Source: Propionibacteriaceae bacterium
GTDB lineage: Bacteria; Actinomycetota; Actinomycetes; Propionibacteriales; Propionibacteriaceae
Direction of reading: 5' to 3'
Length of the DNA: 63,364 nucleotides
Assembly: GCA_025965155.1 (NCBI GenBank)
Contig: JAOPXN010000117.1
Location: 1-63,364, forward strand
A model generated the notes under the pieces. It was not told where the DNA came from and searched no databases. It was given only the letters and a program-made list of their open reading frames with translations. Position numbers and translations under genes: made by a program. Every line of letters begins with the position of its first letter. The first letter of the stretch is position 1. This document shows, one piece after another, positions 1 to 63,364 of the stretch.

Positions 1-249
1 CTCGTGCTTGCCCTGATCGGTCGTGGCGGCCTTGACGTGGTGTTAACGACGGCCATGGTCGTGGTTGTGCTAACCAGCTGGGTGTCCGCTGTCTGGTTCG
101 CTAACAGCCGATGGCAGAACCGCCCGCGAGCCGCGCAGAACGGGCCAGCCACTGACGATGATTCTTGCAAGAGCAATCCGCGAAGACTCGAGCTCACCGG
201 CAGCGGCCAGCGTTGTTATGGCTCGGTACTAGTACATAGGTCACATTGA
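1..249 (+). CDS. Possible 3' end of a membrane protein, partial
   Basis: The reading frame is open from the left edge and ends at 249. The first 35 or so residues contain a hydrophobic stretch (VVLTTAMVVVVL and the residues after it) that could be a membrane segment. The rest is polar and of low complexity. No family was recognised and no ribosome binding site was seen. It may be the tail of a gene that begins outside the window, or a chance frame. Confidence 0.2.
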   Translation, partial: LVLALIGRGGLDVVLTTAMVVVVLTSWVSAVWFANSRWQNRPRAAQNGPATDDDSCKSNPRRLELTGSGQRCYGSVLVHRSH

Positions 250-280
250 TGTTCTGCCTGCTGCGCTGGACGATGGCCCC

Positions 281-1258
281 ATGCGGACAATGAAGCAGGC
301 GGCAATGCAGAGCTCACGCACACTAGCGATCATGATCGGTCTAGCCGTTCTGGCTGCACTGACGTCGGTGCAGGCGGCGCAGGCGGCGACCATGATCAGC
401 AGAGCCGACCTTCAGGGGACGCAGGTCAGGATCGAAGGATCGGGGGCGACGCCGAGCGCCAAGTTGCTCGTGAATGGTGGGACGCTCACCGGAACGGCCG
501 ACTCGGCGGGAGGCTTCAAGATCACCTCCGCCAGCTTCGCGGCACCTGCGGACTGCAAGGTGACCGTCAGCGACGGTTCGACATCGGCCACCCGCACGCT
601 GTCCGGCTGCACCGTGTCCCAGCCTCCGCCGTCGTCCCCGCCTCCACCGTCGTCCCCGCCTCCGCCGCCGACCTCGGTGTCCCTCACCTCACTGGTTGTC
701 ACTCCGATCGACGTGGTCGGCGGAAACGCGGTGACCGGCACCGTCACCATCTCCACGACCGCACCCGCCGGCGGCTTCGTGATCGGCGTCTCCAGCGACA
801 ACACGGTTGCAGCTACGGTGCCGGCGACCGTCACCGTGCCGGCAGGGGCCACGCGGGCGACGTTCACGGTCACCACTAACCCGGTCACGAACGCTCAGTC
901 GGCGCTGATCATCGGGACCGTGGGCGGAGACTTCAGCACCGCCCGACGCGCCATTGTCACGGTCTGGGATCCGTTCCAGTTCGCTAACGGGAGCGTGGGA
1001 GTCACCACCGGCGGTACGGGTGCCGGCAGGGTGGTCTCCCAGCCCGCCGGCGTCGACTGCACTATCGCCAACGGCGGCGGCACGGGTGCATGCAGCGCGT
1101 TCTTCCCAGTCGGCACTGTGGTCCGACTCTCGGCGCAGGCCGCGGCGAACTCAACCTTTGTCGGCTTCAACCCCAGGCCCGGATGCGTCAACGCCTCCAA
1201 GGTCACCGTCGCCCGCGGAACCAGGCACATCTGCCAGCCGGGGTTTCTCCTCAAATAG
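281..1258 (+). CDS. Secreted protein with Pro-rich linker
   Basis: This is a protein of about 325 aa with an N-terminal signal peptide: positive MRTMKQ region, hydrophobic core around residues 14-30, Ala-rich cleavage region AQAA. A first small beta-rich module (about 36-110) is followed by a Ser/Pro linker (PPSSPPPPSS) at about 115-130. A longer beta-rich region with repeated Val/Thr strands follows, like bacterial Ig or Calx-beta folds. Two Cys pairs near the C-terminus (VDCT, GACS, PGCV, HICQ) suggest disulfides in an exported protein. ATGs at 281, 290 and 305 are all possible starts and none has a good ribosome binding site. I do not recognise a function; a surface or matrix role is inferred. 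Confidence 0.6.
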   Translation: MRTMKQAAMQSSRTLAIMIGLAVLAALTSVQAAQAATMISRADLQGTQVRIEGSGATPSAKLLVNGGTLTGTADSAGGFKITSASFAAPADCKVTVSDGSTSATRTLSGCTVSQPPPSSPPPPSSPPPPPTSVSLTSLVVTPIDVVGGNAVTGTVTISTTAPAGGFVIGVSSDNTVAATVPATVTVPAGATRATFTVTTNPVTNAQSALIIGTVGGDFSTARRAIVTVWDPFQFANGSVGVTTGGTGAGRVVSQPAGVDCTIANGGGTGACSAFFPVGTVVRLSAQAAANSTFVGFNPRPGCVNASKVTVARGTRHICQPGFLLK

Positions 1259-1399
1259 GTACGCCATCGACTCGATGAAGTACTCATCTTGGTTGGGGCG
1301 CGCGGTCACAGACAATCGGGCGAGCGTACCCGAACTGCCACGGCCATGACGCGCGGTGGTGGCGCCGGCCGGGGATCACCGCGCGAACCCGGGAACGGC

Positions 1400-2395
1400 T
1401 TAGGGGGAGCTCCAGTCCAGGGCGGCGAGGTCGTCGGTGATCGTTTGTACCCATGTGTGAGCGGCTATCCGGTTGTTGCCGGCTAGCCAGGGCAGCGACT
1501 CAACCATCACGACGAGGCGGGTGAGCAGCAGCTCCGTCCAGACATCTTTGGAGTGGAGGGCAACGCCGCCCGAAGTCTCAAGCCGATGCAGATAGGTCTT
1601 GAACAGCTCAGGCTCGGCCCGGTCAGTGTACACGGAGAGTGTGCGTAGCACCGCCGCGACATCGGTGAACCGTGGCCGCTGGGCGGCGGTCTCGAGGTCA
1701 AAGAGCACCAGCTTCCCGTCGGAGGTGCGGCCGATCTGCTGAGGAGCGAACTCCCCGTGGGTGAGGGCATGCGGCAGGCGATGGTAGGCGTCCACTGCCC
1801 GGCGGTACGCGTCGAGCCAGCCTGGCGGGTCGACGGCTGGGTAGGAATCGGCGAGACGGACCAACGCCTTGGACACTCGACCGTTGAAGCTGTCCTGGTC
1901 CATCCCGGGCGGCAAAGCGAACACTGTCTCCGGGCTGTCGGCCAGGGCGTTCAGCGACGCGCCCAAGGCGAGCAGCTCGTCGGCCTCTTCGCGGAGGACC
2001 CCGATCCTCGGCAGGAACTCCACGATGATCACCTCGGCGTTCCCGCGATCGACTTTGGCCAGCAGTGGAGCGACGGAGATGCCGCGGCCGGCGAGGTAGC
2101 GGTACCGCGCCGCCTCGCGTCGGCCACGGTCCTCGATCTGCTTCACAAACACGGTCCGATGCCGTTCATGATCGCCGGCGTCGCGGTAGCGCAGCGTGAG
2201 AAGGGTGCTGCTGATTCCGCCCTGGTGCAGGCCCTGCTTGGCGTAGGTCGCCCAGGCTGACCCCGCGGCGGCGTACCCCGGCAGGCAGGGCCCGAGATCG
2301 GCCCAGGTCAGCCCGTAAGGCAGCGGTACCGGTTTGCCCTGCACGGCCACCGGGGACAGCTCAGCAGGCGAGACCGGGTCCATGGCCGCAATCAT
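1400..2395 (-). CDS. Aminoglycoside-phosphotransferase-fold kinase
   Basis: Protein-kinase-like APH-family fold. The catalytic-loop motif reads LTHGEFAPQQ, where classical APH enzymes have HGDxxxxN, and it is followed by LVLFDLETA as the metal-binding Asp motif. The HGE form is common in APH-like proteins of unknown substrate, so an antibiotic role should not be assumed. The frame stays open to 2533, but that would overlap the upstream kinase, so I chose the ATG at 2395 (2383 is the alternative). It lies 61 bp downstream of the FGGY kinase on the same strand and may be its co-transcribed partner. Small-molecule phosphorylation is inferred; the substrate is unknown. Confidence 0.65.
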   Translation of the reverse strand: MIAAMDPVSPAELSPVAVQGKPVPLPYGLTWADLGPCLPGYAAAGSAWATYAKQGLHQGGISSTLLTLRYRDAGDHERHRTVFVKQIEDRGRREAARYRYLAGRGISVAPLLAKVDRGNAEVIIVEFLPRIGVLREEADELLALGASLNALADSPETVFALPPGMDQDSFNGRVSKALVRLADSYPAVDPPGWLDAYRRAVDAYHRLPHALTHGEFAPQQIGRTSDGKLVLFDLETAAQRPRFTDVAAVLRTLSVYTDRAEPELFKTYLHRLETSGGVALHSKDVWTELLLTRLVVMVESLPWLAGNNRIAAHTWVQTITDDLAALDWSSP

Positions 2396-2456
2396 CGCCC
2401 ACCGGGCGACTCTGGTCAGCCGGTCCGCTGGCCTAGGTTCGGCTGGTTCGCGTTGT

Positions 2457-4061
2457 TCAGCCGTGTTCGACGGCCGCTCGCTCCACCGGCAGTGCAGCGA
2501 TGTATCGCTGAATGAACGACTCGAAGCCCGCAACGTCCCTTGTGTCTGGCGTGGATGTCTCCAGCTGGGCGTCGGCGAAGACCTGATGGTTCAGGAAGTC
2601 GACCAGGCTCTGGTCGGGGGCCCGACCGGCGACGAAGGCGGCCAGCGTCGCAATCCCCCAGGCGCCACCTTCGGCGGCGGTGTCGCCGACGGAGACAGGA
2701 GTGTCGATCGCGGCAGCCAGGAAGCCCTGCGCCACACCCTTGGTCTTGAACAAACCGCCGTGCGCGAACATCCGGTCAAGCCGTACGCCCTCGTCCCGCT
2801 GCAGCACGTCCATCCCGATCCGCAAGGTGGCGAGGGACGCGAACAGCTGCGCACGCATGAAATTGGCCAAATTGAACGCGCTGTCTGGGGCCCGCAGGAA
2901 CAGCGGGCGGCCTTCGTGCAAGTCGGTAATGGGCTCGCCCGAGAGATAGTTGTAGGCCATCAACCCGCCGGCGTCGGGTGCACCCTGCAGCGCTGAGGTA
3001 AACAACGTCTCGAAGATGGTCGAGGCGTCCACGGCCACGCCGAGAGCTTCGGCGAACTCCGCGAAAAGCCCGACCCAGGAGTTGATTTCGCTGGCACCGT
3101 TGTTGCAGTGCACCATCGCCACCAGGTCCCCGGCCGGTGTCGTGACGAGGTCCAGTTCGCGGTGTACTCGGCCGAGCTCGTGCTCGAGCACGACCATCGC
3201 AAAGATGCTTGTCCCCGCGCTCACGTTCCCGGTGCGTGGGGCGATCGAGTTGGTGGCCACCATGCCGGTTCCGGCGTCGCCCTCTGGAGGGCACATCAGG
3301 ATGCCTGGGCGCAAGCGTCCGGTTGGGTCGAGCAGCTTCGCGCCTCGTTCGGTGAGCTTGCCCGCCGGCTCCCCAGCCAGCTGGATCGTAGGCAGCAGCT
3401 CGGCCAACCGCAGCTCGACTCCGTTTTGGGCGGCGAGCTCGTCGAACTGGGCGAGCATCGTCGGGTCGTAGGCCCCGACGGCGATGTCGATCGGGAACAT
3501 GCCGCTGGCGTCACCGATGCCGAGCACCTTCTCCCCGGTGAGCTGCCAGTGAACATAGCCGGCCAACGTGGTGAGGTAGCCGATGCTGGCGACATGATCT
3601 TCACCGTCCAGGATGGCCTGGAACAGGTGCGCGACGCTCCAGCGATGCGGAATGTTATGGCCAAACAGGGTGCTCAGCTGCTCGGCAGCCTTACCGGTGT
3701 TGGTGTTTCGCCACGTTCGGAAGTGCGTCAGCAACTCGCCCTCGGAGTCGAAGGCGAGATAGCCGTGCATCATGGCCGAGACACCGAGTGCGCCCACCGA
3801 GGTCAGCTCGACGTCGTATCGCTGCCGAACGTCCTGCACCAACGCGGCGTAGCACTGTTGGAGCCCGGACCACACTGCATCCATGGAGTACGTCCAGACC
3901 CGGTCGACGAACTGGTTCTCCCAGTCGTGGCTGCCGACGGCAAGGGGGGCATAGTCCGGTCCGATCAACACCGCCTTGATCCGGGTCGATCCCAGTTCGA
4001 TGCCGATTGCTGTGCGGCCCTGATCAATAGCCGCTCGCGCATCCGTCGCCACGTCGCTCAT
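2457..4061 (-). CDS. FGGY-family carbohydrate kinase
   Basis: ATP-dependent sugar kinase of the FGGY (xylulokinase/ribulokinase/glycerol kinase) superfamily, about 534 aa. The N-terminal phosphate-1 motif is visible (AIGIELGSTRIKAVLI). A later Gly-rich ATP-binding segment (FAHGGLFKTKGVAQGFLAAA) and a C-terminal AAEGGAWGIA segment are typical of the second actin-like domain. I chose the ATG at 4061 because an AGAAGG box lies 9 nt upstream; an ATG at 4070 directly abuts that box. The sugar cannot be assigned from sequence alone. No isomerase or transporter is adjacent, only the APH-fold gene downstream. Confidence 0.8.
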   Translation of the reverse strand: MSDVATDARAAIDQGRTAIGIELGSTRIKAVLIGPDYAPLAVGSHDWENQFVDRVWTYSMDAVWSGLQQCYAALVQDVRQRYDVELTSVGALGVSAMMHGYLAFDSEGELLTHFRTWRNTNTGKAAEQLSTLFGHNIPHRWSVAHLFQAILDGEDHVASIGYLTTLAGYVHWQLTGEKVLGIGDASGMFPIDIAVGAYDPTMLAQFDELAAQNGVELRLAELLPTIQLAGEPAGKLTERGAKLLDPTGRLRPGILMCPPEGDAGTGMVATNSIAPRTGNVSAGTSIFAMVVLEHELGRVHRELDLVTTPAGDLVAMVHCNNGASEINSWVGLFAEFAEALGVAVDASTIFETLFTSALQGAPDAGGLMAYNYLSGEPITDLHEGRPLFLRAPDSAFNLANFMRAQLFASLATLRIGMDVLQRDEGVRLDRMFAHGGLFKTKGVAQGFLAAAIDTPVSVGDTAAEGGAWGIATLAAFVAGRAPDQSLVDFLNHQVFADAQLETSTPDTRDVAGFESFIQRYIAALPVERAAVEHG

Positions 4062-4187
4062 TCGAGTCATCCTTCTACAGATTTCGGAAGAAGTGTGCAT
4101 CCTGCCAGAGAGTCCCCGACATCCGCTCCAGATCGCCACACCGGGGAACCCGGAAGGAGAGTACCGCCTTGCCGACGCCTACTGGGC

Positions 4188-4541
4188 TCACTGGGGGTGG
4201 GCGACTCTGAGCCATGCCGCAATCCACCCGACTTCTATGGCTGCGTCCAGCAGATACATTCGTGAGATTCGGCCTACTGGCGCGTAGGTGACATCGACTG
4301 CGGCTAGTACCGCGGCCGTACCGACGCCGAGTTGGCGGGCGTGTCTAACGCTAGTAACCGACGATGTCGTTGCCAACTGAGCTAGGCCGTTCACCACCAG
4401 TAGTCCGCTGACCGTCTTCACCAGCCATCGATCCGTTTTGGGACCAAAGACGGCCTCGAAGCTGGCCATGTGCAGGAGTGGCCAGAGCCCGCCCAGTACG
4501 TTGGTCAGCCCGTGGGCCCGTGCGAGCAGCACACCATTCAT
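4188..4541 (-). CDS. Small integral membrane protein
   Basis: A 117-aa protein with three to four hydrophobic segments: around GLWPLLHMASF, VSGLLVVNGLAQL, GTAAVLAAVDV and AAIEVGWIAAWL. The start at 4541 has an AAAGGA box upstream. I do not recognise the family. It resembles short actinobacterial membrane proteins annotated only as hypothetical. It stands alone between the sugar kinase and the manganese catalase genes. Confidence 0.55.
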   Translation of the reverse strand: MNGVLLARAHGLTNVLGGLWPLLHMASFEAVFGPKTDRWLVKTVSGLLVVNGLAQLATTSSVTSVRHARQLGVGTAAVLAAVDVTYAPVGRISRMYLLDAAIEVGWIAAWLRVAHPQ

Positions 4542-4671
4542 GGCGAATTCCTTTGTCCCGACCTCGTCTCGCAGGTGTATCGGCGCCCCGTACGGAGGGT
4601 TCCGCCCGGGGCTCCGACTGCGTCTTCGAATGTGTGAGATAGCAGTACCAGAACGTCGCTAGAGCGGCGGC

Positions 4672-5550
4672 CTAGTTGCCGGTGACGTCCTTGATTGCCG
4701 CCTTAGCTTTCTCGATGAGGTTGGGATCTGCGGTCGTGCCGTAAAGCCGCGGATCCGGCGTGACCGGTGGTGGCATCGGCGCGGACGTGGTGGGCCCATC
4801 GTGGTAGGTGAACTCGCCTTTGCCGTCCGGCGACGGTCCACTGGCCCAGCTTCCTTCAGCCGCGGCCGGCCCGTCGGAGAAGTTCAGGTACTGGTAGGAG
4901 ACCTCGCGGTGCTCCTTGCTCAGGGGGAAGTTGCTGGGGACGGGCAGATCCTCGGCGCCCTCGGCGCGAAGTTCGGCGGCGGCCGCGAGCCACTGGTTCT
5001 GGTGCATCGTGTCGCGGGCGAGCAGGAAGGACAGGAGGTCCTTGACGCCGTGGTCGTCGGTCATGTGGTAGAGCCGAGCCACCTGGAGTCGGCCCTGCAT
5101 CTCGGCGTTGGCGTTGGCAGTGAAGTCGGCCAGCAGGTTACCGCTGCAGGTGATGTAGCTGCCCTGCCACGGGTTGCCGTTACTGTCGACGGGACGCGCA
5201 CCCGCGCCAGCAACGATCGCGTGCTGCACGTCGGTCTGCCCGATGACGGCGGCAATCACGGGGTCGGAGTCAACCGCGGACTCCGTGTCGGTGGCTGGCG
5301 CGTCTTCCAGAAGTTGGGCGATCATGATCGCCAACATTTCGACGTGGCCGAACTCTTCGGCGCCGATTCCGAAAAGCAGGTCTTTGTACTTGCCCGGAAT
5401 CTTGGTGTTCCAGGCCTGAAAGCCATACTGCATGGCGACTGTGATCTCGCCGTACTGACCGCCCAACACCTCCTGCAGCTTTCGCGCGTAGGCTGCGTCG
5501 GGCTTGGTCGGTGTGGACTTGAACTGCAACTCTTGCCGGTGGAAGAACAT
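4672..5550 (-). CDS. Manganese catalase
   Basis: Non-haem dimanganese catalase of ferritin-like fold that disproportionates hydrogen peroxide. The expected metal ligands appear in order: Glu in GGQYGEITVAMQY, Glu/His in GIGAEEFGHVEML, Glu in NANAEMQGRL and His in RDTMHQNQW. The length from the ATG at 5550 (292 aa) fits the family. A GGAGG box 5 nt upstream supports this start over the longer frame to 5646. The C-terminal tail is Pro-rich (PMPPPVTPDPRLYG), as in many soil-bacterial homologues. It is monocistronic. The role in peroxide protection is family knowledge. Confidence 0.93.
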   Translation of the reverse strand: MFFHRQELQFKSTPTKPDAAYARKLQEVLGGQYGEITVAMQYGFQAWNTKIPGKYKDLLFGIGAEEFGHVEMLAIMIAQLLEDAPATDTESAVDSDPVIAAVIGQTDVQHAIVAGAGARPVDSNGNPWQGSYITCSGNLLADFTANANAEMQGRLQVARLYHMTDDHGVKDLLSFLLARDTMHQNQWLAAAAELRAEGAEDLPVPSNFPLSKEHREVSYQYLNFSDGPAAAEGSWASGPSPDGKGEFTYHDGPTTSAPMPPPVTPDPRLYGTTADPNLIEKAKAAIKDVTGN

Positions 5551-5805
5551 TAAGCCTCCAGACGTCGGAGAAATGAGGGACATGTAGCCGTGGGCCTGCG
5601 ACTCCCGGCATCCAGGAGAGGACTTGTCAGCGGCCGCCGTCGTCATGGCCGCAGTGCCCCAGGAACGGACTTCACGGGTCTACCCAGATCGGCACCCACG
5701 GAAACGATCAATGATTCGGCAAGCAGGCGCCGCGGGGGCTTTCACTATCGGAGCCGCCGCGACCGCCGCAGCAAGGCCACCGTTCTTCGGGACCCGAAGC
5801 TCAAC

Positions 5806-6231
5806 TCAGCCGGCCGGAAGCAGGCCCAGTTGGCCGAGGAGGTCCATCTGGTCGTGGTAGAAGCGGTGCGCCGTGATCTGCCCGGCTTCGACGACTGCAA
5901 CGTCGCACCCTCGGACCCTTACCCTCTTGCCGGTGGCGGGCAGGCTCTCACCTGAGCCCATGGTCAACGCTCCGGTGTTTGTCCCGGTGATGTAACCCTC
6001 GTCGATTGCGATATCTCCTGCCTCGTGCTTCTGCAGGTACTCATAAGTGAAGTCTGGAAAAGCGTCAAGAAACTGCAACGTGTATTTGTAGATCGCGTCG
6101 CGTCCTGAGATTTCTCCCTGCTCAGGGGTGACCGCGACTACGTCGGCGGCGTAGCACGCGGCTATCACCTCGCGATCCTTCGCCATCATCGCGTTGGTGA
6201 GCCGATCCAGAACTTCGCGGGCCTGTCCCAT
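5806..6231 (-). CDS. SnoaL-like (NTF2-fold) protein
   Basis: A 141-aa NTF2-like alpha+beta barrel protein of the SnoaL/polyketide-cyclase-like type. It begins MGQAREVLDRLTNAM, followed by YAADVVAVTPEQGEISGRDAI and FLDAFPDFTYEYL, the typical first helix, strand and cone-wall segments. I chose the ATG at 6231 because a GGAGG box sits 5 nt upstream. It lies 126 bp downstream of the nitrilase gene on the same strand and may be the last gene of the 9380-5806 unit. Family members act as isomerases, hydrolases or binding proteins, so activity cannot be inferred. Confidence 0.7.
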   Translation of the reverse strand: MGQAREVLDRLTNAMMAKDREVIAACYAADVVAVTPEQGEISGRDAIYKYTLQFLDAFPDFTYEYLQKHEAGDIAIDEGYITGTNTGALTMGSGESLPATGKRVRVRGCDVAVVEAGQITAHRFYHDQMDLLGQLGLLPAG

Positions 6232-6357
6232 GGTGACCTCCGTCCACCTGTTCGTCCAGCGCGCGACGCAGGTCCGCGCCGGTCCGGGTATCCGCCTCCA
6301 GCACACACCTCGGCGGCATGCTTGTCGAGAGCGGGCTGCGATCCCGCTGCGATGAAA

Positions 6358-7164
6358 TCAGTACAGGTCGGTCCTGCGGTCAGTGAGTACGTCGTTGTGA
6401 GGTCCAGCGCTCTTGTCCAGGGCGCGATCCAGGTCAAGATCGGCCACTATCACCACTTCCGCTCCGAGAGCGGGCCCGGCCACCGGGTAGCCGTCGGGGT
6501 CGCAGATGACGCTGCCACCGATCCAGTTCACCCCGCGCTCGGCACCGACGCGGTCGGCGACCGCCACGAAGACACGGTTCACAGCGGCGTTCGCCTGTGC
6601 CTTGATCACCTCGGGTGGGCGTTCGCCGGGGGTTGGGCGGATGGCCGGCCAGTTGGACGGTGCGACCACGAGCTGCGCACCGCGGAGGGAGACGTCGCGC
6701 ACCATCTCAGGAAACTCGAGGTCGTAGCAGATCATCGCCGCCACCATGCCGACTCGGGTACGTACGACCGGTGCGCGCTCGGAGCCCACCGCAAACACGA
6801 GCTTCTCGGTGCCCCACAGATGCGTCTTGCGATAGACCGCGAGCACCTCCCCCCGGTCCACCACGACCAGGCTGTTGTACGGGCGCTCCCCCTCGGATCG
6901 CTCGGCGAACCCGGCCACAACCACCGCGTCGTGACGGACAGAGAGCTCGCGGTAGAGGGTGACACTGTCGCCGTCCACCGGCTCGGCACGCGCGTTTGCC
7001 TCAGCCACATCTCCGAACATGTAACCGGACATCGCGAGCTCCGGCAGGATGATCATGGACGCGCCCTGGGCAGCGGCCTCAGCGGCTGCGTCGACGAGGG
7101 CCCGCCGCGTCCCGACCGGGTCGTCGATGTCGATCCGGATCTGGCACACCGCAACCCGCGTCAC
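6358..7164 (-). CDS. Carbon-nitrogen hydrolase (nitrilase superfamily amidase)
   Basis: Nitrilase-superfamily amidase of 268 aa, hydrolysing a non-peptide C-N bond through a Glu-Lys-Cys triad. The triad is visible: Glu in IILPELAMSGY, Lys in YRKTHLW and Cys in AMICYDLEFPE. The length is normal for cytosolic aliphatic amidase/carbamoylase branches. It starts 9 bp after the bicupin stop, so it is in one operon with it and the SnoaL protein, downstream of an ATACGTAT-type site. It probably removes an amide or nitrile nitrogen from the unknown substrate of this regulon; that is inference from context. Confidence 0.85.
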   Translation of the reverse strand: MTRVAVCQIRIDIDDPVGTRRALVDAAAEAAAQGASMIILPELAMSGYMFGDVAEANARAEPVDGDSVTLYRELSVRHDAVVVAGFAERSEGERPYNSLVVVDRGEVLAVYRKTHLWGTEKLVFAVGSERAPVVRTRVGMVAAMICYDLEFPEMVRDVSLRGAQLVVAPSNWPAIRPTPGERPPEVIKAQANAAVNRVFVAVADRVGAERGVNWIGGSVICDPDGYPVAGPALGAEVVIVADLDLDRALDKSAGPHNDVLTDRRTDLY

Positions 7165-7172
7165 GATGCGAC

Positions 7173-8336
7173 TCAGTCGTCCTCGGTCGCAGTGATCATC
7201 ACGGCGACCGGAGCGAGGTACCCGTTGGGGTCGAGCATCCAGCCAGCGTCGAAGGCGGCCTGGACCACCTCGGGAGCCCAGTCGATCCGGACCCGGTCGT
7301 CACCTGCGTTGACCACCAGCAGTTCCCCGGTCCCGTCGGTGGCCGCATCGGCGCCCGCCTCGAGCAGCTCGAACCGACGCCAGCTGTTGGGCAGGACGGA
7401 CAGCATGTCCTGTGCCTGGAGGACCACCGTCTCCGCGGCAGCACCGGTGTTCAGGGTCACCTGCCAGCGGCCCGACTTCACCAGCAGGGTCTGCGTCTTG
7501 CTGTGGCGGTGCCGAAGCAGGCCCTCGCCGGCCCTCGCCCGCAGCCACGCCAGGTTGAAGCTGTGCGGCTCGTGCAGTCGCGGCACGGCACGCCGGTCCT
7601 CGCTCATGCCGTAGCCGATGACCTGGCTCAGCTCGGCGCTGCCGCCGGGCAGTCCGGTGCACAGGAACGACCGTCGGCCGTACTGCCGGTCTCCGGGCTG
7701 GGTGACCCGCGCGCGCATCTCCTCGAGGCTGTAGGTGGTGAGCTCGTCGATGTACTCCTGCTTCATCGGCTTGATCAACGGAACCCCGACGGGCAGCTCG
7801 TCGCCGGCGACGGTGTCGATCAGACGGTTGTCGGCGGTCAGGTGCAGCCCGTACGACTCGGCCTCCTTCAGCACCGACGGGCCCCAGATGATGCCACCGG
7901 TGGTGTCCTGTCCGAGGATCGTCAACAGCAGTCCGTCGTCGGGACCCTCGTTGGTGAAGCCGCGAAAGATCCAGCTCGGAACGGAGATGACGTCACCGTC
8001 GTGGCTCAGATACTCGCCCTGCTTGCCATCAACGCCCCAGCGGACCCTGAACGTCCCGCCGAAGTTGATGAATACCTCGGCGGTGAAGTGGAGATGCAGG
8101 TTGTTGTTGACCCCGTTGGGCATGCCGGCAGCGCCGACGTTGTAGCCGTGCGCCTCGCTGAGGTTGATGAACTGCTTCGCGTTCTGCGAGACACCCGGGC
8201 CGATGAAGGCGTAGTTGGACTTGCGGTCCGACCCCGGCGTGCGGCAGTCGATGAACGCCGCTTTCTCGGCGACCCAGTCGGAGCGGCGGATGGTCCGTCT
8301 TGCCACCTCGGATGAGGAGACGACCATGTCGGTCAT
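7173..8336 (-). CDS. Bicupin protein, gentisate-dioxygenase-like
   Basis: A two-cupin protein of about 387 aa. The first cupin has LHLHFTAEVFINFGG and SHDGDVISVPSWIFRGF, giving the His/Glu pattern of a metal site. The second has LLRHRHSKTQTLLVKSGRW and QAQDMLSVLPNSWRRFE. The layout resembles gentisate/salicylate 1,2-dioxygenase-like bicupins, but the match is too loose to name a reaction. The ATG at 8336 is preceded by an AAAGGA box. It lies between the two-domain SnoaL gene and the nitrilase in one operon. An oxygenase or isomerase role in the island's catabolic pathway is inferred. Confidence 0.7.
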   Translation of the reverse strand: MTDMVVSSSEVARRTIRRSDWVAEKAAFIDCRTPGSDRKSNYAFIGPGVSQNAKQFINLSEAHGYNVGAAGMPNGVNNNLHLHFTAEVFINFGGTFRVRWGVDGKQGEYLSHDGDVISVPSWIFRGFTNEGPDDGLLLTILGQDTTGGIIWGPSVLKEAESYGLHLTADNRLIDTVAGDELPVGVPLIKPMKQEYIDELTTYSLEEMRARVTQPGDRQYGRRSFLCTGLPGGSAELSQVIGYGMSEDRRAVPRLHEPHSFNLAWLRARAGEGLLRHRHSKTQTLLVKSGRWQVTLNTGAAAETVVLQAQDMLSVLPNSWRRFELLEAGADAATDGTGELLVVNAGDDRVRIDWAPEVVQAAFDAGWMLDPNGYLAPVAVMITATEDD

Positions 8337-8399
8337 GGAGTTCCTTTCGGGGGACGGCCGGATTCGCAAGACCGGTCGTCCGAATATGAGAGCGAGAGG

Positions 8400-9380
8400 T
8401 CAGTAGATGTTGTTGCTGACGTACGGTGTGTCGCCTCGGCGTGCGGCAATCTGTGTCCGGAGTGCGATCTCGTCGTAGACCCGCACTTCGCGTACCAGGC
8501 GTCCGCCCTGCACGAGGAACTGCGAGACCCCGAGAACCTCCACCGGAGAGTCCGTCAGCGGCCCGAAGTCCGGCGTGCCGTTGTAGCGACCCTTGAACAC
8601 CCAGGTCACCGCGATCCGCAGTCCCGCGTACCGCTCCGCCGAGTGGGTTACCACGTCGCGGACCTCGAACCGACCGGCGGGGAACGGCCGGATCATCTTC
8701 AGCAGCGCCCGACGGTAGCCCTCCGGCCGGATGACGGTGCGATAGCCGACCGTGTGCAGCATCAGGTCCCGCACCCAGTACTGCTCCACCAGGTTGAGGT
8801 CGCGACCGTTCCAGACCCGCTCGATGAACTCCAGCACCATCTGCGCCTCGGAGCGAAAGTCGTCGGGCCGTGGCCCCGAGTCGCCCACCGCCAGGACATC
8901 GCTTGGAGGCGCCTGCGTCATGCTTCCGGAGTAACCGATGAACGCCCCGCCCCGAGCGACCTCGTCGGGGTCCTGTCCGAGCTGCAGAGCGATGGCGAGT
9001 GAGTCCCGCACCACCCACTCCTCGACCATGCGGCCGCGCCGGTACAGGCAGTTCGCGATCGTCCGGCTGACGAAGTCGGCCGCCGGCTCCGCAGAGAAGA
9101 CCAGGTGGGAGCTCAGGAACGCGTCGTCGCCGCGGGCCTCCCAGACGACATCCTCGGCCTGGCCGACGCGGTCGGGAGTGGCCGAGATGCGCATCAGGCT
9201 GCCCTCGACCACCTCCTCGACCCCGACGGAGGTCCCGTACGACCCGTGCACGATCGAGTCGGGCTCGTAGTTCTCCCGGATGTGACCGATGGCACGGTTC
9301 ACCCAGATGAGGTCGGTGACTTCGCGGATGAAGTCGTCCGGGTCTGCGTAGGGCTTGTACGCGATCGGGTCAAGCGGCAT
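8400..9380 (-). CDS. Two-domain SnoaL-like protein
   Basis: A 326-aa protein with two NTF2/SnoaL-like domains. The first spans about residues 12-150 (IRENYEPDSIVHGSYGTSVG) and the second about 185-310 (VLEFIERVWNGRDLNLVEQYW, then TVGYRTVIRPEGYRRALLKM). It is the first gene of a minus-strand operon with the bicupin and nitrilase. A promoter-like TTGAGA-N18-TACACT with an operator-like palindrome lies just upstream. The catalytic role is unknown; tandem SnoaL proteins beside cupins and hydrolases recur in actinobacterial catabolic clusters (from memory). Confidence 0.7.
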   Translation of the reverse strand: MPLDPIAYKPYADPDDFIREVTDLIWVNRAIGHIRENYEPDSIVHGSYGTSVGVEEVVEGSLMRISATPDRVGQAEDVVWEARGDDAFLSSHLVFSAEPAADFVSRTIANCLYRRGRMVEEWVVRDSLAIALQLGQDPDEVARGGAFIGYSGSMTQAPPSDVLAVGDSGPRPDDFRSEAQMVLEFIERVWNGRDLNLVEQYWVRDLMLHTVGYRTVIRPEGYRRALLKMIRPFPAGRFEVRDVVTHSAERYAGLRIAVTWVFKGRYNGTPDFGPLTDSPVEVLGVSQFLVQGGRLVREVRVYDEIALRTQIAARRGDTPYVSNNIY

Positions 9381-9414
9381 GGTCTCTCCTGGTCAGCTGA
9401 CGGGGTACTGGTTC

Positions 9415-9444
9415 AGTGTATGCGTATGCATCGGAAGATCTCAA
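9415..9444 (-). promoter_or_regulatory. Promoter and LacI-type operator for the SnoaL-cupin-nitrilase operon
   Basis: On the minus strand TTGAGA (9439-9444), an 18-nt spacer and TACACT (9415-9420) form a promoter. A GCATACGCAT site sits in the spacer against the -10. The core ATACGCAT differs by one base from the ATACGTAT palindrome found upstream of three other units in this island. Occupation by the neighbouring LacI-family protein would block RNA polymerase. Confidence 0.55.
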
Positions 9445-9472
9445 GATCCGCCGCCGGTTCGAAACGGCAAAG

Positions 9473-10471
9473 TTAGGGGGCTGCGCCCAGCGTTCGGCGC
9501 TCGACGAGTCGGCTCGGGAACGACTCGTGCCGGTACGGTTCGTCGGGACCTCTCTCGATCCTGGCCACCAGCAGGCTGGCCGCACGACGGGCCATGGCGT
9601 CCAGGTCGAAGGCCACCGTGGTGAGCTGCATCATCGGCCACCGGGCCTCGGGCAGGTCATCGAACCCAACGATGGAGACCTCCCCGGGCACCGCGCGCCC
9701 CAGCTCGTGGGCCGCGTTGAGCGCACCGTAGGCCACCACGTCGTTGCCGCAGACAATCACCGTGGGCGGCTGCTCCGCCTCCAGCAGGCGGCGCGCGCCG
9801 ACGTAGCCGGTCTCGACGTCGAACGGACCTCGGTAGCTCATCGAGCCGCTGACCGTCACCGATGCCGCAGCGAGCGCCTCCCGCAGGGCGCGCTCCCGGT
9901 GCTCAGCGGTGCTGGCGTTGCGCGGGCCGAAGATGGCCCCCACTCGGCGGTGGCCCAGCTCGAGGATCCGGCGCGCGAGCTCGTGCATCCCGCTCTCGGC
10001 GTCCACCTCGGCCGAATCGGCGGCCACCGATTCCGACGTGCGGTTGAAGTAGACGAACGGAACACCGCGGTCACGTAGCCGGACGGGCAGCACCGAGTCG
10101 ACGGTTGTGGTCGCCAGCAGGACGCCGTCGAGGGAGTTGGCCAGCAGCCGCTCCGCAACCCGGCCGGTGTCGGACGACTCCGTCTGCAGCACCAGCTGGT
10201 AGTCCAGCGCCTCCAGCTCGCGGTGCATCGGCGCGATCACGTGGGGATAGAACTGGTTCTCCAGATCGGTGAGCAGCAGTCCGATCCGCCGGGTCCGCCC
10301 ACTGGACAGGGCCCGGCCGGTCTCGCTGGGCACGTAGCCGAGCGCCGTGGCCGCCTCCCGCACCCGGCGCTTCGTCTCCTCCGAGACCTTAGGGCTGTTG
10401 CGCAGCGCCCGGGACACGGTCGGCTGACTGACCCCGGCGAGTCGCGCGACGTCGTGGCTGGTCACCACCAT
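9473..10471 (-). CDS. LacI-family transcriptional regulator
   Basis: A 332-aa LacI/GalR repressor. Its N-terminal helix-turn-helix (SHDVARLAGVSQPTVSRALR) is followed by the hinge region (GYVPSETGRALSSGRTRRIG). A periplasmic-binding-protein-like effector domain follows, with IGLLLTDLENQFYPHVI, VIVCGNDVVAYGAL and VSIVGFDDLPEARW. It is divergent from the hisD-like operon at 10615 and upstream of the SnoaL operon. It is the obvious candidate to bind the ATACGTAT palindromes at 9418, 10583, 17409 and 18778. The effector is probably the imported compound or an early metabolite. Confidence 0.92.
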   Translation of the reverse strand: MVVTSHDVARLAGVSQPTVSRALRNSPKVSEETKRRVREAATALGYVPSETGRALSSGRTRRIGLLLTDLENQFYPHVIAPMHRELEALDYQLVLQTESSDTGRVAERLLANSLDGVLLATTTVDSVLPVRLRDRGVPFVYFNRTSESVAADSAEVDAESGMHELARRILELGHRRVGAIFGPRNASTAEHRERALREALAAASVTVSGSMSYRGPFDVETGYVGARRLLEAEQPPTVIVCGNDVVAYGALNAAHELGRAVPGEVSIVGFDDLPEARWPMMQLTTVAFDLDAMARRAASLLVARIERGPDEPYRHESFPSRLVERRTLGAAP

Positions 10472-10581
10472 GCGGGTCTCCTTCGGGCTTCTTTGCAGGT
10501 CTGGGGCTCGGCTAGTCTGCGCAGCATAGCGGCAGCGGCGCCGGTCTTGACCTGCTACGGCGTTGTCCGTTTAACTATCTC

Positions 10582-10593
10582 GCATACGTATGT
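10582..10593. promoter_or_regulatory. LacI-type operator upstream of the hisD-like operon
   Basis: A perfect 10-bp palindrome, CATACGTATG (10583-10592), lies 22 bp upstream of the GTG start at 10615, in the region shared with the divergent lacI gene. It is the best of four related sites in the island and defines the core ATACGTAT. A GAGGAG ribosome binding site follows at 10604-10609. Confidence 0.6.
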
Positions 10594-10614
10594 CCAACTA
10601 CGCGAGGAGCAAGC

Positions 10615-11970
10615 GTGCCAACCCACCTCAAGACTGCCCGGACGAAGTCGTTTACCGACCTGGCTCAAGACGAGGTGCGTGAGCGCGTCCAGGGGATCAT
10701 CTCCGACATCCGTCGCCTCGGGGACGAGGCAGTGCGGAGCTACGCGGAGACCTTCGACCACTGGACGCCCGAAAGCTTTCGGCTCTCAGCTGAGGAGATC
10801 GACGCAATCATCGCGGGCCTGCCGCAGCAGGTAATTGACGACATCGTCTTCGTCCAGGCTCAGGTCCGTGGGTTCGCCGAGGTCCAGCGAGCCTCGATGA
10901 CCGACGTCGAGGTGGAGACCCTTCCGGGCGTCTTCCTCGGACACCGGCACGTACCGGTCCAGGCGGCCGGGGCCTACGTTCCGGGCGGCAAGTACCCGCT
11001 GACGGCGTCGGCCCATATGACCATCGTGACAGCGAAGGTGGCCGGCGTCCCGCGCGTGGTGGCCTGCACACCGCCTATCCGCGGCAAGATCCCCGCCGCG
11101 ACCGTGGCCGCGATGAGCCTGGCCGGCGCCGACGAGATCTGGATCCTCGGCGGCGTGCAGGCGGTGGCGGCGATGGCGGTCGGGACTGAGTCGATGGCGC
11201 GGGTCGACATGATCGCGGGACCCGGCAACGCGTTCGTCGCCGAGGCGAAGCGGCAGCTGTACGGGGAGGTCGGGATCGACCTCTTCGCCGGGCCGACGGA
11301 GATCCTGATCGTGGCCGACGACGCCGCCGACCCCTTCCTCGTGGCCGTCGACCTCCTCTCCCAGGCCGAGCACGGACCGGAGTCACCGGCGATCCTGATC
11401 ACCACGAGCGACGACCTGGCCCGTCGGGTGCTGGCACACGTCGAGCGGATCCTGCCGGGCATGCCGACGGCCGACTACGCCGGTCCCGCCTGGCGCGACT
11501 ACGGCCAGGTGATCGTCGTCGCGGACCTCGACGAGGCCTACGCCCTCGCGGACACTTTCGCGTCCGAGCACGTGCAGATCCTGACCGCCGAGCCCCGCCA
11601 AGCCCTGGAGAGGATGCACCACTACGGCGCGCTCTTCCTCGGCGAGAACACCTGCGTCTCGTACGGGGACAAGGTCATCGGGACCAACCACGTGCTGCCG
11701 ACGCTGGGAGCCGCTCGCTACACGGGCGGCCTGTGGGTGGGCAAGTACCTCCGCACCGTGACCTACCAGGAGGTGCGCGACGACGCCACCAGCGGTGAGC
11801 TGGGGCGGGTCTGCGGCCGGGCGTCGAGGGTGGAGCTCTTCGAGGGGCACGCCCGCTCCGGAGACGTCCGTGCGGCACGCCATCTCGGCGACAGCTTCGA
11901 GTGGATGGAGGCAGCTCTGGCACCCACCGATGACGCGGGCTCCGTGCCGGAGCCGGCGGCACGCGCGTGA
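10615..11970 (+). CDS. HisD-family NAD-dependent alcohol dehydrogenase, HpsN-like
   Basis: A 451-aa member of the histidinol dehydrogenase family, which oxidises a primary alcohol to a carboxylate in two NAD+ steps. The zinc/catalytic positions are kept: Gln250/His253 in LLSQAEHG, Glu318/His319 in ASEHVQIL, Asp352 in YGDKVIGTNH and His412 in FEGHAR. Its body (SPESFRLSAEE-like, VETLPGV, YVPGGKYPL, ARYTGGLWVGK) resembles, from memory, sulfopropanediol dehydrogenase HpsN more than biosynthetic HisD. No his genes are nearby. It opens an operon with an SDR and an HpcH/HpaI aldolase. GTG start with GAGGAG 5 nt upstream. Oxidation of a hydroxymethyl group is inferred; the substrate is unknown. Confidence 0.82.
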   Translation: MPTHLKTARTKSFTDLAQDEVRERVQGIISDIRRLGDEAVRSYAETFDHWTPESFRLSAEEIDAIIAGLPQQVIDDIVFVQAQVRGFAEVQRASMTDVEVETLPGVFLGHRHVPVQAAGAYVPGGKYPLTASAHMTIVTAKVAGVPRVVACTPPIRGKIPAATVAAMSLAGADEIWILGGVQAVAAMAVGTESMARVDMIAGPGNAFVAEAKRQLYGEVGIDLFAGPTEILIVADDAADPFLVAVDLLSQAEHGPESPAILITTSDDLARRVLAHVERILPGMPTADYAGPAWRDYGQVIVVADLDEAYALADTFASEHVQILTAEPRQALERMHHYGALFLGENTCVSYGDKVIGTNHVLPTLGAARYTGGLWVGKYLRTVTYQEVRDDATSGELGRVCGRASRVELFEGHARSGDVRAARHLGDSFEWMEAALAPTDDAGSVPEPAARA

Positions 11971-12740
11971 GCGGGCTGGTCGACGGTCCCCTGACCGGCC
12001 GCACCGCCTTGGTCACCGGAGGTGGCAACGGGCTCGGTGCCGCCATCGCGCGGGCACTACACGGCCACGGCGCCGATGTTGTGCTCGCCGGTCGTCGCCC
12101 GGAGCCGCTGGCGGCGGTCTGCGACGAGCTGGGCCCAGGTGCGACCTGGCACGCGTGCGACGTCGCCGACCCGGACTCCGTGGCCGCACTGGCCTCGTCG
12201 CTGGCGGGGACCGACGTCTCCATTCTCATCAATAACGCGGGCATCGCCGGTCCGGTGGCGCCCCTCACCGAGATCAGCGTCGAGGACTGGGACGACGTCT
12301 TCGACATTAACGTCCGCGGCGTCTTCCTGCTCTGCAAGGCGTTCCTGCCGGGGATGGTCGCCCGGGGCGGTGGTGACGTGATCAACCTAGCCTCGGTCTC
12401 GGGCAAACGGCCGCTGGTCCGCCGGACCCCGTACGCCGCGTCCAAGATGGCGATCATCGGACTCACTGCAACGCTCGCCTTCGAAGTCGGTCCGGCCGGG
12501 GTCAACGTCAACAGCCTCTCCCCCGGTCCGGTGGCCGGCCCGCGGATGGAGCGCAACTTCACCCTGGAGGCGCAACGCACCGGCCGCAGCTACGACGAGG
12601 CCATGGACGCCTTCGTGTCGCGCGCCGCACTCGGTCGGATGGTGACCGAGGGCGAGGTGGGTGCCGCCGTCATCGCGATGCTCGCCATGCCTGGGATGTG
12701 CGGCGCCGACATCGACCTCTCGGCGGGGATGGTGGCATGA
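11967..12740 (+). CDS. SDR-family oxidoreductase
   Basis: Classical short-chain dehydrogenase, 257 aa. It has the nucleotide-binding GGGNGLGAAIA, NNAG (LINNAGIAGP), catalytic Ser in NLASVSGKRP and the YAASK Tyr/Lys pair. The GTG start overlaps the HisD-like stop by 4 bp, and its own stop overlaps the aldolase start by 4 bp, so the three are translationally coupled. It probably interconverts a secondary alcohol and ketone between the primary-alcohol oxidation and the aldol cleavage. That order is inferred from gene content only. Confidence 0.88.
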   Translation: MSGLVDGPLTGRTALVTGGGNGLGAAIARALHGHGADVVLAGRRPEPLAAVCDELGPGATWHACDVADPDSVAALASSLAGTDVSILINNAGIAGPVAPLTEISVEDWDDVFDINVRGVFLLCKAFLPGMVARGGGDVINLASVSGKRPLVRRTPYAASKMAIIGLTATLAFEVGPAGVNVNSLSPGPVAGPRMERNFTLEAQRTGRSYDEAMDAFVSRAALGRMVTEGEVGAAVIAMLAMPGMCGADIDLSAGMVA

Positions 12741-13492
12741 ACACCCTCAAGGAGCGCCTGCGCTCAGGTGCGCGGCTGGTCGGTGTGCTGCTCCGGCTGC
12801 CCGCGGAGGACCTGGTCGAGATGGTCGCGATCAGCGGGTTCGACTTCGTCGTGATCGACTGCGAGCACGGGCCTAACGAGGTCGCGGACCTGCGGCGCCA
12901 CATCGCGCTGGCCGAGCTCCACCAGGTGCCGGTGATCGTCAGGGTCGGCTCCGACGAGCCCGCCCTGACGCTGCGTGCACTCGACCAGGGCGCTGCCGGC
13001 ATCATCGCCCCGCACATCGACACCGCCGCGCAGGCGGAGGCGCTGGTGGACGCGGTGCACTACCCGCCCTTGGGTCATCGTGGGTTTGCCACGTACACGC
13101 GGGTCGGGCGCTTCGGCACCGTCGACACCGCACAGCACCAGGCGCGGATGCTCGACGAGACGCTGGTCGTGGGCATGATCGAGTCACCCGACGGGGTGCG
13201 GCAGGCGGCCGACATTCTCGCCGTCGGTGGGTTGGACGCCATCATGATCGGCACCGCCGACCTGCGGGCATCCTCCACCTCCACGGACCCGGCACCGGCG
13301 GACTCGGTCCAGACGGTGAACCAGCTGCTCGCCGCTCACGGGCGCTGGCGGATGGACATCGTCGGCACGCGCGACGCGGCCGCCGCCTCCTTCGACGACG
13401 GAGCGCAGTTGGTGGTCTACAACCTGGCCCAGTCCCTGATGCAGCACCTCGCCGATCTGAGGTCCGTCGCGACGGACGCGCTGTCGGACTGA
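12737..13492 (+). CDS. HpcH/HpaI-family aldolase
   Basis: Class II metal-dependent aldolase of the HpcH/HpaI/citrate-lyase fold, about 251 aa, cleaving 2-oxo-acid aldols to pyruvate or similar. Visible landmarks are the His-containing FVVIDCEHGPNE, YPPLGHRG, the metal-ligand Glu in MIESPDGV, and IMIGTADLRAS. The usual 'GPADLS' loop is GTADLR here, so the substrate pocket may differ. The ATG at 12737 overlaps the SDR stop (ATGA). It ends 8 bp from the convergent hydrolase gene at 13500. It likely delivers the final carbon-carbon cleavage of the pathway. Confidence 0.82.
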   Translation: MNTLKERLRSGARLVGVLLRLPAEDLVEMVAISGFDFVVIDCEHGPNEVADLRRHIALAELHQVPVIVRVGSDEPALTLRALDQGAAGIIAPHIDTAAQAEALVDAVHYPPLGHRGFATYTRVGRFGTVDTAQHQARMLDETLVVGMIESPDGVRQAADILAVGGLDAIMIGTADLRASSTSTDPAPADSVQTVNQLLAAHGRWRMDIVGTRDAAAASFDDGAQLVVYNLAQSLMQHLADLRSVATDALSD

Positions 13493-13499
13493 CCAACAG

Positions 13500-14213
13500 T
13501 CAGCGCTCGAGCTTAGGGCTCCGCCGCCACGCCCGCAGCAACGCCGCGACTCGGTCCGGCCGCTCGAGCGGCGACAGGTGCGCACAGTCGGGCAGCACCG
13601 CCAGCGTCGCACCGGGCACCAGCTGGGCGATCTCCGTATGGCGGGTGACCGGGCACAGCCGGTCGTCGGCTGCCGCGACGACGAGCGTCGGGCAGTGGAT
13701 CGCCGCGAGACCCGGGCGCTCGTCGACCCGCGTCGACTGCAGCTGCAGCTGCCGGTCGTACCCGTCGGACCCGAGCGCGTCGGCCATCCCCAGGGTCAGC
13801 TCCACCAGGTCGGATCGCTCGGCGAGTACCCGGGGAGACAGCAGACTGGGCAGCAGCGACGCCTGCAGGGATCGCGCAGAGCCCCCGGCCAGCTCGCGCC
13901 GCTGGGCGGCCCACCCCTGACGCTGCCTGTCGGTGGGCCCGTACGGGTTGGTCGACATGACGCAGAGCCGGCTGACGCGCTCCGGAGACCGCCGCACCAA
14001 GGCCATGGCCACGACGGCACCGAGCGACAGACCGACCAGGTCGAAGCGGTCCGGCAGCAGCGACAGCAACCGGTCGACCTCCCCCTCGACGGACGGTTCC
14101 TCAAGGTAAGGGGTGATGGTCTCGATCCCCAGGTCGAGTCTCGACCACAGCGCAGCTGTGCAACCCATCCCGGGCAGCAGCACCAGCCGGTCCGGCCCCT
14201 CGTTCGCGCTCAC
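13500..14213 (-). CDS. Alpha/beta hydrolase
   Basis: A 237-aa alpha/beta-hydrolase fold protein with nucleophile elbow GLSLGA, acid Asp in AAADDRLCP and catalytic His in DCAHLSPLERP. It has the size of lactone or ester hydrolases such as enol-lactonases. Its GTG start overlaps the stop of the upstream permease by 4 bp, so it is the last gene of the binding-protein/permease operon. Opening of a lactone or ester in the imported compound is inferred from this coupling. Confidence 0.78.
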   Translation of the reverse strand: MSANEGPDRLVLLPGMGCTAALWSRLDLGIETITPYLEEPSVEGEVDRLLSLLPDRFDLVGLSLGAVVAMALVRRSPERVSRLCVMSTNPYGPTDRQRQGWAAQRRELAGGSARSLQASLLPSLLSPRVLAERSDLVELTLGMADALGSDGYDRQLQLQSTRVDERPGLAAIHCPTLVVAAADDRLCPVTRHTEIAQLVPGATLAVLPDCAHLSPLERPDRVAALLRAWRRSPKLER

Positions 14214-15133
14214 CCCTTGACGGCGCCGGAGTTCAGCCCGGCCACCAGGTACTTCTGAGCGACGAAAGCGATCCCGATCACCGGCAGGGTGAGCAGCACG
14301 GTCGCCGCCGAGGCCTGCTGCAGCAGCGGTAGGTTCTGCCCGATCTGGGTGGCGATAAAGACAGGCACCGTCTTGGCGCTTACGTCGGTCAACACCGCCG
14401 CGGTCAGGTACTCCTGGAAGGCGAACAGGAAGACGAAGATGCCGGCGGTAAGGATGCCCGGACCCATCAGCGGGATCATGATCTTGCGCAGCACCCCGAA
14501 GCGGGTGCAGCCGTCCACCATCGCCGCCTCATCGAGCTCCCGCGGGATCTCGGCGAAGAAGTTGCGGAGCAGCCAGATGGTGAACGGCTGGTTGATGGCG
14601 ATCAGCGCCGCGGCCAGTGCGTATGTGGTGTCGTAGATGCCGATCGACTTGCTGATCTCGTACATCGGAAGGACCACGGCAAAGCGCGGGAGCGCCCGGA
14701 ACACCAGCGCCAGAACGAGCAGCACGATCGAGGCCACGCCACCGTACCGGGAGAGCGCATACGCGCACGGCAGCCCGATCACCAGCGCAACGAGGGTGCT
14801 GATCACCGCCACGGTCAGGGTGTTGGCGAGGTAGAGGTAGAAGTTCGTGGTCTGCCAGAGGTCCACGTACGGCTGGAGGGTGGGTGCGAAGCTGAAGACC
14901 GGTGGGTTGGCGAACGCGACATCGGTGGGTTTGGCCGCCGAGAGCGCCGCCCAGAGGAACGGGAAGATCATCAGCAGGCAGGTCGCGGTCAGCACCAGGG
15001 CGGAGATGACGGCTACGGTACGTCGCCGCGACCGGTGCGGCCGGGTCGGCCCGTCGGAGTCGGTCAGGGCCGACGCAGCCGCAATCGGCCCACGGGGAGC
15101 AGCGTCGCCGACCTGGGTGAGGTCAATGGTCAT
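14210..15133 (-). CDS. Carbohydrate ABC transporter permease, MalG type
   Basis: About 307 aa. Six predicted membrane segments follow an N-terminal polar tail. The EAA loop, contact site for the ATPase, is ELDEAAMVDGCTRFGVLRKI. I chose the ATG at 15133, which has a GGAGG box and overlaps the upstream permease stop by 4 bp (ATGA). It pairs with the MalF-type permease at 15130 and the lipoprotein at 16047. No ATPase gene accompanies them, so a shared multi-system ATPase (MsiK-like) encoded elsewhere is expected. Confidence 0.88.
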   Translation of the reverse strand: MTIDLTQVGDAAPRGPIAAASALTDSDGPTRPHRSRRRTVAVISALVLTATCLLMIFPFLWAALSAAKPTDVAFANPPVFSFAPTLQPYVDLWQTTNFYLYLANTLTVAVISTLVALVIGLPCAYALSRYGGVASIVLLVLALVFRALPRFAVVLPMYEISKSIGIYDTTYALAAALIAINQPFTIWLLRNFFAEIPRELDEAAMVDGCTRFGVLRKIMIPLMGPGILTAGIFVFLFAFQEYLTAAVLTDVSAKTVPVFIATQIGQNLPLLQQASAATVLLTLPVIGIAFVAQKYLVAGLNSGAVKG

Positions 15134-16005
15134 GCCCTTGCCTCCTTCACGATGCCTCGGATAGACGGATACAGCAAGATCAGGATGAGCACGATCGTGA
15201 GCACGCTGATCGCGCTGCCCAGCCCCAGGTTCACCGCTCCCTCGCGGAAGGCGACGTTGTAGATGTAGAGCATGATCGACTCGTTCCCGAGGCCGACGGC
15301 CTGCGGCGACAGCGGGATGAGCGAGTCGAAGATCCGGATCACGTCCATGGTGAAGATCAGCAGCACGAACCCGAGGACCCCACGGATGCTGGGGATGATC
15401 ACGTGCAGGTGTCGTTGCAGTGACGACGCACCGTCGATCTCCGCTGCTTCCAGAGTCTCGGCGGACACGCCCTGCAGACCCGCCAAGATCATCAGCATCG
15501 CGAACGGAAGCATGAACCAGACCACGTTCGCCGCGACGATCACCCGGTTGGGCCACGGGTCGGTGAACCACAGCGGTTCACCGAAGGCCCCGCCGGTGAG
15601 CTGGTTGGCCAGGAAGTTGACGATCCCGCCGAAGTTGGAGTCGAACAGCCAGGAGAAGGCGACGGCACCGACCACGTGCGGCAGTACGTAGGAGATGAGC
15701 AGGATGCCCAGCACGATCGGGCGCATTCGACCCAGCTGGTTGATCAAGGTCGCCAAAATGTAGCCGAACACCAGGCAGAAGGCGGTCACGACGACGGTCA
15801 GGCCGACGGTGAAAAGCACCGCCCGCCCGAGTCGTGGGTCGGTCAGCGCCCCGATGTAGTTGGTCAGCCCGACCTCGGCGCCCGGGCTGCCGTAGTCCAC
15901 CTTCTGGAAGCTCCAGCGCAGGGTCCGGTAGAGCGGGACCAGCATGAAACCGAACATCACGATCACGCTCGGGGTGACGAGCAGCCAGAACTCTCGGCGT
16001 TTCAT
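15130..16005 (-). CDS. Carbohydrate ABC transporter permease, MalF type
   Basis: A 291-aa inner-membrane permease with about six hydrophobic segments, beginning MKRREFWLLVTPSVIVMFGF. The EAA loop reads TLEAAEIDGASSLQRHLHVI. It lies directly downstream of the solute-binding lipoprotein and upstream of the MalG-type permease, all on the minus strand. Family knowledge gives import of sugars, polyols or similar small hydroxylated compounds. Confidence 0.88.
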   Translation of the reverse strand: MKRREFWLLVTPSVIVMFGFMLVPLYRTLRWSFQKVDYGSPGAEVGLTNYIGALTDPRLGRAVLFTVGLTVVVTAFCLVFGYILATLINQLGRMRPIVLGILLISYVLPHVVGAVAFSWLFDSNFGGIVNFLANQLTGGAFGEPLWFTDPWPNRVIVAANVVWFMLPFAMLMILAGLQGVSAETLEAAEIDGASSLQRHLHVIIPSIRGVLGFVLLIFTMDVIRIFDSLIPLSPQAVGLGNESIMLYIYNVAFREGAVNLGLGSAISVLTIVLILILLYPSIRGIVKEARA

Positions 16006-16046
16006 GCTGGTCCCTTTCTATCAACTGGGGTGGACGGACGTGGCGG

Positions 16047-17357
16047 TTACTGCTCGGACAGCACCGTCTCGGCGGCCGCCTGCATCGCCTTCGTCCCGTC
16101 CTCGACAGACTGCTTGCCAGTGATCACCTGGGCGATGATCTCGGTGTTCGCGGCCGTGATCGGCGGCACCCACGGCTGGGCCTCGGCCGGCGGTGCGCCG
16201 TCGATGGCAGCCTTGGCTGCCGCGGCATACGGCGAGGCGGTCTGGTCGAGGCCCTTGCGAGCCGGGTAGGCGGCTGGGATGGAGGCCTTGGAGGCGTCCT
16301 CACTGACCGAGGCTGCGAGCAGCTGGAAAAGCAGGTCGTGGTCGATCTTGGTGTTGAACGGGATCGACCAGCCGTCGACCGACAGCGCACCATACTGCTT
16401 GCCGCCGTCCTCTACCGCCGGCGGCGCGGCGAACGCGAACTTGTCATAGAGCTTGGTGTTCTTCTGCTGCACCAGGTCGTTCATCCGCCCGGAGAACATG
16501 ATGCCGATGGCGGCCGACCCGTTATAGAGCTGCTGCTGCACCTTGGGCTGGTCGAACGTGGTTACCTGCGGGTCCATGAAGGGCAGCAGGGACTTCAGCT
16601 CCTCGAACGCCTGGACCGATTCCTCGCTGGTGAAGTTCGGCGTCTTCGTCGTGGCGTCGACGAAGTCCTTGCCGAGTGAGTTCAGCGCCGCCTTGTAGGC
16701 GGTCGAGATGTCACCGCTGGCCAGCCACGGCAGCGCCAATGGGTACTTCATGTCCCCGGAGTCCTGCAGCTTCTTCGAGGCCTCGCGCAGCTCGTCGAAA
16801 GTCGTGGGCGGCTGGAGCCCGTTCTTCTCGAAGAGGTCCTTGCGGTAGACCATGGTCAGGACCTGGGTCTGCATCGGGAGCCCGTAGAGCTTGCCGTCGT
16901 AGCTCATCGCCTTGCGCAGCGACTCGTCGATGTCATCGAGCTGGTAGGCGTCTTTGTACTTGGCGAACAGGTCGTCTAGGGGTACGAGCTTCTCCCGCGA
17001 CGCCAGGTCCGGCACCACGAAGGAGTACGTCTCGATGACGTCGTAGGAGCCGGTGTCGCCGGCGAGCGTCGCGGTGGTCTTCTGCACCTGCCCACCGAAG
17101 TCGATCGGGTCATGCTTGACGGTCACGTTGTCATGCGTGCAGCTGGAGACCATCGTGTTCGAGTACGGGTCGACGGCCGAGGAGTTGTAGGCCAGGACGT
17201 TGATCGTGGTGGGCTCGGCCGGGTTCACGAAGTCGCAGGCCACCTTGGTGGCGGTCTCCGCTCCGGTGCGGGAGCCGGCGCCGCAGGCGCTGAGGCCGAT
17301 CAGGGAGACGGACAGCAGGCCGGCGGCCAGCAGTCGGAACGAGCGGGAGACGTGCAT
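16047..17357 (-). CDS. ABC transporter solute-binding lipoprotein (family 1)
   Basis: A 436-aa extracellular binding protein. The signal peptide ends in a lipobox (LIGLSAC, about residue 25), so it should be lipid-anchored. The mature part has the family-1 fold pattern: INVLAYNSS, YSFVVPDLASREKLVPLDDL, YGLPMQTQVLTMVYRKDLFE. It is the first gene of the transporter-hydrolase operon. An ATACGTAT site lies about 55 bp upstream of its ATG. The ligand is not predictable. Confidence 0.88.
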   Translation of the reverse strand: MHVSRSFRLLAAGLLSVSLIGLSACGAGSRTGAETATKVACDFVNPAEPTTINVLAYNSSAVDPYSNTMVSSCTHDNVTVKHDPIDFGGQVQKTTATLAGDTGSYDVIETYSFVVPDLASREKLVPLDDLFAKYKDAYQLDDIDESLRKAMSYDGKLYGLPMQTQVLTMVYRKDLFEKNGLQPPTTFDELREASKKLQDSGDMKYPLALPWLASGDISTAYKAALNSLGKDFVDATTKTPNFTSEESVQAFEELKSLLPFMDPQVTTFDQPKVQQQLYNGSAAIGIMFSGRMNDLVQQKNTKLYDKFAFAAPPAVEDGGKQYGALSVDGWSIPFNTKIDHDLLFQLLAASVSEDASKASIPAAYPARKGLDQTASPYAAAAKAAIDGAPPAEAQPWVPPITAANTEIIAQVITGKQSVEDGTKAMQAAAETVLSEQ

Positions 17358-17407
17358 GGGACCTCTTCGATTCTGCGAGTAGGAACGACAGGTACGGCAT
17401 GGATACT

Positions 17408-17419
17408 ACATACGTATTC
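17408..17419. promoter_or_regulatory. LacI-type operator upstream of the transporter operon
   Basis: The sequence ACATACGTATTC contains the core palindrome ATACGTAT at 17410-17417. It lies between the transporter operon (start 17357) and the second HisD-like gene (stop 17461). It is one of four such sites in the island. On the minus strand a TAGTAT that could serve as -10 follows within a few bases. Confidence 0.55.
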
Positions 17420-17460
17420 AGTTGTCGCCGGACGACACCCCAGGATCCGGCGGTGGTGCG

Positions 17461-18780
17461 CTACGCCAGCAGGTCCAGCCGCAGCTGAGCGCTGTCCCGG
17501 TGCCCCGGCATCCCCTCGAAGTCGGAGATGGTGACGACCGGCTGCGCCTGCGCCACGGTGGCATCCTTGGTGGCCTTCTGGTAGGTCAGCTGCTTCAGAT
17601 AGCCGGTCACCGATAGTCCGCCGGTGTAGCGCGCACCGCGCGCCGTCGGCAGCACGTGGTTCGTGCCGGACATGCCCTTGTCGGCGTAGGCCACCGTTGA
17701 CCACTCACCCAGGAAGAGCGAGCCGTAGTTATGCAGGTTGTCGAGGTAAAAGTCGGTATCCGCGGCGAGGATCTCGAGGTGCTCCGGAGCCAGCAGGTCC
17801 ATGATCTGTGCGGCCGTCTTGGCAGAGTCGGCCACGTAGATCGACCCCCAGTCGCGCCAGGCCGCTCCGGCGATCTCGCGGGTCGACAGTCCCGCCAGCT
17901 GACGCTCGATCTCGATCTCGACCGCCGCCGCCAGGGTCGCGGACGTCGTCACCAGGCAGGCCGGGGAGCTGGGTCCGTGCTCCGCCTGAGCCAACAGGTC
18001 CGCGGCCACCATCGTCGGGGTGGCTGTCTCATCTGCGATCACCGCTACCTCGGAAGGCCCGGCGAGGACGTCGATGCCGACTTTGCCGTACAGCTGGCGT
18101 TTCGCCTCGGCCACGAAGGCGTTACCGGCGCCGACGATCATGTCAGCGGCCACGCCGTCCAGCAGCCCGAAGGCCATCGCGGCGAGCGCCTGCACGCCGC
18201 CAAGCGCGAAGATGCGGTCGGCGCCGGAGGCGCGGGCGGCGTACAGAACAGCCGGATGAGCGCCGCCCTGGTTGGACGGCGGTGTGGCAGAGACGATGTT
18301 GGGCACCCCGGCGGTCCGGGCGACCCCGATGGTCATGAACGCGCTCGCGAGCAGCGGGAACCGGCCGGCTGGGAGATAGGCACCCACGTTCTGCACCGGC
18401 ACATACTTCTGGCCGCAGACCACCCCGGGAATCACCTCGTCCTCGAAGTCCGTCAGATGCGCTCGCTGCATGGCGGCAAATCGACGGGTACGCTCAGCCC
18501 CGGCGTCGAGGGCAGCGCGGAGATCTCCGGGGAGCTGAGCGGTCAGCCCGTCGATGCGCTCCGCGGCGATCTCGAAATCGTCACCGCCAGTCCAGCCGTC
18601 CAGCTGCTCGGCGTAGCGCCGCACGGCGGGTAGCCCATTCCGCTCGATGTCGCTGAGCATGCTGGACACGGTCTCAATCACCTTCGGATCCGACTGCGCC
18701 GCCACATCGGGTCGCGCCGGTTCGCGGACCACTGTAAAGGCGCCGCTGATTCGGTTCTTGTCGGTGGGAGTCAAGTGCAT
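17461..18780 (-). CDS. Second HisD-family dehydrogenase
   Basis: About 439 aa and paralogous to the gene at 10615. It keeps the metal and catalytic positions (LLAQAEHGPSS, LAPEHLEIL, YADKGMSGTNHVLPT, MPGHRDS). It differs through the N-terminal half (FEDEVIPGVVCGQKYVP, YLPAGRFPL), so it likely acts on a different alcohol. The ATG at 18780 has no ribosome binding site but follows a strong promoter by 6 nt, suggesting a leaderless mRNA; the frame is open to 18843. It is transcribed towards the transporter operon, under its own operator. Confidence 0.8.
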   Translation of the reverse strand: MHLTPTDKNRISGAFTVVREPARPDVAAQSDPKVIETVSSMLSDIERNGLPAVRRYAEQLDGWTGGDDFEIAAERIDGLTAQLPGDLRAALDAGAERTRRFAAMQRAHLTDFEDEVIPGVVCGQKYVPVQNVGAYLPAGRFPLLASAFMTIGVARTAGVPNIVSATPPSNQGGAHPAVLYAARASGADRIFALGGVQALAAMAFGLLDGVAADMIVGAGNAFVAEAKRQLYGKVGIDVLAGPSEVAVIADETATPTMVAADLLAQAEHGPSSPACLVTTSATLAAAVEIEIERQLAGLSTREIAGAAWRDWGSIYVADSAKTAAQIMDLLAPEHLEILAADTDFYLDNLHNYGSLFLGEWSTVAYADKGMSGTNHVLPTARGARYTGGLSVTGYLKQLTYQKATKDATVAQAQPVVTISDFEGMPGHRDSAQLRLDLLA

Positions 18781-18815
18781 ACGTATAACATAGAGATCGC
18801 GCACCCCCTTGGCAA
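18777..18815 (-). promoter_or_regulatory. Leaderless promoter with overlapping LacI-type operator
   Basis: On the minus strand TTGCCA (18810-18815), a 17-nt spacer and TATGTT (18787-18792) form a strong promoter. The ATG (18778-18780) follows 6 nt after the -10, where transcription should begin. The palindrome ATACGTAT (18779-18786) covers the start site and the first two bases of the start codon. Repressor binding would directly block initiation. Confidence 0.6.
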
Positions 18816-18896
18816 CAGCCCGGCCCTGAAGCCTCCCTTGCAAGCCTTCGGGTGAGAGCGCTTGTGCGGACGTGCCGCCGGGAGGAGCCTGTTCTC

Positions 18897-19067
18897 ATGG
18901 CCAAGTCGTGGAAGTGCCGGCTGAAGCTGCATTCCTGGGAAGGCCGGACCAACCCGGAGACGAAGGAGCGTTACGAGGTGTGTGTTCGCTGTGACGCCTA
19001 CCGCGACCGGGGGAACGCCGCTCCGGGCTCGGGAGCCGCCGGCGTCACTGGAATGGGTTTCGGCTGA
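18897..19067 (+). CDS. Small Cys/His protein, zinc-ribbon-like
   Basis: A 56-residue protein (MAKSWKCRLKLHSWEGR at the start) with Cys7, His12 and a later CVRCDAY pair, giving a possible C-H-C-C metal site. A GGAGGAG box lies 9 nt upstream of the ATG. The C-terminus is Gly/Ala-rich. Similar very small proteins are common in actinobacteria without known function. It is divergent from the second HisD-like gene, and its promoter must lie in the same short intergenic stretch. Confidence 0.6.
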   Translation: MAKSWKCRLKLHSWEGRTNPETKERYEVCVRCDAYRDRGNAAPGSGAAGVTGMGFG

Positions 19068-19207
19068 TACTGCTGCAGCGGATGTGAATGGTGCCCCAAA
19101 CTGAAACTCAGGCCGGTCGCCGGGTACCGGTGAAGCCTCGACACCGTCACCCACGGTGACGCCGCCCACCACGAGTGGACCGGTCACCGAGACGCCGTAC
19201 CAAGAAA

Positions 19208-19984
19208 TCAGGCTCTTGCTGCTCCGGCCCTCGACTCCAGCGCATCGAGATCGCGCTCGGCGTACAGGCGGTGCTGCCACTCCTCGTTGAGGATGCACAA
19301 CAAGCACTCCCGGACCGGATAGCTCACCGACTCAGGCCACCCTGGTTCCAGGACCGGTGACGTGCTCGAGTTCAGCGCTTCATCAGTGAGGTCGTGCAGT
19401 ACTCGACGGACGGTTGCCATCCGATCCTTTCGCAGAGCGAGGACCTCGTCCAGGGACGGGCGTGCGTCGCGGTCACGCGGCACACCGGATTCGTCCTTCA
19501 TCTGGTCAAAGGGCAGGTCCAGGGGGTCCCATGGCCGCGGGTCGCCGAGCACCACCCGCCGGATCCAGGCGTCGGTCGCGAACAGTAGGTGGCGCAGGGT
19601 CTGAATGAAGGACCACTCGCCATCGACCGACTCGTGCAACAGTACGGAGTCCAGCTGTCGGGCTCGCGCAACGGTTTCATCCCACAGTCGCTCGACCAGT
19701 TCCCATGCCTCGCGGAAACCGGCTGGATCGGTAGGGCGCATCTTGGCCCGGTCTGGGTAGCGGCGATCCAGCTCAGCATGGATCAGCGGCGCGACGTCGA
19801 CGCCGTTGATTCGGAGGTTCCACACCGCACCGTCGATGTCCACGTCGATCAGCTCGACCCCACGCATCACAACACCAGTCAGGTCGACCTGCTCGAAACG
19901 GGCACCGCTCAGGTCAGCCACGTAGAACCGAGCGCCGGGCATCTTCACGTGCTCGAAAGCTAAGTTCCCATCAGTTGCATCCAT
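19208..19984 (-). CDS. DinB-family protein with pentapeptide-like N-terminus
   Basis: About 258 aa. Residues 5-60 form pentapeptide-like repeats (ARFYVADLSGARFEQVDLTG). A DinB four-helix bundle follows (WELVERLWDETVARA, GEWSFIQTLRHLLFATDAWI, ECLLCILNEEWQHRLYAERD). The His residues in HLLFATDAW and EWQHRLY could be the DinB metal ligands. The ATG at 19984 has a GGAGG box. Such DinB proteins are often thiol- or metal-dependent transferases; the activity here is unassigned. Confidence 0.78.
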   Translation of the reverse strand: MDATDGNLAFEHVKMPGARFYVADLSGARFEQVDLTGVVMRGVELIDVDIDGAVWNLRINGVDVAPLIHAELDRRYPDRAKMRPTDPAGFREAWELVERLWDETVARARQLDSVLLHESVDGEWSFIQTLRHLLFATDAWIRRVVLGDPRPWDPLDLPFDQMKDESGVPRDRDARPSLDEVLALRKDRMATVRRVLHDLTDEALNSSTSPVLEPGWPESVSYPVRECLLCILNEEWQHRLYAERDLDALESRAGAARA

Positions 19985-20176
19985 GTCGGTAACCTCCGTG
20001 CGCGCCACTCGGCCGGACAGCCGGGCAATACCGATGGCCGGTTGAGATCTTTTCACAGACAGGCGGTCCGTGGCAGATCACCTGTCGGTGGGTATCCGCG
20101 ACACCGGCATGTGGCCAGCATTTCACCCTCGCGTCGCCAGCTGCCCCGCTGTCGGGGACTCTGGACTGGCTACACG

Positions 20177-20818
20177 TCAGCGGTTCTGGGCTTCCCAGGT
20201 GAGGCCGAGGGCGGCGGTGCCGTTCTGGGTGGTGTCTGGTGCGTTGCTGCTGACGGTGTAGGTGATCTGGTAGGTGCGGGTCTCGTCGGCGGTGCCGGTG
20301 GGCGCCCAGCTGCCGACACCGTTGGTGTAGCCGGTGTGGCTGGACCCGAAGCCGGCCAGGGTGCCGGTGTACAGGCTGGAGCCGGTGGTCAGCGGGGTGT
20401 AGCCGGTGCAGGAGCCGAAGGAGCCGCCGGTGCCCTGGGTGATGCTCAGGTTGATGTGGGCGGCCAGGTTCTTGGTGGTCTCCGGGGTGGTGCCGTAGAG
20501 CTTGACCACCGAGGCCAGGCTGCCGGTCGAGGTGACGGCGATGCACCTGGTCCCGGTCGAGCCCGGCTTTAGGTTGTCCGCGGTGAACGCGGCCGTGTTG
20601 GCGTCGTCGTCGCGCAGGGCGAGCGACCCGGCGGCCCAGTTGTTCGTCGGGTTGACGGTGGTGTCGGAGTACGCCGAGTACGAGGCCTGCGAGACGACCA
20701 GGCCGGAAACCGCAACGGCGGCCGGGATGGCGGCCAGGGAGACGAGCTTGGCGAGCCGACGCGACGAGCGGCGGGCCGTGGCGGCGGCGGTGCTGGCGGT
20801 GGCGGTGGTGGTGGGCAT
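20177..20818 (-). CDS. TasA/CalY-like secreted protein, SipW-type signal
   Basis: About 213 aa. A Lys/Arg-rich start and hydrophobic core are followed by SQASYSAYSDTTVNPTNNW, the layout of SipW-processed TasA/camelysin-type proteins. The mature part is Thr/Ser/Gly-rich, with two Cys (TRCIAV and FGSCTGY), and ends TWEAQNR. It is a clear paralogue of the gene at 22547 (shared LKPGS.G.RCIAV, ITQG.G.SFGSC, GLTWEAQN). The ATG at 20818 has an AGGAG box. A role as matrix fibre or pilus-like surface protein is inferred from the family. Confidence 0.72.
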   Translation of the reverse strand: MPTTTATASTAAATARRSSRRLAKLVSLAAIPAAVAVSGLVVSQASYSAYSDTTVNPTNNWAAGSLALRDDDANTAAFTADNLKPGSTGTRCIAVTSTGSLASVVKLYGTTPETTKNLAAHINLSITQGTGGSFGSCTGYTPLTTGSSLYTGTLAGFGSSHTGYTNGVGSWAPTGTADETRTYQITYTVSSNAPDTTQNGTAALGLTWEAQNR

Positions 20819-20859
20819 GACGAGCTCCTGAAGGCGGCTGTGGTGGCTGAGATCCGGAG

Positions 20860-20945
20860 CAGCACCCGGGCTGACTCCCCGGCGCCGGGATGTCCGGTGC
20901 TGGTAGGAAGAACCTTGCCGGGGCAACCGCGGGAGTCCCTCAAGG
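20860..20945 (-). other. Possible structured mRNA leader
   Basis: The 5' region of the TasA-like gene can fold. CAGCACC (20860-20866) pairs with GGTGCTG (20896-20902) around a perfect CCCGGCGCCGGG palindrome (20878-20889). A separate helix pairs CCTTG (20913-20917) with CAAGG (20941-20945). I could not match it to a known riboswitch. In GC-rich DNA some of this is expected by chance. Confidence 0.25.
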
Positions 20946-21092
20946 TCACCGAGGTCGCCGGCTCAGCAGTACAGAAAGGTTGATCCTTTAACTACCTAAC
21001 CTTGAGTTCACCTCTGGGAACCGTTCATGAACGCACTCCCCACCGCCGGACCTAGCCATTGCGCAGCACGGAAGGTGGCCCGGCCCCGTGAC

Positions 21093-22544
21093 TCAGATGC
21101 CGGATTCGTACTGGGCGTCGACCTGGTTGGCCGACAGAGCTGTCATGTAGACGGCGGCATCGTCCAGGGTGCCGGCGAAATACCGGCTAGTTGGTGCACT
21201 GTTCCAGCCGTCGAGGTTGTCGTAGGCGATCCGCACGTAGCCGGAGGTGATACTTCGCCCGGTGGTCACCGACGTGTCGGAGGCAACCAGGTCACCATCG
21301 ACGTACAACTTCATGCCGCCCGAGGACAGCGTTGCCACGGTGTGGTGCCAGGCGCCGTCGTTGTAGGCCTTCGGCGAGGTGATGGTCTTCATGGTGCTCG
21401 GCTGTACACCGAAGATGATCTTCCCGGCGTTGGTCATGTACAGGTGCCGGTCGAAGGTGCTTGACACCCCGGTTCGCGAGTTTCCGAAACCGATCAGCTT
21501 GCCGCCCCGGGTTGTTGTGGTCTTGAACCAGATGCCGACGGTGAAGGTATTAGGCACCGGGGTGTCGATCAGCGGCGAGCTGAGGTAGCCACTCGAGCCG
21601 TTGAATGTTATAGCCCGGCCAGAGTCGCGCGCGCAGGCGAGGGTGGCTCCGGCCGTCTTGCCGGCTTGACCGAAGACGCCGGTCCGGCCGCCGCCCGAGC
21701 TGTCGGCGGCCGTCGTCGTGGTCGACGACGTCTCGTCCATCCGGTACCAGAAGTAGGGGACGGCGGCGGTCACACCCTTTGCGCACCTGAAGTAGGTGGC
21801 GGCGGCCAGGCTGCTCGTCGTTGCCGTGGTGTCTGAGAAAGCCGCGTCGGCGGCCGGCACGAGTACCAAGCCGGACAGGGCGGCGACCGCGAGAGCGCTG
21901 GCGGCGCCGGACATAGGGGCCGGGCGCTGTGTCGTTGAGGCCTCATGTCCGAGCTGTTGTGCTGTACCGGCAACGGGGCTCTCCGGCGCGGCGCCGGGCC
22001 TGCCCTCGTCGTCCGGCTCGTCCGATTCCGATTCAGGGAACCCGAACCTGCGGCTCTGTGCGGCGATGGCGGTGAGCGCCGTGAGGGCGAGTACGCCGAG
22101 GGCCAGGGGTAGCCAGGCGCGTTCACGAACCCAGACCACGGGCAGCCCGACCCACGGCACGCGGAGGGTTCCGATGCCTCGGACGGCGGACAGCGGGACG
22201 GGTGAGGAGTCGTCGTTGGCGTTGGCGTCGCCGCGGGTGACCAGCCGGCCGTCATCATCGACTCGGACGAAACGGTGGAGCCGCAGCCGACCGGGGTGGT
22301 CCGGGTCGTCGAACAGCAGCACACTGCCGACCGGCGGCGGTGTGGCCCCGACCGGACGCGAGACCGCAACGTCCCCCACGTGCAGCCGCGGCAGCATCGA
22401 ACCGCTGCTCACCGTGGTCGGCTGCCACCCCACGACGGCCGGCAATGCGCCCCACAGACCGAGACAGATCACCACGGCGATGACAGCCTTCGACAGGGTG
22501 GTCGCGATCAGCCAGGGCCAGGTCCAGACGCGTACGTCGGTCAC
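21093..22544 (-). CDS. SipW-type signal peptidase fused to a LamG domain
   Basis: 483 aa. The N-terminus is a type I signal peptidase of the SipW/archaeal kind: membrane segment at about 19-38, catalytic Ser49 in SSGSMLP, His90 in LRLHRF in place of Lys, Asp in RGDANANDD, and a second membrane segment at about 142-162. After an acidic linker, a third hydrophobic segment ends AADAAFSDTTATTSS (about 213-245), itself like a SipW substrate signal. A LamG/concanavalin-type jelly roll follows (about 262-480; TFTVGIWFKTT, WHHTVATL, LYVDGDLV). No ribosome binding site precedes the internal ATG at 21914, so I read one fused polypeptide. It is 2 bp from the TasA-like gene upstream. Confidence 0.78.
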   Translation of the reverse strand: MTDVRVWTWPWLIATTLSKAVIAVVICLGLWGALPAVVGWQPTTVSSGSMLPRLHVGDVAVSRPVGATPPPVGSVLLFDDPDHPGRLRLHRFVRVDDDGRLVTRGDANANDDSSPVPLSAVRGIGTLRVPWVGLPVVWVRERAWLPLALGVLALTALTAIAAQSRRFGFPESESDEPDDEGRPGAAPESPVAGTAQQLGHEASTTQRPAPMSGAASALAVAALSGLVLVPAADAAFSDTTATTSSLAAATYFRCAKGVTAAVPYFWYRMDETSSTTTTAADSSGGGRTGVFGQAGKTAGATLACARDSGRAITFNGSSGYLSSPLIDTPVPNTFTVGIWFKTTTTRGGKLIGFGNSRTGVSSTFDRHLYMTNAGKIIFGVQPSTMKTITSPKAYNDGAWHHTVATLSSGGMKLYVDGDLVASDTSVTTGRSITSGYVRIAYDNLDGWNSAPTSRYFAGTLDDAAVYMTALSANQVDAQYESGI

Positions 22545-22546
22545 GT

Positions 22547-23143
22547 CTAGGTGTTCTGTGCTTCCCAGGTGGCACCGAAGGAGACGGTCCCGCCCTGGGC
22601 GGAGTCGGGGATGGACGCGCTGACGGTGTACGCGAACTGGAAACTGCGGGACTCGGCTGCGTTACCGGTCGGGACCCAGTTCCCGAGGCCGGTGGAGTAG
22701 CCGGTCGCAGCACCTGTGAAGGAGGCGAGCGTCCCCGAGTAGACCATGGATCCGCTGCTCAGCCCGGTGAAGCCACTGCAGGAGCCGAAGCTCGCGCCCG
22801 AGCCCTGCGTGATGGTGAGCGTTACATAGCTGCCAAGGCTCTTTGTGCTGGTTACGTCGGTGGCGTACAGCTTGACCGATGACGGCAACGTGCCGTCGGA
22901 GGAGACAGCGATGCACCGCGACCCCGACGACCCGGGCTTGAGGTTAGTCAGCGACAACAGCGCCGAGCCGGAGTCGTCGTCAGTCAGGTTCACCGAACCC
23001 ACAGACAAGCTGTTCCCGGCGTTGGACACCTTCGCGCTGAACGACGCGTACGACGCCTGACCCACCACGGCCAGCGTGAGCACCGCGGCAACCGGCCACA
23101 GCAGCCACCGCACAAAGCGGGCGGCTCGGGCAGTGGGTGCCAA
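22547..23143 (-). CDS. TasA/CalY-like secreted protein
   Basis: 198 aa, starting at TTG (23143) with a GAGGAG box 6 nt upstream. The short signal is followed by VVGQASYASFSAKVSNAGNS, the SipW-substrate layout. The mature part parallels the protein at 20177: LKPGSSGSRCIAV, ITQGSGASFGSC and the terminal TWEAQNT. It precedes the signal peptidase fusion by 2 bp, so enzyme and likely substrate are co-expressed. Confidence 0.72.
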   Translation of the reverse strand: MAPTARAARFVRWLLWPVAAVLTLAVVGQASYASFSAKVSNAGNSLSVGSVNLTDDDSGSALLSLTNLKPGSSGSRCIAVSSDGTLPSSVKLYATDVTSTKSLGSYVTLTITQGSGASFGSCSGFTGLSSGSMVYSGTLASFTGAATGYSTGLGNWVPTGNAAESRSFQFAYTVSASIPDSAQGGTVSFGATWEAQNT

Positions 23144-23250
23144 CGGGGACTCCTCTGCGGTGCTGGTCGCCAGGCCGCCCCCGCGGCTGTGAATTCTAAG
23201 GATAGACGACGCGAAGGTCTACCTCGACGACCCGGCGGGAATACCGTCAG

Positions 23251-23270
23251 CCGACTCCTCTATGAGTCGG
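23251..23270. other. Stem-loop, CCGACTC/GAGTCGG
   Basis: A perfect 7-bp inverted repeat with a 6-nt loop lies 108 bp upstream of the TTG start at 23143. There is no T-run on either side, so it may be an operator or part of a leader rather than an intrinsic terminator. Confidence 0.3.
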
Positions 23271-23715
23271 GCCCTCTACGGGAACCGGCGGACGCTTGAG
23301 TGTCCGAGGTTGGAACCAGGGCCAGCGGCTCACAACAACGAGATGCCTGTCGCGCACCTGATGCCCCGGCCCCCTTAACTTCGCGGGGCACCAGGTAACG
23401 CCGTCGCCACGAACTGGCATGCGTACAAATATCCGTGGCGCCAGCCGTAGACGGAAGATGCTCAGCCCCCCACTGGGTCAGGTCCGTCTGCGGAGGTTCA
23501 TCGGCCCGAAGGATCCGCAAACGTTGCGGTCGGGCGTGGGTCGCCGCTACACCTGAAATGAGAATGCGTCAGGTCCAGGATCGCTGCCTCCCCTAGGTCG
23601 GAATCGGTCCAACGCCGGGGTCCGGGGCGCCAAAGGAGAACTACAAATCAGACTATCCGATGAGGCATGCGGACGCCAGGTTTCAGCCACTGGTCGCTAA
23701 GGTGCCTCCCCGCAC
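23271..23715. other. Intergenic, no gene seen
   Basis: About 445 bp between the secretion cluster and the flavin-dependent monooxygenase. Short frames here (for example 23260-23520 on the minus strand) lack ribosome binding sites, and their residues do not look like protein. No repeat or RNA was recognised. Confidence 0.4.
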
Positions 23716-24759
23716 TCATTCCGCGCTGCCCGCAGCCTGCCGTACGGCGGGCGCGATCTCTCCGGCGAGCCGGGCGATCGACTCCTCGACCCGCCCGCGC
23801 GGCAAGCCGCCCCAGTCCACCTGGCCGAAGAACCGATCGATACCGAGGACCTCTTTGCAGTAGAGGATCTTCTCGGCGATCTCCTCCGACGCGCCGATCA
23901 TCAAGGCCATGCCTTGCCCGGTCCCAGCGTCGAACTGGGCCCGGCTTACGGTGAAACCGCGGCCGCCCGGCCGCTTGGGGCGAAGGTATTCGTAGTAGTA
24001 CGGGTACACCTCCCGCGCAGCCGCAGAGCTTCCCGCAGCGTAGAAGTGCGTGGAGATGCCGACCCTCAACAGGTCAGAGTGGCCGGCCGCCTCCCCCGCC
24101 GCCCGGTAGGCGTCGACGGCGCGGCGCGCCTGGTCGATTGACCCGCCAATCAGTCCCAGAGTCATCGGTAGCCCTAGACGCCCGGCCCGCTCGGGACTCC
24201 CCGGGGACCCGCCCACCCCCACCCAGATTGGCAGGTCCAGGGCACGTGGGATGACCTCGGCGTCCCGCAACGGCGGCCGGAACCGACCCTCCCAGCGCGA
24301 GATCGTGGAGTGCTTTCGAAGCGCGAGCAGCAGCTCCAGTCTCTCGTTGAACGCTGCGTCGTAGTCGGCCAGATCGATTCCGAAAAGGGCGAACGGCTCG
24401 GTGAAGGCGCTTCGGCCGACCGTGAGCTCTGCCCGTCCGCCGCTGATCAAGTCCAGAGTGGCGAAATCCTGGTAGACGCGGACCGGATCAAGCACGCTCA
24501 GCACCGTCACCGCGCTGGTCAGCCGAATGGAGGTTGTGCCAGCTGCGACGGCGGCGAGAACCACCGCCGGCGACGATACTGCGAAGTCGACACTGTGATG
24601 CTCACCGAGACCGAACACGTCCAGACCCAAGGTGTCGGCCAGCTCGGCGTATCCCACAATCTCGGCAAGCCGCTGCTGCGCCCCAACCGGACCCCCGCTG
24701 AGCGGATCCAGCTGCAGATCGCTCAACGAGACGATGCCCAGCTCCATCTCCGGCGCCAC
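23716..24759 (-). CDS. LLM-class flavin-dependent oxidoreductase
   Basis: 347 aa, bacterial-luciferase-like TIM barrel using FMNH2 or F420. Landmarks are LGLDVFGLGEHHSVDFAVSS near residue 50, VRVYQDFATLDLISGGRAEL and TVGRSAF near 110, and a C-terminal ASEEIAEKILYCKEVLG. GTG at 24759 and ATG at 24747 are both possible starts; neither has a strong ribosome binding site. It stands alone next to a large non-coding region, so the substrate is open. Confidence 0.85.
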   Translation of the reverse strand: MAPEMELGIVSLSDLQLDPLSGGPVGAQQRLAEIVGYAELADTLGLDVFGLGEHHSVDFAVSSPAVVLAAVAAGTTSIRLTSAVTVLSVLDPVRVYQDFATLDLISGGRAELTVGRSAFTEPFALFGIDLADYDAAFNERLELLLALRKHSTISRWEGRFRPPLRDAEVIPRALDLPIWVGVGGSPGSPERAGRLGLPMTLGLIGGSIDQARRAVDAYRAAGEAAGHSDLLRVGISTHFYAAGSSAAAREVYPYYYEYLRPKRPGGRGFTVSRAQFDAGTGQGMALMIGASEEIAEKILYCKEVLGIDRFFGQVDWGGLPRGRVEESIARLAGEIAPAVRQAAGSAE

Positions 24760-25624
24760 TCAGGCCTGCCCGATGTAAGAACCGAAACGCCCGGCGGCGG
24801 CCATTGTCGCCAACACGACCTGCGTCACCCACAAAAGGATGTTCATGACACTCCGATCAAGTGGAACGCCCGCTCCACTTGCGCCAGGCTACAGTCTCTG
24901 GACCGACCCTTCCACTTCGCTGCTGGGAGTGTCGTCCATGCCTGACCGTCCGGCCGACGGCGCCGCCTTGCGCTCGTCGCCCCCCTAACCACAATCCCCA
25001 CACAGCGGCCGGATGCCATACCGCAAACCATGGGTTGAGTCCAGGGACCTAGTCTGAGAAGCAGCGGCGCCTGTTCGCACACCGCGCGTCGAACTAAAAA
25101 TTCGTGATGTTCACAGCCCAGCCACCCCTAATGTGAAAATATTCCTAGGCCGGGGTCCCGGGCGCCAGCCTCCAACTAGGTACAGCATACGGCCGAAGCA
25201 CTTTTGATGCCATCACTATGGATCATAGGGTGGCTAACTTCCGTGTCCAGCGCAACTGTCGGGTCCCGCGACCAAGCGAGCTGCAGCGGCCCAGCACTGC
25301 AGAGCCGCCGCCCGAAGGATCACCTTCGGGCGGCGGCCATCAACACCACGGACATTCCAGGGGGGAGTGGCCTCCGTGGCAATCTCAGCCTGTCAGCCAT
25401 ACGCGTGTTCCACAGCGCTTAGGTGACCCCCAAAAAGCGGTACACAGGTTGGGATCTCCCTTACTGGCGACCGCTCAGGTGCTGATGACCTGATCCGCCC
25501 GTGTTTCGTGCCCTTTGGGGCTACCGATACCGGCTAGGGACTGCGACCTTTGAAGTGAGTCCCGGCCCCAGCGCGGCCGGCCACACAAGCGGACCCGCGA
25601 TACAGGATTTGGGAGAGGTCTACG
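24760..25624. other. Long intergenic region without a convincing gene
   Basis: About 865 bp between the divergent LLM oxidoreductase and the small cupin. No frame has both a ribosome binding site and protein-like composition. The main structure is the perfect hairpin at 25304-25337, listed separately. Confidence 0.4.
25304..25337. terminator. Perfect 15-bp hairpin, terminator-like
   Basis: The arms GCCGCCGCCCGAAGG (25304-25318) and CCTTCGGGCGGCGGC (25323-25337) are exactly complementary around a 4-nt loop, ATCA. No T-tract follows on either strand; actinobacterial terminators often lack one. There is no recognised gene on either side for it to end, so it may terminate an unannotated transcript. 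Confidence 0.45.
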
Positions 25625-25957
25625 ATGCAGAAACTGTCATTGATCGCACTCGCGCGTGAGCAGCTGCAGCTCGCTCGGGCCGCGTCGAGCGGACGCAGCG
25701 CGACAACGGTGTACGGCGGACATGAGCACGTCCTCCGTCAAACCGTGATAGCCATCGTTGGTGGCCGTGCGCTTGACGAGCATGTGAATCCCGGGGAAGC
25801 AACCGTCCATGTTCTCCGAGGCCAGGTGACTCTGAGTGCTTCTGGCAACTCGTGGAGCGGGGCGCCCGGGGACCTGCTTATCATTCCGGACTCTGTGCAC
25901 AGCCTCGAGGCGCTGGAAGACTCTGTTGTTTTGCTAACCGTCGCTAAGACGCCCTGA
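25625..25957 (+). CDS. Small single-cupin protein
   Basis: 110 aa with one cupin barrel: RALDEHVNPGEATVHVLRGQ and APGDLLIIPDSVHSLEAL. The cupin motifs have His/Glu at the first site (EHVNPGEAT) and His at the second (VHSLEA). A GGGAGAGG box precedes the ATG. Small cupins of this type often bind metals or sense phenolics; no role is implied by the neighbours. Confidence 0.7.
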   Translation: MQKLSLIALAREQLQLARAASSGRSATTVYGGHEHVLRQTVIAIVGGRALDEHVNPGEATVHVLRGQVTLSASGNSWSGAPGDLLIIPDSVHSLEALEDSVVLLTVAKTP

Positions 25958-26077
25958 CGCCCCCACCCTGTGGAGTTGGTATGCCGCGACGCCATGAGAT
26001 CCCACGCCGCGGCATATCAACTCAGTTCAGCTGTGAAGCGTCCTTCCTGCGCGCTGTGACGCGATCACTCCGGGTGC

Positions 26078-26327
26078 TTACAAGTCGGAGTAGGCAATCC
26101 ACTTGTACCCCGTGTTGGTCTCGTGGCACAGCAGGTCGTCCTTGCCGTCACCGTTGAAGTCCCCGATATGCAGCTGCGCCCCGTCGTGGCAGCACCACCC
26201 CATGTTACGTTCCCAGTCAGTCGAACCATTACTCAATGTCGCAGCCGCGGGGTTCGTAATGAACATGGCCCCGCTGACGACAAGCAAGCAAGCAAGCTTG
26301 CTCGCCGCTGCCGATTAGTCCTGCAAA
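26078..26327 (-). pseudogene. Small secreted FG-GAP-like protein, frameshifted in the signal peptide
   Basis: Downstream, the frame reads LSNGSTDWERN, then HIGDFNGDGKDDLLCHET, with a calcium-binding-like DxNxDGxxD loop as in FG-GAP/VCBS repeats, and ends at 26078. Upstream, an ATG at 26327 with a GAGGGAA box opens a signal-peptide-like frame (MICRTNRQRRASLLACL) in a different phase. The two join at a CTTG-CTTG-CTTG tract (26282-26293). One extra CTTG unit would restore a continuous signal peptide (ASLLACLLVVSGAMFITNPA). As sequenced it is out of frame: a pseudogene, an assembly slip, or a slippage switch. Confidence 0.5.
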
Positions 26328-26990
26328 TCATTTCTTCCCTCGTTTCGTTGGTCTCGTAGACCATTGCGCGTTGACGTTGCAGCGCGCATAACCCGCCATC
26401 CGATTCTTGCCAGTAACAGCGAAACGGGCCCATTACAGGCGCCTACCATCTGCTACTACAGCGAAGTGCGAAGGCGCGAACAAAACTGCCGACGCATCCT
26501 CGGCGCTGGAAAGAAAGTACGCTCTAAACCCTCAATAGGCGCGAGCTCACCTACGTCCATGGTTCCATCATGCCCCATCGAGCAGGCCATCCCATGTATC
26601 ACATGGGTTCACGCTGGCCGAATTCGAACTTAGCAGGGAGCATGTTGCACGACAATATGTTTAAATACCTAGTGGGGCTATAAAGCGAGTCTTAATCCTC
26701 ACGTTCGGTAGGCATCATCGACTCGACTGCAGATGACAAGGCACGGACCGAGTCGCCTCCCTGCCATCAGAAGGACGGGGCCACTCCGACCCAGCCCGAC
26801 CAGTGTCACTGGAAAACTGCGTCCGGAACTGGACATGTCCAGCCGAAGGCAGTGCATAGCGATGCGCCGAATCGAAGACGAGTACCTCTGTTTGGCCGAC
26901 TGCTCCGCGGGTACGCCGCTGATGAACACCGGATGTCGGAGAAATGAGTAAGCCCGCAGCTGTCGGCAACCTCACGTCACCGGCCCAACC
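26328..26990. other. Intergenic, less GC-rich, no gene seen
   Basis: About 660 bp of visibly less GC-rich sequence with a poorly protein-like set of short frames. The AT-rich stretch around 26650-26700 may hold a promoter for the glycosyltransferase at 26991. No repeat or RNA was recognised. Confidence 0.35.
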
Positions 26991-28004
26991 ATGTCAACGA
27001 ATGGAGTAACAAATGCACTGCGCGCGCAAGCCGCAGGACCGTTAGGCCCTGCCGTGCATCAAAAACATCCCTCTAGCACCGCACCCATGGCTCACCGGCA
27101 TGAGCGGCGCGTCACGGTGGTTCTGCTTACCTACAACTGCGCTGACCGCATCCACCGAGTTCTCGAGCAACTGCTTGCTCTCGCGGTCCCGATCGTGGCG
27201 GTGGACAATGCATCCACCGACTGCACGGTCGATATCCTGCGCCAATCCGGCGTAGAAATCGTCCGCCTCCCAGCCAACGTCGGAGCGGCCGCACGGAATG
27301 TCGGTGCCGCCCGAGCGACGACCCCCTACGTCGCCTTCTGTGACGACGATGGTTGGTATGAGGGGGATGGGCTCGAGATCGCCTGCGACCTAATGGACGC
27401 CCATCCTCGGCTAGCGCTGGTCAATGCCCGCATCCTGGTCCGGGACGAGTGCCGGCTCGATCCCATCTCGGCAGAGATGAGCCAAAGCCCAGTACCCGAC
27501 CGCGCAGGCATCCCGGGCGCGGTTCTGTTGAGTTTCATGGCCGGTGCGGTTGTCGTACGGAAGAGCGCCTACGAGGAGGTGGGCGGCTACGACGAGCGCT
27601 TCTTCATCGGCGGCGAGGAAGAAACCTTGGGATTCCCGTTGGCGAAGGCCGGCTGGGAGATGCGCTACGTAGAAGATGTCGTCGTGCACCACCACCCGAG
27701 CTTGGCCAATGCCGGCAATCTGCGCGCGTACGGACTGCGCAACACGCTGTGGACGGCCTGGCTACACCGGCGGTGGCTGAGCGCTCTGCGCTACACGGCG
27801 TTCACGCTCGCAGACACACCCAAGAACAAGGACTATCTGTCCGGCATCCGCATGGCCCTCACCGGGCTCCCCTGGGTGCTTGCGGAGCGCAAACCGATGT
27901 CAGCCCAACTTGACGCTGACCTGATGCAACTTGACCGCCGACGCTTCGCCGACCGTCGACCACTGCTGGCGACGGCACACCCCTCCCCCAGCCGTAGACG
28001 TTGA
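26991..28004 (+). CDS. Family 2 glycosyltransferase
   Basis: 337 aa GT-A-fold glycosyltransferase. The nucleotide-sugar-binding start (RVTVVLLTYNCADRI) and VDNASTDCT are followed by the DXD-like CDDDGWYEGD and the acceptor-side ED segment GYDERFFIGGEEETLGFPLA. The C-terminal part is Arg/His-rich and may be membrane-associated. The ATG at 26991 has no clear ribosome binding site; a later ATG at 27087 would begin just before the domain. It is not in an obvious polysaccharide cluster, so the product glycan is unknown. Confidence 0.85.
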   Translation: MSTNGVTNALRAQAAGPLGPAVHQKHPSSTAPMAHRHERRVTVVLLTYNCADRIHRVLEQLLALAVPIVAVDNASTDCTVDILRQSGVEIVRLPANVGAAARNVGAARATTPYVAFCDDDGWYEGDGLEIACDLMDAHPRLALVNARILVRDECRLDPISAEMSQSPVPDRAGIPGAVLLSFMAGAVVVRKSAYEEVGGYDERFFIGGEEETLGFPLAKAGWEMRYVEDVVVHHHPSLANAGNLRAYGLRNTLWTAWLHRRWLSALRYTAFTLADTPKNKDYLSGIRMALTGLPWVLAERKPMSAQLDADLMQLDRRRFADRRPLLATAHPSPSRRR

Positions 28005-28043
28005 CTCCACGGTCGTTGCCAGGGCGACGCCGCCCGGATGCGG

Positions 28044-28394
28044 TCAGGTGACCTTGAAACCGCCCTTCATGCTGGGGTGGACGTCACAGCGGAAGTTGTA
28101 CTTGCCCTTGTTGAGGGTCACCTTCCAGGTGACTGTTCCGGTCCCGGGCACTGAGGTGGCCTTGCTGAGGCCTTTGCCCGTCAGGTGAAAATTGTGCATG
28201 CGGGTACTGTCGGTCACCTTGATGACGTACCTGCCATGCTTCAGTGTAGTGACTTTCTTCCCACCCTTGGTGAGGGTGATCTTGAAATTGTCGTCCACGG
28301 TGCCTTTGAGGGTGGGCGGCGCGGCTTCGGCCGGGACAGCGCCCAGCAGGAGCAGCGGCACAAGAGTGGCCGAGGCCAAGAGCCTTCTATTCAT
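28044..28394 (-). CDS. Plastocyanin-like (cupredoxin) secreted protein
   Basis: 116 aa with signal peptide (LASATLVPLLLLGAVPAEA). The mature domain shows type 1 copper ligands: His in MHNFHL and the Cys-His-Met set in CDVHPSMKGGF. It is small for the family but complete. An electron-transfer or copper-binding role outside the cytoplasm is family inference. It sits next to the LamG protein on the same strand. Confidence 0.8.
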   Translation of the reverse strand: MNRRLLASATLVPLLLLGAVPAEAAPPTLKGTVDDNFKITLTKGGKKVTTLKHGRYVIKVTDSTRMHNFHLTGKGLSKATSVPGTGTVTWKVTLNKGKYNFRCDVHPSMKGGFKVT

Positions 28395-28422
28395 CGGTTC
28401 TCCTTAGATTGCGACCGTTCCG

Positions 28423-29262
28423 TCATCTGATTGTGGGTCTTGCCATGGTCTGGTAGTGACGCCTTAGCCTTTCGGCGCTCAGCTCTTTCCCATAGATGGC
28501 GACTTTGCCGATAGCGCCCTGAAAAAAGGAGCCGAGATCACGGGTGGCGACTCGGAACGGCGCGTCGCCGTTCCCGGGCGTGACGTTGAAGCCAACAAGG
28601 GCGTCCTGATCCCGGAGCTCACCGTTCTTGTAGACCTTCACGTACCCGGTGGGGTATGTCTCGTTGCGCCGGTTGGTGTTGATCACCAGGACGTAATGGA
28701 TCCACTCCCCGACGACAACGACGTCTTGGAAGTACGAGCCAGCACCTTCGCTTCCGCTGAGGTTGAACGCGTACCCGGAGATTCGGTTGGGGCGATGTGC
28801 GTGGTTGTGCAGTGAGTACATTCGTGCCACGTATTCCTGGTGTCCTGGTGTGCCCTTCCCGAGCCAATGCACGTACTCTCGCCTGGGTCCTTCGTCGTCG
28901 CGGAACTGCAGGACGTCTGGTCGGAGCCATGCCTCCACGGTGAGCGCGCCGGTGCGCGAGACACTCCAGTCATTTCCGTCCGGAATGGTCAGGTACTGCC
29001 CCACGCCGTTGTATCGAGGAGCTCGATCACCATTGGGCATGACGGTTGCGGTGGGTCGCGCCGTGAACCTCCCGTTGCGTCCATGCCCGCTGAGATCGAC
29101 GTTGCTGGTCCAAAACCCCACAGGTTCGTCGAACAGCACCTCTTGGTTGTACGTCCGCGCCATCGGACCAGGCTTACGGGTGTTCTCAGCATTAGCCGGT
29201 GTGGCCGCGAGCGCGGCCGCCGCTACAACGATTCCTATCAAAGCTTTTCGCGTCTTGTTCAT
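28423..29262 (-). CDS. Secreted LamG-domain protein
   Basis: 279 aa with an N-terminal signal peptide (LIGIVVAAAALAATPANA). A single concanavalin-like LamG domain spans about residues 45-270: PVGFWTSNVDLSGHGRNG, ALTVEAWLRPD, GEWIHYVLVIN, VKVYKNGELRD, IGKVAIYGKELSAERLRRHY. It is a stand-alone carbohydrate- or protein-binding module without a catalytic domain. It shares the fold, but little sequence, with the LamG part of the signal peptidase fusion at 21093. Confidence 0.8.
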   Translation of the reverse strand: MNKTRKALIGIVVAAAALAATPANAENTRKPGPMARTYNQEVLFDEPVGFWTSNVDLSGHGRNGRFTARPTATVMPNGDRAPRYNGVGQYLTIPDGNDWSVSRTGALTVEAWLRPDVLQFRDDEGPRREYVHWLGKGTPGHQEYVARMYSLHNHAHRPNRISGYAFNLSGSEGAGSYFQDVVVVGEWIHYVLVINTNRRNETYPTGYVKVYKNGELRDQDALVGFNVTPGNGDAPFRVATRDLGSFFQGAIGKVAIYGKELSAERLRRHYQTMARPTIR

Positions 29263-29558
29263 CTCACATTCCAGATTGAGGTAGGACTTAAACCGGCTAG
29301 CGGCGTCTTGCCAACTCCAGAATGGCGAAGCTGCTTAACCGTTGTACGACTGCGCCTGTGCGAGCCGGGCGCTAGCGCCTTCAGCAAAATGCCCGGCCAC
29401 CGCAACCGGATCAAGCCCCTAACCGCTACTGAGAATCCTCCGACTACGCCCGACTGTCCAGACCTTTAACTGGGAACTTTTATGTGCATATTTGTCACAT
29501 CGTGTGGCCGGCATCTCACCATCGGCTGCGTCCTCATACTCGTGATCTTGGCGGGCGG

Positions 29559-30074
29559 CTATCGGCGGACGACCAGCGCCGCCGCGTCGCAGCTGATGAC
29601 CTGCATATCCATCGTCGCCGACCCTTCCGGATCCAGGTCGATGCGGATGCGATCCCCGTCCAAGGTCCAACGACCCGGAGTCTTCTCCACACCGTCGGCG
29701 GGGGCGATGTTCTCGTACGTGAGCCGGCCGGACGCCCGGAACTCGACACCGTCGCGGCCGCGCGCCGGCGGAAACTGGCTTGTGGCGGGCCAGTACACCG
29801 TCAGGTCGTCATGATCTTCCTCGAACGCGTGAGTCCAGTGTCCGACGATGCATCCCTTAAGGGCGCCAGCAAAGCTTTCGGCCGGAGCAGCGGTGGTCGA
29901 GGCGACGGTGGCCGCTCCGGACCGGGCCGGCGGGGTGGGATCCGTACAGCCGGCAAGCAACACAGCGCAGGTGAGCGCTGCCGCCCAGGGTGGGACCCGA
30001 ACGCCCTCGCGTCTGCCGGCTGGGGGTGGAGCCAGCCCTTCGGTCGGGTCGAGCCGTCGCTTCCCTGTCATCAT
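29559..30074 (-). CDS. Putative lipoprotein
   Basis: About 171 aa. The start at 30074 (ATGATG) has an AAGGGG box. A cytoplasmic polar region of about 28 residues precedes the hydrophobic core and lipobox (CAVLLAGC). The mature part is small and beta-rich (GRLTYENIAPADG, GRWTLDGDRIRIDLD), like lipocalin-sized secreted proteins. No family was recognised. Confidence 0.6.
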   Translation of the reverse strand: MMTGKRRLDPTEGLAPPPAGRREGVRVPPWAAALTCAVLLAGCTDPTPPARSGAATVASTTAAPAESFAGALKGCIVGHWTHAFEEDHDDLTVYWPATSQFPPARGRDGVEFRASGRLTYENIAPADGVEKTPGRWTLDGDRIRIDLDPEGSATMDMQVISCDAAALVVRR

Positions 30075-30287
30075 TGCCCCTTGGCTAGATCCGCCGACCG
30101 CCCGACAAAGGCAGGCGTGCGCTGATCGGGTCGAGATCGGCCCGTACGGCAAGCGTAGGCATGCCGAGGCCTTATTTCATCCCTAATACGCGAGGTCCTG
30201 CCTCTGACAAGCGCTGTGAAGCGCGAGGGACTGTCTACCCGGTGCCGTATGCCGCCGGCCTCTCTGTCGACGGTGACTCCTCATCCG

Positions 30288-30758
30288 CTAGCGGATAGCG
30301 GGCTCAAGGCTTGATAGGTAGTCGGAAATTCTTAGCCGAATCGCATCTTCCATGGGAAGTGTCGCTATCTCGCTTGGTGGGTAGAAGCCAACGTCGTGGG
30401 ACTCGTCGCTGACGGCTACCTGGCCGCCGAGAATCCGTGCCTTGAAGCAGACGGCGAACTCCTGCCGAGCCTCCCCGTCTTCGTAGGCAAGGATGTGTCC
30501 CGGATCGCTATACACACCGACGATGGAGACCACCTCCACGTCAAGGCCGGTCTCTTCATTGACCTCCCGAATTGCACACTCGGCCAACGACTCGCCCAGT
30601 TCCATCACCCCGCCTGGGAGGTCCCACTTGCCGTTATCGCGTCGACGCTGCAGGACGATTCGGTCCTGGTTGTCAACCACAACCACTGACGTGGCCGGCA
30701 CCAGCGAGTTCGCCGCCGGTGCATGCGGGTCGTCGTAGTAGTCCTTTCGTCGACTCAT
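30288..30758 (-). CDS. Nudix hydrolase
   Basis: 156 aa. The Nudix box GX5EX7REUXEEXGU is intact (GGVMELGESLAEC followed by AIREVNEETGLDVEV). It hydrolyses a nucleoside diphosphate linked to another group. The N-terminal SVVVVDNQDRIVLQRR strand fits the ADP-ribose/MutT-like branches, but the substrate is not predictable. It is monocistronic, and its start is followed upstream by a non-coding region of about 350 bp. Confidence 0.88.
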   Translation of the reverse strand: MSRRKDYYDDPHAPAANSLVPATSVVVVDNQDRIVLQRRRDNGKWDLPGGVMELGESLAECAIREVNEETGLDVEVVSIVGVYSDPGHILAYEDGEARQEFAVCFKARILGGQVAVSDESHDVGFYPPSEIATLPMEDAIRLRISDYLSSLEPAIR

Positions 30759-31112
30759 TTCAAGTAGTCCCCCGGTATCTGACCAGTGGTCGAAGCTACG
30801 CTGCGATCCTCAACGGTTTGGGTTCATGTGGGCCGATACCCGCAATGCTGCGTGCAGCAACAGAAATCCCCCGGCGTCCTTGCGGGAACTGCTTGGCCCC
30901 AGTGTGGAGGACCGTTCATGAAGGGCTGATGAAGCGAAGGGGTCTCATAAACGTGCCGGGATCTACGCAGGCAACGGGAAGTGGCTCGTTGCGCTCACTC
31001 AAACGAAAAATGCTCCAACGACAACTTTCCAGTAAACAAGCATATCTCGCCCCGACGACCGACCCCGTGCGGCGCCGGCAAAATTATCAGGCGCGGAGCG
31101 GTGCGTGGTGCC
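30759..31112. other. Intergenic, no gene seen
   Basis: About 350 bp between the Nudix gene and the 3' end of the broken amidohydrolase. No convincing frame, repeat or RNA was seen. Confidence 0.35.
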
Positions 31113-32315
31113 TCAACTGCTGGGCGTGATGAGGTTGCCGGTGCGGTAGACCGCGCGGATGCGGTGGATGGCACCGGGATCGCGGGCTGGGTCTCCCTCA
31201 ATTGCCAAGATGTCGGCGTCGTACCCGACGGCGATCCGTCCCTTGCGGTGTGCCAGACCGCAAATCTTGGCGGCAACGGAGGTGATCGTCATCAACACGT
31301 CGGCAGCAGTCATTCCGAGGTTCACTAGCCGTGGCACGGCATATCGGAGGGCGTCGTGTGGCTTGAGTGGGGAGATTCCCGCATCGGTACCCGCGACCAC
31401 CCGCACGCCGGCCTGCTGCATACGACGGGTGTTGGCGATCACGAAAGGCATCCGCTTCAAGACGGCTGCCGGCGGTGTCACCCCGGCAATGGGTACGAGC
31501 CCCACGGTCGCGCCGACGACAATACCCTTCCGAGCGATTGCCTCGATCATGTCCCCTGGCTCATCGATTCCGTCCTCTGACCAGAAGGTGGCGTGTTCCA
31601 GACCGTCAACGCCAGCCTCGACCGCGTTACGGATGCCCTGAGCGGCATGGGCGTGCGCTGTGACCGGGAGCCCGACCCGATGCGCTTCGTCAACTGCTGC
31701 TCGTAGCTCCTCAACTGTGAACTGCGGCAGCTCCTGCCGGGTCCCGGGCGTCAGCTGTCCACCGCTGGCCATGATCTTGATGATGTCCACACCGCGCTCG
31801 GCGTGCTGTCGGACTGCAGCCTGAATCCCGTCAGCGCCTGGTTCAGCCACACCACCTCAGAAGTGACAGTGTCCGCCGGGGGTGGTGATCGGTGGCCCGG
31901 CAGCGACCACGGTCGGCATCGCCGCCGTGTCGCGCAGGTCCAGGGAGAGGTAGCCACGGTCACCCAGGTCACGAACTGTCGTGACCCCACCCAGGAGCGC
32001 CGTTCGCCCAGCCCGACGCATCGCCTCCAGCGCAGCCTGATCATTTCGCCGGGCCAAAGCTCCGACCGGGTCCGTACTCGCATCGAAGGCGAGATGCACG
32101 TGCGTGTCAATCAGGCCCGGCATTAGTGTTGTGCCGCCCAGATCCACCACGTGGGCATCGTCGGGAGCGGCGACGCCAAGGCCGACTGACATGATGGTCG
32201 AACCTTCGATCACGACAACGGGGTCAGGCCGCAGGGTGGCTTGCGTGCCGTCGAACAGCCATGCCGCACAGAGCGCAGTCGGACGGGCCCGCTCAGTCAC
32301 CGATATCGACGCCAC
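31113..32315 (-). pseudogene. Amidohydrolase with an in-frame UGA
   Basis: A metal-dependent amidohydrolase of the imidazolonepropionase-like group, otherwise complete. The N-terminal part has the HxH metal motif (LIDTHVHLAFD). The C-terminal part has the carboxy-Lys region (VDIIKIMASGG), the His pair (TAHAHAAQG) and the metal Asp (VAGTDAGISP). The two halves are in the same frame, separated only by a TGA at 31857-31859 directly after TPGGHCHF. A TGG-to-TGA change could explain it. A new GTG start at 31848-31850 could express the distal half. It is probably inactive unless read through. GTG start at 32315. Confidence 0.7.
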
Positions 32316-32730
32316 CGATCGCCACGCTCCTTCGTTCCGCCCAGGGCTCTGGAGCTGGTCGAGGGGAGCCGCGTTCGGGCTTCCCGGTCTGGATCCGGGT
32401 CATTAAACCGCCACGTGAGCCACTCTAGGGTGCTTGGAGCCGGTACGTACCAGATCCTGCGGTTCCAACGCCAACGGAACTTCGCGTTCATCCGCCATCC
32501 GCAGGTGGGACCAGGTGCCGCCTCGCAAGGGAAATCCGTGCGTCGTCTCTGGTGCGATCTGGGTACATATTCATCAGACGACCCCATCGAGTGGTCGTCG
32601 CCGCCCCCTGTCACCTCTCCCCCGAGCGCAGAGGGCGGTTCAGGTTTCGGGTGACACCTTGGCCGGCACCATCGCGACGGACAGTGGCGTGGGGCAGCAA
32701 GCGAGTTCAACCAGCCGCAAGCGGAGGAAG

Positions 32731-32774
32731 AAAAAAGGAAGCCCCCGCCCGGAGGTTAAACTCCCGACGAGGGC
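32731..32774 (-). terminator. Intrinsic terminator, minus strand
   Basis: On the minus strand GCCCTCGTCGGGAG pairs with CTCCGGGCGGGGGC (13 pairs including wobbles, one mismatch) around a TTTAAC loop, and is followed by TTCC and six T. It must end a minus-strand transcript from the 32.8-33.5 kb side, where no gene is recognised. Confidence 0.65.
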
Positions 32775-32943
32775 CTCCTCTGCTGCTGACCCAACGTCAG
32801 GTCAAGCAGCTCACGGGGAGATGGGGGGAGATCTCCTCCGTTGTTGTAGTAAGTATGCAATCAATTTTCGATGCTCGAGCGATCGACTCACCCCCAAAGT
32901 AGGGCAGCCTCGCAACAAAGGGGCCACTTGCAGGGGGTGCGAG

Positions 32944-32983
32944 ATGTGGGTGAGGATGCTCGGGGGTTCACCCCCACCCACAT
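32944..32983 (-). repeat. Stem-loop element, copy C (loop AACCCCCGAG)
   Basis: On the minus strand a 9-bp outer stem (ATGTGGGTG with CACCCACAT) continues into a 6-bp inner stem (GGGGTG with CATCCT) and the loop AACCCCCGAG. Loop and inner-stem pattern match copies A and B at 55809-55888. The outer stem is a different sequence that still pairs. The G-U pairs work only on this strand, suggesting an RNA. Confidence 0.55.
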
Positions 32984-33156
32984 GTGACTAACGTAGCGGG
33001 CGCTGGGTGCTTCTGGAAGGTCTACCCGTGTCAGATAGATGACATGTCCGCTTTAGGACAGAACTCTTCCCTCTCCCGACGTCGGCCCCGTAGTCTCGTA
33101 TCTGCCGACGCACTTAAGGGGGCGGAAGGCCGGACGATCGGGGGATCACGGCCTTT

Positions 33157-33585
33157 GTGGAGCAGTGGGGATCTCGGGCGGGGGACGTTCGAGATCTTCC
33201 CACAGCTACCGTCACGCAGACTTCGGCGTCACCAGCACTTAACTTCACCGGGCGCCAGTCCACGCGACACCGGCGGCATCTCCATTCGGGATCACACCAG
33301 GCAGAGGTCCAGATCACTGCTGCCGACGATGCGGTGACGATCACGACTTCTGACCACGGGGGCGAGACGCCGCCCTGGCATCCCGGGGTAAGTCTGTCGT
33401 TGATGCGAGAGCGGTCCGAGCAGGTCGGTGGCACCTTCGCTGCGCTGCCCCAGATGCGGGCGGCCGCTTCCACTCCGGCTGTGGGCCTCTCGACGGGTGG
33501 CGGAGGTGAGCGTAAGCCCTCAGCCGATACCGGCGACAGCGTCCAGGGTGTTGTCAATGTGGTCCAACCGCAATGGCTGACTTAG
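33157..33585 (+). pseudogene. Remnant of a sensor histidine kinase ATPase domain
   Basis: The frame contains AEVQITAADDAVTI and, later, PPWHPGVSLSLMRERSEQVGG, which match the C-terminal HATPase part of NarL-type sensor kinases (G-L-x-x-MRERAEEVGG). The N-box region before it is degenerate (NFTGRQSTRHRRHLHS) and no dimerisation, PAS or membrane part is present upstream. It overlaps the antiparallel phosphotransferase gene at its end. I read it as a decayed fragment. Confidence 0.4.
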
Positions 33586-34473
33586 GAGCATGTTCGCCCG
33601 CTCAATGCTGTGCGCCCGTAGATCCGCGGAGGCGTTCGGACTCAGGTACGCAGCGACGGCTGACTCCCAGAAGTGACCGAACTGGGCAATGACCATGGTG
33701 AAGGCGCCCCGTCCCCGCAGCCGCGCGGGCCCCCCTGAGTCGACGTAGGAACCGAGCAGATCCCGCATCCGTACGACGTCTTCGCCGGCAAAGTCGAACA
33801 ACACCATCGGCAGCTCCTGGGCAGGGTCCTCCAGCCCGCAGTTGTCCCAGTCGATGACGCAGACGCCGCCAGCGGGCATCGGCAAGATGTTGTCCGCCCA
33901 CAGGTCACGATGGCAGTTCTGCAGCCGCTCGGGCGGTTCCATCAGCGCTGCAAGCTTGATCAACGTCGGAATCTCGTCGGCAAGAGCGGCGGCGAACGGC
34001 GCTCCGGCGGCGACAGCATCGCTGTGCAACTGACTCCAGCGTTGAGCATGCACCGGTTCGGTGTACCACGGGTGCAGGGGACGCGCCGGTTCGTGGTTCA
34101 CCCGATGCACGGCGGCCACGGTCGCACCGATCAGCACCGGGTCAGCGGCCTGGTTCATCGGCAGGAGATCAACCCACTCGTAGGCGCGCACCTGGTGTGG
34201 CCCGATCTCGGCGAGCGTCCGGCCGGACAGCGCTCGTAACGGACGCGGAACCGGCACAGTGCCCGCCAGGAACACCGCCTCCTGGAAGTCGGCAGCAGCG
34301 GAGGCATCCGGCTCGTTCTCGCGCCGGAAGGTCTCCTTGATCGCGAACACACCATGAGTGGTCTTCAGCCGCCACACCTGACCCTGCTCACCGGTGCCTG
34401 CCAGCCGGAGATCAACAACCCTCGACCCGAGGCCGAAAGCCCGCAGCACCTGGTCCGTGTGATCCGCTAGCAC
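33520..34473 (-). CDS. Phosphotransferase, APH family
   Basis: 317 aa, aminoglycoside-phosphotransferase-like kinase. The ATP-side Lys is in VFAIKETFRR. The catalytic loop is intact (NCHRDLWADNIL: HRDxxxxN) and is followed by VCVIDWDNCGLEDP, the metal Asp motif. Compared with the APH-fold gene at 1400, this one keeps the canonical residues. The substrate is unknown and resistance is not implied. Most of the neighbouring sequence on both sides is gene remnants. Confidence 0.82.
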   Translation of the reverse strand: MLADHTDQVLRAFGLGSRVVDLRLAGTGEQGQVWRLKTTHGVFAIKETFRRENEPDASAAADFQEAVFLAGTVPVPRPLRALSGRTLAEIGPHQVRAYEWVDLLPMNQAADPVLIGATVAAVHRVNHEPARPLHPWYTEPVHAQRWSQLHSDAVAAGAPFAAALADEIPTLIKLAALMEPPERLQNCHRDLWADNILPMPAGGVCVIDWDNCGLEDPAQELPMVLFDFAGEDVVRMRDLLGSYVDSGGPARLRGRGAFTMVIAQFGHFWESAVAAYLSPNASADLRAHSIERANMLLSQPLRLDHIDNTLDAVAGIG

Positions 34474-34568
34474 GATTGACAGTGTGTCAGGCCTGAGTAC
34501 ACACGGCGTGAAGAGTCAGAAGGGCCCGCAGCGGGGGGTGTGCGGCGGCCCCTTCTTTGCTCAATGGC

Positions 34569-35116
34569 TCACGACGTCCCAGGGGACACGGGCCCCTCTG
34601 GTCCCGTGGTGAACGTGATCAGCTTGGTGGCCACCGGGTTGCCGGCAATGTCTCGCACTGGGCCGGTGCCTGTGCCGATGATCCTGGCGGTGTACTTCGT
34701 GTTGGCCGCAAGGGTGACACCCGGATTAAGCGTGACCGTTCTCGTGGTCGCGTTGTAGGACACTGCCGAAGCCACCTGGGTACCCGTCGCTGTTGCCCCG
34801 AGCCGAAGGGTGACTGTGCTGGCGCTGACTCCGGTGACGGCCTCACTGAAGGTGGCCGTGATGTTGCTGGTACGAGATACCGCGGTGCTGTTGTTCCCGG
34901 CGTTGTCGCCCTGATGGTTGGACGAGGACCAGTGAGAAAGGTCCACGTCTTGGCTGCGATCGGGTTCCCAGCAGCATCCTTCACTGCCGAGGAGAGAGTC
35001 AGCGTGTACGGCTTGTCCGCGACCAGTGCAGCATCCGGAGTGAGTGTGGCGACCCCCCAGGAATGGACGGCTCCGAAACGGAACCCTCGTTGCCGCGTCC
35101 GAATCGCGGTCTGCAT
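34569..35116 (-). pseudogene. Frameshifted fragment of an SbsA-type Ig-like protein
   Basis: Two frames each hold part of a bacterial Ig-like (SbsA-type) repeat array. The upstream frame has ALVADKPYTLTLSSAVKDAA and KTWTFLTGPRP. The downstream frame has SNITATFSEAVTGVSASTVT and ANTKYTARIIGTGTG, and ends at 34569. They switch phase near 34910. No signal peptide, start or N-terminal domain is present, so the fragment is truncated as well as frameshifted. Confidence 0.55.
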
Positions 35117-35322
35117 CCATAGTCAGGCTTAGTTACCGTTCGGAAAATCCCCGACTGTGGTGGTTGCCTACCCACCAACGTTGGATTCTTAGCCCCGATA
35201 TCTAGGTTCTACGGCAGAGGCGCCCTACGTACTCTGCGGCCATGACTGCACGCCGGCACTACTGGACGGAGGCCCCCTGGTAGTTTCTCGCGCAACCCGC
35301 CTCAACCCGAGTGGAGATGTAC

Positions 35323-36354
35323 GTGCCAGACCAGCCCAGCACCGGTCGCCGACTGGTTGTCGCCTTCGCGATGACCTCGGATGCCCTGCGCGACTCACTG
35401 TTCCTGCCCGACACCATGAAGCGGATCAGTGCCGTTGCCGACCTCGCCTCCGACACGGTGCTGATGGAGTTCGACTCGCCGGCTGCGCGTGATGTGCTCA
35501 GCCGCATCGACGTACTGATCACCGGGTGGGGCTGCCCCCGCATCTCAGCCACGGTGCTCGACGCCGCCCCCCGGCTGAGGCTGATCGCACACGCGGCGGG
35601 CACGGTCAAAGCCCACGTGGACCGGGAGGCCTGGGCTCGGGGCGTCGTCGTGACGACAGCGGCACTGGCCAACGCCCGGCCCGTGGCCGAGTTCACGCTG
35701 GCTGCCCTTCTCCTCGCAGGCAAGAACGCGCTTCCTGCGGCCAGCCAGTTCCGGACCGGCGGATGGCAGGCCGCGCGGGCCGCGGTGCCGGCGGAGGCGG
35801 GGAACTACGGCACAACGGTCGGCATCATCGGCGCCTCGAAGATCGGCCGGCTGCTTCTGGAGCTGCTGCGGCCGTTCTCCTTCCGGGTCCTGCTGGCGGA
35901 CCCGACGGTGACCGCCGAGCAGGCCGGTGACCTTGGCGCGGAGCTGGTGGCCCTGCCAGAGTTGATGGCGCGCAGCAGGATCGTGTCGCTGCACGCGCCC
36001 ATCTTGCCGTCCACCATAGGCATGATCGGTCGCTCAGAGCTGGCCGCGATGCCCGATGGAGGCACCTTCATCAACACCGCGCGCGGTGTTCTGGTCGACT
36101 CCCAAGCGCTCCGGGAGGAGGTGGCGAGCGGCCGGATCAACGCTGTGCTCGACGTGACGACCCCGGAGCCGCTGCCTGACGACGACCTGTTGCTGACTCT
36201 ACCGAATGTGACGGTCACGCCACACATCGCCGGCTCGGTCGGTAACGAGCTGCCGGCCATGGCCGAACTGGCTGCCACCGAGGTGGAGCGGCTCGCGGCC
36301 GGCGTGCCTTTTGGCTACCCGGTCAGCCTCGCTGAGCTGGACTCGATGGCCTGA
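35323..36354 (+). CDS. D-2-hydroxyacid dehydrogenase
   Basis: About 343 aa NAD-dependent D-isomer 2-hydroxyacid dehydrogenase. The Rossmann motif is VGIIGASKIGRLLLEL. The catalytic Arg lies in INTARGVLVDS, Glu in VTTPEPLPDD and His in TPHIAGSVGN. I prefer the GTG at 35323 because GGAG lies 6 nt upstream; GTG 35311 and ATG 35317 are alternatives. It lies on the strand opposite to the sugar ABC importer downstream, with the DedA gene between. The hydroxyacid is not assignable. Confidence 0.87.
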   Translation: MPDQPSTGRRLVVAFAMTSDALRDSLFLPDTMKRISAVADLASDTVLMEFDSPAARDVLSRIDVLITGWGCPRISATVLDAAPRLRLIAHAAGTVKAHVDREAWARGVVVTTAALANARPVAEFTLAALLLAGKNALPAASQFRTGGWQAARAAVPAEAGNYGTTVGIIGASKIGRLLLELLRPFSFRVLLADPTVTAEQAGDLGAELVALPELMARSRIVSLHAPILPSTIGMIGRSELAAMPDGGTFINTARGVLVDSQALREEVASGRINAVLDVTTPEPLPDDDLLLTLPNVTVTPHIAGSVGNELPAMAELAATEVERLAAGVPFGYPVSLAELDSMA

Positions 36355-36436
36355 GCCCACGTTGGAAGACGGCCCGCGAGTGAGGGTTAGGTCACAGACT
36401 GCGGGATGCCGCCGGCCGCCGACGTAGGTTGGCGAG

Positions 36437-37021
36437 GTGGAATCGATCCGGGCACACCTGCTCCTTGCCCTCGCGGTTCTGCTCGGATCGGCCATCCCCT
36501 TCGTCCCCACCGGCGAGATGGTGAGCGGCTCGGCCGCCGTCGCCTCCCACTCCGAACTGTCCATCTCCATCATCTTCGTCATTACCTGGCTCTGCTCCGT
36601 TGCCGGTGACACGGTGATGCTGCTCGAAGCCAGGCTCGGAGCCCGCAAGCTGCGGCCCTGGCTCGCCAACCGGAAGTTCGCGGACAGGGTCGACCAGGCG
36701 CAGAGGGCACTGACCGGCAACGCATTCAACGCCATCATCACCGGGCGCCTGATTCCAGGCGGCCGGACCCCGGTCATCGTGGCGCTGGGCCTCTCCCGCT
36801 TCTCGATTCGGCGCTTCATCGCCATCGACACCGTCGCCTGCGCGCTCTGGGCGCTGATCTATGCCTCCATCGGGTCGATCGGGGGTCGGATCGCCAACCA
36901 CCCGATCTGGGCGATGCTCATCGCGGTCGCTTTCGCGGTGTCCATCGGGGCGCTGATCGGGCAGGTACGCCGTTTCTACGGCTGGTTGCGCAGGCGGGCA
37001 GCCCAAGGTGCCCGGGTCTGA
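36437..37021 (+). CDS. DedA-family membrane protein
   Basis: 194 aa with four to five hydrophobic segments and the DedA/SNARE-associated core (GSAAVASHSELS near the re-entrant loop, then ITGRLIPGGRTPVIVALGLS with the conserved Arg/Gly-Arg). GTG start at 36437. Family members transport or flip lipids and help envelope homeostasis. A perfect 16-bp hairpin follows its stop. Confidence 0.82.
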   Translation: MESIRAHLLLALAVLLGSAIPFVPTGEMVSGSAAVASHSELSISIIFVITWLCSVAGDTVMLLEARLGARKLRPWLANRKFADRVDQAQRALTGNAFNAIITGRLIPGGRTPVIVALGLSRFSIRRFIAIDTVACALWALIYASIGSIGGRIANHPIWAMLIAVAFAVSIGALIGQVRRFYGWLRRRAAQGARV

Positions 37022-37045
37022 ACGCGCCAGGGGGCCAGGGTCTAA

Positions 37046-37092
37046 AACGCCGCTGGCGCAGCCATCGGTGAGATGACTGCGCCAGCGGCGTT
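37046..37092. terminator. Bidirectional terminator, 16-bp perfect stem
   Basis: AACGCCGCTGGCGCAG (37046-37061) and CTGCGCCAGCGGCGTT (37077-37092) pair exactly around a 15-nt loop. The hairpin lies between the convergent DedA gene and the ABC permease gene. A short A/T edge on both sides fits termination in both directions. Confidence 0.7.
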
Positions 37093-37113
37093 CTTGCCAG
37101 CAGCGGGTTTGAG

Positions 37114-38043
37114 CTACTTCACGCCACCCGCGGTAAGGCCGGCGACGATCCGTCGCTGGAAGATCAACACCGCGATCAGCAGCGGAACGGTCACGATCAC
37201 ACCGGCCGCCATGATGGTGCCGTACGGAGTGTCGAATCCGGTCGTTCCGGTGAACTTGCTGATAGCCACGGTGGCCGTCTGCCGTTCCGGCGCCTGCAGG
37301 AACGTCAGGGCGACCAGGTACTCGTTCCAGGCGCCGATGAACACGATGATCGCCGTGGTGAACACACCCGGTGCGGCCAGCGGCAGGATCACCTTCCGGA
37401 AGGCCACGCCGGGCGTGCAGCCGTCCACCATGGCGGCCTGCTCGAGCTCCACCGGCAACTGCTTGAAGAACGCGGTCAGGTTCCACACCGCGAGCGGAAG
37501 CCCGAAGCTGAGCCCCGGCACGATGACCGCCTGATAGGTGTTGATCCAGTACGGGAACCACTCGAAAGGAGGCGACGACGAGAACATCTTCAACAGCGGC
37601 GGGATCAAGATGATCAGCGGGAACATCGAACAAGCCATGATCAGCCAGAGCACGAACGCCTTACCCCGGAACTGCAGCCGTGCGAGTGCATAGGCCGCCA
37701 CGATGCCGAACAGCAGGGTCAAGACCGTGGTCGTGCCCGAGATGATCAAGGAGTTGATCAGCGATCGCCCGAAGTTGTTGGTGCCAGAGAACACACCCTG
37801 GAAGTTCTCGATCGACGGCGGGTTCGGGAGGAACTCCGTGCTGCGGCCCTCGGTGGGCTGCCGCAGCGACGAGACGATCATCCAGTAGAACGGGATGATG
37901 CAGTAGAGGACGATCAGCCCCATCCCCACGTAGGACGCGATCATGCCGATCCGGGCTCTGGGGCTCTTCTTCGGCTTGGCGAGCCGCGCGACCTCCTCAC
38001 GAGTCAGGTGCGACTCCGCGGGGGTTGTAGTGGTGGTGGCCAT
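37114..38043 (-). CDS. Carbohydrate ABC transporter permease, MalG type
   Basis: 309 aa, six membrane segments. The EAA loop reads ELEQAAMVDGCTPGVAFRKV. The start overlaps the stop of the MalF-type gene by one base, so the pair is coupled. It ends just before the bidirectional terminator. No ATPase gene is nearby. Confidence 0.9.
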   Translation of the reverse strand: MATTTTTPAESHLTREEVARLAKPKKSPRARIGMIASYVGMGLIVLYCIIPFYWMIVSSLRQPTEGRSTEFLPNPPSIENFQGVFSGTNNFGRSLINSLIISGTTTVLTLLFGIVAAYALARLQFRGKAFVLWLIMACSMFPLIILIPPLLKMFSSSPPFEWFPYWINTYQAVIVPGLSFGLPLAVWNLTAFFKQLPVELEQAAMVDGCTPGVAFRKVILPLAAPGVFTTAIIVFIGAWNEYLVALTFLQAPERQTATVAISKFTGTTGFDTPYGTIMAAGVIVTVPLLIAVLIFQRRIVAGLTAGGVK

Positions 38044-39119
38044 CAGTGAGCACCTCCCATCATTTCCAGACTTGGGACAGCCGAGGTCTTGGCATCATCG
38101 TCGCCCGCGCCTTTCTTCTTTTTCTTCTTCGGAGGTGCGCTGTCGCCGATCACGTCTGCCCCAAGTACCTTGACAAAGACGAACGCCACCAGCAGCACGT
38201 AGATGAACAGGATGATTGCGTATGCCGCGGCGGGACCGTACCGGTTCTGCGTGGCTTCCTGGTAGGCAAAGATGGAAAGCGTCTCCACCCGGTACTTGCC
38301 TGGGCCGATCATGCCGTACGGCAGGTCGAACATGCGGAGCGTGTCGAGGGTGCGGAACAGCACAGCCACCACCAGGGTGGGCCTCACCATGGGCAGTGTG
38401 ATCCGGGTGAACTGTTGCCAGGCCGTCGCTCCGTCCACCTTCGCCGCCTCGTAGCACTCGGCGGGAATGGTCTGCAGACCGGCCAGGGTGAGTAGACCGA
38501 TGAACGGCGCGGTCTTCCAGACGTCCGCGATGACAATGGCCCAGAACGAGGCCCCCGTGTCAGCCAGCCAAAGGATCTGTTGGTGCAGGATCCGGTTCAT
38601 CACGCCGGCCTCGTCGAAGATCAGTTTCCACATCAGCGCCGAGACAATCGTCGGGATCGCCCACGGCACCAGGATGCCGGCGCGGACCACGCCACGGCCC
38701 TTGAACGCCTTGGACATGATCAGGGCCATTGCCACGCCGAGAACTGTCTCGAGCAGGACGCAGACGACTGTGAAGAGCGTGGTGTTCAGGAACGCGTTCC
38801 AGAACCGGTCCATCGTTCCGTAGGAGCCTTCGACCTGGTTGGCACCAGCGAAGATGTCGGTGAAGTTTTTCAGTCCGACGAAGCTCTCGCCGCCGGCGAC
38901 CAAGCCGGTGTTGGGATCGACACCGGAGTTGGTCTGGAAGAAGGACTCACGGATTGACAGCAGCACCGGGATGCCGGCCACCACGATGATCACCAGCAGA
39001 GTGGGTGCGAGCAGCATCCAGGCGAGCCGACCTTGGCCGTCACTGAGGGCGTTCTTCTTATGCTTATGCCCATCCCCCGCAACGGTTGAGGACTTTCCTA
39101 CCGCAGTGGCTGTAGCCAT
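38043..39119 (-). CDS. Carbohydrate ABC transporter permease, MalF type
   Basis: About 358 aa. The N-terminal 35 residues are polar. Six membrane segments follow, and the EAA loop is CYEAAKVDGATAWQQFTRIT. The C-terminal tail has a run of six Lys followed by an acidic stretch (GAGDDDAKTS). The ATG at 39119 has an AAAGGAGG box. It lies downstream of the binding protein, after the stem-loop at 39144. Confidence 0.9.
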   Translation of the reverse strand: MATATAVGKSSTVAGDGHKHKKNALSDGQGRLAWMLLAPTLLVIIVVAGIPVLLSIRESFFQTNSGVDPNTGLVAGGESFVGLKNFTDIFAGANQVEGSYGTMDRFWNAFLNTTLFTVVCVLLETVLGVAMALIMSKAFKGRGVVRAGILVPWAIPTIVSALMWKLIFDEAGVMNRILHQQILWLADTGASFWAIVIADVWKTAPFIGLLTLAGLQTIPAECYEAAKVDGATAWQQFTRITLPMVRPTLVVAVLFRTLDTLRMFDLPYGMIGPGKYRVETLSIFAYQEATQNRYGPAAAYAIILFIYVLLVAFVFVKVLGADVIGDSAPPKKKKKKGAGDDDAKTSAVPSLEMMGGAH

Positions 39120-39143
39120 GCGCCTACCTCCTTTCAAAGGAGA

Positions 39144-39172
39144 CTCCAGCGCAATGCAGCACTGCGCTGGAG
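39144..39172 (-). other. Stem-loop between binding-protein and permease genes
   Basis: CTCCAGCGCA and TGCGCTGGAG form a perfect 10-bp stem with a 9-nt loop, 24 bp after the binding-protein stop and 24 bp before the permease ATG. No T-run follows. In such operons this position often holds a processing or attenuation hairpin that keeps binding-protein mRNA in excess. Confidence 0.5.
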
Positions 39173-39196
39173 CCCCATCATCGGTCCAAAAGGCAC

Positions 39197-40507
39197 TTAC
39201 TGGGTCAAGGTCCCAAGCTTGGTCTGCAGGGATGCCAGCGCCGCATCTGGGGCAGTCTGGCCCTGCAGGGCGCCGTAGGCAGCATCCTGGATGGCCAATG
39301 TCACATCGCCGTACTTGACGGCCTTCGGACGAGGCTTGGCGGTCTCAATCGACTTCAGCAGGATTGGCATGTACGGGTACTTCTTCGTGACGTCTGCATC
39401 CGAGTAGAGCGAGGTAAGCGTCGGTGCCGCCGAGGTGGCGATCACGTTGGACTTCATGACCTTTTCCGACGCCATGAACTTGACGAAGTCAGCCGCTGTG
39501 CCCTTGTTTTCGGCGTTCTTCGCGATTGCCATGTTGTGACCACCGAGGCTGGAGACACCCAGTCCGGTCAGGCCCGGCAGCGGAGCAACGGCGAACTTGC
39601 CGGCGATCTTGGAGGATCCATCGGTCTTCGAAGCCAGCGCGTACACGTAGGGCCAGTTGCGGTGGAAGATCAGGTTGCCATCCTGGAATGCCTGCCGGCC
39701 CTGCTCTTCCTGCCAGGTGATCGCACCCTTGGGGATGGTGCCGTCCTTGAACGAGTCGACCAGGAACGACAGACCCTTGGCCGCCTCCGGGCTGTTGACC
39801 GCCGGCTTGCCGTCGTCGCCCATGATCGTGCCACCTGCGGAGTCGACTGCCTCGGCGAAGTTCACCGTCAGGCCTTCGTACTTCTGGTACTGACCGGCGA
39901 AGCACTCAAGCTTGTCGTTGCCGGAGTCTGCCTGGATCGTCTTGCAGGCCTGCTTCATCTCGTCCCAGGTGGTGGGCGGCTTCAGTCCCGCCTTGTCCAG
40001 CAGGTCCTTGCGGTAGTAGAGCAGACCGCCGTCGGAGGATGTCGGGTAGCCGTACAGCTTGTTGAAGTACGTACCTGACTCCACCGTGGCCGGCAGGAAG
40101 CCTTCCGTCGGGAACTGGTCTGCTGGCATCGCCTCGACGACCTGGTTGGCGGCGAACTCCGCTGTCCAGACCACGTCCATGCTCAGCACACCCATCTGCG
40201 GGTTCTTGATCTGAGTGTTCTGGATCATCTGCTGGCGCTGCAGGTCCGCGTTGTCGGGCAGTTCGTGGAAGGTGATCTTGCCTTCGGGGTGCTGGGCGTT
40301 GAACTCAGCGATCAAGTTCTTCAGGTTGCCAGAGGTATCCTTACCGGCCCAGTACTCGGTTGGTCCCTGCTTGCTCAGGTCGGCCGCAGGGGCCGAGGAT
40401 GCCGCCGGGGTACTGCTCCCCCCTCCACCGCACGCCGCGGCCGCGAGAAGGGCTGTCAAGGTTGCCGCTGCAAGAACTCCACGGCGCGCCGGACGGACGA
40501 AAGTCAT
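39197..40507 (-). CDS. ABC transporter sugar-binding lipoprotein (family 1)
   Basis: 436 aa. Signal peptide with lipobox (LLAAAACGGGG, Cys near residue 26). The mature protein has the typical family-1 features: EYWAGKDTSGNLKNLIAEFN, LLYYRKDLLDKAGLKPPTTW and FHRNWPYVYALA. The overall pattern resembles trehalose/maltose-type binding proteins (ThuE or LpqY-like), but the ligand is not certain. First gene of the operon. Confidence 0.87.
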   Translation of the reverse strand: MTFVRPARRGVLAAATLTALLAAAACGGGGSSTPAASSAPAADLSKQGPTEYWAGKDTSGNLKNLIAEFNAQHPEGKITFHELPDNADLQRQQMIQNTQIKNPQMGVLSMDVVWTAEFAANQVVEAMPADQFPTEGFLPATVESGTYFNKLYGYPTSSDGGLLYYRKDLLDKAGLKPPTTWDEMKQACKTIQADSGNDKLECFAGQYQKYEGLTVNFAEAVDSAGGTIMGDDGKPAVNSPEAAKGLSFLVDSFKDGTIPKGAITWQEEQGRQAFQDGNLIFHRNWPYVYALASKTDGSSKIAGKFAVAPLPGLTGLGVSSLGGHNMAIAKNAENKGTAADFVKFMASEKVMKSNVIATSAAPTLTSLYSDADVTKKYPYMPILLKSIETAKPRPKAVKYGDVTLAIQDAAYGALQGQTAPDAALASLQTKLGTLTQ

Positions 40508-40668
40508 AATGCCTCACTTCTTCTTGGTCAGGGGCCACCGAAGCCTTGGTGGCATCCACGTCACACTAGAACTCCTTATGCCCCCTCGGTGACTTTTGTC
40601 ACAGATCAGGAGGATTCGTTATAGAGGCCTAACACACTGAACGGGTTAAGGAGAAGCATCCTGGGAGG

Positions 40669-41001
40669 CTAGAGGTACAGCCCGGTCTGGCGGTCGGCGA
40701 GACGCTCAGCCGCGACCGCGTGCAGGTCCCGCTCGCGCAACAGGACATAGTCCTTGCCGCGCACTTCTACCTCGGCTCGGTCTTCGGGGTCGAAGAGAAC
40801 CCGGTCACCAATCTTGACGGTGCGCACGTTCGCTCCGGTTGCGACGACCGAGGCCCAGGCCAGCCGTCGACCGATCGCTACCGTCGCAGGGATCACGATC
40901 CCGCCGCCACTACGTCGTTCACCGGTCTCCCCCTCGGTGGAGACCAGAACACGGTCGTGCAGCATTCTGATCGGCAGGGGGTCGCTTTCAGCCGTTCCCA
41001 T
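40669..41001 (-). CDS. GroES-like co-chaperonin
   Basis: 110 aa Cpn10 fold: IRMLHDRVLVSTEGETGERRSGGGIVIP contains the mobile loop region, followed by VVATGANVRTVKIGDRVLFDPEDRAEVEVRGKDYVLLRERDL in the barrel. There is no groEL next to it, so this is probably an additional stand-alone GroES-type protein. It is 6 bp from the DUF3618 gene on the same strand. Confidence 0.8.
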   Translation of the reverse strand: MGTAESDPLPIRMLHDRVLVSTEGETGERRSGGGIVIPATVAIGRRLAWASVVATGANVRTVKIGDRVLFDPEDRAEVEVRGKDYVLLRERDLHAVAAERLADRQTGLYL

Positions 41002-41007
41002 AGATCC

Positions 41008-41340
41008 TTACTTTCGCTTCGGCACGGAGCGCTTCCGCCCGCGGCTCGCAATCTTGCGAACGATGAGTACGAACGCCACCAGCCCGGCCACGGCTCCGCC
41101 GACCACCGTCAGCCGTTCGGTGCGCAGCTGGCCCTGGGCGTCGTAGATCTCCGACCTGGCCCGATTTACCTGGACAGACACCAGATGCCTCAGCCGCGCA
41201 AGCTGCCGCTGCTTGACCCGCTTGGGATGCACCTGGTCGATCAAGGTTTCGATCGAGTGGGCCAAACGCGAGCGGGTTGCCGCGAGGTCCGACTCGATCT
41301 GCGGCACGCTCCGTGCAGATTGCGAAGACTTGGTGGCCAC
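41008..41340 (-). CDS. DUF3618 membrane-anchored protein
   Basis: 110 aa. The N-terminal part is helical (IESDLAATRSRLAHSIETLI, the DUF3618 signature). One membrane segment near the C-terminus (LTVVGGAVAGLVAFVLIV) is followed by a basic tail (RKRSVPKRK). The function of the family is unknown. It precedes the GroES-like gene by 6 bp. Confidence 0.8.
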   Translation of the reverse strand: MATKSSQSARSVPQIESDLAATRSRLAHSIETLIDQVHPKRVKQRQLARLRHLVSVQVNRARSEIYDAQGQLRTERLTVVGGAVAGLVAFVLIVRKIASRGRKRSVPKRK

Positions 41341-41520
41341 TATTGCTCCTTGGGCGTGGGTGCGACGGCTGACATCTCCGACACAGCGTATTGCAGGGGC
41401 CGCGGGCCGGGTCGGGCATCCCTGCGACCTCGGCTGGAGGCGACCGCTCGCAGCACCTCGGGACGACTGCTGCGGGAGCGGGCGCCGGGAGTTTCGGAGG
41501 CGACCATTAGTGTTTGGGAC

Positions 41521-42000
41521 ATGACTTCGAGACTCGCGCCGGGCGACACAGCTCCCGCTTTCAGCCTGTTGGACGCCGAGCAGAACCAGATCGCCCTGTC
41601 CGACTTCGCCGGTCAGCGGGTGATCGTCTACTTTTACCCCGCAGCGATGACTCCGGGCTGCACCACGCAGGCGGTCGACTTCACCGCTGCCATGGATGAG
41701 CTGTCCGCCGCCGACCTCCGGGTGCTCGGTATTTCACCTGACCAGGTCCCGAAGCTGGCCCAGTTCCGTGAGCACGAGTCGGTTACCTTCCCGCTGCTGA
41801 GCGACCCCGACAAGACCACGCTCAAGGCGTACGGGGCGTACGGGGAGAAGATGCTGTACGGCAAGCTGGTCGAGGGCGTGATCCGGTCGACTTTCGTGGT
41901 GGAAGTGGACGACACCGGGGTCGGCACTGTGGCCGTCGCCCAGTACAACGTCAAGGCCAGCGGCCACGTCGCGAAACTGCGTCGCGATCTGGGTGTCTGA
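41521..42000 (+). CDS. bcp: Thioredoxin-dependent peroxiredoxin, BCP/PrxQ type
   Basis: 159 aa peroxiredoxin. The peroxidatic Cys lies in AAMTPGCTTQAVDF. The usual second Cys five residues later (TPGCTxQAC) is Val here, so the enzyme is the 1-Cys form or uses another partner. ATG at 41521. The open frame extends far upstream but is antisense to DUF3618 and groES and is not coding. It lies upstream of tRNA-Leu. Confidence 0.88.
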   Translation: MTSRLAPGDTAPAFSLLDAEQNQIALSDFAGQRVIVYFYPAAMTPGCTTQAVDFTAAMDELSAADLRVLGISPDQVPKLAQFREHESVTFPLLSDPDKTTLKAYGAYGEKMLYGKLVEGVIRSTFVVEVDDTGVGTVAVAQYNVKASGHVAKLRRDLGV

Positions 42001-42059
42001 CCCCGGTACGATGATGCCGGGCCAGCCGGCCGGGGCGCCGGTCGAGGCTGACATGGCGC

Positions 42060-42144
42060 GCCGGAGTGGTGGAATTGGTAGACACGCAGGATTTAGGTTC
42101 CTGTGCCTTCGGGTGTAAGGGTTCGAGTCCCTTCTTCGGCACCA
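42060..42144 (+). tRNA. tRNA-Leu (anticodon UAG)
   Basis: The acceptor stem GCCGGAG pairs with CTTCGGC, followed by discriminator A and an encoded CCA (to 42144). The anticodon stem CAGGA/TCCTG holds the loop TTTAGGT, giving UAG (reads CUA/CUG). The T-arm GGGTTCGAGTCCC is intact, and a long variable arm (TGCCTTCGGGTGT) fits a class II Leu tRNA. Confidence 0.95.
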
Positions 42145-42647
42145 GCAGTACAGTCGTTCGCCGCGCTTCCGGTGCGGCGGCGGTAGCCGACGAACGCAAA
42201 GCCGTCGCGCTGGTCCCGGCCGGTCGCGACCCAGTCGGCCGCCGCGATGCGGGGGAAGGTGATGTCCCCGGCGGGCTCCAGGTCGACCTCGGTGATCTCC
42301 AACCGGTCGATCAGCGGCCAGGCGGCGCGGTAGATCTCACCGCCGCCGGCCACGAAGACGGTCGCCTCGGGCGCTAGCCGCGCAGCGTCGGCAAGGGCCT
42401 GCTCCACTGTGGCCGCCGTGGTCACACCTTCGTTGCGCCATGCCTCGTCCCGGGTGACGACAATGGTCCTCCTACCGGGCAGGGGGCGCCCGACGGAGTC
42501 GAAGGTCTTGCGACCCATGATCAGGACATGGCCCATGGTGACCGCCCTGAACCTGGCCCAGTCCTCAGTAATCCGCCACGGGATGTCGTTCCCAGCACCG
42601 ATCACGCCGTTTCGTCCCACGGCGGCAATGGCCACCACTTCACCCAT
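42093..42647 (-). CDS. folA: Dihydrofolate reductase
   Basis: DHFR, reducing dihydrofolate with NADPH. Landmarks: VVAIAAVGRNGVIGAGNDIPW, the catalytic Asp in ITEDWARFR, MGRKTFDSVGRPLPGR and FVAGGGEIYRAAWPLIDRLE. The core ends near FAFVGYRRR (about codon 159). The last 26 codons run into the antisense strand of the tRNA-Leu gene, an unusual tail. It is in one unit with thyA (10 bp gap). Confidence 0.93.
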   Translation of the reverse strand: MGEVVAIAAVGRNGVIGAGNDIPWRITEDWARFRAVTMGHVLIMGRKTFDSVGRPLPGRRTIVVTRDEAWRNEGVTTAATVEQALADAARLAPEATVFVAGGGEIYRAAWPLIDRLEITEVDLEPAGDITFPRIAAADWVATGRDQRDGFAFVGYRRRTGSAANDCTAGAEEGTRTLTPEGTGT

Positions 42648-42657
42648 CCTGGCCGCC

Positions 42658-43452
42658 TCAGACCGCTATCGGCGCTTTGATGCCGGGGTGCGGATCGTAG
42701 GCGTCGAAGGCGATGTCAGCCATGGTGAAGTCGTCGATCGAGCTGACCGCGGGGTTCAGTTGTAGCGTCGGCAACGGTCGCGGCTCGCGCTCCAACTGCC
42801 GCCTGGCCTGCTCCACGTGGTTGGAGTAGAGATGAGCGTCTCCCAGGGTGTGCACGAAGTCGCCCGCCTCAAGCCCGCAGACCTGCGCCACCATCTCGGT
42901 GAGCAAGGCATACGAGGCGATGTTGAACGGCACGCCAAGGAAGATGTCGGCCGACCGCTGGTACAGCTGGCAGGACAACCGGCCCTGCGCAACATAGAAC
43001 TGGAACATGGTGTGACACGGCGGCAGCGCCATCGAGTCCAGGTCGGCGACGTTCCAGGCACTGACGATGTGGCGGCGCGAGTCCGGGTTGGTCTGGATCG
43101 AGCGGATCACTGCCGCGATCTGGTCCAGATGTTCCCCGCTCGGGGTCGGCCAGGAACGCCACTGATAGCCGTAGATCGGGCCCAGCTCGCCGTTCGCGTC
43201 GGCCCACTCGTCCCAGATCGAGACCCCCTGCTCCTGCAGCCACCCGGTGTTGGTTGAGCCACGAAGGAACCAGAGCAGCTCAGCGACAATCGACCTGGTG
43301 TGCAGCTTCTTGGTCGTCAGCAGCGGAAAGCCTTCCGACAGGTCGAAGCGCATCTGGTACCCGAAGGTGCTGAGCGTGCCGGTTCCGGTACGGTCGCCCT
43401 TCGGCACGCCGGTGGTGAGCACGTGGTCGAGCAGGTTCAGGTAGGTCCTCAT
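42658..43452 (-). CDS. thyA: Thymidylate synthase
   Basis: 264 aa ThyA, dUMP to dTMP with methylene-THF. The active-site Cys is in [16 protein letters not shown]-like phosphate contacts are in [18 protein letters not shown], and the dUMP/folate residues in [18 protein letters not shown]. The C-terminal IAV-OH ending (PIAV) is intact. It is coupled to folA downstream and to rdgB upstream by a 4-bp overlap. Confidence 0.97.
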
Positions 43453-44078
43453 GGAGTGCCCTTCAGTCGTTCCAGTTCATCCAGCAGTACGGGCACGATC
43501 GACCTGACAGCCTGACCGCGATGACTGATCAGATCCTTCTCGGCGGCCGACAGCTCGGCAGTGGTCCGGTGCTGCCCGGCGGCGAGGAAGATCGGGTCGT
43601 ACCCGAAGCCATTGTGCCCGCGACCTGAGCTGGTGATCCGACCGTCCAGCTCCCCGGTTCGGACATGCTCGGTCCCGTCAGGCAGCACCATCGCCATCGC
43701 ACAGATGAACTGCGCAGTCCTGGCTGCCTCGGGTACATCGAAGAGCTGGCGCAGCAGCAGCTCGTTGTTGGAGTTGTCGTCGGCGTCTGGGCCGGACCAC
43801 CGGGCGGACCGGACCCCCGGCATCCCGTTGAGCACGTCCACGGTCAGCCCCGAGTCGTCAGCGAGTGCCGGCAGCCCGGTCGCGGCCACGCAGGCGCGAG
43901 CCTTGATCAAGGCGTTGCCTTCGAATGTTCGTTCCGTCTCGGCCGGTTCCGGGTATGCCGCCACGTCGGCCAGGCCCAGTACCTCCACGGTGCCGGCTCG
44001 GCCGGCACCGAGGGCTGCCACCATCCGACGCAGCTCGACCAGCTTTTTGGCGTTGGACGTGGCGAGAACGACCTGCAT
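43449..44078 (-). CDS. rdgB: Non-canonical purine NTP pyrophosphatase
   Basis: About 209 aa of the RdgB/HAM1 family, removing (d)ITP and XTP. The substrate motif [16 protein letters not shown] is at the start. FEGNALIKA and [22 protein letters not shown] are the metal/nucleotide region. GFGYDPIF and SHRGQAV complete the set. I chose the ATG at 44078, where the family normally begins; the frame opens earlier (44114). Stop overlaps thyA start. Confidence 0.93.
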
Positions 44079-44110
44079 GGTCGGCGCACCGACGGAAGGC
44101 ATCGAGGTGG

Positions 44111-44836
44111 TCACCGGGGTGCGAGGGCGGCGGTCTGCAGCTGGGTCAACGTCGCGCAGCCGGTGGCCGCCAGGTCCAGCAGCTGGTTCAGGGTGTCGCG
44201 GTCGAACGGCGCACCTTCGGCAGTCCCCTGGACCTCGATGAAGTCGCCGGCCCCGCTCATCACCACATTCATATCGGTGTCTGCGCTGGAGTCCTCGGTG
44301 TAGTTCAGGTCCAGCATCGGGGTCCCGCCGACGACACCAACGGAGACAGCGCTGACCGAGCCGACCAGCGGGTCACCGACCAGCAGGTTGCGCTCGGCGA
44401 GCCAGCCGACCGCGTCATGCAGGGCCACGTACGCGCCGGTGATCGAGGCGGTCCGGGTACCGCCGTCTGCTTGCAGCACGTCGCAGTCGAGCACGATCGT
44501 GTTCTCACCCAGCGCCTTGTAGTCGATGACGGACCGCAGGCTGCGGCCGATCAACCGGCTGATCTCATGGGTGCGCCCGCCGATCCTGCCCTTGACCGAC
44601 TCGCGGTCGTTCCGGGTGTTGGTGGCGCGGGGCAGCATCGCGTACTCGCTGGTCACCCAGCCGAGGCCGGAGCCCTTGCGCCAGCGTGGAACTCCGGGAG
44701 TGACGCTGGCCGCCACCAGGACCCGGGTGGACCCGAACTCCACCAGCACCGAACCTTCGGCCTGCTCGAGCCAGCCGCGGGTAAACCGCACCTCGCGAAG
44801 TTGGTCCACACTGCGTCCGTCGGCTCGTTCAGTCAT
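44111..44836 (-). CDS. rph: Ribonuclease PH
   Basis: About 241 aa, phosphate-dependent 3' exoribonuclease trimming tRNA 3' ends. Phosphate site: [18 protein letters not shown] and [16 protein letters not shown]. Catalytic core: [22 protein letters not shown]. The ATG at 44836 has AGGGTGG upstream and is the usual family start. It precedes rdgB by 32 bp on the same strand, as in other actinobacteria. Confidence 0.95.
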
Positions 44837-44910
44837 AACTGCCACCCTATGCAGTGTCGGGGCCCGGACTCGCGGCGGTCGGACGCCGAACTCAGAGCTC
44901 TGCACTCGGG

Positions 44911-45702
44911 TCATCCGATCGTCCAGCGAGCGTCCGGCTGTGCCAGCATCAGCGGGCCGTCGAAGTGTGGCGTTGCCTCCAGCAGCACCCGCTCGGGATC
45001 GTGCCAGGGTGGGATGTGGGTCAGCATCACCGCCCCCACCCCCGCGGCCGTGCCGGTAGCCGCGGCTTCGGCGCCGGTGAGGTGCAGCCCGGGAGGGTTG
45101 CCCGGCTGCTCCAGGAAGGCGGCCTCGACCAGCAGCAGGTCCGCTCCGGCGGCGAGATCCACCAGGGACTGGGAAGGTCCGGTATCGCCGGAGAAGACCA
45201 GCGTGCCGCCGCCCGGCTGATCCGCCTCGACCCGGATCGCGTACGCCTCCACTGGGTGGTTCACCCGGGCGGTCCGGACCCGGAACGGGCCAATCTGCTG
45301 GTCAGCCTGCCAGTCGTGGTAGCGGAAGTGGGCCTCGATCCCGGGGCCGCGCTCCGCCAGCCCACCCGGGACAGTGGGAACCTCGTACGCCCGGGCCAGT
45401 CGCTCCGCCGTACCGGCGGGCCCGTAGAACTCGGTGTGGTTCCACGGAGCGCCGGGCGAGTACTTGGCGGCGACATAGAAAGCGCAGGCGTCAAGGCAGT
45501 GATCGGGGTGCAGATGGCTGAGCCCGACCGCGTCAACCTCGCGCGGATCGAGATGCCGGTAGAGAGCGCCGAGCGATCCCGGGCCGATGTCGAGCAGCAG
45601 CGAGAAGGTCCGTCCACGGTGCGGAGCCTGCACAAGATAGCTGGAGGCGGCCGAGTCGGGGCCGGAAACCGAGCCGCTGCAGCCGACGACGATGAGCTCC
45701 AT
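44911..45702 (-). CDS. MBL-fold metallo-hydrolase
   Basis: 263 aa metallo-beta-lactamase fold. The metal motif HxHxDH is intact ([13 protein letters not shown]), with further ligands in [17 protein letters not shown] and LTHIPPWHD. The general pattern is RNase Z/arylsulfatase-like, but the actinobacterial gene between murI and rph is usually left as MBL-fold. It may act on a small ester or nucleic acid. The gene lies in a compact unit with murI. Confidence 0.88.
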
Positions 45703-45718
45703 CAGGCGAAGTCTGCCA

Positions 45719-46519
45719 TCACGCGAACTGCTCCACGTCGCTCACCAGACCGCCCATCAGACGGTGCCCGACGCCCTCGAACTGGTCCGGGCTGCCGGTC
45801 GTCAAGAACTTGTAGCGGGCCTCACGAGGCTGGTCATGGGTGAGTCCGAGGCGGGTCAGCGTGGCGTACACGTCCTTCGCGCACTCCTCGGCGCTGGAGA
45901 CGAGGTTCACCTGGTCGCCCAGCACGTAGGAGATCACGCCCGTCAGCAGCGGATAGTGGGTGCAGCCAAGCACCAAGGTGTCGATGTCGGCGGTGCGGAG
46001 CGGATGCAGGTACTCCTCGGCAGCGGCCAGCAGCTCCGGTCCGCCGGTGATCCCGGCCTCCACGAAGGCCACGAACCGTGGACACGCCACCGTGTGTAGC
46101 TGGATCTGTGGTGCGGCGGCGAAGGCGTCGTCGTAGGCCTGCGAAGTTGCTGTGGCCTCAGTGCAGATGACTCCGACCCGTCCGGTCCGGGTGGCGGCGA
46201 CGGCCCGCCGGGCTGCGGGGAGGATCACCTCGACGACCGGGACGTCGTAGCGCTCGCGGGCGTCGCGGAGCACGGCGGCGCTGCCGGAGTTGCAGGCGAT
46301 CACCAGCATCTTCACCCCGAGGGAAACCAGGTGGTCCAGGCACTCGAGCGCGAACTCGCGGACACTGGCGATCGGCTGCTCACCGTAGGGGGCGCGCGCG
46401 GTGTCACCGAGATAGATGATGTCCTCGTGCGGCAGCTGGTCGATCACCGCGCGGGCTACGGTCAGACCGCCGAAGCCGGAGTCGAAGATGCCGATCGGCG
46501 CTTCGGTGTCAGGTACCAC
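45719..46519 (-). CDS. murI: Glutamate racemase
   Basis: 266 aa, making D-glutamate for peptidoglycan. The two catalytic Cys motifs are present: [10 protein letters not shown] (first Cys) and [11 protein letters not shown] (second Cys). [16 protein letters not shown] is the substrate-binding start. It is coupled with the MBL gene downstream and follows cysM. Confidence 0.97.
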
Positions 46520-46555
46520 GGTGGATCAGCGTACGTGATCGGCGCCGCTGGCCGG

Positions 46556-47790
<1,235 letters not shown>

Positions 47791-47865
47791 CGGTTCTCCT
47801 TGTTCAGGGCGCCCAACTCAGGACGCTCGGTCAACTACTTGTCAGCAACGTGGTCGGGTCGCCGG

Positions 47866-48285
47866 CTATTCCCTGATCTCGAAGTCCTCCTCGGTCACCA
47901 CACCGTCAACGATGCGGAACGAACGGAGCTCGACTGGCCCTTCATCGGCCCCGGACTCGGCGGTGGAGACCAGGAAGTAGTGTGCCTGCGGCTCGGCGGC
48001 GTAGGAAATGTCGGTCCGCGACGGGTACGCCTCTGTGGCGGTGTGGGAGTGGTAGATGACGATGATCTCCTCGTCGGCGTCGTCCATCTCCCGGTACAGC
48101 TTGAGCTGCTCGCTGGGGTCGAACCGGAAGAAGGTGGGCGAACGGTCGGCGTTGATCATCTGGATCAGCCGTACCGGGTCGTCGGATCCCGCAGGCCCGA
48201 CGATCACCCCGCACGCCTCGTCGGGGTGGTCCGCCCGGGCATGGGCGATCATCGCGTCGACATGGGAACGGTCGATCTTCAGCAC
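47866..48285 (-). CDS. mec: JAMM metallopeptidase Mec, CysO-cysteine processing
   Basis: 139 aa JAB/MPN-like metalloprotease. The zinc motif EX(n)HSHxxxxxxPSxxD is visible: Glu in EACGVIVG, then IYHSHTATEAYPSRTD. It cleaves cysteine off the C-terminus of CysO after CysM action. First gene of the mec-cysO-cysM unit. Confidence 0.93.
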   Translation of the reverse strand: MLKIDRSHVDAMIAHARADHPDEACGVIVGPAGSDDPVRLIQMINADRSPTFFRFDPSEQLKLYREMDDADEEIIVIYHSHTATEAYPSRTDISYAAEPQAHYFLVSTAESGADEGPVELRSFRIVDGVVTEEDFEIRE

Positions 48286-48339
48286 GGCGGCAAGAGTAGG
48301 CGCCGCTCCTCCCCCACCCCTGCACCTCCCAGACTCTGA

Positions 48340-48409
48340 GATCCCGCCGACTAGTCAGTTTCTCCGGCTTCTGGTCGGCGCGGCGCGGCGGAGCTGACTT
48401 GTGGGCGGC
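48340..48409. repeat. Alternating short repeats, block 1
   Basis: Two copies of a roughly 34-bp element in opposite orientation, upstream of clpS. The minus-strand copy (about 48340-48366) contains CTGACTAGTCGGCGGGA. The plus-strand copy (about 48376-48409) contains GGCGGAGCTGACTTGTGGGC. They match the block at 49467-49760 after DUF2017. The layout recalls REP/BIME elements. Confidence 0.5.
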
Positions 48410-48529
48410 GGTGGGCAGCGGGTGCATGCGACAGGGGGAACGGAGCTACTGGTCAGCGGAGGTGCTCGCGACTCGGCTCAGCCGCCTCCGGCTGTGCATC
48501 GGGGGCCGGAGGTTGCCACAATAGGAGGC

Positions 48530-48847
48530 ATGTCCGAACCCGATGGCCCCACCGTCACCCCTGCGGGTGGCACCGCCGTCGCCGAACGTCCGGCGGAGGA
48601 GGTGCTGGCCCAGACTCCGTGGGTCACGCTGGTCTGGGACGACCCGGTCAACCTGATGTCCTACGTCGCCCATGTCTTCACGACCTACTTCAGCTACCCC
48701 AAGTCCAAGGCACAGCGACTCATGCTGCAGGTCCACACCGAGGGCAAGGCGGTGGTCTCCAGCGGTTCGCGTGAGGAGATGGAACGGGACGTGAAAGCGA
48801 TGCACGAGTACGGCCTGTGGGCCACCTTGGACAAGGCTGACCAGTGA
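48530..48847 (+). CDS. clpS: ATP-dependent Clp protease adaptor ClpS
   Basis: 105 aa. The ClpS core (TLVWDDPVNLMSYVAHVFTTYF, with the N-degron pocket Asp/Asn) is followed by VHTEGKAVVSSGSREEMERDVKAMHEYGL. The first 25 residues are a flexible extension. The AGGAGG box lies only 1 nt before the ATG, closer than usual. It delivers N-degron substrates to ClpC/ClpA, which is not in the window. The DUF2017 gene follows. Confidence 0.92.
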   Translation: MSEPDGPTVTPAGGTAVAERPAEEVLAQTPWVTLVWDDPVNLMSYVAHVFTTYFSYPKSKAQRLMLQVHTEGKAVVSSGSREEMERDVKAMHEYGLWATLDKADQ

Positions 48848-48888
48848 CGATGCCGCGTGAGACGCCCTCGTCGGCGTAGGGTCGCTCG

Positions 48889-49464
48889 GTGAAGAAGTTC
48901 AAGCGCAAGGGCAAGGTGGTGGTCAGCCGCCTCGACTCCTATGAGGTCGAGCTGCTGGAGTCGTTGGTGCAGCAGCTGGTCGAGATGGTGTCCGAGGGCG
49001 AGCCGCAGAACTTCACCACCCAGCCGGAGTCGGACGACCCATTCGAGATGTGGGCGCGCGATCTGCAGGCGGACCCCGATGAGCCCGAGGCCTCCGAGGA
49101 CCCGGTCCTGCAGCGACTGTTCCCCAACGCGTACCCGCACGACCCGGACGCCGCGTCGGACTTCCGGCGGTTCACCGAGCACGACCTCAAGGTGCGCAAG
49201 ATCTCCGAAGCCCAGCTGGTACTGCAACGACTGCAGGACACCGACCGGGGTGCTCACGACGTACGGATCCCCCTCGACGAAGCGGACCAGTGGCTGCGCA
49301 CCCTCACCAGCGTGCGGTTGGCCGTCGCCACCCGACTCGGCATCACCGACGCCGAGTCCGCCGACGAGCTCGCCGAGCTTCCCGAGGACGACCCGAGAGC
49401 CTTCATGGTCAGCGTCTATGACTGGCTCGGCTTCGCCCAAGAGACCCTGGTAACCGCCCTCTAA
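48889..49464 (+). CDS. DUF2017 protein
   Basis: 191 aa, almost always found after clpS in actinobacteria. Basic N-terminus (MKKFKRKGKVVV), then a helical body with ESLVQQLVEMVSEGEP, DFRRFTEHDLKVRKISEAQLV and VSVYDWLGFAQETLVTAL. No enzymatic motif is seen. A link to Clp-dependent proteolysis is inferred only from neighbourhood. Confidence 0.88.
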   Translation: MKKFKRKGKVVVSRLDSYEVELLESLVQQLVEMVSEGEPQNFTTQPESDDPFEMWARDLQADPDEPEASEDPVLQRLFPNAYPHDPDAASDFRRFTEHDLKVRKISEAQLVLQRLQDTDRGAHDVRIPLDEADQWLRTLTSVRLAVATRLGITDAESADELAELPEDDPRAFMVSVYDWLGFAQETLVTAL

Positions 49465-49466
49465 AC

Positions 49467-49760
49467 CCGCCCAGTAGTGCCCACCTCCGCTGTCCCGCCG
49501 GCGTGTCCCCGCGCACCTGACTACTCGCGCCCGCCGGCCAGGCGCCATCCCTCCCGCCGAGTAGTCGCGTTCACCCCGCACTGGTCGGCGTGTCGCGGCA
49601 GACCTGACGTGTCGGCGTCACCGGCGCGCTGGTCAGTCCTGGGCGCCAGCACTTTGGCGGACGGGGGGAGTCGGTGTCACCAGCGCCCGCCCTCGTGCGC
49701 CGACCAGCCAGTTCTGCCGCGACACTCCGGCAGGACACCGGCGTACCTGACTACTCGGCG
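49467..49760. repeat. Alternating short repeats, block 2
   Basis: The region between DUF2017 and pncB holds at least six divergent copies of a 17-34 bp element. The consensus core is CTGACTACTCGGCGGGA. Clear copies are at about 49499-49530 (+), 49548-49580 (-), 49588-49619 (+), 49699-49728 (-) and 49735-49760 (+), with a weaker one at 49467-49486 (-). Orientation alternates, as in BIME-type clusters. No gene is seen here. Confidence 0.5.
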
Positions 49761-49824
49761 GGAGGGGTGGGGAGGCGGGTACAGGCGGTGGATGAGGGAA
49801 GAGGGCGACAACTAGTCTGTGCTC

Positions 49825-51228
49825 GTGACCGAGACGGTGTCCGAGAGGGCGGCAACTCCGAGCTGGGGACCGAGTGAGGTTCCGACCACGGCTTTGCTGA
49901 CCGACCACTATGAGCTGACCATGGTTCGCGCGGCCATCCAGAGCGGCACCGCCAACCGGCGTAGCGTGTTCGAGCTCTTCCCGCGCCGGCTTCCGCCGGG
50001 TCGTCGTTATGGCGTGGTTGCCGGGGTCGGACGGGCGCTCAGGGCGCTGCGTGCGTTCCGGTTCGACGAGGAGTCACTCCGCTTCCTAATCGAGCGGGCG
50101 GTGGTCGACGGACCTACCGCGGACTGGCTGGCCGACTTCCGGTTCAGCGGCGACATCTGGGGCTACCCGGAGGGCGAGATCTACTTCCCCGGTTCGCCGT
50201 TGGTGGTGGTGGAGAGCACCTTCGCCGAGGGCGTACTGCTGGAGACCGTGCTGCTCAGCATCTACAACCACGACTCGGCCATCGCCTCGGCTGCGTCCAG
50301 GATGACCGCGATGGCGGGCACCCGGCCGTGCATCGAGATGGGGTCGCGACGCACCCAGGAGCTGTCCGCCGTGGCCGCCGCCCGGGCCGCCTACATCGCC
50401 GGCTTCGAGGCCACCTCCAACCTCGAGGCGGGCCGCCGCTACGGGGTGCCGACCCGCGGCACCTCCGCGCACTCCTTCACCCTGCTGCACGACAGCGAGC
50501 GTGATGCCTTTGCCGCCCAGATCGCCGCACTGGGCCCAGACACGACACTCCTGGTGGACACCTACGACGTCGTCGGGGCCGTGAAGACCGGAATCGAACT
50601 GACCAATGGCCGGCTCGGTGCCGTACGGCTGGACTCCGGCGACCTGGCCCTGATCGCCCAGGACGTACGCAAGCTGCTGGACTCCCTCGGCGCCGAACGA
50701 ACCAAGATCATCGTCACCAGTGACCTGGACGAGTGGAACATCGCTGCCCTGTCCGGCGCACCGGTCGACGGGTACGGGGTGGGCACGGCCCTGGTGACCG
50801 GCAGCGGTCATCCCACCTGCGGATTTGTCTACAAGCTGGTGGCCCGCGCCAGCTCCGACGAGCCTGACGCGCCGATGCTGTCGGTGGCCAAGAAGAGTGT
50901 GGACAAGATCTCCGTCGGCGGTCGGAAGTACGCGCTGCGCCGGCTCAACCACGGAGTCGCGGAGGCGGAGGTGGTCGGCGTCGGCGCCCGCGTCGAGGGT
51001 GATCACGACGACCGCGAGCTGCTGGTACCGCTGGTCCAAGCCGGCCGGGTCGTCGGCGATGAGCCGTTGGAGGACGCCCGGACCCGCCATGCCCGTTCCC
51101 GGGCGGAGCTCCCGATGGATGCGCTGAAGATGTCCCGCGGGGAGCCCGTGATCGAAACGGTCTGGGTGGACCCCCATGAGATGCATCTCACCGATCCCTA
51201 CGCCAGTGCAGAAAGGGCGACATCATGA
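49825..51228 (+). CDS. pncB: Nicotinate phosphoribosyltransferase
   Basis: About 467 aa, nicotinate plus PRPP to NaMN (NAD salvage). Landmarks: LLTDHYELTMVRAAIQSG at the N-terminus, GYPEGEIYFPGSPL, the phosphohistidine region GTSAHSFTLLHDSERDAF and the ribose-phosphate loop VRLDSGDLALIAQ. GTG at 49825 (49819 is equally in frame). Its stop overlaps pncA by 4 bp (ATGA), so the two salvage steps are coupled. Confidence 0.95.
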   Translation: MTETVSERAATPSWGPSEVPTTALLTDHYELTMVRAAIQSGTANRRSVFELFPRRLPPGRRYGVVAGVGRALRALRAFRFDEESLRFLIERAVVDGPTADWLADFRFSGDIWGYPEGEIYFPGSPLVVVESTFAEGVLLETVLLSIYNHDSAIASAASRMTAMAGTRPCIEMGSRRTQELSAVAAARAAYIAGFEATSNLEAGRRYGVPTRGTSAHSFTLLHDSERDAFAAQIAALGPDTTLLVDTYDVVGAVKTGIELTNGRLGAVRLDSGDLALIAQDVRKLLDSLGAERTKIIVTSDLDEWNIAALSGAPVDGYGVGTALVTGSGHPTCGFVYKLVARASSDEPDAPMLSVAKKSVDKISVGGRKYALRRLNHGVAEAEVVGVGARVEGDHDDRELLVPLVQAGRVVGDEPLEDARTRHARSRAELPMDALKMSRGEPVIETVWVDPHEMHLTDPYASAERATS

Positions 51229-51800
51229 GCAGCGCCCTGATTGTGGTGGACGTACAGAATGACTTCTGCGAGGGCGGCTCGCTGGCGGTAGCCGGCGGTG
51301 CTGCGGTGGCCGGGCGGATCAGCACCCTGCTCGGCGGCGACCACGGGTACGACCACGTCGTGGCGACCCGGGACCACCACATCGCTCCCGGTGCGCACTT
51401 CTCCGACTCCCCCGACTATGTGGACAGCTGGCCGCCGCACTGTGTCGCCGGCACCCCGGGCGCGGAGTTCCATCCCAACCTCACCTTCCGCGACTTCGAC
51501 GCGGTCTTCGACAAAGGTGAGTACGCGGCCGCGTACTCAGGCTTCGAGGGTCGCAGCGAGACGGGCGCGGGGCTCGCCGCCTGGTTGTCCGAGCACGGGG
51601 TGGACCGGGTGGAGGTCTGCGGCATCGCCACCGACCACTGCGTCCGAGCGACCGCACAGGACGCCGCCAGTGCCGGCTTCGCAACAACGGTGTTGCTGCC
51701 GTTGACCGCCGCGGTGACTCCCGACAACGTTTTGGCGCTGACCGACACCATGACTGCAGCCGGGATCACCGTGCTGGGCGAGCTGCCGGCCAGCGCTTGA
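51225..51800 (+). CDS. pncA: Nicotinamidase
   Basis: 191 aa isochorismatase-fold amidase, nicotinamide to nicotinate. The triad is Asp in VVDVQNDFCEGG, Lys in FDKGEYAAAYSGF and Cys in CGIATDHCVRATA. Metal ligands are in TRDHHIAPGAHFSD. It is coupled to pncB; homologues activate pyrazinamide. Confidence 0.95.
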   Translation: MSSALIVVDVQNDFCEGGSLAVAGGAAVAGRISTLLGGDHGYDHVVATRDHHIAPGAHFSDSPDYVDSWPPHCVAGTPGAEFHPNLTFRDFDAVFDKGEYAAAYSGFEGRSETGAGLAAWLSEHGVDRVEVCGIATDHCVRATAQDAASAGFATTVLLPLTAAVTPDNVLALTDTMTAAGITVLGELPASA

Positions 51801-51842
51801 CCGACGCGGGGCGCGCCTGCGACCGCCGAAGGCGCAGCCGTC

Positions 51843-52448
51843 TCAGCTGCGGGGAGCCAGCCCGTACAGCAGCGCCCGGACCGTGGAGACGGTCAGCGCA
51901 TCCAGGTCGGCGTCGCCTGCCATCTCGGTGTTCACCAGTGCGGTAATCCCCTGCAAGCTGGCAAACACGATGGTTCCGACCTGCTGAAGATCTGCTGCCG
52001 CCAGCTCGCCGGAGGCCTGACCACTCCGCACCAGGTCCTCGAGTCGAGCGAAGCAGGCATTCGCGGCCGTCTTCAGCTCGGCGGAGGCGTCCAGCTCGTG
52101 CTTACTACTGAACATCAGCTCAAGCAGCGCCGGATGACCGGTCGCGAAACGGACATAGGCGATTGCGACGTCGCTCAGCCGGTCCGCGAAACGCCCACCC
52201 TCTCCGTTCGCCCGGGCCAGCACAGCGTCCAGCCGGGTGAACCCCTCCACCGCCAGCGCATCCAACAGTGCACGCTTGTCCTTGAAGTGGCGACGCGGTG
52301 CCCCATGGCTGACACCGGCATCGCGCGCCAGCTCCCGCAACGACAGCCCGTCAACTCCGGACATACGCAGCGTCTCCTCCGCGCGGGTCAGCAACGCCGC
52401 GCGAAGACCCCCATGGTGATAGGGGCGGGTTGTCGACACGCCTCCCAC
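51843..52448 (-). CDS. TetR-family transcriptional regulator
   Basis: 201 aa. The N-terminal HTH (LSLRELARDAGVSHGAPRRH) is followed by an all-helical ligand domain. The GTG at 52448 follows a promoter by 8 nt. It is divergent from an SDR gene, with a 35-bp palindrome between, which it very likely binds to repress both. Confidence 0.92.
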   Translation of the reverse strand: MGGVSTTRPYHHGGLRAALLTRAEETLRMSGVDGLSLRELARDAGVSHGAPRRHFKDKRALLDALAVEGFTRLDAVLARANGEGGRFADRLSDVAIAYVRFATGHPALLELMFSSKHELDASAELKTAANACFARLEDLVRSGQASGELAAADLQQVGTIVFASLQGITALVNTEMAGDADLDALTVSTVRALLYGLAPRS

Positions 52449-52456
52449 CCTAGCAA

Positions 52457-52495
52457 GATGTAGCCATTGACAGCATTGTTGTCAATGCCTACATT
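52457..52495. promoter_or_regulatory. Mirror-symmetric divergent promoters and TetR operator
   Basis: The palindrome 52459-52493 (TGTAG-C-CATTGACA, 7-bp centre, TGTCAATG-C-CTACA) contains both divergent promoters. Plus strand: TTGACA (52467) with a 17-bp spacer and TACATT (52490). Minus strand: TTGACA (52480-52485) with a 17-bp spacer and TACATC (52457-52462). The SDR ATG lies 5 nt after its -10, implying a leaderless mRNA. Confidence 0.65.
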
Positions 52496-52500
52496 GAATC

Positions 52501-53397
52501 ATGACCAAATGGAACAGCACGGACATTGCGCCACAGACCGGCCGCACCTTCATAGTCACCGGCGCCAACAGCGGACTGGGCCGCGCGACCACGGCCGCGC
52601 TGGCCCGGGCTGGTGCCCGGGTGGTGATGGCCGTCCGGGACCTGACCCGCGGGAACGACGCGGCGGCATCGATCGACGGCCTGGTCGAGGTACGCCGGCT
52701 CGACCTGGCGGACCTGGCCTCGGTTCGGGAGTTCGCGGACACCTGGGAGGGGCCGATCGACGTCTTGATCAACAATGCCGGCGTGATGGCCGTACCGGAG
52801 GGACAGACCAAGGACGGCTTCGAGGTGCAGTTCGGGACCAACCACCTCGGACACTTCGCGCTGACCAACCTGCTGCTGCCGCAGATCACCGACCGGGTTG
52901 TCACGGTCTCCTCGACCGGTCACCGCATGGGCAGCATCGACCTTGATGACCTGAACTGGAAGACCCGTAAGTACCGGCCCTGGCGGGCGTACGGTCAGGC
53001 CAAGCTGGCCAACCTGCTGTTCACCCTCGAGCTGCAGCGCCGGCTCCAGGCCGACGGGTCCCAGGTGCGGGCCCATGCCGCTCATCCCGGCTATGCCGCC
53101 ACCAACCTGCAGAGTGGGATGGGCAGCCACTGGTTCGACCGCGTCGGCGCCATCAGCAACAAGATTCTCGCGCAGAGCGAGCAGATGGGCGCGCTGCCGA
53201 CGCTGTTCGCCGCCACCCAGGATCTTCCGGGCGCCAGCTACGTGGGGCCTGATGGCTTTATGGAGCAGCGCGGCCACCCCACCCTCGTCGGACGCTCGGC
53301 CGCGGCCACCGACGTGGCGATGGCCAAGGACCTATGGCTGGCCTCTGAGCGCCTCACCGGGGTCAGCTACCCAAGCGGGCTGCGCGCCAACGGCTGA
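52501..53397 (+). CDS. SDR-family oxidoreductase, retinol-dehydrogenase-like
   Basis: 298 aa. Cofactor motif [15 protein letters not shown] (the NADP-type TGxxxGxG), NNAG in [13 protein letters not shown], catalytic Ser in [11 protein letters not shown] and Tyr/Lys in YGQAKLAN. The start has no ribosome binding site but lies right after the promoter. It is the probable target of the divergent TetR regulator, often a lipid- or xenobiotic-linked redox gene. Confidence 0.9.
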
Positions 53398-53419
53398 CCG
53401 GCAGTTGAGCCGGCCAGGC

Positions 53420-54088
53420 TCAGAGCGGCTGACCGTAGCTGGCCTTATCCACCTTGCGGTGGAACCGCATGCCGGCCAGGCCGCCCAACAGCGCACCCAC
53501 CAGCGCAGCCACGAGCAGGACGGCCAGCGCGATGATGCCGCTGGCGGTCAGCTCGCTCTGGCTGGTGGGGACCTGCGGGAAGCTGACTTGGCGCACCACA
53601 TCGGACGAGCTGCCCACAATGGCGCCCACGATGGTGAGCAGCAGGATAATGATCACCGCCCACAGCCACACCGCGAGGCCCTGCTTCAGACCGTTGAACC
53701 GAGCCATCCGACCGGCCACGTAGCCGCCGCAGTAGTAGGCGATAAACAGTACCGCCGCCACGATGATCCCGCCCCAGATACCAATCCGCTGCGCGTTCTC
53801 CGTCGCTGTCTGAGGCGTGAGTCCGTTGTTGGCTCCCACCGCCGCCGCGACGCCTGCGACCAGCGCCAGCAAGATCACGCTCGTTCCGGTGGCTGTCAAC
53901 CAGCCGAAGAAGGCGGAGCCGAACTTGATCCCGCCGAACTCCTCCTTCTGCCGGGACACCACGTCCCTGAAGGAACCGTCCCGGTGCGTGAGTCCGCCGC
54001 CGTCGGCCGTCGCGCCGCGGTCGGCGGCGGAGGCGGGGTACGGATCGCGATCCCCAGGGGTGACCGAGGAACTACCGGTAGAGCTCAT
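53420..54088 (-). CDS. Membrane protein with polar N-terminus
   Basis: About 222 aa. The first 45 residues are polar and low complexity (SSSVTPGDRDPYPAS). Four hydrophobic segments follow (SVILLALVAGVAAAVG, IGIWGGIIVAAVLFIAYYCGGYVAG, VWLWAVIIILLLTIVGAIVG, IIALAVLLVAALVGALLGG). The ATG at 54088 has a GGAAGGAG box. No family was recognised. Confidence 0.65.
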   Translation of the reverse strand: MSSTGSSSVTPGDRDPYPASAADRGATADGGGLTHRDGSFRDVVSRQKEEFGGIKFGSAFFGWLTATGTSVILLALVAGVAAAVGANNGLTPQTATENAQRIGIWGGIIVAAVLFIAYYCGGYVAGRMARFNGLKQGLAVWLWAVIIILLLTIVGAIVGSSSDVVRQVSFPQVPTSQSELTASGIIALAVLLVAALVGALLGGLAGMRFHRKVDKASYGQPL

Positions 54089-54285
54089 GATCGGACTCCT
54101 TCCGTGTCGTGCAATGTGATCCGACGGCCGGGATTGCGTCGTCGGCGGTGGCCGGCCGTGGCCGCCGGAGCTGCCAGTGCGGACTACGATCGACGCCACG
54201 CCGACCGGAGTCCGTCTCTTGATCGTGATGTACCCGCTGCGGGACGGACAAATCTTCGCACGATCCCACTGCTGAGCGCGGGACC

Positions 54286-55491
54286 TCAGCCGCCTGACTG
54301 CTTGCGCCTCAGCGCTTCGTCCCAGCTATAGGCATAGCTGCCGTCGTCGCAGGCAAGACCGCCTTCGCCGATTTCCAGCGGTCGGAACGTATCGACCATC
54401 ACGGCCAGCTCGTCGAAGTACTCACGCCCAAGGGACGCCTCCGCGGCGCCCGGCTGCGGACCGTGCGAGTGTCCACCCGGGTGCAGTGTGACGGACCCCA
54501 GCTCGATGCCGGATCCCTTGCGCGCCTCGTAGTCCCCGCCGCAGTAGAACATCACCTCGTCGGAGTCCACATTCGAGTGGTAGTACGGAACCGGCACGGC
54601 GAGCGGGTGATAGTCGACCTTGCGCGGAACGAAGTTGCAGACGACGAAGTTGGTCCCCTCGAACACCTGGTGGGCCGGCGGCGGCTGGTGCACCCGGCCG
54701 GTGATCGGCTCGAAGTCGCCCACGTTGAACCGGTACGGATACAGGCAGCCATCCCAACCGACCACATCGAACGGTGAGCTCGTCGCCGTTACCACCGTGC
54801 CTACAATCCCGCTGTGCCCCCGGTGCTTGGTGTAGATCTCCAGATCGACGCCGTCCTCGAGCAGCGGCTCGGTCGGACCGTGCAGGTCTCGTTCGCAGTA
54901 CGGGCTGTGCTCAAGCAGCTGGCCGAAGCGGGACAGGTAACGCTTAGCAGGGGTGATGTGGGAGTTGGCTTCGATGGCGTACGCCGCCACGCGGCCGTCC
55001 GGTATCCACCGATGCACGGTTGCTCGGGGAATGATCAGATAGTCACGGTCGACGAAGTCGATGACGCCGAACACCGTCTCGAGCCGACCGTGCCCTGACT
55101 CCACGTACACGCACTCGTCGCCTACCGCGTTGCGGTACAGCGAGGAGGGCCGGGACCCGACTGCATAGCTGATCCGCACGTCGGCATTTCCTAGCACCAG
55201 CCGGCGACCGGTGACGAGGTCGATATCGCCGGGGTCCGTCCCCTTGAACAGGTCGGGCAGCCTCAGGTGCAGCGGGCGAAGCGGACGGTTCTGCGTGGTG
55301 GTCTGGTCGAGCAGCTCCCAGACACGGGCGGCAGACATGGCCGAAGGAATTCCGCGGTGGTAGAGCAGTGCCGAGTCAGAGAAGAACCCCTCCTCGCCCA
55401 TCAGCTCCTCCGCGTAGAGGGTGCCGTCCGGCTGCCTGAACTGGGTGTGACGCTTTGGTGGAATCTGTCCGACCCTGCGGTAGAAGGCCAT
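54286..55491 (-). CDS. hmgA: Homogentisate 1,2-dioxygenase
   Basis: 401 aa, ring cleavage of homogentisate to maleylacetoacetate (tyrosine catabolism). Fe(II) ligand region and landmarks: PPAHQVFEGTNFVVCNFVPRK, YYHSNVDSDEVMFYCGG and LHPGGHSHGPQPG. The N-terminus (MAFYRRVGQIPPKRHTQF) is typical. Other steps (hppD, fahA) lie 2-5 kb away but not in the same operon. Confidence 0.93.
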   Translation of the reverse strand: MAFYRRVGQIPPKRHTQFRQPDGTLYAEELMGEEGFFSDSALLYHRGIPSAMSAARVWELLDQTTTQNRPLRPLHLRLPDLFKGTDPGDIDLVTGRRLVLGNADVRISYAVGSRPSSLYRNAVGDECVYVESGHGRLETVFGVIDFVDRDYLIIPRATVHRWIPDGRVAAYAIEANSHITPAKRYLSRFGQLLEHSPYCERDLHGPTEPLLEDGVDLEIYTKHRGHSGIVGTVVTATSSPFDVVGWDGCLYPYRFNVGDFEPITGRVHQPPPAHQVFEGTNFVVCNFVPRKVDYHPLAVPVPYYHSNVDSDEVMFYCGGDYEARKGSGIELGSVTLHPGGHSHGPQPGAAEASLGREYFDELAVMVDTFRPLEIGEGGLACDDGSYAYSWDEALRRKQSGG

Positions 55492-55574
55492 GCCGTCAGG
55501 CTAGCCCCGATCTCGGTCCCGAGAGTGCCGGATCAGCCGCAGATCTGGGGCGGAGACGAGCCGTCACGCAGGTA

Positions 55575-55604
55575 GCGGGGCCGTTGCGAATGCAACGACC
55601 CCGC
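55575..55604. other. Stem-loop upstream of hmgA
   Basis: GCGGGGCCGTTGC and GCAACGACCCCGC pair with 12 bp and one mismatch around the loop GAAT. It lies 84 bp upstream of the hmgA start and downstream of the YjbR-like gene on the minus strand, so it could end that transcript. Confidence 0.4.
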
Positions 55605-55740
55605 CGACCCTGGCGTTAAGGTCCGATCCCCCGACCGTCTGACCTCTACCCCGGCGAAAGAAGCTTCTGAGAAATACGGTACGCACCTTTGGGAGACGTT
55701 GCGATGGAAACGGCGGAGGAAGCCCAGCGATGGCATACAT

Positions 55741-55752
55741 AGGACATGTCCT
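55741..55752. promoter_or_regulatory. 12-bp palindrome, possible operator
   Basis: AGGACATGTCCT is a perfect palindrome about 250 bp upstream of hmgA. It could be a regulator site for hmgA; nothing else supports this. Confidence 0.2.
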
Positions 55753-55808
55753 CAACAGGACGCAGACTTTCCTTCCCAGAACGGCCTGCCCTCTATACAG
55801 TGGCCCTG

Positions 55809-55888
55809 CGCGCCACCGGGCTGAACCCCCGAGCAGCCTTGGCGCGTGGTGATGCCGGCGGGGGAGAACCCCCGAGCTTCCTCGCCGG
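55809..55888 (+). repeat. Tandem stem-loop elements, copies A and B (loop AACCCCCGAG)
   Basis: Copy A (55809-55846): outer stem CGCGCCA/TGGCGCG, inner stem GGGCTG/CAGCCT. Copy B (55855-55888): outer stem CCGGCG/CGCCGG, inner stem GGGGAG/CTTCCT. Both carry the same 10-nt loop and are separated by 8 nt. Inner-stem positions covary with copy C at 32944. The G-U wobble in copy B forms only on the plus strand. They are antisense to the YjbR-hmgA direction. Confidence 0.6.
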
Positions 55889-55892
55889 TACC

Positions 55893-56306
55893 TCACCGAG
55901 TTGCTGACCGAGCCGTTTCAGGGCCGCCAGAGTCCAGCCGACGGACCAGGGTCACCGGGGCAACGCAGCGGTAGGCCTCCTCCACGATCGCGTCCAGCTC
56001 GGCCTGGTCGGACCCGAGGAGCAGCACTCCGAGCCAGCCCCGGTGACCGACGTAGGGCGGTAGAAAGAAGCGATCCGGCTCCGCCTCGATCACGTCGGCC
56101 TGAACGCCGACGGGTGCAGCACACCAGATGGCCAGCCGCCCGTCCCCGTGATGGTCGTCCAGGAACATCACGAAGCACTTCTTGGCGCGGACGAACCAGG
56201 CGGGACCGCCATGGCTTGGCCGCTCCGATACCTCGGGCAGGCCGGCCACCGCTGAGCGCAGCATGGCCAGGGTGTCCTCCACCTGTCTCGCTGTGTACCC
56301 GGCCAT
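55893..56306 (-). CDS. MmcQ/YjbR-family protein
   Basis: 137 aa. CyaY-like alpha/beta fold with the family landmarks SERPSHGGPAWFVRAKKCFVMF, then PPYVGHRGWLGVLL. Often annotated as DNA-binding without clear proof. It ends five bases after the stem-loop pair on the opposite strand. Confidence 0.82.
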   Translation of the reverse strand: MAGYTARQVEDTLAMLRSAVAGLPEVSERPSHGGPAWFVRAKKCFVMFLDDHHGDGRLAIWCAAPVGVQADVIEAEPDRFFLPPYVGHRGWLGVLLLGSDQAELDAIVEEAYRCVAPVTLVRRLDSGGPETARSATR

Positions 56307-56335
56307 GCCTGATTGTCGCGCGTTAGCCTGCCGGT

Positions 56336-57136
56336 GTGAGCGTGTTCGACTTGTTGGTCAATGACGCCGCCTTGGATGGGCGGGCGTCAGCGGTGGAGGC
56401 CGCCGTGCGCAGGCACCTGAGCCACCGGGGCTCCTCCGATCTGGTGCGATCCCTGCAGGTGCCCGATCACCGGCTCGGCGAGATTGGCCGCACGGTTGCG
56501 CCAGAGACGGTCCGAGCTCACGTCGTGAACACGACCGGCGCCGGCGGGCTGGTCTCCCTGGGTGGCCGGACCGTCCACGGTGTGCAGGTGATCTCGGCGG
56601 AGTCCGGGCTCAGAGACCTCGACGACCTCGTCGGCAACGCCGTGCGGGTGATCGCCGCGGCTGCCGAGCTCGAGGACGAGGTGGAGGTCTACGTCGGGCT
56701 GCCCCCGGTGCCCGGCTGGCAGCGGGCAGCGGAGGCGGTCGAGGCGGCCGGGTTGTATGGGTCGCTGGGCACCGACCCGGCGTCCGACCCTTCGGCACTC
56801 GGCCTCGCCGGACAGGTCAGCGCGCTGGTCGAGCTCGACCTGCCCTTCGCCGTCGCGGCGGCCGATTTTCGGGCCACGCCCACCGTGGTCGACGGCGTGC
56901 TTCGCCAGCACGGGGTGCTGAACCTGCTGCTGGCCGTCGATGCCCTGATCGACGAAGCGGACCTCGACCGGGCGGCATGCATCCTGATGGAGACCGATCC
57001 GACTGCGCTGGCATCGGTCTTCGGCTGGGACGACGCCCGGGCGGTCCGGGTGCGGCGGCGGATCCGTGCCGTCGGCGTCTGGGATGTGACCGCACTGACG
57101 GACGAGCTGACGTCCTTGGAGTCAGGTCGGGCCTAG
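56336..57136 (+). CDS. Conserved-looking protein upstream of fahA, unknown function
   Basis: 266 aa. I do not recognise the family. The sequence alternates strand-like and helix-like segments (VRAHVVNTTGAGGLVSLGG, VQVISAESGLRDLDDLVGNA, VEVYVGLPPVPGWQRAAEAV), suggesting a TIM-barrel or alpha/beta fold without a clear catalytic motif. It ends exactly where fahA begins (stop 57134-57136, ATG 57137), so the two are co-translated. A role in tyrosine catabolism is possible; the maleylacetoacetate isomerase is otherwise missing here. Confidence 0.7.
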   Translation: MSVFDLLVNDAALDGRASAVEAAVRRHLSHRGSSDLVRSLQVPDHRLGEIGRTVAPETVRAHVVNTTGAGGLVSLGGRTVHGVQVISAESGLRDLDDLVGNAVRVIAAAAELEDEVEVYVGLPPVPGWQRAAEAVEAAGLYGSLGTDPASDPSALGLAGQVSALVELDLPFAVAAADFRATPTVVDGVLRQHGVLNLLLAVDALIDEADLDRAACILMETDPTALASVFGWDDARAVRVRRRIRAVGVWDVTALTDELTSLESGRA

Positions 57137-58342
57137 ATGAGCTCCCCGCCGTTGGCCCCACCCCCCCAGTGGCCGGGCTCGCCAGGACCTTTTGGAACAA
57201 CCGAGCTGCCGTACGGGGTGTTCCGGCCGGCCGGAGGGGAGGCCCGGGTGGGGGTAGCCGTCGGGAACCAGGTGCTGGATCTGGCCGCGCTGGCCGTGGC
57301 GGACGGGACCGATCCGACGATCTTCAGGCAGCCGTCGCTGAACGCGTTTCTTGCCCAGGGCCGGACGGCCTGGGACAGCCTTCGGCGCCGGCTGCAGCTG
57401 CTGCTGGCCAACGCGGCGGAGCGAGGGGAACCCGCACCGCATCTGCACCGGCTCGACCGGGTACGCCTGCAGCTGCCGATCGAGGTGGCGGACTACGTCG
57501 ACTTCTACGCCAGCGAGCACCACGCCACCAACGTCGGCTGGATCTTCCGACCAGGCGCCGACCCGTTGACGCCGAACTGGAAGCACCTTCCCCTGGGCTA
57601 TCACGGACGCGCCGGAACTGTCGTGGTCTCCGGCACCGAGGTTGTCCGTCCGCACGGACAGCGGCTCCCCGATGACGGCCGGACCCCGGTCTTTGCCGCC
57701 ACAGAGAAGCTCGACTTCGAAGCCGAGCTGGGCTGGGTCGTCGGCGTCGGCTCCGCGCCAGGCAGCACGGTCGGGGTCGACGACTTCGCCGACCACGTCT
57801 TCGGCGTCGTGATCTTGAACGACTGGTCGGCCCGCGACATCCAGGCCTGGGAGTACGTCCCGCTCGGCCCCATGCTGGGGAAGAGCTTTGCCACCTCCAT
57901 CTCCGCCTGGGTGCTGCCGCTGGCCGCACTCGAGCTGTCCGAGGTCGACCCGCCACCCCAGCAGCCGGAGCTGCTGAGGTACCTGCAGGGCTCGGCGCCC
58001 GGCTACGCCATCGACATCGAGGTGTCGATCAACGGTGAGGTGGTCAGCCGCTGCCCGTACGGATCGATGTACTACTCCCCCGCCCAGCTGCTGGCCCATC
58101 TGACCGTCAACGGGGCCCGGCTGCGGACCGGTGACCTGATCGGGTCGGGCACGGTCTCCGGGCCCGAACCCGGTCAGCGCGGCAGCCTGCTGGAGCTGAG
58201 CTGGAACGGGACCCGCCCACTGCTGGTGGGCGGCGATACGCGCACCTTTCTGCGGGACGGTGACGAGGTGGTGATGCGAGCCCGCACCAGCGCCGGACAG
58301 CGGCTGGGCGAGGTGAGCGGGTCAGTCCAGCCGGCCCGCTGA
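57137..58342 (+). CDS. fahA: Fumarylacetoacetase
   Basis: 401 aa, final step of tyrosine catabolism, giving fumarate and acetoacetate. Landmarks: DYVDFYASEHHATNVGWIFR, the Gly-His region WKHLPLGYHGRAGTVVVSG, the metal Glu/Asp cluster DFEAELGWVVGVG and VILNDWSARDIQAWEYVPLG, and NGEVVSRCPYGSMYYSPAQ. The start directly abuts the unknown gene upstream. Confidence 0.95.
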   Translation: MSSPPLAPPPQWPGSPGPFGTTELPYGVFRPAGGEARVGVAVGNQVLDLAALAVADGTDPTIFRQPSLNAFLAQGRTAWDSLRRRLQLLLANAAERGEPAPHLHRLDRVRLQLPIEVADYVDFYASEHHATNVGWIFRPGADPLTPNWKHLPLGYHGRAGTVVVSGTEVVRPHGQRLPDDGRTPVFAATEKLDFEAELGWVVGVGSAPGSTVGVDDFADHVFGVVILNDWSARDIQAWEYVPLGPMLGKSFATSISAWVLPLAALELSEVDPPPQQPELLRYLQGSAPGYAIDIEVSINGEVVSRCPYGSMYYSPAQLLAHLTVNGARLRTGDLIGSGTVSGPEPGQRGSLLELSWNGTRPLLVGGDTRTFLRDGDEVVMRARTSAGQRLGEVSGSVQPAR

Positions 58343-58392
58343 GTCACCCCCCGCTCGGGTCGGCCCTCGGCTGGCGCCAGGATTGGGACCCG

Positions 58393-59268
58393 TCAGCGGA
58401 TCTTGACGACCTGGGTCTTGGCAACGATGTCGTGCACCGCCTGCCGCCGCGGATGCCAGAGCGGAAACAGCACATCCAGCACCCGGAACAGAACCAGATA
58501 GCTGATCGCCCCGGGTGCCACCCAGATCGCCGCCCGGACCAGGGCGGTCGCCCAGCTCAGCCGGCCGCGGTACTGCCCCTGCTCCACCGGCACGACGCGC
58601 AGACCGCAGATCATCTTTCCCGGCGTCGCCCCGGAGAAGCGGAGGAACAGGCTGTGATACACCATCCCGACTGTCAAGGCGATGAGCACCAGCATGAGCT
58701 GGTCGGTGGCGGACAGGAACTGGTTGATGGGCGGTACGGCGGGCGTCGGCTCGCCAGCCCTGGCGGCGCGCAGCGTCTCGGCGAGGACGGCGGACATCGC
58801 ATTGACCACCTTGGCGTAGATCGGGATGCTCGGCACGGCGGCAACCAGCCACACCAGCATCGCGTCGAGGATGACTGCGAGGACCCGCCACCACCAGCCG
58901 GCCAGCGGCACGCCGTCAGCGGTAAGCGCAGTGTTCGCCGGCCGGCCTGCACCCGCGAGCCCCCAGGGCTGCGGGGAGTGCTGCCCCGGGTAGGGCTGCT
59001 GGTACGGCTGATAAGGCTGCTGGTGCGGCTGCGGCTGCGGCTGATAGGGCTGCTGAGCTTGCGCGCCCGGCGCCGAGGCGGCGCGCCAGTTCTGCGCCCC
59101 GGGATAACCGTGGGCCGGCGGATTTTCCCCTGCACGTGTATTGCGGGACCACTGCCACCCGTCCCAGTAGCGCTCCTGGGAGAGATCGGTCGGGTCGGGA
59201 TACCAACCACTGGGGGCGGCATGACGGCCCGGGGGCACCGGGGGCGAACCTACGGGGATATCACTCAC
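58393..59268 (-). CDS. DUF2510-RDD membrane protein
   Basis: 291 aa. The N-terminus carries a DUF2510 motif (PSGWYPDPTDLSQERYWDGWQW). A Pro/Gln/Tyr-rich linker (QQPYQPYQQPYPGQ) follows. The RDD domain begins at about residue 120, with hydrophobic segments (VLAVILDAMLVWLVAAVPSI, MLVLIALTVGMVYHSLFLRF) and the conserved GATPGKMICGLRVV. A transport or stress role is only a family guess. Confidence 0.85.
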   Translation of the reverse strand: MSDIPVGSPPVPPGRHAAPSGWYPDPTDLSQERYWDGWQWSRNTRAGENPPAHGYPGAQNWRAASAPGAQAQQPYQPQPQPHQQPYQPYQQPYPGQHSPQPWGLAGAGRPANTALTADGVPLAGWWWRVLAVILDAMLVWLVAAVPSIPIYAKVVNAMSAVLAETLRAARAGEPTPAVPPINQFLSATDQLMLVLIALTVGMVYHSLFLRFSGATPGKMICGLRVVPVEQGQYRGRLSWATALVRAAIWVAPGAISYLVLFRVLDVLFPLWHPRRQAVHDIVAKTQVVKIR

Positions 59269-59298
59269 GAGCCCAAGCCTATTAGGCCCACCAGCAGG

Positions 59299-60597
<1,299 letters not shown>

Positions 60598-60642
60598 TTA
60601 TGCTCAATCCTTTCTCCCTAACGGCGGCTGATTCGAGGCACC

Positions 60643-61125
60643 ATGACCAGTGACTCCGCGCAGATCGACGAGCTGGACCGACGACTGCTCACGCTGTTCA
60701 CCGAGCAGCCGAGAATCGGGGTACTGGAGGCCAGTCGCCGGCTGCAGGTGGCTCGAGGCACCGTGCAGGCCAGGGTGGACCGGTTGGAGCGGATCGGGGT
60801 GGTGACCGGGTGGGCGCCCGCCATCTCGGCGTCGGCCCTCGGGTATCTGGTCACCGCCTTTGTCACGTTGGAGATCACCCAGCACTCCGGCCGCGCGGAG
60901 ATCACCGAGCTGCTGCGCGGTATCCCGGAGGTGCTGGAGTGCTGGACCATCACCGGCAGCGGTGACCTGTGGTGTCGGATCGTCGCCCGGTCCAACGGCG
61001 ACCTGCAACGGGTTATCGACCAGATGGTGAGCGACCCCCGCGTCGTCCGCGCCGTCACCTTGATCGGCCTGGCCGAGCAGATTCCGTTCCGTACCGATGC
61101 GCTGGTCCAGGACGCGAGCCGATGA
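60643..61125 (+). CDS. Lrp/AsnC-family regulator
   Basis: 160 aa. The HTH (GVLEASRRLQVARGTVQARV) is followed by the ligand-binding RAM domain (GYLVTAFVTLEITQHSGRAE, CWTITGSGDLWCRIVARSN). Divergent from hppD with a 102-bp gap, so control of tyrosine catabolism is the natural inference. Confidence 0.88.
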   Translation: MTSDSAQIDELDRRLLTLFTEQPRIGVLEASRRLQVARGTVQARVDRLERIGVVTGWAPAISASALGYLVTAFVTLEITQHSGRAEITELLRGIPEVLECWTITGSGDLWCRIVARSNGDLQRVIDQMVSDPRVVRAVTLIGLAEQIPFRTDALVQDASR

Positions 61126-61140
61126 CCGGTCGGTCGTCGC

Positions 61141-61848
61141 CTACACCGGGAAGCTGTGCTCGAGCCTGGCCCACTCCGCGCCCAGTGGAGAGCCGGCTGC
61201 CTCGGTTCCCAGGTAACGGGTCACAGATCCTGCCTGGGACGGCAGCTGAAGCTGCGTGGCGCACCGCTGCACGGCCGCGGCCCCTTGTCCCACCGAGGTG
61301 ATGGTGTCGATGACCCGGTTGGCTCCGAGGATGCCGGGTAGCTCGCGTTGCGGGCGGGTCAGCAGCTGGTCCTCGACGAGGATCTCCTGACCTTGCAGCC
61401 GGATGTCGGTCCGGCTGCGCAGCTGACCACCCGTCTCGTTGAGGCGTCCCAGGACGGTGGTATCCCGAACCAGCGCTGTGGAGCCGGCACCCAGCTCCAC
61501 CCGCAGCCGCCGTTCCACCTCGGCGCCGCCGCTGACGACCAGCGGCTCGCCCCGCCAGAGCAGCGCCGCGGAGTCGGCGATGTTCACGTCGACGCTCCAG
61601 CAGGCGCTACGCCCCCGGCCCGGGTACGCGACAGTGCCGGCCACGTCGAAGAGCTCGAGGACCGACCCTGCCCCGAGCTCGATCTGTATCGCAACTGCGT
61701 CGCCGCCCAGCAACAGGGCACGGGTCGCTATCAGCGCGACCCGACACCGGTCGGCCCCGCTGTAGCAAATCTGCGGTCGGATCAGGCCGGCGCGCACGGT
61801 GCACCGATGGCGCCCACCCGCCTGGTGGACCTGAATGACGGTGGTCAT
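61141..61848 (-). CDS. ureD: Urease accessory protein UreD (UreH)
   Basis: 235 aa, scaffold for urease nickel insertion. Family landmarks: GAGSVLELFDVAGTVAYPG and ALVRDTTVLGRLNETGG, then LLTRPQRELPGILG. Last gene of the minus-strand urease set ureC-ureF-ureG-ureD seen here. Sequence identity to other UreD is low, as usual for this protein. Confidence 0.85.
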   Translation of the reverse strand: MTTVIQVHQAGGRHRCTVRAGLIRPQICYSGADRCRVALIATRALLLGGDAVAIQIELGAGSVLELFDVAGTVAYPGRGRSACWSVDVNIADSAALLWRGEPLVVSGGAEVERRLRVELGAGSTALVRDTTVLGRLNETGGQLRSRTDIRLQGQEILVEDQLLTRPQRELPGILGANRVIDTITSVGQGAAAVQRCATQLQLPSQAGSVTRYLGTEAAGSPLGAEWARLEHSFPV

Positions 61849-61876
61849 GGGCTCCGGGGATCTATGGGTGGTCGGC

Positions 61877-62626
61877 TCAGTGGCTATGCACCGTACCGTC
61901 GCCGTGGGTGTGTGGGGCCATCGGACCGGGATCCTGCGGGTGCAGGCTGCCGGATCGGAAATGGTCCACGGTATGGCTCAGCCAGTGCCGCAGCGCGGCC
62001 ACCGAGCGCGGGTCGGACCTGGAGAGGGCTAGCACCGGCCGGCCGTCGCGGGCTGCCTCGGCGTCACGCACCATCTGGTCGACATCCACTCCCACGTACG
62101 GCGCCAGGTCGGTCTTGTTGACGATCAGCATGTCCGCCCGGGCGATCCCCGGACCGCCCTTGCGTGCGACGTCACCGCCGCCGGCGACGTCGAGGACGAA
62201 GAACTGGGCGTCGACCAGTGCAGGCGAGAACGTCGCGGTCAGGTTGTCGCCGCCGGACTCGACCAGGACCAGGTCCAGCGGATCGAAGTCGTGCTCCAGA
62301 TCCTCCACCGCCAACAGGTTCTGGGAGACGTCATCGCGGATGGCCGTGTGCGGACAGGCGCCTGTCTCGACCGCCCTGATCCGTTCCGGCGCGAGTACAC
62401 CGGCCGAACGGAGGAACCGGGCGTCCTCGTCGGTGTAGATGTCGTTCGTGATCACTGCGATGCTGAGCTCACCGGCGAACTCAGCGCAGATCAGTGCGAT
62501 CAAGGAGCTCTTCCCGGTGCCCACCGGGCCGGCAACTCCGAGCCGCAGGGCTCGACGCCCCCTGGCAGGCTGGTTCGCTTCGACTGGCCGGTCAAGCACG
62601 ATAAAGACGCCTCTCTTCGGTTGCAT
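61877..62626 (-). CDS. ureG: Urease accessory GTPase UreG
   Basis: About 249 aa SIMIBI GTPase delivering nickel. P-loop [12 protein letters not shown], the metal CPH motif ([13 protein letters not shown]), Walker-B/G3 [15 protein letters not shown] and base-recognition [12 protein letters not shown]. The C-terminus is His-rich ([12 protein letters not shown]). The ATG at 62626 overlaps ureF by 35 bp. GTG starts further in are possible. Confidence 0.93.
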
Positions 62627-63293
62627 GCTGCTGGGCCCACTGCTCCAGCAGCGGGGCACTGTGGGCAGGGATGTCAGCGGGAGTACACGCGTTGCTGATG
62701 CGGCGGACCATGCAGTCGACCTCCGCTGCCGCGGCGAGTGACCACTGCACCCCGAGTAGCGGGTCAAAGGGTTCCAGCTTGAGCGCCGCCGCGATCACCA
62801 TCTGAACGTCGTCGAACGCCACGAGCCGGGCGATGTCAGCCGGGCCGAGGCCCGCAGCAGCGGCGGTCGCTCCCATCACGACGGCCCGGCACAGCACCCG
62901 TCCGCCCAGATCGAGGCCCCATACCGCTGCGGCGAGTCGGGCATAGCCTCGGCCGAGGGCGTCCGAGGAGGACCGCATCGCATCCGATGGGGTGCGGGCC
63001 CGCCAGGCACGGTCGACGGATTCGATCGCCGCCGGCCGGGCCGGCACGTTGCTGCCCAGCCAGACTGCCCGGGTAACGACGGCCGTGGCCGCCTCGGTCT
63101 CGGTCACCGTACGCAGCCGGGCGGTGATCAGCTCTGGCACCTGCCGCAGCGGCATTCCGGCTCGGAAGGCCGGCTCGACGCCCGCCGACTGGGTGTGGGC
63201 GCCGGTCGGAAGTCGTCCGTCCGCCAGCACCAGCTGCACATACGACGCGCGGTCGGCCCGGTCTGCATCCGACGTACGGTCAGAACAGCGCAT
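62592..63293 (-). CDS. ureF: Urease accessory protein UreF
   Basis: About 233 aa all-helical protein with [23 protein letters not shown] (a variant of the UreF start), [14 protein letters not shown] and [17 protein letters not shown]. The ATG at 63293 overlaps the ureC stop by 14 bp. It recruits UreG to the urease apoenzyme complex. Confidence 0.85.
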
Positions 63294-63364
63294 ACAGCTG
63301 CCCCAGCGGAACGGTGGCCACCGGGTTGGGCACGATCTCGTCACCGTCGACCTCAATCCGGAAG
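63280..63364 (-). CDS. ureC: Urease alpha subunit, C-terminal end (partial)
   Basis: The minus strand from the window edge reads FRIEVDGDEIVPNPVATVPL, then GQLYALF and stop. This matches the conserved urease alpha tail (PxxVLPLxQxYxLF). Only 27 codons are present; the rest lies beyond the right edge. It identifies the transcription unit as a full urease operon. Confidence 0.85.
   Translation of the reverse strand, partial: FRIEVDGDEIVPNPVATVPLGQLYALF

What the first reader, a model, noticed from the sequence alone, without database searches (positions are those of the whole stretch)
55809..55888. Tandem stem-loops with an invariant 10-nt loop, matched by a third copy at 32.9 kb
Copies A and B are adjacent hairpins with the same apical loop AACCCCCGAG; copy C is at 32944-32983 on the other strand. 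The inner stem is GGGCTG/CAGCCT, GGGGAG/CTTCCT and GGGGTG/CATCCT, so two internal base pairs change together while pairing is kept. The outer stems are unrelated in sequence yet fully complementary. G-U wobbles occur only on the strand where the loop reads AACCCCCGAG. This points to selection on an RNA (or single-strand DNA) hairpin. I do not match it to a known family.
Basis: partly seen in the sequence, partly recalled or inferred. Interest (0 to 1): 0.75.

Follow-up and report, generated by a model that had tools for sequence, protein, structure and literature searches.

The report
Actinobacterial C-loop hairpin small RNAs
The three hairpins belong to a widespread family of what look like tiny bacterial RNAs, little more than one hairpin with a nearly unchanging loop, related in design to the poorly understood tuberculosis RNA F6, and their pattern of change points to the loop as the working part.

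Summary
Confirmed and much extended. Copies A and B (55806-55892, +) and C (32944-32983, -) are real hairpins with loop AACCCCCGAG and co-varying stems. The window's genome has at least ten such hairpins; all 20 genomes of its genus searched have 1-14, some in tandem like A/B. Over 91 distinct hairpins, 575 stem cells show two-sided change (191 +/- 14 in shuffles), while 76 of 82 distinct loops are identical. The founding copy appears to be a separate gene just upstream of dapA-rnj (RNase J): 17 of 20 fetched hits outside Streptomyces and the genus, and 26 of 27 Streptomyces-like ones, are followed by dapA. Many stand a few bases behind a conserved promoter-like box, GTAAC-N-CGAT. No Rfam family reaches its threshold at the hairpins; the nearest is mycobacterial sRNA F6 (RF01791), a hairpin RNA with the same loop core and a similar box in 15 of 20 loci. 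Best reading: hairpin sRNAs whose loop is a C-rich seed (or protein site) and whose stem is a scaffold. Transcription of A, B and C, and any target, are not shown. New variant of a known kind.

The parts
55806..55849 (+). Copy A: first hairpin of a tandem pair, loop AACCCCCGAG at 55824-55833
   Evidence: MFE -26.9, z -3.2; row of alignment A1
55848..55892 (+). Copy B: second hairpin of the tandem pair, loop AACCCCCGAG at 55867-55876
   Evidence: MFE -27.0, z -3.0; R1 54.9 bits (B is in R1's training set)
32944..32983 (-). Copy C: single hairpin, loop AACCCCCGAG at 32959-32968 on the - strand
   Evidence: MFE -25.8, z -3.9; R1 57.3 bits (C is in R1's training set)
55794..55799 (+). TATACA, possible -10 box ending 6 nt before the folded foot of A (inferred; no -35 match)
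   Evidence: Read; a TANNNT box stands at a like place in 37 of 46 copies of this class. One search found no sigma-70 consensus promoter here
32990..32995 (-). TACGTT, possible -10 box ending 6 nt before the folded foot of C (inferred)
   Evidence: Read. With a cruder definition of the foot the gap is 1 nt
54286..55491 (-). Neighbour: homogentisate 1,2-dioxygenase-like gene, divergent from A/B
   Evidence: Pfam HgmA_N and HgmA_C, modest scores
55893..56282 (-). Neighbour: YjbR-family gene, convergent with A/B; its 3' end lies right behind B
   Evidence: Pfam YjbR
33520..34473 (-). Neighbour upstream of C: APH-type phosphotransferase gene
   Evidence: Pfam APH
31857..32315 (-). Neighbour downstream of C: N-terminal part of an amidohydrolase; the rest is a second frame at 31113-31850
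   Evidence: Pfam Amidohydro_1 in both frames

Best explanation
A+B and C are genes for small regulatory RNAs that consist almost only of hairpins. Transcription starts at or near the foot of the first stem; the stem ends and protects the RNA; the near-invariant 10-nt C-rich loop is the active part. They are dispersed paralogs of an actinobacterial sRNA whose founding gene lies just upstream of dapA-rnj (RNase J), and they are related in design, probably by descent, to mycobacterial F6. Mechanism proposed: alternative-sigma and, in part, CRP control raise the RNA under nutrient or stress conditions, and the loop pairs with G-rich sites around ribosome-binding sites and lowers translation, as C-rich loops do in 6C/B11. 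Supported here by comparison: a hairpin under selection, its strand, loop constancy, promoter-like boxes, synteny, copy number. Inferred: transcription of A, B and C, the 5' and 3' ends, the regulators, the target and the direction of regulation.
For: Covariation: 95 two-sided cells against 26.7 +/- 4.5 in shuffles, 575 against 190.8 +/- 13.6, 114 against 36.5 +/- 4.9 in a set taken as dapA/rnj-linked; slid controls fall to 12-33, 97-187 and 8-21. Loop identical in 76 of 82 distinct hairpins (model R1 favours this loop). R1 finds 20 of 20 genomes of the genus; R2 finds 77 of 394 genomes of the class in 24 of 137 genera. 17 of 20 fetched hits outside the genus and Streptomyces are followed by dapA motifs and 18 of 20 have the GTAAC...GAT box; 26 of 27 Streptomyces-like loci have the dapA motif. 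The box stands before 44 of 69 CCT/CCC-closed hairpins against 120 of 96,000 random pieces, and its CGAT ends 3-9 nt before the stem in 38 of the 40 measured. TANNNT box in 37 of 46 others against 627 of 63,400 random 14-mers. CRP-like site with at most one mismatch in 15 of 115 against 9 of 4,800. T fraction behind the hairpins 0.40 (CCT/CCC class) and 0.23 (others) against 0.16. F6 precedent: 102-nt transcript, 3' processed to 58 nt (PMC8557902, section 3 read). C-loop pairing precedent: B11/6C (PMC10470900, passages).
Against: No expression data for any copy. A, B and C lack the GTAAC...CGAT box, and the consensus scan finds neither promoter nor terminator around A/B. One covariation measure, the number of pairs with a change on both sides, is not above shuffles (16 against 14.9, reached by 52 of 500). 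Many genomes of the class lack a match (317 of 394), and 14 of 18 dapA upstream regions looked at in other families have no such hairpin. Of 17 exact 10-mers in the genome 9 are family hairpins; by eye none of the other 8 places the full complement at a ribosome-binding site, the nearest being about 30 nt before a possible ATG (genes not annotated), so pairing over the whole loop is not supported. TargetRNA2 gave no direct target for F6 (PMC8557902, section 10 read). Constancy of the A and G bases of the loop is more than pairing with a G run needs.
Confidence: 0.72

Rival explanations
1. The loop is a protein-binding site: the hairpins titrate or recruit an RNA-binding protein (a CsrB-like sponge, with many copies and tandem copies carrying the same loop).
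For: The whole loop with its closing G-C is nearly constant, not only the C run; multi-copy and tandem copies in one genus; no full-length complement seen at ribosome-binding sites.
Against: Nearly all matched genomes outside the genus show a single match, which makes a poor sponge; no partner protein was looked for or is linked; B11/6C C-loops act by base pairing (PMC10470900 passages).
Confidence: 0.25
2. The hairpin is a leader or attenuator of the dapA-rnj operon, for example for RNase J autoregulation, and not a trans-acting RNA.
For: Same strand and just upstream of dapA or rnj in the loci read; T-rich sequence behind many hairpins.
Against: In several loci a -10-like box stands directly before the dapA or rnj start codon (by eye), so these genes look leaderless; in the window's genus many copies lie beside other genes (a rough gene finder), and A/B run into a convergent gene.
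Confidence: 0.1
3. DNA-level element: a REP-like or transposon-end hairpin spread by a transposase.
For: Dispersed near-identical copies in some genomes.
Against: Stems differ while pairing is kept; copies with the same hairpin have unrelated spacers and flanks between and around conserved boxes (for example L124, L132, L133); folding is strand-biased; conserved synteny outside the genus. No transposase was among the nine window genes scanned; I did not search for one more widely.
Confidence: 0.03

Closest known systems
F6 / SfdS sRNA (ncRv10243, Rfam RF01791) of mycobacteria
   Same: RNA that is one long hairpin from its 5' end; loop core ACCCCCGA; GTAAC-N-[CA]GAT box in 15 of 20 F6 loci, the other 5 having a GGGTA box (background for the first box 73 of 63,200, none computed for the second). 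R2, built without F6, hits 15 of 20 F6 loci at the F6 position at E up to 0.1, 9 of them below 0.001, and 6 of 16 further F6-model loci at that position at E up to 0.24, two of these being repeats of earlier loci. The Rfam F6 model hits the dapA-linked hairpin of G360 at E 0.0077
   Different: Below Rfam's gathering score (at most 30.7 of 46 bits); 3' side of the loop is GACCcG, not GAGC; F6 lies between fadA2 and fadE5 (PMC8557902, section 3), not at dapA; SigF-dependent in M. tuberculosis; R1 hits only 2 of 20 F6 loci, weakly
Streptomyces sRNAs with C-rich terminal loops (scr5583 and scr1434 groups)
   Same: Detected RNAs of stable stem-loop type with C-rich loops (PMC3765725, two passages)
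   Different: Their numbers place them near SCO5583 and SCO1434, not near rnj, which is SCO5745 (PMC4681348 passages); their sequences were not seen here, so a relation cannot be excluded
6C / B11 sRNA (RF01066)
   Same: C-rich loops on stable stems; in two-hairpin copies (A/B; L104) two C-rich loops stand side by side
   Different: No RF01066 match in the window's genome or the other 19 of its genus or at these loci; the 6C-like locus L072 is only weakly matched by R1 (13.7 bits)
alpha-r14 / cuckoo RNAs (RF02344) of alphaproteobacteria
   Same: Identical loop motif on stems of very different sequence (PMC10746234 passage)
   Different: Loop is CCUCCUCCC; other phylum; chance-level matches only (at most 21.4 of 58.8 bits)

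Membership tests
F6 (RF01791) | Rfam gathering score of 46 bits | tested here: not met
   27.6-30.7 bits at four dapA-type loci; none in the window and none in G000 at E up to 0.01
F6 (RF01791) | Single 5'-terminal hairpin with loop uGACCCCC(C)GACC | tested here: inconclusive
   Hairpin and core ACCCCCGA shared; 3' part of the loop differs
F6 (RF01791) | Location between fadA2 and fadE5 | tested here: not met
   Window: hmgA-like/YjbR and APH/amidohydrolase; elsewhere mostly dapA
F6 (RF01791) | Shared promoter-like box | tested here: inconclusive
   Met for the wider family: GTAAC...GAT box in 15 of 20 F6 loci and 18 of 20 fetched class hits. Not met by A, B and C themselves
F6 (RF01791) | 58-nt processed transcript | not testable with these tools
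   No RNA data
6C (RF01066) | Two stem-loops with C-rich loops, at gathering score | tested here: not met
   0 of 57 genomes over cut-off, none in G000; the search scores few candidates per genome, and its only control hit was below cut-off too
alpha-r14 / cuckoo (RF02344) | CCUCCUCCC loops at gathering score | tested here: not met
   At most 21.4 of 58.8 bits; loop differs

The most novel reading that the evidence does not exclude
One ancient actinobacterial hairpin sRNA, founded next to dapA-rnj and driven by a BldN-like ECF sigma promoter, unites Streptomyces, many other families, the amplified copies of this genus and, by relocation, mycobacterial F6; its near-invariant loop is one shared regulatory seed kept across the class.
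Probability: 0.5. Interest if true: 0.82.

Novelty: new variant of a known kind. Interest (0 to 1): 0.7.

Why it matters
F6 still had no direct target in the 2021 paper read here. A large set of relatives with scrambled stems and a near-constant loop says which ten bases to test, and places the RNA in Streptomyces, where it can be deleted in laboratory strains. A hairpin-only RNA amplified to 14 copies and into tandem pairs in one genus would be an unusually clear case of RNA gene family growth. The lasting tie to the RNase J operon raises the question whether the RNA and the enzyme act together.

Tried and rejected
Rejected: chance (together), DNA transposon end, 6C membership, F6 membership by score.

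Dropped before counts. Of the 31 places I dropped 9 that do not fold as the hairpin (L004-L009, L022-L024) and added one further hairpin of L019, giving the 23 rows; this choice favours pairing. R1 hits L157, L159, L128 and L158 (E 0.00015-0.0047) were left out; seen again, L159, L128 and L158 are hairpins with related loops but without the closing G-C, L157 is not. They are in A2. One search also left out L218/L219, whose loop is one base longer.

Mistakes mended. The class label was off by one base and was redone. In one search my simple hairpin finder chose wrong hairpins for L264 and L274; one search used exact coordinates. My gene finder calls the wrong strand for some genes, so genes were named from Pfam or from dapA/RNase J motifs read in translations. 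My automatic stem foot disagrees with the fold for A and C.

Led nowhere. Named-genome scan: 33 stretches, of which by eye only L056 and L059, the same places as L018 and L017, carry the long hairpin; the rest, and the five viral contigs, look like chance. L272 is probably a false match. Of eight F6-model hits fetched outside f7 (L301-L303, L307-L311) only L303 has the promoter box, though L301, L302 and L311 have C-run loops. Full-complement target search. Paper searches: 7 papers, unrelated by title; none; no listed title or abstract start describes this family, but the lists were cut at 12-20 and supplementary tables could not be searched, so an unlabelled entry in a Streptomyces sRNA list is possible. 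Papers seen: sections 3 and 10 plus passages of PMC8557902; passages only of PMC10470900, PMC3765725, PMC4681348, PMC10126417, PMC2375139, PMC10746234, PMC3848588, PMC12096830.

Full report
What is there. The window (63,364 bases, one contig of a 4.49 Mb genome) holds three hairpins with the loop AACCCCCGAG: A and B in tandem at 55806-55892 on the + strand and C at 32944-32983 on the - strand. Each folds as one long stem on the strand where the loop reads AACCCCCGAG, with z between -3.0 and -3.9; the other strand gives -1.4 to -2.65, and B and C do not form the same hairpin there. A has a 2-nt bulge. A/B lie between a homogentisate dioxygenase-like gene and the 3' end of a convergent YjbR gene; C lies in a wide gap between an APH-type gene and an amidohydrolase.

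More than chance. GGGNNGAACCCCCGAGCNNCC occurs only at these three places in the genome and never reversed. A looser pattern hit 31 places in 20 of 96 genomes against 4 for its reversal. Nine of the 31 do not fold as the hairpin and were dropped; with one further hairpin found in L019 this left 23 rows, 22 distinct, A, B and C among them. In these, 90.6% of cells pair, with 95 two-sided changes against 26.7 +/- 4.5 in shuffles and 12-33 in slid controls. Because the rows were picked for folding, the percentage paired is biased; the evidence below is less so.

Family search. A covariance model (R1) hits 20 of 20 genomes of the window's genus at E up to 0.001, with 1 to 14 matches each (15 in one genome at E up to 0.1). 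The window's genome has nine R1 matches plus copy A, which overlaps B: three in the window and others on contigs C38, C54 (two), C74, C81, C84 and C115. First-look candidates are capped, so ten is a lower bound. The genus belongs to Propionibacteriaceae, because two of its contigs match named MAG contigs in length and in the stretch printed (L017 and L059, L018 and L056). Of 104 matches aligned to the model (91 distinct), 575 two-sided cells stand against 190.8 +/- 13.6 and 97-187 in slid controls; the count of pairs with any two-sided change does not exceed shuffles.

Classes and promoters. Of 115 hairpins, 69 are closed by CCT/CCC. 44 of these have GTAAC[GA]-N15/16-CGAT upstream, against 120 of 96,000 random pieces. 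Of the 25 without it, 7 are second hairpins of tandem pairs, 4 are Streptomyces-like copies with a TAGG[CG]T box, and 14 have neither. Of the other 46, which include A, B, C and five Streptomyces-like copies, 37 have a TANNNT box 22-36 nt before the C run (random 14-mers: 627 of 63,400) and 3 the GTAAC box. The CGAT ends 3-9 nt before the stem in 38 of 40 measured. In PMC2375139 (passage) BldN is said to recognise CGTAAC-N16-CGTTGA, which resembles the first box; no sigma factor was identified here. A CRP-like TGTGA-N6-TCACA site lies upstream in 15 of 115 with at most one mismatch, against 9 of 4,800 random pieces; most of these 15 are copies next to rnj.

Founding locus. In the single-copy genomes of the genus that I read, the hairpin stands just upstream of rnj (RNase J; Pfam on the window genome's copy), and in Streptomyces-like and other families just upstream of dapA-rnj. 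The f20 genus is taken as Streptomyces because its RNase J matches the 5a0t chain over its full length at 1213 bits (that 5a0t is the S. coelicolor enzyme is recalled; the listing of PMC4652760 describes structures of that enzyme). A set of 30 hairpins that I took as dapA/rnj-linked, and not checked one by one, shows 114 two-sided cells against 36.5 +/- 4.9 and gave model R2. R2 finds 77 of 394 genomes of the class at E up to 0.01 and 13 of 296 in a phylum sample at E up to 0.001, all 13 in the same class. Of 20 hits fetched outside the genus and Streptomyces, 17 are followed by dapA motifs, 18 have the promoter box, two (L265, L275) stand before another gene and one (L272) is probably false. 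Of 27 Streptomyces-like loci 26 have the dapA motif within 330 nt. Absences are real too: of 18 dapA upstream regions looked at in other families, four (L214, L218, L219, L221) have the hairpin and 14 do not.

What it resembles. At the window the only Rfam match over threshold is a tRNA; at the related loci only c-di-AMP riboswitches pass, not the hairpins. The best sub-threshold family is F6: its consensus is one hairpin with loop uGACCCCCGACC, at 27.6-30.7 bits against a cut-off of 46. F6 proper is over cut-off in 24 of 296 genomes, all but one in family f7. R2, built without any F6, hits 15 of 20 F6 loci at the F6 position at E up to 0.1 and 6 of 16 further F6-model loci, more weakly, while R1 hits only two of the 20. 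15 of the 20 carry the GTAAC-N-[CA]GAT box and the other five a GGGTA box. In M. tuberculosis F6 is SigF-dependent, 102 nt long, 3' processed to 58 nt, and induced by starvation (PMC8557902, sections 3 and 10 read). None of the 16 F6-model loci shows dapA motifs downstream. Streptomyces sRNAs with C-rich terminal loops have been detected before at other gene numbers (PMC3765725 passages); I could not compare their sequences. I therefore do not file the window's hairpins as F6, but hold common descent with it to be likely.

How it works. F6 shows that an RNA of this design can exist as little more than its 5' hairpin. B11/6C shows that C-rich loops can pair with G tracts at ribosome-binding sites (PMC10470900 passages). 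The changing stem and near-constant loop here say that the stem is scaffold and the loop is the message. Against simple pairing over the whole loop: by eye no start-codon region among the exact genome matches carries the full complement, and the non-C loop bases are constant as well. Pairing over part of the loop (about 0.6) and a protein site (about 0.25) remain open.

Verdict. Novelty: a new variant of a known kind. Open points: transcription of A, B and C, the target, and whether F6 is the relocated dapA copy.

Noticed in passing
L012:2001-2160, L014:2006-2166, L107:1674-1842: A c-di-AMP riboswitch (over Rfam cut-off in all three) lies about 255-470 nt downstream of class I hairpins, near genes that by eye look like holB and tmk; L107 is in the window's own genome.
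   Followed up: partly
L104:2201-2285 and 2436-2522 (G000:C54): Two near-identical units 235 nt apart, each with a -10-like box, a hairpin with a C-rich loop and a terminator-like hairpin whose loop is again CCCCCC: 6C-like architecture without a 6C match.
   Followed up: partly
window 55848-55892 and 32944-32983: In B and C the G run of the 5' arm could also pair with the loop's C run (GGGGG-AGAA/UGAA-CCCCC), an alternative hairpin that the CCTG-closed copies seem not to allow.
   Followed up: no
L072:1501-1583: Below-cut-off 6C RNA in a family f3 genome whose first loop reads AAACCCCCGAUU, close to the loop studied here.
   Followed up: partly
L123 and L016 (G003), L129 and L013 (G017): In G003 two hairpins flank a gene that by eye is a transporter, upstream of rnj; G017 has a similar pair about 3.8 kb apart.
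   Followed up: partly
L305/L306 (G208) and L296/L304 (G190): Some f7 genomes have two F6-like loci.
   Followed up: no
L265 and L275 (family f18): The hairpin with its promoter box stands before a gene other than dapA, as if the neighbourhood had been rearranged.
   Followed up: no
window 42060-42144: tRNA-Leu gene, the only tRNA found in the window.
   Followed up: no
window 31113-32315: Amidohydrolase gene split over two frames: N-terminal part 31857-32315, rest 31113-31850.
   Followed up: no
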